Shown here: in pieces, positions 1 to 27,955 of the stretch
How the letters are laid out: each line of letters begins with the position of its first letter
Position numbering within the stretch: position 1 is the first letter of the stretch
From: a virus
Direction: 5' to 3' (one strand)
IMG/VR virus record: IMGVR_UViG_3300012984_000029
Span: 1 to 27,955 of that record
DNA: 27,955 nt
The notes under the pieces: model-generated
Seen by the model: the letters and a program-made list of their open reading frames with translations, nothing else
Told to the model about the DNA's origin: nothing
The model's database searches: none
Translations under genes and position numbers: made by a program

Positions 1-764
1 GCCTGCTCTATCTTGCCATAGTCAAAGACGCTGTGAGTGTGCCCGTTGATATCCGGCGCGGTGGTCATCGCATAGCGCAGCGCGTCCGCCATGTCACACG
101 CCAGGCTATCAGGGGCGCCCAGTATGACGCGCTCTAATGCGTGGTGGATGGTGTGGCCTGCTTCCAGGTCAGCAGAGAACGCCCCGATCCCGTGGTTCAC
201 TACGTCCTGCAACACTCGCGCGGTGGCGGCGTCTGCGGGATTGGCTGCGGTAATGCTCACAACGTCGCGCCCTTCCAGGTCCACAAACACTGTGCGCTCG
301 CTGCCAGGCTTCGCCAGGTCAAACGCTGTAGCGTCCAGATCATCGCCGTGGATGTAGTCAACGTAAATCTTCGCCCAGTAGCGCGGGACAATGTTGCCGT
401 TGCCGATGATGTAGTCCAGGCAGGCGTTGAAGTCTTTCGGGTCGATGCCATGCGAGCGGAAGATCCCGCGCAGGTGCTCGGCGTGCTCCAGGTGCTCCGC
501 GCGTTTCTCTGGGGTAACGTCCGGCACGCGCTCAGCATACTCTGGCATGGCGTCCAGGCGTTTAATAACCTCAGTCATTGCGTCAATGAGTTTAGCAACG
601 CGCCCAGGCTTAACGATCATCAGGTCAGAGAAGCCGTTAACCTCTGCGCTGGTGTTGAAGTCCTCCACCAGCGCGGCGATTGTCTGACCTTTGCCCGCCT
701 GCTCAATGACGTACTGCGCATACTGGCGAACGGTGGAGAACTTGAGAGATTTAGAGATAGTCAT
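1..764 (-). CDS. Unrecognised phage protein, C-terminus beyond left edge (at least 254 aa)
   Basis: An uninterrupted minus-strand frame starts at ATG 764-762 and is still open at base 1 (254 codons plus two bases). The protein begins MTISKSLKFSTVRQYAQYV and reads as soluble, mixed alpha/beta, without a membrane segment or a motif I can assign. The start is supported by an AGAGGA Shine-Dalgarno about nine bases upstream and by its place just after the stop of the 330-aa gene, which it follows in the same leftward operon. A G-rich hairpin lies in the 43-base gap. A 230-codon plus-strand frame covers the same DNA, but it has no ribosome site and sits antisense to the operon, so I treat it as a shadow. 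Function unknown; that it is coding is fairly certain. Confidence 0.8.
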   Translation of the reverse strand, partial: MTISKSLKFSTVRQYAQYVIEQAGKGQTIAALVEDFNTSAEVNGFSDLMIVKPGRVAKLIDAMTEVIKRLDAMPEYAERVPDVTPEKRAEHLEHAEHLRGIFRSHGIDPKDFNACLDYIIGNGNIVPRYWAKIYVDYIHGDDLDATAFDLAKPGSERTVFVDLEGRDVVSITAANPADAATARVLQDVVNHGIGAFSADLEAGHTIHHALERVILGAPDSLACDMADALRYAMTTAPDINGHTHSVFDYGKIEQ

Positions 765-778
765 GATTCGTGTCCTCT

Positions 779-795
779 GGGGGCTGTGCGCCCCC
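779..795 (-). other. G-rich stem-loop between two leftward genes
   Basis: GGGGGC and GCCCCC form a perfect 6-bp stem with a 5-base loop. On the minus strand it lies after the stop of the 330-aa gene and immediately before the Shine-Dalgarno of the next gene. There is no T-tract, so it is not an obvious terminator. It could protect the upstream message from 3' decay or set the level of the downstream gene. The same G5C/GC5 stem, with a TTCG loop, recurs after the capsid gene. Confidence 0.5.
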
Positions 796-807
796 GCTGG
801 TGGTTGA

Positions 808-1800
808 TTAGGCTAATTTGTCCTGAGTCTTAACATAGAAACCGTGTGGCGTTATGTCGGTGGTCATAGTCTCCACCAGCTGAAACCAGGAGCCATCACG
901 GAAGATGATCTCCATGCGGTACACGTCGCAGCTTTTCACCATGTCGCCCGCTATCGCGTCGTTAAGGATGTACTGATAAGCGAGGTTAATCTGTGTCATA
1001 GCCACGTAGCCTTTGCGCTGGCGTTTGGCAACCAGCAATTCGTAATAGTGTGCATTGTTGCGTGCTGCGCTGCATGGCTGCGCCAGAACAGAGAGACGGG
1101 CGGCGACCTCCACCATAAAATCAATTTCGTTATGGTCATCACGCATCAGGCAACCACTAGCCGCCTCTTTCGCTCCTGGCTGACCGTCCATCGCAGTGAT
1201 GATTTTCTCTGCCTGGATGATTCCCAGATTCATTTTGCTGGCCTCGTCACGCATCGCGCAGTATTCACGGTTAGCCGCCATCAGGTTCATGGTGTCGCTA
1301 TTGCGCCAGTAAGCGGCAAACACTTTATCATCTGCCAGCGCGTAAGGCTGCGGTTCGCCCTCTGGGGCGCTGTAGTGGTCGAGCACGTAATGCATCACGT
1401 CGATCCACTGAGCGGCGCGGGTCTGGAGTGACTCGAAGGTATAATCGTTCAGGTCATCGGCAATCATAGGGCACACTGCGCGAGCTGCTGCGATGGCGCT
1501 GGCCTTGTCAGCTGTACCACAGTTCAGCGGGAGCCACACATAGCAGTTCAGCTCGGACACCTTGCGACGCGCCTGGCTTTCGGTGTAGTCCTTCGCTTTG
1601 GTGGTCAGGAAGTCCAGATAGTTGACGAACTGCTCAGCCAGATCCAGGAACTGGGATTTAGTACGCGCGGTGCTCATCTGGTCACGCAGGGTAGACAGGC
1701 AGTGATTCTGGTGAGTGTCCAGAGCCATCACCGCTTCTTTTGCGAATTTCAGGGTGCCGCGTGGTGCTACCAGTGAGTGCATGATTGATTGCAGTTTCAT
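808..1800 (-). CDS. Unrecognised 330-aa phage protein
   Basis: This minus-strand gene starts at ATG 1800, preceded by a CGAGGT ribosome site, and is the middle gene of the leftward operon. I do not recognise the family. The predicted protein is soluble and mainly helical in its first 240 residues, with several scattered cysteines and no CxxC pair. It ends in a probably beta-rich segment around residues 290-325. No signal peptide or transmembrane helix is visible. About 45 bases upstream lies a near-consensus sigma70 promoter (TTGACA, 16 bp, TATAAT), with two CRP-like palindromes further upstream, so this gene and the one after it may have their own regulated transcript. Position and orientation opposite to the structural genes suggest an early or host-interaction role, which is inference only. 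Confidence 0.85.
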   Translation of the reverse strand: MKLQSIMHSLVAPRGTLKFAKEAVMALDTHQNHCLSTLRDQMSTARTKSQFLDLAEQFVNYLDFLTTKAKDYTESQARRKVSELNCYVWLPLNCGTADKASAIAAARAVCPMIADDLNDYTFESLQTRAAQWIDVMHYVLDHYSAPEGEPQPYALADDKVFAAYWRNSDTMNLMAANREYCAMRDEASKMNLGIIQAEKIITAMDGQPGAKEAASGCLMRDDHNEIDFMVEVAARLSVLAQPCSAARNNAHYYELLVAKRQRKGYVAMTQINLAYQYILNDAIAGDMVKSCDVYRMEIIFRDGSWFQLVETMTTDITPHGFYVKTQDKLA

Positions 1801-1843
1801 TTGATACCTCGTTTAGTTGTTTTAATTGGGTGGTGCATGGGTA

Positions 1844-1871
1844 ATTATAATTAGGGGTCTGAGGCTGTCAA
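1844..1871 (-). promoter_or_regulatory. Consensus sigma70 promoter for the leftward 330-aa gene
   Basis: On the minus strand TTGACA (1871-1866) and TATAAT (1849-1844) are both perfect hexamers, separated by 16 bp. Transcription would begin near 1837, about 36 bases before the ATG at 1800. This is the best match to the bacterial housekeeping promoter that I found in the window. It lies in the gap between the 229-aa and 330-aa genes, so it would uncouple the 330-aa gene from the operon's first gene. Confidence 0.8.
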
Positions 1872-1889
1872 GTAACTTAGTGATTATTT

Positions 1890-1905
1890 TGTGACACGCA
1901 TCACA
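1890..1905. promoter_or_regulatory. CRP-like operator palindrome, site 1
   Basis: TGTGACACGCATCACA matches the TGTGA-N6-TCACA core of E. coli CRP sites exactly and is flanked by T and A runs as in strong CRP sites. Its centre (1897.5) is about 60 bp upstream of the inferred start of the leftward promoter, the usual class I activation position near -61.5. The nearest rightward gene is more than 1 kb away, so leftward control is the simplest reading. A phage-encoded CRP/FNR-family protein with the same half-site is the alternative to host CRP. Confidence 0.65.
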
Positions 1906-1934
1906 AAAAGAATGCGGCCGCATGTGAGCCGCAT
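1904..1934 (-). terminator. Rho-independent terminator after the 229-aa gene
   Basis: On the minus strand ATGCGGC (1934-1928) pairs with GCCGCAT (1918-1912) around a 9-base loop, followed by TTCTTTTTG. It lies directly downstream of the stop of the 229-aa zinc-motif gene (1941). Its two ends are shared with the two CRP-like palindromes, so protein binding at the DNA and RNA hairpin formation use the same bases. Confidence 0.65.
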
Positions 1935-1938
1935 CACA
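1923..1938. promoter_or_regulatory. CRP-like operator palindrome, site 2
   Basis: TGTGAGCCGCATCACA is a second exact TGTGA-N6-TCACA core. Its centre lies 33 bp (about three helical turns) from site 1 and about -93 relative to the inferred start of the leftward promoter. Tandem sites near -61 and -93 on one DNA face are the arrangement of class III CRP-activated promoters. The site overlaps the left arm of the terminator stem and ends two bases before the stop codon of the upstream gene. Confidence 0.6.
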
Positions 1939-1940
1939 AT

Positions 1941-2630
1941 TTAGTAGCGTGGCTGGGCATTGATGATCCCCACCTCCGGCGCTTCCTCCGGCAGGCGGCG
2001 CACCTTCAGATTGAACCGACGCAGCGCGGGGTAGTAGGCGGGGATAAGGTGCCGCGCCAGCTCATGTCCTGGGTGCGTCTTATCGTTCAGCATGATCGCC
2101 AGCGCTGCCGGACGCTTGAGCACGTCACAGCCTGGATAGAGCCGCTCATTGTGCATGAGGTGCTGCGCATCACTGTACACCATATGGATGTTGCCACCAT
2201 ACGCGGCCAGGGCTGGGCACAGCGCATAGAGATACTGCAACTCCGGCGCTGGTGGTGCCTGTATGCAGATAATGGGGCTGGTGTCTGAATGATACAGCGC
2301 TGCCCTGGCCTCTCGTGTGCGCCAGCTCCTTTCACGGGAACACATCACACAGCCCGCATTAGTTGTATAGCGCGTCGTAGATAAACAGTGTTTGCATGGC
2401 CTACCTTCGAAAGTTAGTTGCCCTGTCTGCTCAGCTTTGTATCTCGCAGCCTGCGCCAGGTCCCTCGCTTCTGCTCCTGGTGTCCGCTTGCGATTCTCCG
2501 CAGCCTTTGCCGCAGCGCACGCCACACATCCCCCGTTACTGGTATAGCGTCCGGTTGTATTGCAGCGGAAGCACGCCCGCCCGTCATATTGTGTCAGCCC
2601 TGCGACTAATGCTTGCTGTCTCGTAATCAT
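1941..2630 (-). CDS. Protein with duplicated four-cysteine zinc motif (229 aa)
   Basis: First gene of the leftward operon, starting at ATG 2630 with an AGGAGA ribosome site. Two copies of a Cys-x2-Cys-x11-Cys-x2-Cys module lie at C20/C23/C35/C38 and C79/C82/C94/C97. They share the pattern GRxCxxC, an RYT turn with N two residues later, and GCVxC. Four cysteines in this spacing normally bind one zinc as a zinc ribbon or treble clef, so the protein probably carries two zinc sites separated by a basic, alanine-rich helical linker (about 39-78). The C-terminal half (about 110-229) is not recognised. Such modules occur in nucleic-acid-binding and nuclease-associated phage proteins, but no HNH or other catalytic motif is visible. 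It could be a regulator or DNA-binding factor. A promoter and a large inverted repeat lie just upstream and a terminator just downstream. Confidence 0.85.
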   Translation of the reverse strand: MITRQQALVAGLTQYDGRACFRCNTTGRYTSNGGCVACAAAKAAENRKRTPGAEARDLAQAARYKAEQTGQLTFEGRPCKHCLSTTRYTTNAGCVMCSRERSWRTREARAALYHSDTSPIICIQAPPAPELQYLYALCPALAAYGGNIHMVYSDAQHLMHNERLYPGCDVLKRPAALAIMLNDKTHPGHELARHLIPAYYPALRRFNLKVRRLPEEAPEVGIINAQPRY

Positions 2631-2660
2631 GTGGTGTCTCCTGTGGTGTATTGAGTTTTA

Positions 2661-2689
2661 ATTGTACGCTTTAGATTAGAGTTAAGCAA
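2661..2689 (-). promoter_or_regulatory. Sigma70-like promoter for the leftward zinc-motif gene
   Basis: On the minus strand TTGCTT (2689-2684), a 17-bp spacer and TACAAT (2666-2661) form a reasonable sigma70 promoter about 30 bp upstream of ATG 2630. The -10 matches five of six bases and the -35 three. The -35 lies one base from the outer end of the 41-bp inverted repeat, so a protein bound to the repeat, or its cruciform form, would touch this promoter. Confidence 0.5.
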
Positions 2690-2690
2690 T

Positions 2691-2817
2691 GCAGTAGTAG
2701 AATCAGGGAAAGTATAGGGTTTTTGAGTTTATCTATTCTAAATAACTAAACTCCCCCCTCATACGAAATATATAAGTAAACTCAATAACCCTGTACTTTG
2801 CCCAATTCTACGACTGC
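2691..2817. repeat. 41-bp imperfect inverted repeat with 45-bp AT-rich spacer
   Basis: The left arm is 2691-2731 and the right arm 2777-2817. Reading the right arm in reverse complement, 35 of 41 positions match, with shared blocks GTAGAAT, AAAGTA, AGGGTT and TTGAGTTTA. The 45-bp spacer is AT-rich apart from one C-run (2752-2757) and contains another TAAACTC. Coding frames stop here, and the element lies in the divergent gap between the leftward operon and the terminase operon. It could be an origin of replication, a paired binding site for a phage protein, or a cruciform. It is too long and too mismatched for a simple intrinsic terminator, and it has no T-tract at its outer ends. Confidence 0.75.
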
Positions 2818-2959
2818 TTCTCTAAACTGCTAGCGGTAGCGTAGGGCACACAGCAGGCTCACCCCCTGGGATGTCCGCGCGTGGCCTCTCTCAGATTCGC
2901 GCCCGCAACGTTTTACACTCTCGCAGTTAGAACCGAGTTTATTCTCTCGCCTTAGAAAC

Positions 2960-2975
2960 TGTGAGCCACGTCACA
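2960..2975. promoter_or_regulatory. CRP-like operator palindrome, site 3
   Basis: TGTGAGCCACGTCACA is an exact TGTGA-N6-TCACA core within the longer form ACTGTGA-N6-TCACACT shared with sites 4 and 5. I see no convincing -10/-35 pair directly over it. Its centre lies about 95 bp upstream of the inferred start of the rightward promoter at 3029-3056. Confidence 0.55.
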
Positions 2976-3028
2976 CTATCTGCGTGCGCTACGCTCGCGC
3001 TTCATTTCGTGGCCTCCTCTCATACTCA

Positions 3029-3056
3029 TTGATTTAAAGCACGCGCGGCTTATACT
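3029..3056 (+). promoter_or_regulatory. Rightward sigma70-like promoter P1
   Basis: TTGATT (3029-3034), a 16-bp spacer and TATACT (3051-3056) form a plausible promoter with its start near 3063. It would express the 54-aa protein and read on into the terminase genes. The last T of the -10 is the first base of CRP-like site 4, so a bound protein would block polymerase. Confidence 0.5.
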
Positions 3057-3071
3057 GTGATCTCCGTCACA
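3056..3071. promoter_or_regulatory. CRP-like operator palindrome, site 4, over the P1 start site
   Basis: TGTGATCTCCGTCACA is an exact core with the extended ACT flanks, centred on 3063.5 at the inferred +1 of promoter P1. CRP-family proteins repress from this position. A GTG codon inside the palindrome is in frame with the downstream small gene but is better read as operator than as a start. Confidence 0.6.
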
Positions 3072-3089
3072 CTACGAGAGACACGAGCC

Positions 3090-3254
3090 ATGAAGATCAC
3101 CCGACGCCCTGACCTAACCCTCATCCGCCTGGCGCGTAACGCGTGGCTGTATGTCACGTCGCATTCCATCGTTGTGCGCTTCTGTTCCTTCCGGTATCAG
3201 TGGGTCCGAGCCGAGCGGCGCGGCTTCCTGATGCGTGCCCGCAGTGACAAGTAA
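3090..3254 (+). CDS. Very basic 54-aa protein upstream of terminase
   Basis: This small gene runs from ATG 3090 to a TAA at 3254. GAGAG lies about nine bases upstream of the start. The in-frame GTG at 3057 is rejected because it lies within the operator and at or before the likely transcript start. The product begins MKITRRPDLTLIRLARNAW and is rich in arginine, with a short hydrophobic aromatic middle (YVTSHSIVVRFCSF). It could bind nucleic acid or pack against a membrane. I recognise no family. It is the first rightward gene after the control region and sits under promoter P1, which suggests a regulatory or early-late transition role, but that is inference. A chance frame cannot be excluded. 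Confidence 0.5.
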   Translation: MKITRRPDLTLIRLARNAWLYVTSHSIVVRFCSFRYQWVRAERRGFLMRARSDK

Positions 3255-3285
3255 CTCACCCATTATCTGAGCCACTCACGCCCGC

Positions 3286-3315
3286 TTTACACCTCCGGCG
3301 CTCCTGCCGTACACT
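3286..3315 (+). promoter_or_regulatory. Rightward sigma70-like promoter P2 for the terminase operon
   Basis: TTTACA (3286-3291), an 18-bp spacer and TACACT (3310-3315) place the start near 3322, about 30 bases before the small-terminase ATG. As at P1, the final T of the -10 begins a CRP-like palindrome. The shared sequence TAYACTGTGA makes P1 and P2 look like a designed promoter-operator pair. Confidence 0.5.
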
Positions 3316-3330
3316 GTGACCAGGATCACA
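3315..3330. promoter_or_regulatory. CRP-like operator palindrome, site 5, over the P2 start site
   Basis: TGTGACCAGGATCACA is an exact TGTGA-N6-TCACA core with ACT flanks on both sides, centred on 3322.5 at the inferred +1 of P2. It begins 37 bp upstream of the small-terminase start. Occupancy would be expected to repress packaging and structural transcription. Confidence 0.6.
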
Positions 3331-3351
3331 CTTAACGCAGGACGCGCCGCC

Positions 3352-4149
3352 ATGACTCCGGAAACACGCGCATCACTCATCATTGACTACATGGACGGGG
3401 AACTCCCCGACGCTATGCTGTGCGCTAAATACGGTATCGACGCCGAACAGCTGGAGGTCGCCGTCTACATTGGCACGGGCAACATCATCAAGCCGGAGCC
3501 GATCACCCGTGGCATGAAGCGCGGCGTCAAGCACAGCATGGCGGTTGCACAGCTGGCCTCTGAGAACCTGACGCGTGAACAGATGGCGCTCAGCCCGCTA
3601 CAGTCCGCAGAGATCCACGAGCCTCTCACGTTAACCGCACGCTTAGAGCCGGACGCCAGGACACAGGCGCTCTACCTCAACGACGCGGAGCTGTCCTTCG
3701 CTAACAACGTGCTGCGCGGCATGAAGCCAACGCCCGCCGCCGCCGCGTCATTCGAAATCTTCAACGAACACCTGGCGAGCAAGAAAGCCGCCGAGCTGCT
3801 GCGCTCCTCCCATGTGATGGAGTACATCAGCAAGATGAAGGGTCGCTCCCTGTTCGCCCCCGTCAGGAACAAGGCATACCTGGAAGCCGTGCTCCACCAG
3901 GTGATCGACAGGGGGATGGAGCTGCAACAGGTCTACAACCCGCTAACTGGTAAGCCGCACATGAACGACAGCGGCCTCTCGTTCGTCTGTGATTACAACT
4001 GGAAAGCGGTTATCAGCGCCGCAACGCTCCTCATGAAGCTGAAAGGATGGGAAGGGAACCAGACGAACAACACTGAGCAGGAATCACAACGCGACCGCCT
4101 GCGCCGACTGCAAGCGAACTACAGCAACCAGGGAGACACCGACGAATGA
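3352..4149 (+). CDS. Putative small terminase subunit (265 aa)
   Basis: Small terminases bind phage DNA at the packaging site and load the large subunit. This call rests mainly on position: the gene ends in a 4-bp ATGA overlap with the large terminase. ATG 3352 is chosen because AGGA lies nine bases upstream; the in-frame GTG at 3316 falls inside operator site 5. Residues about 7-40 suggest a small helix-turn-helix (RASLIIDYMDGE followed by MLCAKYGIDAEQL). The middle is helical, with an alanine-rich stretch (PTPAAAASFEIF), and the C-terminus is polar and charged, as expected for the segment that contacts the motor. A length of 265 aa is long for the family but not exceptional. No alternative function is suggested by the sequence. 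Confidence 0.65.
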   Translation: MTPETRASLIIDYMDGELPDAMLCAKYGIDAEQLEVAVYIGTGNIIKPEPITRGMKRGVKHSMAVAQLASENLTREQMALSPLQSAEIHEPLTLTARLEPDARTQALYLNDAELSFANNVLRGMKPTPAAAASFEIFNEHLASKKAAELLRSSHVMEYISKMKGRSLFAPVRNKAYLEAVLHQVIDRGMELQQVYNPLTGKPHMNDSGLSFVCDYNWKAVISAATLLMKLKGWEGNQTNNTEQESQRDRLRRLQANYSNQGDTDE

Positions 4150-5774
4150 GCCGCGCTAACGTCTGGGAGTTCACGAACAGCTATGAGGACGTGTTTGCCC
4201 TCGCCGACTATCTCGACGCGAAAGCTAACAGCGTGGAGTTTACCTTCGAGACTGACGAGGAGATGGACACCTTTTTCCTCAAGGCTCGCGACGAGTTCGC
4301 GTTCTTCGCGCCTCGCTGCCTGACCCTCAAGTCAAAGGAGGGTGATCTCCGGCTGTTCAAGTTCAACAAGGCGCAGCGCTACCTTAACGCCGTCGCCGAG
4401 TGGCAGAAGCACCACACGGGAATGGTGCGCATCATCATCGTTAAGGGTCGCCAGCAGGGGATCAGCACATACACCGAAGGACGCGCATACCATCAGGTGA
4501 TCCACCAGGAAGCGCATAACGTCTACATCATGGCGCATGAGGATGCGGCTAGTAACGGCTTGTTTGACATGAGCAAGCGCTACCATGACAAGTGCCCGCC
4601 TGACTTGCAGCCTATGCTCGGTCACTGCAACGGCAAGCAGATGAAGTTCCCAGAGCTGGACAGCCAATACACCATTGCTACAGCTGGGAACAAATCGGCG
4701 GGGCGTTCGGCGACTGCTCGCTTCTTCCATGGCTCGGAGGTGGCGTTCTGGCCTAACGCGGCTGAGCACGCATCGGGTGTACTGCAAACTATCCCGCGCT
4801 CACCAGGCACAGAGATTTACCTGGAGTCAACTGCTGACGGCATCTCGAATTACTTCTATGACCAGTGGGAACGCGCCGGATCTATCGGCGACCTGATGAA
4901 CCCCGATTCATCCGGCTATGTCCGCGTGTTTATTCCGTGGTTCTGGGACGAGGGCTACCAGGTGGAGCCGCCAGAAGGATTCAAGCCGAGCGACGAGGAG
5001 CGCACGTATCAGCGCCGCTATGGTGTGAACCTTGCCCAATTGTTCTGGCGTCGCCTCAAGATCAAGGAGATGGACGGCGACATTCGACGCTTCCAGCGAG
5101 ACTACCCCGCGACACCAGAGGAAGCCTTTAACGCATCGGGCGACGCCATCCTCATCACGGGCGAGATGGTAGCCGACGCTAAGGCGAACTACCGCAGCGG
5201 CCAGGTTGTTCCAATCGGCGCTATCGTGATGGGCGTTGACGTGGCGCGAGAGGGTGACGACGCTACTTGCTTCTGCATCCGACACGGGCGAACGGTCATT
5301 CACAAGGAGCGCATGTACAAGGCAAAGGCGCACGTCGTTACCAACAAGCTGCTACGGCTGCGGGATGAGTACGGCGTCGATCACACCTTCGTGGATGCGA
5401 CGGGCGGCTTCGGTACTGCCGTCCTGGATATGCTGGAATACCAGGGGCAGCTCATCAACACCACGGGCGTGCACTTCTCCCAGAGCGCAACCGAGGAGGA
5501 GCGCTTCGCCAACGTCCGCGCGGAAATGTGGTGGAAGGTGCGCGAGTGGCTGGAGCGTGGCGCAGCCCTGCCGGATAACGAGGATTGGGGGCGTGACCTG
5601 TGCGCGCCGCAATATAAATTTGAGGGCGAGAAGATCCGCCTTGAGAAGAAAGAGGAAATCAAAAAGCGTATCGGTCGCTCGCCTGATATGGGTGACGCGC
5701 TGGCGCTTACATTCCGCTTCCCTATCATCGAAGGACTGACCAACGCCGGAGGGGTAGAGCCGGAGGTCGCATAA
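4146..5774 (+). CDS. terL: Large terminase subunit, ATPase-nuclease (542 aa)
   Basis: This motor protein pumps DNA into the procapsid and cuts the concatemer. The N-terminal ATPase has a Walker A-like loop, GRQQGIST at residues 101-108. A Walker B-type strand with the probable catalytic glutamate is FFHGSEVAFW (E198), and the coupling motif is IYLESTADG (about 224-232). The C-terminal RNase H-like nuclease shows the expected acidic triad: D365 in VMGVDVAREGDD, D417 in FVDATGGFG, and D514 or D517 in PDMGDALAL. All motifs are in the usual order and the length is normal, so the protein looks intact. It overlaps the small terminase by 4 bp (ATGA), suggesting translational coupling. It is followed after 18 bases, with a GGGAGG ribosome site, by a receptor-binding-type gene rather than by portal, which is a departure from the usual order. 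Confidence 0.95.
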   Translation: MSRANVWEFTNSYEDVFALADYLDAKANSVEFTFETDEEMDTFFLKARDEFAFFAPRCLTLKSKEGDLRLFKFNKAQRYLNAVAEWQKHHTGMVRIIIVKGRQQGISTYTEGRAYHQVIHQEAHNVYIMAHEDAASNGLFDMSKRYHDKCPPDLQPMLGHCNGKQMKFPELDSQYTIATAGNKSAGRSATARFFHGSEVAFWPNAAEHASGVLQTIPRSPGTEIYLESTADGISNYFYDQWERAGSIGDLMNPDSSGYVRVFIPWFWDEGYQVEPPEGFKPSDEERTYQRRYGVNLAQLFWRRLKIKEMDGDIRRFQRDYPATPEEAFNASGDAILITGEMVADAKANYRSGQVVPIGAIVMGVDVAREGDDATCFCIRHGRTVIHKERMYKAKAHVVTNKLLRLRDEYGVDHTFVDATGGFGTAVLDMLEYQGQLINTTGVHFSQSATEEERFANVRAEMWWKVREWLERGAALPDNEDWGRDLCAPQYKFEGEKIRLEKKEEIKKRIGRSPDMGDALALTFRFPIIEGLTNAGGVEPEVA

Positions 5775-5792
5775 GCCCAGGGAGGGCGCATT

Positions 5793-6779
5793 ATGTCTAC
5801 ATCGGAGTACAAAGTGGTAGGCGGTTACTACACCGCAGGACAGACGCCGCAGATCAACGCGGTGGTAAACGCAGCAATCGCGGCAGGGTGGACGCCTTAC
5901 GGCTCGCCTATGCTGCGTAGCTCCGGATGGGTGGACCAACCGCTCATTAAGGGGACGAGCGGGACAATCACCGAGTACCGCGTGGTCACGGGCTACAGCG
6001 ACAACCGGACGCCAAAGATAGCGGCGCTGGTGGGCTGGAATCCTCTCGGCGATACTGTGCGACTCGACACGGCGTACTTCCTGCAAGCCTACGTATTAGG
6101 CCAGCCATACGGCGACGTAGACCCGCAGAGCATTGCAGGCATCACGCCGATGGGGATCGACCTGCTGACGAGCGACGAGATAGACGTGGCCTACCTCAGC
6201 CCCTCCACGGCTTTCGGTCGCGCACTGCTGAACCTCCCCGACGCTGCCGCACTCAAGGCGCTGATCCCTCCGGTCAACGAGACATTCCGCGCCAGCTTCA
6301 CGACCACCAGCACCGAGCTAACGCAGTTCTGCGCGGTTAACAACGTGCCGCAGGCGGTGACGTTCAATGCTCAGGCGATACCGAACGCGACGCTGGGCAC
6401 GCTCAACAACGCGACGGGGGTATTCACAGCGGCGAAAGCGATCAGCGGTGTACTGGCGATCAGCTGTCAGGTTCGCAGGACTCTCGGCGGCGCGTCTCCG
6501 GTTAACTGGGGCATCCAGGTTGAGACGTCCCCTGATGGCGTCGTGTGGGCTGCGGTTGCGGGTAGCTCACGCCGCATCAACCTGCGCGGTGGTGGTGACA
6601 ATAACATCCTGCAAATGCTGGGCTTTGTGTCGGCGATCAGTCTGCCAGCGGGGACGCGGCTGCGCTTCACTCAGTCATGCGACACGGCAAGCAGTAACAC
6701 GGGGCTGATAGCTGGCGCTACGCTACTGGGAGAAACCACAGCGGCGGGTATCATCTTCTCGCTGTACATGGTGGATTAA
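5793..6779 (+). CDS. Putative tail fibre/receptor-binding protein with duplicated N-terminal module (328 aa)
   Basis: Residues about 5-42 and 60-105 look like two copies of a small beta-alpha-beta module (EYKVVGGYYTAG and later EYRVVTGYSDNR). They resemble the DUF1737-type pattern, in which E-Y-K-V-V opens the domain and a G-W-x-P turn closes it. A linker (about 106-170) leads to a beta-rich C-terminal region (about 171-328) with alternating hydrophobic residues and a closing IIFSLYMVD strand. This resembles the TNF/C1q-like jelly rolls at the tips of some phage fibres. The second N-terminal copy ends in LDTAYFLQAYVLG, which parallels VDGYFVQAFG in the next protein. I infer a virion surface protein, perhaps a decoration or fibre subunit. 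It is placed between terminase and portal. The fold call is from pattern only. Confidence 0.55.
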   Translation: MSTSEYKVVGGYYTAGQTPQINAVVNAAIAAGWTPYGSPMLRSSGWVDQPLIKGTSGTITEYRVVTGYSDNRTPKIAALVGWNPLGDTVRLDTAYFLQAYVLGQPYGDVDPQSIAGITPMGIDLLTSDEIDVAYLSPSTAFGRALLNLPDAAALKALIPPVNETFRASFTTTSTELTQFCAVNNVPQAVTFNAQAIPNATLGTLNNATGVFTAAKAISGVLAISCQVRRTLGGASPVNWGIQVETSPDGVVWAAVAGSSRRINLRGGGDNNILQMLGFVSAISLPAGTRLRFTQSCDTASSNTGLIAGATLLGETTAAGIIFSLYMVD

Positions 6780-6787
6780 CCCGCGCT
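6757..6787 (+). promoter_or_regulatory. Possible weak promoter before the S74-domain protein
   Basis: TACAAT lies just after the stop of the 328-aa gene in the 42-base gap before the next start, and a TGTACA hexamer lies about 18 bp upstream of it (four of six matches to the consensus). A GGAAAGGAG ribosome site follows. It might raise expression of the next protein. Evidence is weak. Confidence 0.25.
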
Positions 6788-6821
6788 ACAATGTGCGAAC
6801 CTACGGAAAGGAGAGACGGCA

Positions 6822-8006
6822 ATGACTGCTAAACTGATTCACGGTAACGACCTCAACCAACTAGCCGCAGCGGTCAACGCCGCACGCGTGGCTGGTGGCA
6901 TCCCCAACGGTGGCCTCCTGTTCTGGAAAGGCCAATACTTTCAATTAGTTGTCGACGGCACCAGCTCGGTGGAGTACGCCATCGTAGCGCGCCAGCAGGA
7001 CACCAATTTCTCCGCTGATGCCCAGACGCTATCCGCTGGCGGGGCGTTTGCGCTCGGTGCTCCGTTGCAGGTCGACGGCTACTTCGTGCAGGCGTTCGGC
7101 GATCAGGCTGGCGCGGGTGGCGGCGGTGGCTCCTCTCTGCCTGACGGCGACACGGTAGACCAGACCATCCAGTGGGACGGCACCGAGTGGTTGCCTGGCG
7201 TGGTGCCAGCTGACGCGGCGATCTACGGAGAGGACGACTCACTCGGCGCGGCGCTGCCTACCATCTTCGCTAATACTGCGGCGGGCTACCCTCTGGGGTT
7301 GGTGGTTATCGACGCAACCGGACAGACTAACTCAGGGCTGTACGTTGTCGACGGTGGCGTGCCAGTGTTCAGCATTTCCGGCAGTGCGACGGGCGTTAAC
7401 TTCGCGGGTCCTGGCGGTTCGCTGTCATTGGCTCCGGCGTCAGCCCAGCTCACGGGTAACGGCGGCGCATCATCCGTAAGCGTCACCGCCTCTACGGTGC
7501 GCCTCACGTTTGCACCTACCGCAGTGGTGGACGTTCTGACGGGGACTTGCCGTCCAGGTACTACCAACGTGCTAAGCCTGGGCGACGGCTCCCATGTGTG
7601 GACCGAAGTCTTTGCGACCAACGGCACGATCAACACGTCAGACGCGACGTACAAGACTGAGCCTCTGGCTATCACGGATGCGGTTCTTGACGCGGTGGGT
7701 GACGTGGATATCGTGAGCTTTAAAATGCTGGACGCGGTAGCGCTGAAAGGCGACGCGGCGCGCACCCACTTCGGCGTCATTGCCCAGCAGGTGATTGCAG
7801 CATTCACGGCGCATGGCCTCGACCCGTTCGCTTACGGCGTTGTGTGCTATGACGAGTGGGAGGCCACGCCGGAAGTTCTGGACGCGGAGGGCAATGTCCT
7901 GATGGAAGCCCAGGAAGCTGGCAGTCGCTACGCTGTCCGCTATGACGAGCTGCTGGTGCTGGAAGCTGCACGCGTCCGCCGTCAGCTGGCTCTGCTGTCA
8001 AGTTAA
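6822..8006 (+). CDS. Tail fibre/spike with C-terminal S74 self-cleaving chaperone domain (394 aa)
   Basis: The C-terminal ~130 residues match the intramolecular chaperone (peptidase S74) domain of phage spikes. The segment NTSDATYKTEP carries the expected Ser-x4-Lys pair, S273 and K278. It is followed by the helical FGVIAQQVIAAF motif and ends in a YDELLVLEAARVRRQLALL helix. In the family the domain drives trimer folding and then cuts itself off at the serine, leaving here a mature protein of about 272 residues. The N-terminus (about 1-95) appears to share a two-part module with the preceding protein, and glycines 97-103 form a hinge. The middle (about 150-265) is beta-rich. Start ATG 6822 follows AAAGGAGAG. 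I infer a trimeric receptor-binding or enzyme-carrying fibre. No depolymerase motif is visible. Confidence 0.85.
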   Translation: MTAKLIHGNDLNQLAAAVNAARVAGGIPNGGLLFWKGQYFQLVVDGTSSVEYAIVARQQDTNFSADAQTLSAGGAFALGAPLQVDGYFVQAFGDQAGAGGGGGSSLPDGDTVDQTIQWDGTEWLPGVVPADAAIYGEDDSLGAALPTIFANTAAGYPLGLVVIDATGQTNSGLYVVDGGVPVFSISGSATGVNFAGPGGSLSLAPASAQLTGNGGASSVSVTASTVRLTFAPTAVVDVLTGTCRPGTTNVLSLGDGSHVWTEVFATNGTINTSDATYKTEPLAITDAVLDAVGDVDIVSFKMLDAVALKGDAARTHFGVIAQQVIAAFTAHGLDPFAYGVVCYDEWEATPEVLDAEGNVLMEAQEAGSRYAVRYDELLVLEAARVRRQLALLSS

Positions 8007-8019
8007 TCATCCGATATCT

Positions 8020-8047
8020 GAGAGGCTCATCACAGTATTTGCCTCTC
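8020..8047. repeat. Inverted repeat overlapping a promoter -35
   Basis: GAGAGGC (8020-8026) and GCCTCTC (8041-8047) form a perfect 7-bp dyad with a 14-base spacer after the S74-protein stop. The right arm overlaps the -35 of the next promoter. There is no T-tract in either direction, so it is more likely an operator or weak RNA structure than an intrinsic terminator. Confidence 0.4.
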
Positions 8048-8068
8048 TGTCCAACATCCTGCTATGAT
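8039..8068 (+). promoter_or_regulatory. Extended -10 sigma70 promoter for the portal-capsid segment
   Basis: TTGCCT (8039-8044), an 18-bp spacer and TATGAT (8063-8068) preceded by TGC form an extended -10 promoter in the 89-base gap after the S74 gene. The start would be near 8075. It would give the two small genes and the portal/scaffold/capsid genes their own transcript. Confidence 0.55.
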
Positions 8069-8097
8069 GCAAGTCTCTATACACGGAGGTGCATCAT
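8064..8097. promoter_or_regulatory. 8-bp dyad spanning the -10 and the start codon
   Basis: ATGATGCA (8064-8071) and TGCATCAT (8090-8097) are perfect reverse complements separated by 18 bases that hold the GGAGG ribosome site. The left arm overlaps the -10 and the right arm includes the first two bases of the ATG. In read-through RNA it could hide the start codon. In DNA it could be an operator. Confidence 0.35.
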
Positions 8098-8278
8098 GGC
8101 AGGACGCCAAGTAACTTACACCAAGCGAAACATCGCCGAGCTGGTTAACAAGGTTGACCCCAAGCGCCTGTCTGAACCTGTGCCCATTTACCCTATGAGC
8201 AACGGCAAGATTAAGACGCAGCTCCCCGATTTGCCTGGACAGGACTACCGCTGGACAAGGGATATCGAAGATGTCTGA
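8096..8278 (+). CDS. Small 60-aa phage protein
   Basis: ATG 8096 follows a strong GGAGG site at seven bases. An in-frame TTG at 8039 would add 19 residues but lies in the -35 box and is rejected. The product is basic at the start (MAGRQVTYTKRNIAELVNKV) and ends in an acidic, aromatic tail (YRWTRDIEDV). No family is recognised. It overlaps the next gene by 8 bp, and both precede portal, which suggests a head-assembly or packaging accessory role. The strong ribosome site and overlap make coding likely. Function is unknown. Confidence 0.65.
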   Translation: MAGRQVTYTKRNIAELVNKVDPKRLSEPVPIYPMSNGKIKTQLPDLPGQDYRWTRDIEDV

Positions 8279-8636
8279 AAATCATATCGTTACGTTTACG
8301 CCTGGCACCGATGACGCCGAAATGGAAGCCATGAACTATGAGCTGGCGAAGGTGGTCGGCGACTACCTCATGCACACTTATCCTGGCTACCTGTGGCGCG
8401 TCAATGCCGACATTCGCGGGGGCATCGTCAACATCCTGAACGGTGACGTGTCCTATGAAATGGGCTGCACGATTCTGGTGGCTGACCTGTTCCCTGCGCA
8501 CGTCGGGGAGAAGCACGTCAAGAAAGCTGGTGGCGAGATTCTGGAGCGCGCCCGCCTGCACCGTGGCAAGATGCGTGAGCACGAAGTCGCAGAAGCGAAG
8601 CGTGATCTGCGCGGCAACATCATCAACCTGAACTGA
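8271..8636 (+). CDS. Unrecognised 121-aa protein upstream of portal
   Basis: Start ATG 8271 overlaps the end of the 60-aa gene, with AAGG about ten bases upstream, so coupling to that gene is likely. The product looks alpha/beta: a helical segment with GDYLMHTYPGYLWRVN, a strand-rich middle (GGIVNILNGDVSYEMG), and a basic C-terminal helix (ERARLHRGKMREHEVAEAKR). There is no signal peptide, metal motif or membrane helix. It ends ten bases before portal, whose GAGGAAG ribosome site overlaps its stop. I cannot assign a family; a small head or packaging accessory is possible by position only. Confidence 0.7.
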   Translation: MSENHIVTFTPGTDDAEMEAMNYELAKVVGDYLMHTYPGYLWRVNADIRGGIVNILNGDVSYEMGCTILVADLFPAHVGEKHVKKAGGEILERARLHRGKMREHEVAEAKRDLRGNIINLN

Positions 8637-8646
8637 GGAAGCGGCC

Positions 8647-11034
8647 ATGCCGAGCGCACAAAAAGGAATTAACGACGGTTTAGTCGGTAAGCAACCGGAC
8701 ACCCAGACCACGCGTGGCAGCGGTGGTGCGCGAGGCATCACCCAGTCGAGCGACGAGCCGTACCGCGCAAACAACATCATCCCAGGATCTGGCGGTGGTC
8801 AGGCTACCCGCGAGGGCTTCGGTGACGGCGGGCTGGATATGGACTCATTCTCCGACTTCGCGGAGGACCGTCCGCTGCCGATGGAACAGGGGATTGAGCA
8901 GGCTTACGAGGAAGTGTCCGAAGTGGCGGGCATGGCCCGTGAGATGTGGGTCAATCTGGGTCGCCGTTGCTACGACACGGGCCGGACGTTCTACCGTCAG
9001 GGCTACCAGATCGCCCACCTCAACAACTCGTTCCTGTTCAAAGGGCAGCACGAGCCTGGCAGCAAGTACAATCACGAGGCGTTCAAAAACCGCTCGCGTA
9101 TCTTCCGTCCGCTGACACGCATGGCCGCTCGTAGCTGGGAGGCAGACGTCGCCAGCGCCCTGTTCATGAACGACGACTACATGCACATCTCGCCACGCAA
9201 CGTGTCAGACCCTGACTCGGAGAAAGCGGCGGCAGTGCTGAAAGAGCTGGTCAACCTGCACCTGGATAAGAACTGGTACACCACCTGTATCGGGGCGGCG
9301 CAGGACAGCTTTATCAACGGTCCGGTGATCGGCAAGGTCTACTGGCTGCACGAAACCACCACGAAGAAAACCGACGTGCCTGTGTTCGACGATGAGGGGA
9401 ACCTCATTGGCATCGACACACAGGAAGAAACCAAAATCGTGAAGGACGAGCCGTGCATTGAAGTGATTATGCCGGAGAACTTCATCTTTGACCCGACTGC
9501 CAACTGGCAGGATGTCGTCGGCACGTCGAAGTATTTCGTGCACCGTAAGATGGTGAGCGTTGACGACGTGCAGCTGCGCATGCAGAACGGTGAGTGGAAC
9601 ATGCTGGGGCTGGGGGAGATCCTGACCTGCCGCTGGTCCATGGAAGATGACGCCGTGCAGCAGAGCAAGCGCGGTGAAGGTAAGCCGGACCCAATCAACA
9701 ACGACAACGCCGACACGCTGTATGAGTCGGTGATGGTCAACGAAGTGTTCGTGCGCCGCGACGGGTGCTGGTACGTCTATCACATGATGGGCACCAACTG
9801 GCTCCTGGAAGATCCACGCCCGCTGGAGGAGCGCTATCACTTCGGACGCCTGCCGTTTGTCTACGGTACCGCGATGATTGAGTCGCACAACAACTACCCT
9901 GACTCGAAGGTAGCGCTGGGGTCTGAGCTGCAACGTGCGGTCAACGAAGTAACCAACCAGCGCGTGGACAACGTGAAGCTGGCCCTGAACAAACGTACCA
10001 TCGTTAAGCGTGGCGCGGCGGTTGACCTTAACTCTCTGACCCGCTCAACGCCTGGCGGCGTAGTGTTCACCTCTGACCCAGCCAACGACATCCTGCCGAT
10101 GGAAGTGTCCGACGTCACCAGCTCCAGCTACGAAGAAGTGCAGCGCATGACGATGGAGATGAACGAGGCGCAGGGTACCTTCTCCGGCCAGGCAGTGGCG
10201 AACAACCGCCAGATGAACGAAACCGTGGGCGGCATGAAGCTCCTGTCCAACGCGGCGACAAAGGTGGTGGACTTCGACATCCGCACGTTCGTGTTTACGT
10301 GGGTCCGTCCGGTACTGGAGCTGTACATGCTGTGCATCCAGTATTACGAGAACGACGAAACCATCATGCAGATCGCCGCCAACAACTCGGCATACTTCCC
10401 GCGCCTCAGCGTGCAGGACTTGACCGATGACCTGATGACGAAGCAGCTGGACCTGAAAGTGGACGTGGGCCTCGGTGCTACCGATCCGGTACAGCGCGTC
10501 AACACGCTGATGTTCGGTATCGACGCGGTAGCCAACCTGCCAGGCATGGGCGACAGCATGGACACGAAAGCTGTAGGCTCGTCCATCTTCGCAGCGCTGG
10601 GGCAGGGCGACGGCAGCAAGTTCTTCCCTAACCTCGCGCGCAACTTCGTCGAGCAGGAGAAAGCACCACCACCGCCTGACCCACTGGTGCTGGCCGCTCA
10701 GGAAGAAGCCAAAGGCCGAGTGGAGGAAGCCAACGTCAAGGCGCAGGCCGACCTCACTAAGCTCCAGATGCAGCTCCAGCAGGACCGTGAGCTGGCGCTC
10801 ATCAAACTGGCGCTGGAAGCTGAGCTGGCAGGCAAAGGCAATCAGATGGACATTCTCAAAGTTCTGCTGCAAACTGATGCGCAGATGAAGATTGCGGGGG
10901 CAGCGGATGCCACCAAACGTCAAACCACAGCGCTGAATGCAGGGATGTCGATGCGTGATAACGCTATGAATCAGGCGGCTCAGGTAGCCAACCAGGTGAC
11001 GCCGACTCAGCAGGAGATTCAGAAGGATGTCTAG
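8647..11034 (+). CDS. Portal protein (795 aa)
   Basis: The portal is the twelve-subunit ring at one capsid vertex through which DNA enters and leaves. The assignment rests on large size, position before scaffold and capsid, and a portal-like central region. That region has a wing/stem part (about 90-260), a beta-rich part (about 300-420), and a long helical segment (ELQRAVNEVTNQRVDNVKLA, about 435-455) followed by LPMEVSDVTSSSYEEVQRM. The last ~130 residues (about 665-795) are Gln/Lys/Ala-rich helices, suitable for the barrel or crown extending into the head. The N-terminal 60 residues are glycine-rich and probably disordered. At 795 aa it is close to the large portals of N4-type and other podoviruses. 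Its final 8 bases overlap the next start. The gene appears intact. Confidence 0.88.
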   Translation: MPSAQKGINDGLVGKQPDTQTTRGSGGARGITQSSDEPYRANNIIPGSGGGQATREGFGDGGLDMDSFSDFAEDRPLPMEQGIEQAYEEVSEVAGMAREMWVNLGRRCYDTGRTFYRQGYQIAHLNNSFLFKGQHEPGSKYNHEAFKNRSRIFRPLTRMAARSWEADVASALFMNDDYMHISPRNVSDPDSEKAAAVLKELVNLHLDKNWYTTCIGAAQDSFINGPVIGKVYWLHETTTKKTDVPVFDDEGNLIGIDTQEETKIVKDEPCIEVIMPENFIFDPTANWQDVVGTSKYFVHRKMVSVDDVQLRMQNGEWNMLGLGEILTCRWSMEDDAVQQSKRGEGKPDPINNDNADTLYESVMVNEVFVRRDGCWYVYHMMGTNWLLEDPRPLEERYHFGRLPFVYGTAMIESHNNYPDSKVALGSELQRAVNEVTNQRVDNVKLALNKRTIVKRGAAVDLNSLTRSTPGGVVFTSDPANDILPMEVSDVTSSSYEEVQRMTMEMNEAQGTFSGQAVANNRQMNETVGGMKLLSNAATKVVDFDIRTFVFTWVRPVLELYMLCIQYYENDETIMQIAANNSAYFPRLSVQDLTDDLMTKQLDLKVDVGLGATDPVQRVNTLMFGIDAVANLPGMGDSMDTKAVGSSIFAALGQGDGSKFFPNLARNFVEQEKAPPPPDPLVLAAQEEAKGRVEEANVKAQADLTKLQMQLQQDRELALIKLALEAELAGKGNQMDILKVLLQTDAQMKIAGAADATKRQTTALNAGMSMRDNAMNQAAQVANQVTPTQQEIQKDV

Positions 11035-11434
11035 AAAATCAGCGAAAACTTTGGAGACTGCGGCGGCTACGGCCCCGCACGTCGTGTACGCTAGAAACTT
11101 AAATCACATGAAAACCGAAGATTTAATGGATGATGTGTTGCCCATTAATTATCTTTACAGTAAAATCAATATCGCACAGGACGCGGCGCGGTTCTTCACG
11201 GACTCGCAGCACGGCGCAGACTTCGACCTCAGACTGAGGGAGCGGTTTATCAAAGGATTTGAGGCGCTATTATCGGCCAACCCCCTGGATGGGAAAGCCA
11301 TAACGGAAGCGCAGCAGGAATGTTTCATTGTCATCGGCATTTACGAGACGCTTGCTTCGCAAATTCAACTCGGTGAATCCAGCAAAGAACAGCTGAGCAT
11401 GACCCAGAGTGACACGGAAGATACAGGAGAGTAG
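11027..11434 (+). CDS. Unrecognised 135-aa protein between portal and scaffold
   Basis: The start at ATG 11027 lies inside the end of portal (8-bp overlap), with AGGA just upstream of it in the portal codons. The N-terminus is basic and probably flexible (MSRKSAKTLETAAATAPH). Residues about 30-110 look helical (YLYSKINIAQDAARFFTDS; LRERFIKGFEALLSANP), and the tail is acidic and polar. No family is recognised. The stretch from about 11100 to 11160 looks more AT-rich than its neighbours. Gene order suggests a head-assembly factor. Confidence 0.75.
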   Translation: MSRKSAKTLETAAATAPHVVYARNLNHMKTEDLMDDVLPINYLYSKINIAQDAARFFTDSQHGADFDLRLRERFIKGFEALLSANPLDGKAITEAQQECFIVIGIYETLASQIQLGESSKEQLSMTQSDTEDTGE

Positions 11435-11436
11435 TC

Positions 11437-12717
11437 ATGACTATCCAAAAGGACGCCACGACTCAACCCGTCAGCCAACAGCAGATTGCGGATGAGAATG
11501 CGGCAGCAGCACAGGTCAACGGACACAACACTGACCAGCCTCAACTCGGCGCAAGCGACAACCTTGATAACGCCTCTCAGGAACAGACGCCGGAGCAGAA
11601 GCAATCTGCGGCGGATATCGTTCAAGCTCAGCACCAGCAGCAAGCCGATGACCGCGAAGCGCTCATGGCGAAGATCTCCCGTGACCGTCGCCAGCACATG
11701 CGTGACGAGCACGATGAGCTTGATCAGGATTTAATGCTTGACAACCCTGACGACGTTCAGGAGAATGATGAGCAGGAGCAAGATACGAGTGCTGCGCAGG
11801 AAGCGCAGGCTGTGCAGGAAGCACAACAGCAGCCACAGGCAACTGGCCCTCGTTTCTTCACTGATGGTAATGGCGTCGAGCAGTGCGAACTGCTGGTAAA
11901 CGGCGTCAAGAAAGTAGTCCCCGCTGAGCGCGTATACGCTGCGGCGCAGAAGCTGGAAGCTGGGGATGAAAAGCTACGACAGGCCCATGAGGAGCGTCAA
12001 CGACTGGAGCAGGAACGCCAGGCATTCGCTCAGCAAAAACAGTCGGCGCAACAGTTTAAACAGCCATCCGTTGATCCGGACGCTGAGGCAAAACTGAAAA
12101 CGCAATTGCGAAGTGACCTGGAACGCCTGATTAATGAAGGCGACGATAGTGCAATGGACGCACTGGTAGAATCACTTGTGAAGGGACGCTCACAGCTATC
12201 CCCAGGAGTAGACCCCCACCAGATCGCCCACGAAGCTGTCATCATCCAGAACAACATTGCATGGGACACCGCGCTTATCCAGGCAAGTCAAGCGTTCGAC
12301 GCTGACCCTGAATTTGCCGATGTCAATGGCAACGAAGTGCTGGCCGCTAAAGCCACCGAGTACGCCAAGCAGCTCGTGACTCAGTACGACGCCCGCAACC
12401 GAAATGTACCGCCACTGGCGATCATGAAGGAAGCTGCAACAATGGCTCGTAACGAAGCACTGCAACTTGCGCAAGCTCTGGGACTTCCGGTACCAACGCA
12501 GCAGGGCCAAACGCAGCAGGGAGCCTCACGCGCAGATCAGGTAGCTGCACGTAAGACGCAGGCAGGTAATACCGTAACGGGTGGTGGTCAGGGTCGCGTC
12601 ACGTCTCAGCCTACGAAAGTGGCAGACGGCGGCAAAAATCCAAACTCTCGTGACGCTAAGGTCGCGGCATTTGCCGGACTCGTCGCAGGTCGGACCAACC
12701 CCATGATTAAACGTTAA
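11437..12717 (+). CDS. Putative scaffolding protein (426 aa)
   Basis: Scaffolds guide capsid assembly and leave before or during packaging. This protein has the expected composition and place. Residues 1-140 are rich in Gln, Asp, Glu and Ala and look disordered. A short beta segment (FFTDGNGVEQCELLVNGVKK, about 139-160) precedes a strongly charged coiled coil (HEERQRLEQERQAFAQQKQS, about 183-203). Helices follow to about 345. The C-terminal 80 residues are polar and basic, ending NPMIKR; such basic tails often bind the capsid shell. The gene starts three bases after the previous stop with a GGAGAG site and lies 23 bases before the capsid gene. No protease motif is seen. A capsid-associated tail assembly protein is a less likely alternative. 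Confidence 0.75.
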   Translation: MTIQKDATTQPVSQQQIADENAAAAQVNGHNTDQPQLGASDNLDNASQEQTPEQKQSAADIVQAQHQQQADDREALMAKISRDRRQHMRDEHDELDQDLMLDNPDDVQENDEQEQDTSAAQEAQAVQEAQQQPQATGPRFFTDGNGVEQCELLVNGVKKVVPAERVYAAAQKLEAGDEKLRQAHEERQRLEQERQAFAQQKQSAQQFKQPSVDPDAEAKLKTQLRSDLERLINEGDDSAMDALVESLVKGRSQLSPGVDPHQIAHEAVIIQNNIAWDTALIQASQAFDADPEFADVNGNEVLAAKATEYAKQLVTQYDARNRNVPPLAIMKEAATMARNEALQLAQALGLPVPTQQGQTQQGASRADQVAARKTQAGNTVTGGGQGRVTSQPTKVADGGKNPNSRDAKVAAFAGLVAGRTNPMIKR

Positions 12718-12740
12718 CACGTTGAAAGGAGAGTAACGCT

Positions 12741-13712
12741 ATGGCAGGCCAACTTTGGGGTGTAGACCGTTTAGGCGGTTACATGTACTCCGACCAGCTC
12801 AGCGCATATCTGCGTAAAGAAGTACAGCCGATGATGCGTTTCCGCCAGTTCTGTTCGGCGAAAGAAGCCTTTACCAAAGGGCGCGGTGAGATCTTCCACT
12901 GGGATATCATCACCAACGTGCGCACTCGTGGTGGGCGTCTGAAAGAAACGCAGGCAATTCCGGAAACCAACTTTGAGATTCGTCAGGGTTCCCTGACTAT
13001 CGACGAGTTCGGTAACTCCGTGCCTTATACCAAAAAGCTGGACGATCTGTCCAAACTTCCGGTGGAAGATATCATCCGCTCAGCTCTGAAAGACGACTGC
13101 GCAAAAACTCTGGACGAAGAAGCATGGTTCCAGTTTAACCAGACCCGTCTGGTTGCGTACCCGACTGGCGGTAACTCCGCGACGTCCGTCACCTTCGAAG
13201 CAGTAGCCACTCCTGGTGCGCACACTGCTGTGGTGAACAACGCGGCGCTGTCTCTGGATCACGTCAAAGGTATCGTTGACGAGATGAAAGAGCGTAACAT
13301 CCCAGGCTACGATGGCGATGAGTATTTCGCCCTGGCCCGTCCGACTACTTTCCGCCCGATTCGCAACGCGATTGAGGAGCTGAGCAAGTACGTCGAAAGT
13401 GGCTGGCGTAACATCCGCCTGGGTGAGATCGGTAAATACGAAGGTATGCGCTTCGTAGAGCAGACCAACATCCCGTCCATGGACTGGACCAATGGCCTCT
13501 CCGATCAGGCGTTCTTCTTCGGTGGCGACACCGTAACAGAAGCGATTACCAACCCCGAAGAAATTCGTGGTAAACTGCCTACCGACTATGGTCGCTCTCG
13601 TGGCGTAGCATGGTACTACATGGGCGGCTTCGGTATCGTGCACAACCAGAGCCAGGCAGACGACCCGCAGTCTCTGCAAAACCGCATCGTTCGCTGGGAC
13701 TCCGCGAGCTAA
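12741..13712 (+). CDS. Major capsid protein, N4 gp56-like (323 aa)
   Basis: The main shell protein. The stretch SLTIDEFGNSVPYTKKLDDL (about 84-103), followed by a helix with DDCAKTLDEEAWFQF, is the pattern I associate with the N4 gp56 family of HK97-fold capsid proteins. Later parts fit the A-domain and P-domain (residues about 190-290, with KERNIPGYDGDEYFALARP and an FVEQTNIP strand). Length is normal for the fold and there is no large N-terminal delta domain, consistent with a separate scaffold. It has the best ribosome site in the region (AAAGGAGAG) and frequent favoured codons, as expected for the most abundant virion protein. A GC hairpin follows the stop. Confidence 0.88.
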   Translation: MAGQLWGVDRLGGYMYSDQLSAYLRKEVQPMMRFRQFCSAKEAFTKGRGEIFHWDIITNVRTRGGRLKETQAIPETNFEIRQGSLTIDEFGNSVPYTKKLDDLSKLPVEDIIRSALKDDCAKTLDEEAWFQFNQTRLVAYPTGGNSATSVTFEAVATPGAHTAVVNNAALSLDHVKGIVDEMKERNIPGYDGDEYFALARPTTFRPIRNAIEELSKYVESGWRNIRLGEIGKYEGMRFVEQTNIPSMDWTNGLSDQAFFFGGDTVTEAITNPEEIRGKLPTDYGRSRGVAWYYMGGFGIVHNQSQADDPQSLQNRIVRWDSAS

Positions 13713-13716
13713 GCTA

Positions 13717-13740
13717 CGGGGGCTTCGGCCCCCGACTTTT
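13717..13740 (+). terminator. Hairpin after the capsid gene, possible partial terminator
   Basis: CGGGGGC and GCCCCCG form a 7-bp GC stem with a very stable TTCG tetraloop starting four bases after the capsid stop. Only four consecutive T residues follow, after AC. It may end part of the transcription after capsid or protect the capsid message from 3' exonucleases, which would help keep capsid in excess over downstream proteins. Confidence 0.6.
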
Positions 13741-13755
13741 AACAGGAGAAGTATC

Positions 13756-13950
13756 ATGGCTAAAGCATATGGTATGCCCGTCAACGACGGTCAAACTGCG
13801 CCAAAATCTAAAGAGTCTGGTAGCGCCGAGGACGGCCTGTCAAGCCTGCAGAAAATTGGCAACATGGAACACCCGATCACCGAGCAAGCTCGTTTCTCCG
13901 CTGGAGAGCGCAACGAGAATCTGCCTGGCGGGTTTAAACTGGTTCAGTAA
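13756..13950 (+). CDS. Small 64-aa protein after capsid
   Basis: ATG 13756 follows ACAGGAGAAG. The product (MAKAYGMPVNDGQTAPKSKE at its start) is polar, glycine- and serine-rich and probably mostly disordered, ending in GGFKLVQ. No family is recognised. Its place between capsid and a small beta-rich protein suggests a head accessory or decoration-linked peptide. The ribosome site and compact packing support coding. Confidence 0.65.
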   Translation: MAKAYGMPVNDGQTAPKSKESGSAEDGLSSLQKIGNMEHPITEQARFSAGERNENLPGGFKLVQ

Positions 13951-13964
13951 GGGAGCAGGCAATC

Positions 13965-14372
13965 ATGGCATATTCATACGATGCGCCGCTGGTACGCCAG
14001 CACGCTATTCCTAACGGCACCTTTACCGCAGCGGCCACTATCACGCTGCCGTGCCGTGCGGTAGCTGCGCTCGCTCATGGTCGCGGTAGCCGCGTACTGA
14101 ACGAAGCGACGGTGCTGGGTGTTACTGGCGTTGTGACTACTGTAGGTACTGGCACGATCAACATCGGCGACGGCACGACGGCAAACCGCTACGGCGTGTT
14201 TACCATCTCTGCTTCGCAGACTTTGAACGGTGCTCTGGAAGGTACGCTGGTACTGACCGAAGAAGGTTTCCGCATGGGCGTGGCCGACTCTACTGTGCCG
14301 TCTACCTTCGTGCTGACCCTCGCAGGTACCGCAGTTCTCTCAAACGCTGCAGTTATCATCGGTCACTTCTAA
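13965..14372 (+). CDS. Putative head decoration or head-associated beta protein (135 aa)
   Basis: The start at ATG 13965 has GGGAG upstream. The sequence is rich in Thr, Val, Gly and Ala, with alternating hydrophobic residues (VLGVTGVVTTVGTGTINIGD; TFVLTLAGTAVLSNAAVIIG) that predict an all-beta protein. Small beta-rich proteins directly after the capsid gene are often capsid cement or decoration proteins, so that is my inference; no specific family motif is seen. It is the last gene before a strong terminator, closing the capsid transcript. Confidence 0.6.
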   Translation: MAYSYDAPLVRQHAIPNGTFTAAATITLPCRAVAALAHGRGSRVLNEATVLGVTGVVTTVGTGTINIGDGTTANRYGVFTISASQTLNGALEGTLVLTEEGFRMGVADSTVPSTFVLTLAGTAVLSNAAVIIGHF

Positions 14373-14392
14373 CCGATACTGGCTGCAATCCG

Positions 14393-14419
14393 AAAGCCTC
14401 CTTTACCGGAGGCTTTTTT
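14393..14419 (+). terminator. Strong rho-independent terminator ending the capsid segment
   Basis: AAAGCCTCC (14393-14401) pairs with GGAGGCTTT (14408-14416) around a TTTACC loop, running into a six-T tract (14414-14419). It lies 21 bases after the stop of the 135-aa gene and before the connector/tail genes. On the minus strand the same stem is preceded by A residues and has no good T-run, so it acts mainly rightward. Confidence 0.88.
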
Positions 14420-14457
14420 ATTGGTAAAGTTTATCAGTCTAACACAGGAGGTGTATC

Positions 14458-14778
14458 ATGGGACGCAATAGCAACTGCAACGGCGACGACGCTTTCTCAT
14501 GGGGTCAACGCACGGTAGGCGACGTGGACTATATGAACGATCAGATGGAGCGTGACCGCCTCGGTTGCCACTTGCCTCCACGAGATTGTATGGGCGGCTT
14601 CGAAGATGACTATCCGAACGTGGATAGTGTAGCTCCAGGTGATGGCTACCTTGCCAGCAAAGACCTGGAACGTTTTCGCGGCTACAAAGAACCTGGCTGC
14701 AACGTCTCGCCAATGCACGAGGGGCAGACAGTTTACAAAGGTTATGGAGACATTAAGCATGGCTATGAGCGAAAATAA
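14458..14778 (+). CDS. Unrecognised 106-aa hydrophilic protein
   Basis: ATG 14458 follows ACAGGAGGTG, an almost perfect ribosome site. The context GGAGGTGTATCATGG closely resembles that of the 60-aa gene at 8096 (GGAGGTGCATCATGG). The product is hydrophilic, rich in Gly, Asp and Tyr, and has four cysteines spread as C7, C37, C44 and C81 without a CxxC pair. No family is recognised. It overlaps the next gene by 20 bases, which implies coupling, and lies between the head and tail-connector genes. Confidence 0.7.
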   Translation: MGRNSNCNGDDAFSWGQRTVGDVDYMNDQMERDRLGCHLPPRDCMGGFEDDYPNVDSVAPGDGYLASKDLERFRGYKEPGCNVSPMHEGQTVYKGYGDIKHGYERK

Positions 14779-15133
14779 ACCGCTGAACAAGAAGCTGCCT
14801 TACGGCACTATCCGTGGTCGCCTGGAAGGTTTTCCGCAGGCGCGATACTCGCAAGAGGACCGCCTGTACAATGCGCGCGAAGAACTGATCTATGATGGCT
14901 CTGCGCACATTGAACCGGAATTGCCACCAGAGCTGCCACCAGCGCCGGAAGTGCCACCAGCTCCACCAGTGGAACCGCCAGTGCCTGACGCACCTCCGGC
15001 ACCGCCAGTCGAGCCACCAGCTCCTCCGGCACCGCCAGTAGAACCACCAGCACCGCCAGCTGCCCCTAAAGCAGAAAAAGCACCTAAAGCGCCGAAAGCG
15101 CCTAAACTGCCTGGCCTGCCGACGAAAGACTAA
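14759..15133 (+). CDS. Proline-rich 124-aa protein
   Basis: The start at ATG 14759 is chosen for GGAG nine bases upstream; ATG 14765 (two codons on) is possible, while the longer open frame from 14639 lies within the previous gene and is rejected. Residues 1-54 are a polar, probably folded or adaptor segment (KKLPYGTIRGRLEGFPQ). Residues about 55-104 are almost entirely Pro, Glu, Ala and Val in PPAPPVEPP-type repeats, which would form a stiff polyproline rod. The end is a lysine-rich KAPKAPKAPK tail resembling the linker and tail of periplasm-spanning proteins. I infer a structural spacer or a virion protein with an extended arm. The DNA repeats make this gene prone to length change. Confidence 0.75.
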   Translation: MAMSENKPLNKKLPYGTIRGRLEGFPQARYSQEDRLYNAREELIYDGSAHIEPELPPELPPAPEVPPAPPVEPPVPDAPPAPPVEPPAPPAPPVEPPAPPAAPKAEKAPKAPKAPKLPGLPTKD

Positions 15134-15144
15134 GGAGCCGTACC

Positions 15145-15807
15145 ATGCCAGCCACTCTGCTTTCAATGTCACAGAACGTAGCCAATGAAGTCGGCTACTC
15201 AGGGAAGTTAACCGCTACTGCGGTTGCGACGGGCGACGCTGCGCGTATCGTGCGCTATGTCAAGGAAGCCACTCTGTATGTTGAAAACCTGTGGGGTGAC
15301 TGGCGGTTTCTGTGGGGCGGGCTGGTAGAGGGTGTCGCTACGGCGTTATCCAATACCATCCCCGCTCCGGTCAATCTCTACCGCTGGGATCAGGAACGCC
15401 TGTTCTTTGATACTGGCACCGTATGCCCGATCATGTGGAATGACTTTAAAATGTATTCCGCCATGAACGACCCAGGCTACCCGACTCAATTCGTCATCAT
15501 GCCGGATAACAGCATCCGCATGTTTAGCCCGCCTGACGCGGACTACAACTACATGTTCTCGTGGTACAAGCAGTCAGTGCCGCTGGTGAATGATGACGAT
15601 CAGCCCCTTATTCCCGACCAATTCCGCAAAGTGATTGAGGCCCGCGCGCTGTGGCTGTATGCCATGTACGACGAGGCGGCGGAGCTGGCGGCTAAAGCAG
15701 ATAACGAATACGTCCTGTGGCTCGCTCAGCTGGAAGCTGACCAACGTCCGGACGGCATGTTTGCCAACCAGTCCAACGGGAACCACGTTCGAATTTCAGC
15801 GGAGTGA
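15145..15807 (+). CDS. Head-to-tail adaptor, T7 gp11-like (220 aa)
   Basis: In podoviruses the adaptor ring connects portal to tail nozzle. Position before a ~770-aa nozzle-like protein, size, and the pattern fit: an N-terminal helical part (VANEVGYSGKLTATAVATGD; RIVRYVKEATLYVENLWGDW), a central beta part with WDQERLFFDTG and IMPDNSIRMFSPPDADY, and C-terminal helices (QFRKVIEARALWLYAMYDEA). The helix with ARALWLYAMYDEAAELAAKA is similar to that of other adaptor proteins. The start is preceded by AAGGAG overlapping the upstream TAA stop. No defects are seen. Assignment is by pattern and context. Confidence 0.78.
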   Translation: MPATLLSMSQNVANEVGYSGKLTATAVATGDAARIVRYVKEATLYVENLWGDWRFLWGGLVEGVATALSNTIPAPVNLYRWDQERLFFDTGTVCPIMWNDFKMYSAMNDPGYPTQFVIMPDNSIRMFSPPDADYNYMFSWYKQSVPLVNDDDQPLIPDQFRKVIEARALWLYAMYDEAAELAAKADNEYVLWLAQLEADQRPDGMFANQSNGNHVRISAE

Positions 15808-15811
15808 AATT

Positions 15812-18115
15812 ATGGGACAGTATGACCGTTTTGCCCTGCAGGGTGGCCTCGACACGGCCACTCCTTATCTCGCCCGCGAGCCAGGCACGCTTCTCAACGC
15901 TAACAACTTTCATCCGGACACGGACGGCGGCTATCGCATGGGCGGTGGCTATGAGCGCTTCGACGGCCAGGTCGCGCCGAGTGAAGTCATCATATATAAC
16001 CTGTACTGCGACACGGATGTAAGCTCCCTGCTCGCAGGCGATGGGTTCGTGCTTGACTCCCCGTCTGGAGCCATCCTGTTCGTTGGTCGGTCATACGGCA
16101 CCAACGTCTGGGTGGACCTCCGATCCGGTCCGTTGCCGCAGGCAGGCGACACGTTCACGCTGGGTGGCGACACAGTTACGATCACCGCAGTCACCACCGA
16201 GGCGGTGGACTTCCGCAGCTACGTTCCAGGCTCCCAGCGTACCTACATCGTGCAGGCATTGGCGCTGGCAGGCAAATCCCTCGCTCCAGGCATGAGCCTG
16301 CTCGGTCTGACGTCCGGCGCGACGATGACCGTGGCAAGCCTGCTGGAGTTCGCTGCGGGCTACTGGGTGTATCTGACTGCGGATTCCACTCCTCCTCAGA
16401 GCGGGGAGACGCTGCAGGCTACCGACACTTCGCAATACACCGTGCTCGCTCCGGTCTATCAGGTTGAGCCAATGCTCTCTGACCCCACTACGCCTGCAGG
16501 TCAGTTCTTCTGGCTCAGCCAGCGCCGCCGTGAAGTCATCGGGCAGGTTCCTGGCTCAGGTCCGGTACGCGGAGTCTGGGAGCTGAACGGCAAGGTGTAC
16601 GCCGTCCGCGATAACATGATTGGCTCGGCGGGGCTGATGTACTCCTCATCCAGCTCCGGATGGCAGGCGGTGGCTACGGGCTTTACGCTGACGTGGGACA
16701 ACCGCCCTACCACCGTCACCGATGACTTCCTCGGTCCAGGCGATATCATCCAGGGTGTGACGTCCGGCGCAACCGCAACGGTGGGCTGGGTAGGGTACTC
16801 TGCTCAGGACCACAGCTCCGGCTATGTGACGATGGCAAGCATCACGGGTACGTTCACCGTGGGCGAGGACATCAAGAATAACTCTCAGCCAGGCACGCCA
16901 GTGATCGGGAAAGTGGCCGCTGCAGCAGTAAGCAATGCGCTGCCACCAGGCGGGAAGTATCGCTTCACCAATCACAACTTCTTCGGCGGTACCGACCAGT
17001 TCTCCATGTACGGCGTGAACGGGGTAGGCCAGGGCTTTGTGTACAACGAGGTGCAGGGCTTCTCATTCATCCCTACCGGACGTCCGGTGGAGCTGGAAAT
17101 GCCGTTTGACTTGTGCGAGTACAAGGACCACCTGTTCTTCGCGTACCCGTTCGGCTCGCTGCAGCACTCGGTCATTGGCTCACCTATGGACTGGTCTGGT
17201 GGTCTGGGTGCGCTGGAGGTAGGGGTCGGATCTGAGATCTCCTCCCTCATCCCTGGCCCGAAAGCCCTCATCATTTGTACGGAGAAGGACATCCAGTCTC
17301 TGGAAGGTGGCGGCGTGGACGACTGGCAGAAAGAGGTTATCACCCAGCATACGGGCATCGCCAAGTTCACAGGGCTGTATCAGTCTCAGTCCTTCGTGCT
17401 GGCGCAGGCAGGTATCGTCGCGGTGGACCGTACTGACGCCTTTGGTAACTTCATGGACTCCACACTGTCTGACCGCATCCGTGGCATCATCGTGCCTGCG
17501 TTCCCTCGCTGTACCGGAGCGCTGGCCCGCAAGGACAAGGGTCAGTACCGCGTGTTCTATGACGGCGACACTAACATTTGCCTGTCCACCAACCAGGGCA
17601 ACGTGATCGGCTTCTCACAGTTCGACTACGGCGGCAAGACCGTGCGCACCGCATGCAACCCATATGGTCGAGTGTTCTTCACTTCGGACGATGGTTTCGT
17701 GTATCATGATGACGTGGGTGGCAGCAACGACGGGGAGGAGCGCGTATCGGTCATGCGTACCTCGTTTGCCAACCAGGGCGACCCAGATACCCGCAAGCGC
17801 TACCGTCGCATTGATATGACGCTGAACAGCGAGAGCTTTGTTAACTTCCGCGTGCTGTTCTCCTTCGACAAAGACAGCAGCGTGCCGCAGTCATCCATTG
17901 ACTCAGGCATGCTTGTTAGTGGCGGTGGCCGCTGGGATTTAAGCAACTGGAACGAAGTGTACTGGGATGCCTCGGATTCGCCTACCGTGTCATCAGATAT
18001 CGACGGCATCGGGTTCGACATTAGCGTCCTGGTGTATGTGCAGTCAAGGATTCACCCCCCATTCATCGTAGAGGACGTCTCGCTTGAATGGTCGCCACGG
18101 AGAAAGGTGCGCTAA
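15812..18115 (+). CDS. Tail nozzle protein, T7 gp12-like (767 aa)
   Basis: I place the start at ATG 15812 (GGAG at seven bases), just past the adaptor stop; the frame is open further upstream but that part overlaps the adaptor and reads as non-coding. The N-terminus (FALQGGLDTATPYLAREPGT, with NANNFHPDTDGGYRMGGGYE) is characteristic of large tail-tube/nozzle proteins that form the tip of a short tail. Most of the chain is beta-rich, as expected for a beta-propeller nozzle. Two short related segments (SGATMTVASLLEF and SGATATVGWVGYS, about residues 168 and 315) suggest an internal duplication. The C-terminus holds PDTRKRYRRIDM, near the end of the propeller in such proteins. The stop overlaps the next start (TAATG). 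Confidence 0.8.
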   Translation: MGQYDRFALQGGLDTATPYLAREPGTLLNANNFHPDTDGGYRMGGGYERFDGQVAPSEVIIYNLYCDTDVSSLLAGDGFVLDSPSGAILFVGRSYGTNVWVDLRSGPLPQAGDTFTLGGDTVTITAVTTEAVDFRSYVPGSQRTYIVQALALAGKSLAPGMSLLGLTSGATMTVASLLEFAAGYWVYLTADSTPPQSGETLQATDTSQYTVLAPVYQVEPMLSDPTTPAGQFFWLSQRRREVIGQVPGSGPVRGVWELNGKVYAVRDNMIGSAGLMYSSSSSGWQAVATGFTLTWDNRPTTVTDDFLGPGDIIQGVTSGATATVGWVGYSAQDHSSGYVTMASITGTFTVGEDIKNNSQPGTPVIGKVAAAAVSNALPPGGKYRFTNHNFFGGTDQFSMYGVNGVGQGFVYNEVQGFSFIPTGRPVELEMPFDLCEYKDHLFFAYPFGSLQHSVIGSPMDWSGGLGALEVGVGSEISSLIPGPKALIICTEKDIQSLEGGGVDDWQKEVITQHTGIAKFTGLYQSQSFVLAQAGIVAVDRTDAFGNFMDSTLSDRIRGIIVPAFPRCTGALARKDKGQYRVFYDGDTNICLSTNQGNVIGFSQFDYGGKTVRTACNPYGRVFFTSDDGFVYHDDVGGSNDGEERVSVMRTSFANQGDPDTRKRYRRIDMTLNSESFVNFRVLFSFDKDSSVPQSSIDSGMLVSGGGRWDLSNWNEVYWDASDSPTVSSDIDGIGFDISVLVYVQSRIHPPFIVEDVSLEWSPRRKVR

Positions 18116-19755
18116 TGGCTAACTCATATTTCAACTACACTTCCCCAGTACAGCCTGGGGACCGTATTGAGTCGAACAAGTACAATGGCGACTTCGGTGC
18201 CATCGCGCGTGCTTTCGACACACTGCCGTCCCCTGACGAGCTGGCGACCAACACCAGCAACTATGCGGTATCTGTGGGTACCGCTACTGCGTATCAGGTG
18301 AACCTGCCGAGCTTCGACCCTACCTTCGGGTACCTTGAGGGTATGCAGGTCATCATGAAAGCCCATGTGACGAATACCGGTTCTGCGACGATCAGCATCA
18401 ACGGCGCGACGCCTGTCATTATCCGCAACGTCCTGACGGGCACCGCACCGAACTACCTGCTGGTGGCGGGCGACATTGCAGCTGGGGCGATCTACTCCCT
18501 CCGCTACGACGGCACCCAATTCCAGGTAGCAAACACGGTGGCTAACGCGCTCATCAGCTCGCAGACGGCGGCAACCGCAGCGACCAACGCGGCCAACGCT
18601 GCGGCATCGTCAGCTTCCAGCGCGCAGACTTCCCGACAGGCCGCAGAGACGGCAGCGGGCAATGCGAACGCCTCCGCTAACTCTGCAGCCAACAGCGCCG
18701 CTACCGCGACCAATGCCGCCAGTGCAGCTTCCAGCAGCGCGGGCAACGCGTCCACCAGCGCCACTACCGCGACCAACGCCGCATCCGCTGCGTCCACCAG
18801 CGCGGGCACTGCGACGACACAGGCATCCAACGCGGCGACTGCCGCGACCACGGCTACCAACGCACAGACGGCTGCGTCCAACTCAGCGGTAGCTGCGGCT
18901 AACTCTGCGTCGGCGGCATCTGCCAGCGCCGTCGCTGCAGCAAACTTCGCGGCGCAGGCGCAGGCTGTACTGACATCGACAGCGTTCAATAACGCGGTGA
19001 TCGCTCAACTGCTGGCCCCTACGGGTTCCCTGCGCGTCGGCGCGGTTAAGTTCTTCTCCCAGAACCTCGACCCGAACACGCTGTACCCTGGCTCCAGCTG
19101 GACACGACTGCCTCCGGACCTGGCTATCCGCACATCCCTGTCAGACGGCTCAGACGTCATGACCACGAGCGGTAACGACAACGTGTCCCTGTCATCGGCA
19201 AACATCCCGTCGCACTCGCACAACGGTACTGTGACCATCAACCCGTACAACTACGGGCAGATCACCACCGAGCTTTTCAGCTACGGACAGGTCACGTCAA
19301 CCGAGTATGACTTCGGCACGGTGAACATGAACTCATTTAACTATGGGACGATCACCTCCAGCTCAGGTGGTAGCGGCACGGTCATTACGTCGCAGGACGG
19401 GGACCACACGCACTCCATCGGTGTACAGAACGCGGGCACGGGTTCCACAGGCTTTATCCTGGGGCAGACGACGGCAGCTGTGGGCACGCAGATCTCGTCC
19501 AACGTTGGCGGGCTGCACCAGCATACGGCTACGTTCCCGTCGCACACCCACAGCATCACCATCCCAAGCCACACCCATACGGTCAACCTGGGGGGTCACA
19601 CGCACACCATCAACCTGGGCACCCACACGCATGTGGCTACCGTGGGGCAGCATACCCATACTGTGGCGGTGACGATTAACGCCGCAGGCTCCGGCACGCA
19701 GTTCAGTGTCCGCAACCGTTGCGTTAAACTCGTGGGATGGAGACGTATTTCATGA
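18115..19755 (+). CDS. Tail fibre 1: alanine-rich coiled coil and HxH-ladder tip (546 aa)
   Basis: The start is ATG 18115, in a TAATG overlap with the nozzle stop; ATG 18088 would give a leader overlapping the nozzle end. Residues 1-140 form an N-terminal attachment and knob-like region. Residues about 147-285 are Ala/Ser/Thr/Asn repeats typical of lambda-Stf-like fibre coiled coils. A short domain with YPGSSWTRLP (324-333) is followed by a tip with four tandem Y/F-x-Y/F-G beta repeats (about 378-412). Eight HxH motifs follow (H367, 431, 468, 477, 486, 495, 504, 513 as first His), the last six exactly nine residues apart. In the T4 long-fibre tip, HxH motifs from three chains bind iron, so a metal-stabilised trimer is expected. 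A paralogue follows immediately. Confidence 0.85.
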   Translation: MANSYFNYTSPVQPGDRIESNKYNGDFGAIARAFDTLPSPDELATNTSNYAVSVGTATAYQVNLPSFDPTFGYLEGMQVIMKAHVTNTGSATISINGATPVIIRNVLTGTAPNYLLVAGDIAAGAIYSLRYDGTQFQVANTVANALISSQTAATAATNAANAAASSASSAQTSRQAAETAAGNANASANSAANSAATATNAASAASSSAGNASTSATTATNAASAASTSAGTATTQASNAATAATTATNAQTAASNSAVAAANSASAASASAVAAANFAAQAQAVLTSTAFNNAVIAQLLAPTGSLRVGAVKFFSQNLDPNTLYPGSSWTRLPPDLAIRTSLSDGSDVMTTSGNDNVSLSSANIPSHSHNGTVTINPYNYGQITTELFSYGQVTSTEYDFGTVNMNSFNYGTITSSSGGSGTVITSQDGDHTHSIGVQNAGTGSTGFILGQTTAAVGTQISSNVGGLHQHTATFPSHTHSITIPSHTHTVNLGGHTHTINLGTHTHVATVGQHTHTVAVTINAAGSGTQFSVRNRCVKLVGWRRIS

Positions 19756-21380
19756 CAAACCAATACTATAACTTCACGGACCCAGCTGTATCGTTCGCCA
19801 TCGTGGACGGTATGGGGTACAACCGCGAGATGTTGAAGATCACCGAGGCGTTCGATAACTTCCCTCCGGCGATTCAGTTCACGTCCGGCACGTTCAACTA
19901 CGGGGAGCAGACGGGCGGCAGCTCAGTCGACTATCTGGTGAACGTACCCGCAATTCCCACGGGCACGCCGTATGTGCCAGGGAACAACGTGGCTGGCCTC
20001 CTCAGTGTCACGAACACAGGTCCGGTCACGCTGCGCGTCAGCCTGGGAGAGACTAAGGGTGTGCGTATCGGCAGCGCGGGAGCTGCAGTAGCTGGCGATC
20101 TGAAAGCTGGCGGTATCTACACCTTCGTCTATGACGGCACCGTCTGGTACACGCTGGAGATGTCTACCCGCTACTTAGGCATCGCCGAGTCTAAGGTGGG
20201 TGCGGCGGAAGCTGATCGTGACTCCGCAGCGGCGGACGCAGCGGCAGCAGCAGCGCAGGTACCTTTCGCCCAGCTGGATGAATCCAACGCGGCAACGGAC
20301 GCAGCGACGGCATCCGGAGCGGCCACGGCTGCGCTGGCGTCAGCAAGCACCGCTGCAGGATTTGCGACCACGGCATCCTCGCAGGCAAGCGCTGCCAGCC
20401 AGTCTGCGACCACTGCAGGGCAACGGGCTAATGCCGCAACCACTTCAAACAATACGGCGCAGGCGGCAGCTTCCAACGCAACCAGTGCGGCGAGTGCGGC
20501 TGCGGGCCACGCTACTACCGCAGCAAATAACGCTGCAGCGGCTGCAGACTCCGAGCAGGACGCAGAGGACGCAGCCATTGCCGCGCAGGACATCCTGACT
20601 GACCCAGGCTTCAATAACCGCGTGCGTGATGCCATCCGTGACGTGGAGATGGTGGTGGGCAGCTGCGAGTGGTTCTCAACCAACCAGAATCCGAACACGA
20701 CCTACCCAGGCACTACGTGGGTCCGGTTGCCTGCGAACGTGTCCCTGCTGATGGCCGCGCTGGACGGCACCGATGTCCTGCAGCAGGTCGGGTCTGATAC
20801 CGTTACGCTCACCACTGCCACAATGCCCAGCCACCAGCATACGGTGCCAAACGCCACCTCGTCCTCCACGGGACTGGCGATCACCCTCAGCAATGTGGAC
20901 TTTGGCAACCCGACGATCAGCACGTTTTCGTTCGCGCTCAAGCAGACGACATCCGCGCTCGGTTCGCCTGTAACCGTATCGAACGCAGCGGTGACGGCTT
21001 CTATCGCATCGGCGGGTGAGCACCAGCACACTCTGAATGCTACGGACCCTAACGGGCTAGCATCTCAGCCCGCACGCGTTAGGGGTCAGTACAACCCTCC
21101 GTTGACGGTAGGCTTCCGTAACTTCTTGAATGCCGGAGCGCACACGCATAGCTTGACAGCTCCGAACCATTCCCATACGTTTAACGTGGGTAGCCACTCG
21201 CACAGCACTACGCTGCCGAGCCATTCCCATGATATGACTTTCGGCCCGCATAGCCACTTCCTGACTATCGGGTCACACAACCACACCTCATCCCTGGCGG
21301 TTTCTTCCGTTGGTGACGGCACGGCATTTTCCGTGGTAAACTCAAACCTCAAACTGGTTGCATGGTACAGGACGGCATAA
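19752..21380 (+). CDS. Tail fibre 2: paralogue of fibre 1 (542 aa)
   Basis: The start is ATG 19752, in a 4-bp ATGA overlap with fibre 1; GGAG lies nine bases upstream, so ATG 19737 is less likely. The architecture is the same. An N-terminal domain starts YYNFTDP (compare YFNYTSP in fibre 1) and includes IYTFVYDGT (compare IYSLRYDGT). An alanine-rich coiled coil spans about 145-280. NTTYPGTTWVRLP (315-327) matches the NTLYPGSSWTRLP segment of fibre 1. The tip carries eight HxH motifs (first His 361, 424, 464, 473, 482, 491, 500, 509), again six in a nine-residue register. The tip regions differ most outside the HxH ladder, consistent with two receptor specificities or a hetero-assembled fibre. 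It overlaps the next gene by one base (TAATG). Confidence 0.85.
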   Translation: MTNQYYNFTDPAVSFAIVDGMGYNREMLKITEAFDNFPPAIQFTSGTFNYGEQTGGSSVDYLVNVPAIPTGTPYVPGNNVAGLLSVTNTGPVTLRVSLGETKGVRIGSAGAAVAGDLKAGGIYTFVYDGTVWYTLEMSTRYLGIAESKVGAAEADRDSAAADAAAAAAQVPFAQLDESNAATDAATASGAATAALASASTAAGFATTASSQASAASQSATTAGQRANAATTSNNTAQAAASNATSAASAAAGHATTAANNAAAAADSEQDAEDAAIAAQDILTDPGFNNRVRDAIRDVEMVVGSCEWFSTNQNPNTTYPGTTWVRLPANVSLLMAALDGTDVLQQVGSDTVTLTTATMPSHQHTVPNATSSSTGLAITLSNVDFGNPTISTFSFALKQTTSALGSPVTVSNAAVTASIASAGEHQHTLNATDPNGLASQPARVRGQYNPPLTVGFRNFLNAGAHTHSLTAPNHSHTFNVGSHSHSTTLPSHSHDMTFGPHSHFLTIGSHNHTSSLAVSSVGDGTAFSVVNSNLKLVAWYRTA

Positions 21381-22630
21381 TGGCGACTACAACGGATCAG
21401 ACTAATCAGCCCCAGCAGGAGACTATGAGTGGCACCACGTCGTCAGCGGCGGGTGCTCAAGGCTCCGGATCAATCCAGAATAACTCTCAGGGATATCAGA
21501 CGGTTGACCAGGCGTACAACCAGCTGACCTCCCAGAACAGCCCGATGATGCAGCAGGCAGCGGCCACTGCACAGCGTCAGGCTGCGCGCCGTGGTCTGGG
21601 TAACTCCAGCATGGCTACGGGTATGGCACAGGCGGCGCAGGCTACCGTGGCTATCCCGCTGGCTCAGCAGATGGCTCAGCAGTCACAGGGGCAGGCGCAG
21701 TATGACCGCTCGCAGACTGAGACAGAACGTGCAGCACAGGCAGGCGAAGGTCTGACCCAGCAGCAGATTGACGAGCAGGTCCGCTCTAACCAGGCTGGTG
21801 AAGGTCTGTCACAGCAGCAGATCACCAACCAGGATAAACAGGCTGCAGCGTCGCTGGCCGAGCAAATCCGTGCGTCTATGGCGGGTGAAGGTCTGAGCCA
21901 GCAGGAGATCGACGAGAAAATCCGTAGCAACATGGCGCAGGAAGGATTCTCGCAGCAGACTATCGACGAGACTATCCGCAGCAACCAGGCTGGCGAGAAG
22001 CTGGGTCAGGGGCAGCTGGCGGAGGAGGTCCGTTCCAACCAGGCTAACGAAGCGCTGGGCAAAGGGCAGTTGGCGGAAGAAGTCCGTTCTAACCAGGCGG
22101 GCGAGGGTCTGACCCAGCAGCAGATCACGAACCAGAATACTCAGTTCGCCAAGTCGCTGGAAGAACAAATCCGGTCCGGCAAGGTGTCTGAGCAACAGGC
22201 GCAGCAGCAGATCAACAACCAGGCTAACCAGTTCGCCCAGTCACTGGCAGAACAGGTACGCTCCGGTAAGGTGTCTGAGGCTCAAGCCGCTCAGCAGATC
22301 GCCAACCAGTCGAAGCAGTTCACCGACTCGCTGAAACAGCAGCAGTTCGAGTTCCAGGCTAACCTGGGGCTGGAGAACGCCAAGCTGAAACAGGACTCGG
22401 AGCAGTTCGCTTCGTCTATTCAGGCGAACGCCCGTGGTTCGTACACGGACGCGGTGAACAACCTGCTTAACAACAGCTCTGTGAACATCAACAACATCTC
22501 CTCTAACGCCAACCTTCCAAAGGCGGACAAGGATAAGCTGATTGCACAGGAGCTTTCGAACCGTAACAACGACCTGAAATACCTGCAGTCGCTTTACGGC
22601 AACGTCACCAGCTGGTCAGACAAACTGTAA
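21380..22630 (+). CDS. Glutamine-rich tandem-repeat coiled-coil virion protein (416 aa)
   Basis: The start is ATG 21380 with AGGA seven bases upstream; the ATG at 21362 lies in the fibre 2 end. Residues about 120-330 are built from tandem ~18-residue repeats with consensus AGEGLxQQQIDEQVRSNQ and relatives. The first copies are nearly identical, and the last (RSGKVSEQQAQQQINNQ type) are diverged. Such repeats should give a long continuous helix or coiled coil. The N-terminal 100 residues are Gln/Ser/Thr-rich with methionine-containing helices (MMQQAAATAQRQAARRGLG). No signal peptide or membrane segment is present. Position after the fibres and before other low-complexity proteins suggests an internal virion or ejection protein, or a rod joining tail parts. 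I do not recognise a named family. Confidence 0.78.
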   Translation: MATTTDQTNQPQQETMSGTTSSAAGAQGSGSIQNNSQGYQTVDQAYNQLTSQNSPMMQQAAATAQRQAARRGLGNSSMATGMAQAAQATVAIPLAQQMAQQSQGQAQYDRSQTETERAAQAGEGLTQQQIDEQVRSNQAGEGLSQQQITNQDKQAAASLAEQIRASMAGEGLSQQEIDEKIRSNMAQEGFSQQTIDETIRSNQAGEKLGQGQLAEEVRSNQANEALGKGQLAEEVRSNQAGEGLTQQQITNQNTQFAKSLEEQIRSGKVSEQQAQQQINNQANQFAQSLAEQVRSGKVSEAQAAQQIANQSKQFTDSLKQQQFEFQANLGLENAKLKQDSEQFASSIQANARGSYTDAVNNLLNNSSVNINNISSNANLPKADKDKLIAQELSNRNNDLKYLQSLYGNVTSWSDKL

Positions 22631-22642
22631 AGGGAGTATGTC

Positions 22643-22945
22643 ATGGGATTTTTCGATGGTTTTCTTGACACGGCATCAAAGGCTTTTGACTGGCTGGGTA
22701 ACAACCAGGCGGCGCTGGATATGATCTCCGGTGCTGCCAAAGGCTTCGGGGCGTATATGTCCTACAAGCAGCAGGCTAGCCAGCAGAAGTTTCTGGAGAA
22801 GCAGTACGAGGATGAGCAGCGCCGCTGGAAGGACACCACGGCAGCGCCGACCCCGTATGATAACTCTGCGCCGCTATCCTCATTCAGTGCGGGCAACCTG
22901 CTGGCTGGGTCGATGGCCGACGTCACCAAAGGCAGGGGGTACTAA
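22643..22945 (+). CDS. Small putative internal virion protein (100 aa)
   Basis: ATG 22643 follows AAGGGAG overlapping the upstream stop. The N-terminal half (MGFFDGFLDTASKAFDWLG and then AALDMISGAAKGFGAYMSY) forms an amphipathic, glycine-containing helix suitable for membrane insertion. It is followed by a charged helix (QQKFLEKQYEDEQRRW) and a flexible tail. Small proteins of this type occur among podovirus ejection proteins that help open a channel through the cell envelope. This is inference from composition and position; no family motif is definite. Confidence 0.7.
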   Translation: MGFFDGFLDTASKAFDWLGNNQAALDMISGAAKGFGAYMSYKQQASQQKFLEKQYEDEQRRWKDTTAAPTPYDNSAPLSSFSAGNLLAGSMADVTKGRGY

Positions 22946-22947
22946 TC

Positions 22948-23898
22948 ATGGCATGGACAGGCTTCGGTGGTGGTAAAGGTTCCATCAACTCCGGCAACCA
23001 GAACATGGCATCCGGCAACCCGTCAGCGGCCAACTACGGCGGCGGGGATCGTGGCGGCAATACGGGCGGCAACGGTAACTCTGGCGGCAACAGCCAGGGC
23101 GGTATCGGGCGTTCCACTTCTGCGGCGACCTCTGCGGCAGCGGCTTCGGCAGCAGCTCCGTCAACGGGCATCGGCGACACCAACAAGCAGGGTGGCGTTA
23201 TGGGCGGGCTTATGGGTGCCGTGCAGTCCGCACGCGACTCCCGCACCAGCTCACCGTCCACCACGCAGTCCGCAGTCAATGGTGCGTTCGCCTCCTCTGA
23301 GAGCGCAGCGCCGGAAGCTGCCACTGCGGGTAAACGCATGAGCGAGGCTGCGGCTAAGGGCTTTGATGCGCAATCCAACGCGGGCATGACTGAATCGGCT
23401 TTCGGCGTCGGCGGGTCTGTGGGGTCACTGGCGGGCAAGGCTATCGGTGCCACCATGACGGGCGACCCGTATGCCAAAGGCTCACCAGAGTCCACGGCGT
23501 TCGGCATGGGTCGGCAGGAAGCAAAGGACGCCGGACTGGGCAGCACGACCAAAGGGCTGGCGTCGCTGGCCGCTGGGGTACTGGGCGGTCCTATCGGCTC
23601 CGCGCTGGCGTCAATGGCACTGGGCGGCGTGTCGTATGCCATGCAGCAGGAGGCTCGTGAGAAGGGCTTCCCAGGCGTAGCTAAAGCCGCGCCTAACGCA
23701 GGCAACCCTACCACCAATGGCTCCGTGGGCGACAACGCGTCACAGCTGGGGTCCGGTGGCGGCAGGGGTATGGCGGGCAGTATGGCGGAAGCTGCAGGCG
23801 CAGCGAATGCCGCAGACGTCCCTACGCCATTTGAGTTCGCCTCCGACTACAGCAAGGAGCGCGACCCTACCAAACTCAACCTGGGGAGCATCATCTAA
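22948..23898 (+). CDS. Gly/Ala/Ser-rich putative internal virion protein (316 aa)
   Basis: The start lies two bases after the previous stop, with a GGGGGT site. Residues 1-75 are glycine- and asparagine-rich and disordered. Residues 76-150 are Ser/Ala/Thr-rich. Residues about 150-240 hold glycine-zipper-like hydrophobic segments (GSVGSLAGKAIGATM and SLAAGVLGGPIGSALASMAL), the type of helix that packs in membranes. The C-terminus returns to Gly/Ala-rich sequence and ends with the charged FASDYSKERDPTKLN. The pattern fits an ejected protein that enters the envelope. It overlaps the next start as TAATG. No enzyme motif is seen. Confidence 0.7.
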   Translation: MAWTGFGGGKGSINSGNQNMASGNPSAANYGGGDRGGNTGGNGNSGGNSQGGIGRSTSAATSAAAASAAAPSTGIGDTNKQGGVMGGLMGAVQSARDSRTSSPSTTQSAVNGAFASSESAAPEAATAGKRMSEAAAKGFDAQSNAGMTESAFGVGGSVGSLAGKAIGATMTGDPYAKGSPESTAFGMGRQEAKDAGLGSTTKGLASLAAGVLGGPIGSALASMALGGVSYAMQQEAREKGFPGVAKAAPNAGNPTTNGSVGDNASQLGSGGGRGMAGSMAEAAGAANAADVPTPFEFASDYSKERDPTKLNLGSII

Positions 23899-24392
23899 TG
23901 GGTAACTACGCTGACAACAAAGACCGCATGCGGGAGGAGTATCAGGCCCGCCAGAAAGCCGAAAAAGAGCAAAAGACGGGCATGACCACCACGAAAGAGG
24001 GTGGCTCCCTGCAGACGGCGGAGAGCATCTACAACGCCCGTGGCGGGTACAGCGGTACAGGTATGTCCCTCAATGACTTTAAGCAGAAGGGCAACCTGTC
24101 TGAGTCCGACGCTGGCGCAGGCTCCGGCTCTCAGTCTGTACGTCGCCGTGGTTCCTCGGAGCAGCAGCGTGTCGGCCAGGACACCCGTGTGCGCGGGGAC
24201 GAAGGGTCGGGCATGGGTGGTGCCGCAGGGTCATCCATCGGTCAGGCTATGTCTCAGGCTGCGGGCGCTCCGGCTACTCAGCAGACCACCAGCACTGGCT
24301 TGTGGCAGGGCACCCGTCAGGCGACAGATCTGGCTAGCATCCAGCAACGTGTGCTACAGTCTCTGACGAAACCAATGCAGAGAGGGCAATAA
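23898..24392 (+). CDS. Polar 164-aa protein of the virion-protein cluster
   Basis: Coupled to the previous gene by a TAATG overlap. The N-terminus is a charged helix (NKDRMREEYQARQKAEKEQK). The centre is Ser/Gly/Arg-rich (QSVRRRGSSEQQRVGQ) and low in hydrophobics. The C-terminal 30 residues look helical (DLASIQQRVLQSLTK). No family is recognised. Composition resembles its neighbours, so it may be another minor virion component or an assembly factor. Confidence 0.68.
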   Translation: MGNYADNKDRMREEYQARQKAEKEQKTGMTTTKEGGSLQTAESIYNARGGYSGTGMSLNDFKQKGNLSESDAGAGSGSQSVRRRGSSEQQRVGQDTRVRGDEGSGMGGAAGSSIGQAMSQAAGAPATQQTTSTGLWQGTRQATDLASIQQRVLQSLTKPMQRGQ

Positions 24393-24393
24393 C

Positions 24394-25116
24394 ATGTCAA
24401 TGATGGATGCCATGAATCAGGCAGCTAACCCGCAGCCAGCTCAGGGCGCACCAGCACCTGGGCCTGCCGCGCCAGGCGTAGCGCCGGACCAACCACCTCA
24501 GTCAGGTCAACCGATGCCAGCGCAGGAGTTCCTGCGTATGGGCGGCGACGACCCCGCTAAGATGGAAGAAATTTACAATAACGTCATGGAGCTTATCTCC
24601 ACCGAGATCTGGGAAGGTAACGGCGCTGACCAGGTAGCCGAGCAGCTGACGCAGGACGACTCCAGTCCGGCAGAAATCATCGGCAAGTTCACAGGCTTCT
24701 ACCTGATGATGGCTACAGCTGCGGCGCGTACCAAAGGCGGCATGATGCCTCCGATCGTCATCGTGGGCTGTGCTGGCGAGGTGGCCGCTCAGCTGACCGA
24801 CATTGCTCTGGCGCTCCAGCTGGTGGCTCCGGATAACGCAGATGACACTGCCGACGCAGGTGCGCTGGTGGCGATTGAAGTCCTCATCCAGAACGCCGGA
24901 GCACAGATGGCTCCTGACGAAAAACAGGAGTACGTCGACATCGCCACGGCGATCATCAAGGCGTCCCCGAACGCACAGCAGATGGCAGAAGAAGTCGCCG
25001 ACGACGCTGTGGAGGACGTTGAGGAAATGCAGGGTGGCGGCGAGGAAGATGAAGAAGCAGCACCGCAACCACAAGGCGCGGGCGGCGGTATGGCTGCAGC
25101 TATGGGAGGTCAATAA
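24394..25116 (+). CDS. Pro/Ala-rich and acidic 240-aa virion-cluster protein
   Basis: ATG 24394 (or the in-frame ATG at 24400) follows AGAGGGC. Residues 1-45 are Pro, Ala and Gln-rich and flexible. Residues about 50-200 look like a compact helical domain (EEIYNNVMELISTEIWEG; IIGKFTGFYLMMATAAART; IVIVGCAGEVAAQLTDIALA). It has enough hydrophobic character to be globular rather than membrane-spanning. Residues 200-225 are strongly acidic (DDAVEDVEEMQGGGEEDEE) and the end is glycine-rich. It could be a chaperone-like partner of the basic or membrane-active virion proteins next to it, but no family is recognised. It overlaps the next gene by one base (TAATG). Confidence 0.7.
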   Translation: MSMMDAMNQAANPQPAQGAPAPGPAAPGVAPDQPPQSGQPMPAQEFLRMGGDDPAKMEEIYNNVMELISTEIWEGNGADQVAEQLTQDDSSPAEIIGKFTGFYLMMATAAARTKGGMMPPIVIVGCAGEVAAQLTDIALALQLVAPDNADDTADAGALVAIEVLIQNAGAQMAPDEKQEYVDIATAIIKASPNAQQMAEEVADDAVEDVEEMQGGGEEDEEAAPQPQGAGGGMAAAMGGQ

Positions 25117-25952
25117 TGGCTGGTATCGGTGAAGCATTAGCGTACATGTTCGCGGGCGGCGCGGGTGAAGCGGCGGGCAACCGTTCGCAGGATCTGCGTG
25201 ACGAGGCAAAGGCACGACTGGCCGAGGCCCGTGAGATGAAACTCATGGCGCTGCAGCAGAAGTACCAGACCTCTGAGCGCGAAGCTACCCAGGCATACGG
25301 CACTCAAGAGCGTGAGGCTACTCAGCAGTTTAGCGCAGGCGAGAGCCAGAAGGACCGCGACTTCCGTGCGCAGCAGCAGGCTAACCAGCTGTCAGCCTCT
25401 GCCGCAGAAGGTGCGAAGGATCGTACATCCCGTGAGAAGCTGGCAGCGGAGAAAGCCGAAGTCGACCCTAAAACTGGCAAGAAGCTGCAAGGCGTTCCTG
25501 TACAGGAAGAAGTGGACGGTGAAAAGACTGGACGCTGGATTCAGTGGTACAAGGACGGCTCAGGCCGCGTTCTGACCGCTGAGGAGCTGGAAGGTGGTAA
25601 TACGCCTACCCGCGCTGAGAAAGAGGGCGACAAGGCCGCTGAGGATGCCTACGCGAAGAAACGCGTGGACGAGAAAGCTGGTCTGCTGTCCTCCGACAAG
25701 GATGACTTCAAAGACTATGGTGGCAGTCGCACTAAAGCGGAGGAGGCATTCCGTCAGGAGTACCGGAGCAATAAGGGTCGAAGCGACTCGGCCATGGCGA
25801 GCGCCGAACCGGAAGCAGCTGACAAGTCGATCTACACCCCACAGCAGCAGTCTCTCATCGGCAAGGTAAAAGCGAAGTACCCTGATGCCAGCGATGAAGA
25901 AATTGTGAGCGCCCTCAAATCTAACCCAAAAACCGCTGCCGCGTTCCAGTAG
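25116..25952 (+). CDS. Charged coiled-coil putative internal virion protein (278 aa)
   Basis: ATG 25116 overlaps the previous stop and has GGGAGG upstream. A short glycine/alanine N-terminus (GEALAYMFAGGAGEAAGN) is followed by a long charged helix from about 24 to 105, including a small repeat (SEREATQAYGTQEREATQQF). A folded segment with GRWIQWYKDGSGRVLTAEEL lies around 144-163. The C-terminus ends in a helical motif (YPDASDEEIVSALKSNP) of a kind I associate with phage ejection or internal proteins. No catalytic motif is seen. Position before a very large protein suggests a set of proteins injected together. Confidence 0.68.
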   Translation: MAGIGEALAYMFAGGAGEAAGNRSQDLRDEAKARLAEAREMKLMALQQKYQTSEREATQAYGTQEREATQQFSAGESQKDRDFRAQQQANQLSASAAEGAKDRTSREKLAAEKAEVDPKTGKKLQGVPVQEEVDGEKTGRWIQWYKDGSGRVLTAEELEGGNTPTRAEKEGDKAAEDAYAKKRVDEKAGLLSSDKDDFKDYGGSRTKAEEAFRQEYRSNKGRSDSAMASAEPEAADKSIYTPQQQSLIGKVKAKYPDASDEEIVSALKSNPKTAAAFQ

Positions 25953-25961
25953 TTGTGCTAT

Positions 25962-25987
25962 GCTCTCCCTATCAACATGGGGAGAGC
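25962..25987 (+). promoter_or_regulatory. Hairpin enclosing the ribosome site of the large virion gene
   Basis: GCTCTCCC (25962-25969) pairs with GGGAGAGC (25980-25987). Inside, T-G and A-T pairs can extend it to ten pairs with a six-base loop. The Shine-Dalgarno GGGGAG is in the right arm, seven bases before the hairpin's end to ATG at 25994. When folded, the start would be masked. The stop of the upstream gene is only ten bases before the stem, so ribosomes ending there could open it. Confidence 0.5.
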
Positions 25988-25993
25988 TACACA

Positions 25994-27883
25994 ATGGCTA
26001 AGAATCTTGACCTTTCCGGTATCGACTTTTCTGAATCAAATCAACCACAAGCGCAGGAAGCGCCAGGCATCGACCTGTCCGACATCAGCTTTGACGAAGA
26101 TGTCGCGCCCGCACCTGCAGCAAAGGCTGAGCCGGAAGCTGAGGATTCATGGGGCGATGTGGTATGGAAATCCCTCTCTGCTATGCCAGAGCGCATGCAG
26201 CGTTCGTGGGCTGGCCTCCAGCAGGCTATCGCTCCGGCATTCAATAACACCGACGTTGACGCACAGGCCGAGAGCCTGATTGCGGCGGCGCAGTCCGGCG
26301 TGGAGTCGGCTAACCAGAAGCTGGTGGCACTGGGCTTTGACCCGAACGATATGGGCTTCGTCAACAAAGGCAAGCTGCGCCAGGCACTGGCATTCGATAA
26401 CGTCAAGGACGACGAGAACTTTAAGGCCGCGCGCGACGAGGGCATCCGCCTGTCTGCCGAGATTGCAAAGACAGCGCCAAAGACTGGTGATAAGTGGTCC
26501 CCTAAAAACCTCGTGTCAACCATCCTGACCGGAGCACAGGATATGGCTCCGTCCGTGGTGCTGGGCTTGATCACCAAAAACCCTGGGCTAGGGCTGGCAG
26601 AGATGACAGGTCAGGCTTACGGTTCCTACTATCAGGACTCCATTGACAAAGGCATGAAGCCTGCAGAAGCGAACAACCGCGCCTCCCTGTTTGCCGTGCT
26701 GGAGCCAGTCACCGAAGCGCTGCCAATGAGCTTCCTGCTCAAGCCTGGCGGTAAAGGGCTGACTGACCTCGGCAAGACTGCGGTGGCGGAAGGTCTGCAG
26801 GAGAGCTTCACGCAGGCGGCGCAGGACGCATATGACGTCGGCGTGCTGGACGAAGATATGACCGTGGGGCAGTTCCTCAACAACATGGCGTTCTCCGGCG
26901 TTACTGGCGCAGGTGTTGGCGCTACGCTGCACGGCGGCATCCACGGTCCTGGCATGGTGAAGGAAGCGCTGGACAACCGCGCGGTGAGCAAGGCTGCGGC
27001 AGGTGCTGCAGCTGAGTCCGGTCAGGCAGCGCCAACTATCGACCCAGCGGAGTACGACGCTGTTCGCGCGGAAATGGGTGGCGACGCTCTGGACCGTATG
27101 ACCGAGCAGGCTGTACCAGTGATCAGCGCAGCACGCCGTCAGGCATACGCAGAAGCCCGTGCAGCTGGCCTCTCCCCTGCTGATGCACTGACACAGGCAC
27201 GCGGCCAGGACGCGGGGAATGACCTGCTGGACCAGATGGTGCAGGACGTATTCGACTCCCCAGATTCAGTCTACTACGCCAACAAACAGAGCGCTGTCAA
27301 TCCTCCGCAGTCCGTAGCAGATATGGTTACGCAGCAGGCGCAGCAGGGGGATCTCGGTCCTATCGCTGGCGAAATGCTGGGACTCCCTTCCCCTGGGCAG
27401 ACCTCCACTATCGCCATGCCTGGACCGATTGCGCCGCAGGCAGAACCCGCTGGCATGCGTCTGACAGACACCCGTGACGAGGCTCGTGCTCCGGCCCCAG
27501 GCTTCCGTCCGCCACTGCAGATCGACGACATCGTAGCCGAGATTGAGCAGAGCGAACCTACACTGCTGGCGTTACCACGTCCGGACCAGACGTCCACTAT
27601 CGCCATGCCTGGCCCGCTGTACCAGATGCCTGAAATGACGGAGCCGTCACGTCCTAAGTTCTCCCCTAACGTGGCTGAGGACGAGCGTGCCGCCTCCATT
27701 GGCAAACGCCCTAACGAGCTGCCCCCACTGCCACAGCTGCAGAACAAAGTGGAGCTGCCACCGATCCCTACAGCTGAACTGACCGCAGCGCAGAAGCTGT
27801 TCCAACGCCGGAAGAAAACCGCTCCGGTTGAGGTGTTTGCCCAGAGGCGGTGGCCGCTGAGGAAGAACGTCAGGCTGAACTGA
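25994..27883 (+). CDS. N-terminal part of a large internal virion or polyvalent protein
   Basis: The start is ATG 25994 (GGGGAG upstream); the ATG at 25955 lies in the hairpin leader and is less likely. In this frame 629 residues precede a TGA at 27881. Residues 1-60 are acidic with two LDLSGIDF/IDLSDISF-type repeats. Residues about 170-340 carry weakly hydrophobic, glycine-rich segments (SVVLGLITKNPGLGLAEMTG; FSGVTGAGVGATLHGGIHG) suggesting membrane interaction. Residues about 465-615 contain repeats of the linker LPxPxQTSTIAMPGP and later PPLP motifs. This layout is typical of the N-terminus of very large ejected proteins. The true gene appears to continue in the -1 frame to the window edge, so this end is probably not the natural C-terminus. 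Confidence 0.75.
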   Translation: MAKNLDLSGIDFSESNQPQAQEAPGIDLSDISFDEDVAPAPAAKAEPEAEDSWGDVVWKSLSAMPERMQRSWAGLQQAIAPAFNNTDVDAQAESLIAAAQSGVESANQKLVALGFDPNDMGFVNKGKLRQALAFDNVKDDENFKAARDEGIRLSAEIAKTAPKTGDKWSPKNLVSTILTGAQDMAPSVVLGLITKNPGLGLAEMTGQAYGSYYQDSIDKGMKPAEANNRASLFAVLEPVTEALPMSFLLKPGGKGLTDLGKTAVAEGLQESFTQAAQDAYDVGVLDEDMTVGQFLNNMAFSGVTGAGVGATLHGGIHGPGMVKEALDNRAVSKAAAGAAAESGQAAPTIDPAEYDAVRAEMGGDALDRMTEQAVPVISAARRQAYAEARAAGLSPADALTQARGQDAGNDLLDQMVQDVFDSPDSVYYANKQSAVNPPQSVADMVTQQAQQGDLGPIAGEMLGLPSPGQTSTIAMPGPIAPQAEPAGMRLTDTRDEARAPAPGFRPPLQIDDIVAEIEQSEPTLLALPRPDQTSTIAMPGPLYQMPEMTEPSRPKFSPNVAEDERAASIGKRPNELPPLPQLQNKVELPPIPTAELTAAQKLFQRRKKTAPVEVFAQRRWPLRKNVRLN

Positions 27884-27955
27884 AACGTAAAGGTGACGAG
27901 GCTAACGCCCGCCTTGATCGTCTAGCGGACCTGCCTCCTCTGCCAGGCAAGAAGC
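27832..27955 (+). CDS. Continuation of the large virion protein in the -1 frame (partial)
   Basis: From 27832 frame 1 is open to the window edge. From 27841 it reads PEAVAAEERQAELKRK, then DEANARLDRLADLPPLPGKK. The composition and the PPLP motif match the upstream 629-residue frame, which instead ends in the unlike, basic FAQRRWPLRKNVRLN. Frame 1 has a TGA at 27829-27831, so the switch from frame 2 must lie between about 27832 and 27880. A -1 shift right after TTTGCC (27836-27841) gives FA-PEAV smoothly. One missing C in the TTTGCCC run would explain it. Whether it is a real mutation, a programmed shift or a base-call error cannot be told from one sequence. Confidence 0.6.

Follow-up and report, generated by a model that had tools for sequence, protein, structure and literature searches.

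Organisation of the divergent region

The DNA analysed (the window) is a stretch of 27,955 bases from an incomplete viral record, a virus fragment. Relatives were identified by blastn and tblastn: the Escherichia phages PTXU04 and Pondi (Xuquatrovirus) and Bas95, with 56-59% identity in the large terminase subunit and 86-87% in the major capsid protein. Terminase, portal and capsid genes are homologous and lie in the same order in all four phages. A terminase-based search of IMG/VR for closer relatives found only PTXU04 itself and distant phages. The features described below (Table 1) lie in a divergent region between leftward genes and a rightward packaging and structural operon.

Table 1. 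Features of the divergent region. Offsets from PL assume +1 at 7 nt past the -10 hexamer.
Feature	Position	Strand	Remarks
Leftward ORF, 330 aa	808-1800	-	predicted to be driven by PL; no family match
PL promoter	1844-1871	-	TTGACA-16-TATAAT; 12/12 sigma-70 consensus; homologue of the PTXU04 gp91 promoter
Site 1, exact dyad	1890-1905	-	TGTGATGCGTGTCACA on the minus strand; centre at about -60.5 of PL; class I activator position
Terminator-like hairpin and T run	1911-1935	-	at the end of leftward ORF 1941-2630; stem takes in half of site 2
Site 2, exact dyad	1923-1938	-	centre at about -93.5 of PL, three helical turns (33 bp) farther upstream than site 1; overlaps the terminator-like hairpin
First leftward ORF, Cys-rich	1941-2630	-	PTXU04 gp92 orthologue, 39% identity
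Site 3, exact dyad	2960-2975	+	no convincing promoter found on either strand
Rightward promoter	3029-3056	+	TTGATT-16-TATACT; precedes the 54-aa ORF
Site 4, exact dyad	3056-3071	+	starts at last -10 base; centred on predicted +1; operator-like
Small ORF, 54 aa	3090-3254	+	own promoter and dyad; no family match
Rightward (late) promoter	3286-3315	+	TTTACA-18-TACACT; precedes the small terminase gene
Site 5, exact dyad	3315-3330	+	midpoint at the predicted +1 of the small-terminase promoter; ATG follows after 21 nt; position kept in five relatives
Putative small terminase subunit gene	3352-4149	+	opens the rightward structural operon; name based on synteny with PTXU04, Pondi and Bas95
Large terminase subunit	4146-5774	+	

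Enrichment of the dyad

Five exact TGTGA-N6-TCACA cores had been reported in an earlier note on this DNA; all five were found where it had placed them (sites 1 to 5), and a sixth is absent from the window. The number expected in the window ranges from 0.016 (base composition) to 0.032 (dinucleotide model), in agreement with the figure of about 0.03 from which the note had argued that the cluster is not due to chance. TGTGA is the sole word seen more than once among all 5-mer dyads of the form W-N6-rc(W) in the window, and the pattern read backwards does not occur there. The dyad is enriched above chance, as expected of a CRP-regulated promoter region. With up to two mismatches allowed, 16 dyads were counted against a chance mean of 12.4, which is no excess; the signal is therefore confined to perfect cores. 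The cores were also said to be non-coding or at gene edges, and each is indeed non-coding or within a 5' leader; the stop codon of ORF 1941-2630 lies two bases from the end of site 2.

The longer form ACTGTGA-N6-TCACACT proposed for sites 3-5 is shared by these three sites as claimed; the extra bases are asymmetric, and the ACT at sites 4 and 5 is the end of the -10 hexamer. This extended form is dispersed over many unrelated contigs.

Position of the dyads relative to promoters

Four of the five sites (1, 2, 4 and 5) lie at a functional offset from a sigma-70 promoter (-61.5, -41.5 or over -10/+1); site 3 does not. A centre at -61.5 is the classic position for class I activation by CRP. The PTXU04 homologue of PL (TTGACG-17-TATAGT) carries a one-mismatch dyad, TGTTAAGTGCATCACA, at exactly -61.5, and in both phages 18 nt separate the dyad from the -35 element. 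Among promoters of at least 10/12 consensus in four genomes, a dyad with at most one mismatch was found within 115 bp upstream only at PL (-60.5 and -93.5) and at this homologue (-61.5); the chance of the PTXU04 coincidence was roughly estimated as 0.0016. In Pondi and Bas95 the PL-type promoter and its site are absent.

Sites 4 and 5 on the rightward side both begin at the final base of the -10 hexamer (TATACT and TACACT, respectively), and a dyad centred on a predicted start is the geometry of a repressor site. Class II activation of the terminase promoter (-41.5) was considered and rejected: a -10 element at the needed distance was found neither in the window nor in the relatives, and the operator geometry fits.

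The early promoter is followed by a 15-nt leader, GCACCACCCAATTAA, which is identical in the window (1822-1836, minus strand) and PTXU04 (60558-60572, minus strand). It is kept though the downstream genes of the two phages differ, and may be a conserved RNA element. No gene is annotated in the small-terminase leaders of the relatives at a place matching the 54-aa ORF.

Conservation in related phages

The complete genomes of PTXU04, Pondi and Bas95 (56-62 kb each) hold exactly one exact core each, in every case immediately ahead of the small terminase gene. Core bases are conserved over spacer bases among these relatives: the terminase sites of PTXU04 and Pondi agree in 10/10 core and 1/6 spacer bases, and PTXU04 and Bas95 share 2/6 spacer bases. 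A weaker second dyad follows 25 bp downstream of the exact core in all three coliphages, at the position of window site 5; site 5 and its PTXU04 counterpart both lie 21 nt ahead of the ATG. In the Xuquatrovirus-type phages one half of this proximal site is degenerate (TATGC or TGTGC). At the equivalent place, the Vibrio phages 234P8 and 1.232.O carry dyads with one mismatch and differing spacers (GGTGACATTAATCACA and AGTGATTAAAGTCACA, respectively), and the TCACA half is invariant across six phages, these two among them. The distant large-terminase relatives (864 kb) contained no exact core, against 0.97 expected.

The window thus resembles PTXU04, Pondi and Bas95 in synteny, in its major capsid protein and in the exact core at the small-terminase promoter, and differs from them in the number of exact cores (five against one each), in an additional promoter-operator-ORF unit and in the identity of the second leftward gene. 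Judged by sequence, the dyads form a real and conserved, putatively regulatory feature.

Candidate binding proteins

The core had been described as that of E. coli CRP, and the window matches the CRP consensus exactly five times. A scan of the window and its relatives with a CRP matrix, which the earlier note had suggested as a check, was carried out with a matrix built from 13 classic sites. The five sites ranked 1-5 among all 22-mers of the window; in the whole PTXU04 genome the two highest scores fell to the -61.5 site and the terminase site, and Pondi and Bas95 both had their top 22-mer at the terminase site.

A phage homologue of CRP finds no support in the relatives: the cyclic-nucleotide-binding domain (PF00027) is not encoded in any of seven, and all matches to HTH_Crp_2 fall below the cut-off (best match, PTXU04 gp50; 22.7 bits against a cut-off of 27 bits). 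The only HTH_Crp_2-like protein of the coliphage relatives is a conserved 83-aa winged-helix protein (PTXU04 gp50, Pondi_00051, Bas95_0055), which also matches MarR_2 and Rrf2 weakly and stays below every Pfam cut-off except that of HTH_27 in Pondi. Homologues of gp50 were not detected in the Vibrio relatives that retain the dyad. Two alternatives had been put forward for the binder, the host cAMP-CRP or a CRP/FNR-family regulator of the phage; for the relatives, these results speak against the latter. Because a cyclic-nucleotide-binding domain is lacking and gp50 scores below the cut-off and is undetected in the Vibrio relatives, host CRP is the most economical binder, and the conserved cores, the class I position and the top matrix scores make it the better supported of the two. 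The gene for gp50 (14885-15136 in PTXU04) and its Pondi and Bas95 orthologues are annotated only as hypothetical; their product is a candidate phage transcription regulator.

Dyad arrays in other viral contigs

Tandem exact cores no more than 30 bp apart were found in at least 119 IMG/VR stretches, compared with 4 for a reversed control pattern, and these stretches fall into at least 49 groups of viral contigs. Each of the 32 whole viral records that were checked holds 4-15 exact cores, and none of them encodes an HTH_Crp_2 protein above the cut-off. The statement that no phage was known with as many CRP-type operators as the window does not survive these counts. Some arrays have a distinct AT-rich spacer (consensus TGTGAA-N4-TTCACA) and may belong to another regulator. 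Operators of CI/Cro-type repressors were rejected as the origin of the tandem cores, since no HTH family was matched by 52 nearby ORFs, the choice of which was crude. Helical phasing of promoters near the arrays comes mainly from one large group of similar contigs, and the 29 promoter pairs left after grouping are too few for a judgement.

Proposed control by host CRP and alternative explanations

The dyads are probably (probability about 0.7) sites for the cAMP-CRP of the host, which would activate the early promoter PL and repress the rightward late promoters. CRP bound to sites 1 and 2, at about -61 and -94, would contact RNA polymerase and, in class I fashion, increase leftward (early-side) transcription; bound to sites 4 and 5, it would sit over the transcription starts of both rightward promoters ahead of the packaging and structural genes and keep these promoters down until CRP is displaced or cAMP drops. 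Site 3 takes no part in this model. We infer from the DNA sequence that CRP binds here and which promoters it activates or represses, and the early/late timing from gene content only. Several points weigh against this model: a promoter with 12/12 consensus should not depend on an activator, part of site 2 belongs to a terminator hairpin, Pondi and Bas95 have neither the PL-type promoter nor its site, the proximal terminase site of the Xuquatrovirus type is half-degenerate, and the CRP matrix comes from 13 sites.

The main rival binder to host CRP is gp50. The dyads would then be operators of a phage-encoded regulator, such as a winged-helix protein of this kind, with a half-site and spacing like those of CRP, which represses the late genes and modulates the early promoter. 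Conservation of the 83-aa proteins with their weak HTH_Crp_2, MarR_2 and Rrf2 matches, the operator geometry at sites 4 and 5, and the frequency of tandem exact cores in viral contigs, some with an AT-rich consensus of their own, are consistent with such a regulator. We nevertheless consider it unlikely: the five-base half-site and six-base gap of CRP would have to be shared by coincidence, -61.5 is a hallmark of class I activation by CRP, and the protein has the distribution and the Pfam scores described above.

Much less probable is a mixture of functional and chance sites, in which site 3 (without a promoter) and site 2 (in the terminator hairpin) may lack a role. These two sites have no matching copy in any relative, and the hairpin accounts for the bases of site 2; against this stand the 0.02-0.03 exact cores expected in the whole window. 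It is likewise very improbable, and slightly more so, that the dyads close to the terminase genes serve packaging, binding of the terminase or autoregulation of the small terminase, with an accidental resemblance to CRP sites. Every relative does have a conserved copy immediately ahead of its small terminase gene, and PTXU04 DNA has been reported not to be circularly permuted (PMC6563267), so that a defined packaging end exists somewhere; however, sites 1 and 2 sit 1.4 kb away at the early promoter, the homologue of which in PTXU04 has its dyad at -61.5.

In lac-like class I and tandem CRP promoters, TGTGA-N6-TCACA is centred at -61.5, with another site some three helical turns farther upstream. 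PL resembles them in both respects, with a dyad near -61.5 and a further site at that distance, and differs in being a phage promoter of full 12/12 consensus, for which dependence on CRP is only predicted. In the literature searched for CRP sites in phages, T1 was the only direct case: the cAMP-CRP of the host directly represses its promoters pir, dam and recE (PMC6737242). As would be the case here, host CRP and cAMP act directly on promoters of an enterobacterial phage and tie expression to the metabolic state of the host. T1 differs in that the control concerns a regulator gene in lysogeny and is released by sugar, whereas in the window, from a PTXU04-like phage, the sites lie on either side of the divergent early/late region and show both activator and repressor geometry. 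The control proposed here would be a variant, not previously known, of phage control by host CRP. Nothing was found in the literature on the regulation of PTXU04-like phages, the biology of which has been described as enigmatic (PMC11990801).

With CRP-type sites conserved at an early and a late promoter, the model can be tested directly in the cultured coliphages PTXU04 and Bas95 on laboratory strains. If it holds, the phage outsources its early/late decision to the catabolite regulator of the host, and its behaviour should change on glucose or in hosts mutated in crp or cyaA. More speculatively, and with rather low likelihood, CRP-family proteins of the host might serve many phages, unrelated to one another and mostly uncultivated, as a common early/late switch, by which early promoters are turned on from -61 and late promoters kept off until takeover. 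Infection would then be timed by the metabolic state of the host, and the at least 49 groups with arrays would be instances of one strategy.

Other features of the divergent region

An imperfect inverted repeat (2665-2736 and 2772-2843; 72-nt arms, 74% complementary) lies in the divergent intergenic region of the window. In PTXU04, Pondi and Bas95 the corresponding place is also occupied by inverted repeats, with arms of 56-69 nt and little sequence similarity between genomes by eye. A replication origin or a genome-end structure is possible. The motif GTGGCCTC occurs at 2881 and 3009 in the control region of the window and once each in PTXU04 and Pondi, and Bas95 has GTGGCCCC; the first base of the PTXU04 record coincides with the start of the GTGGCCTC motif.
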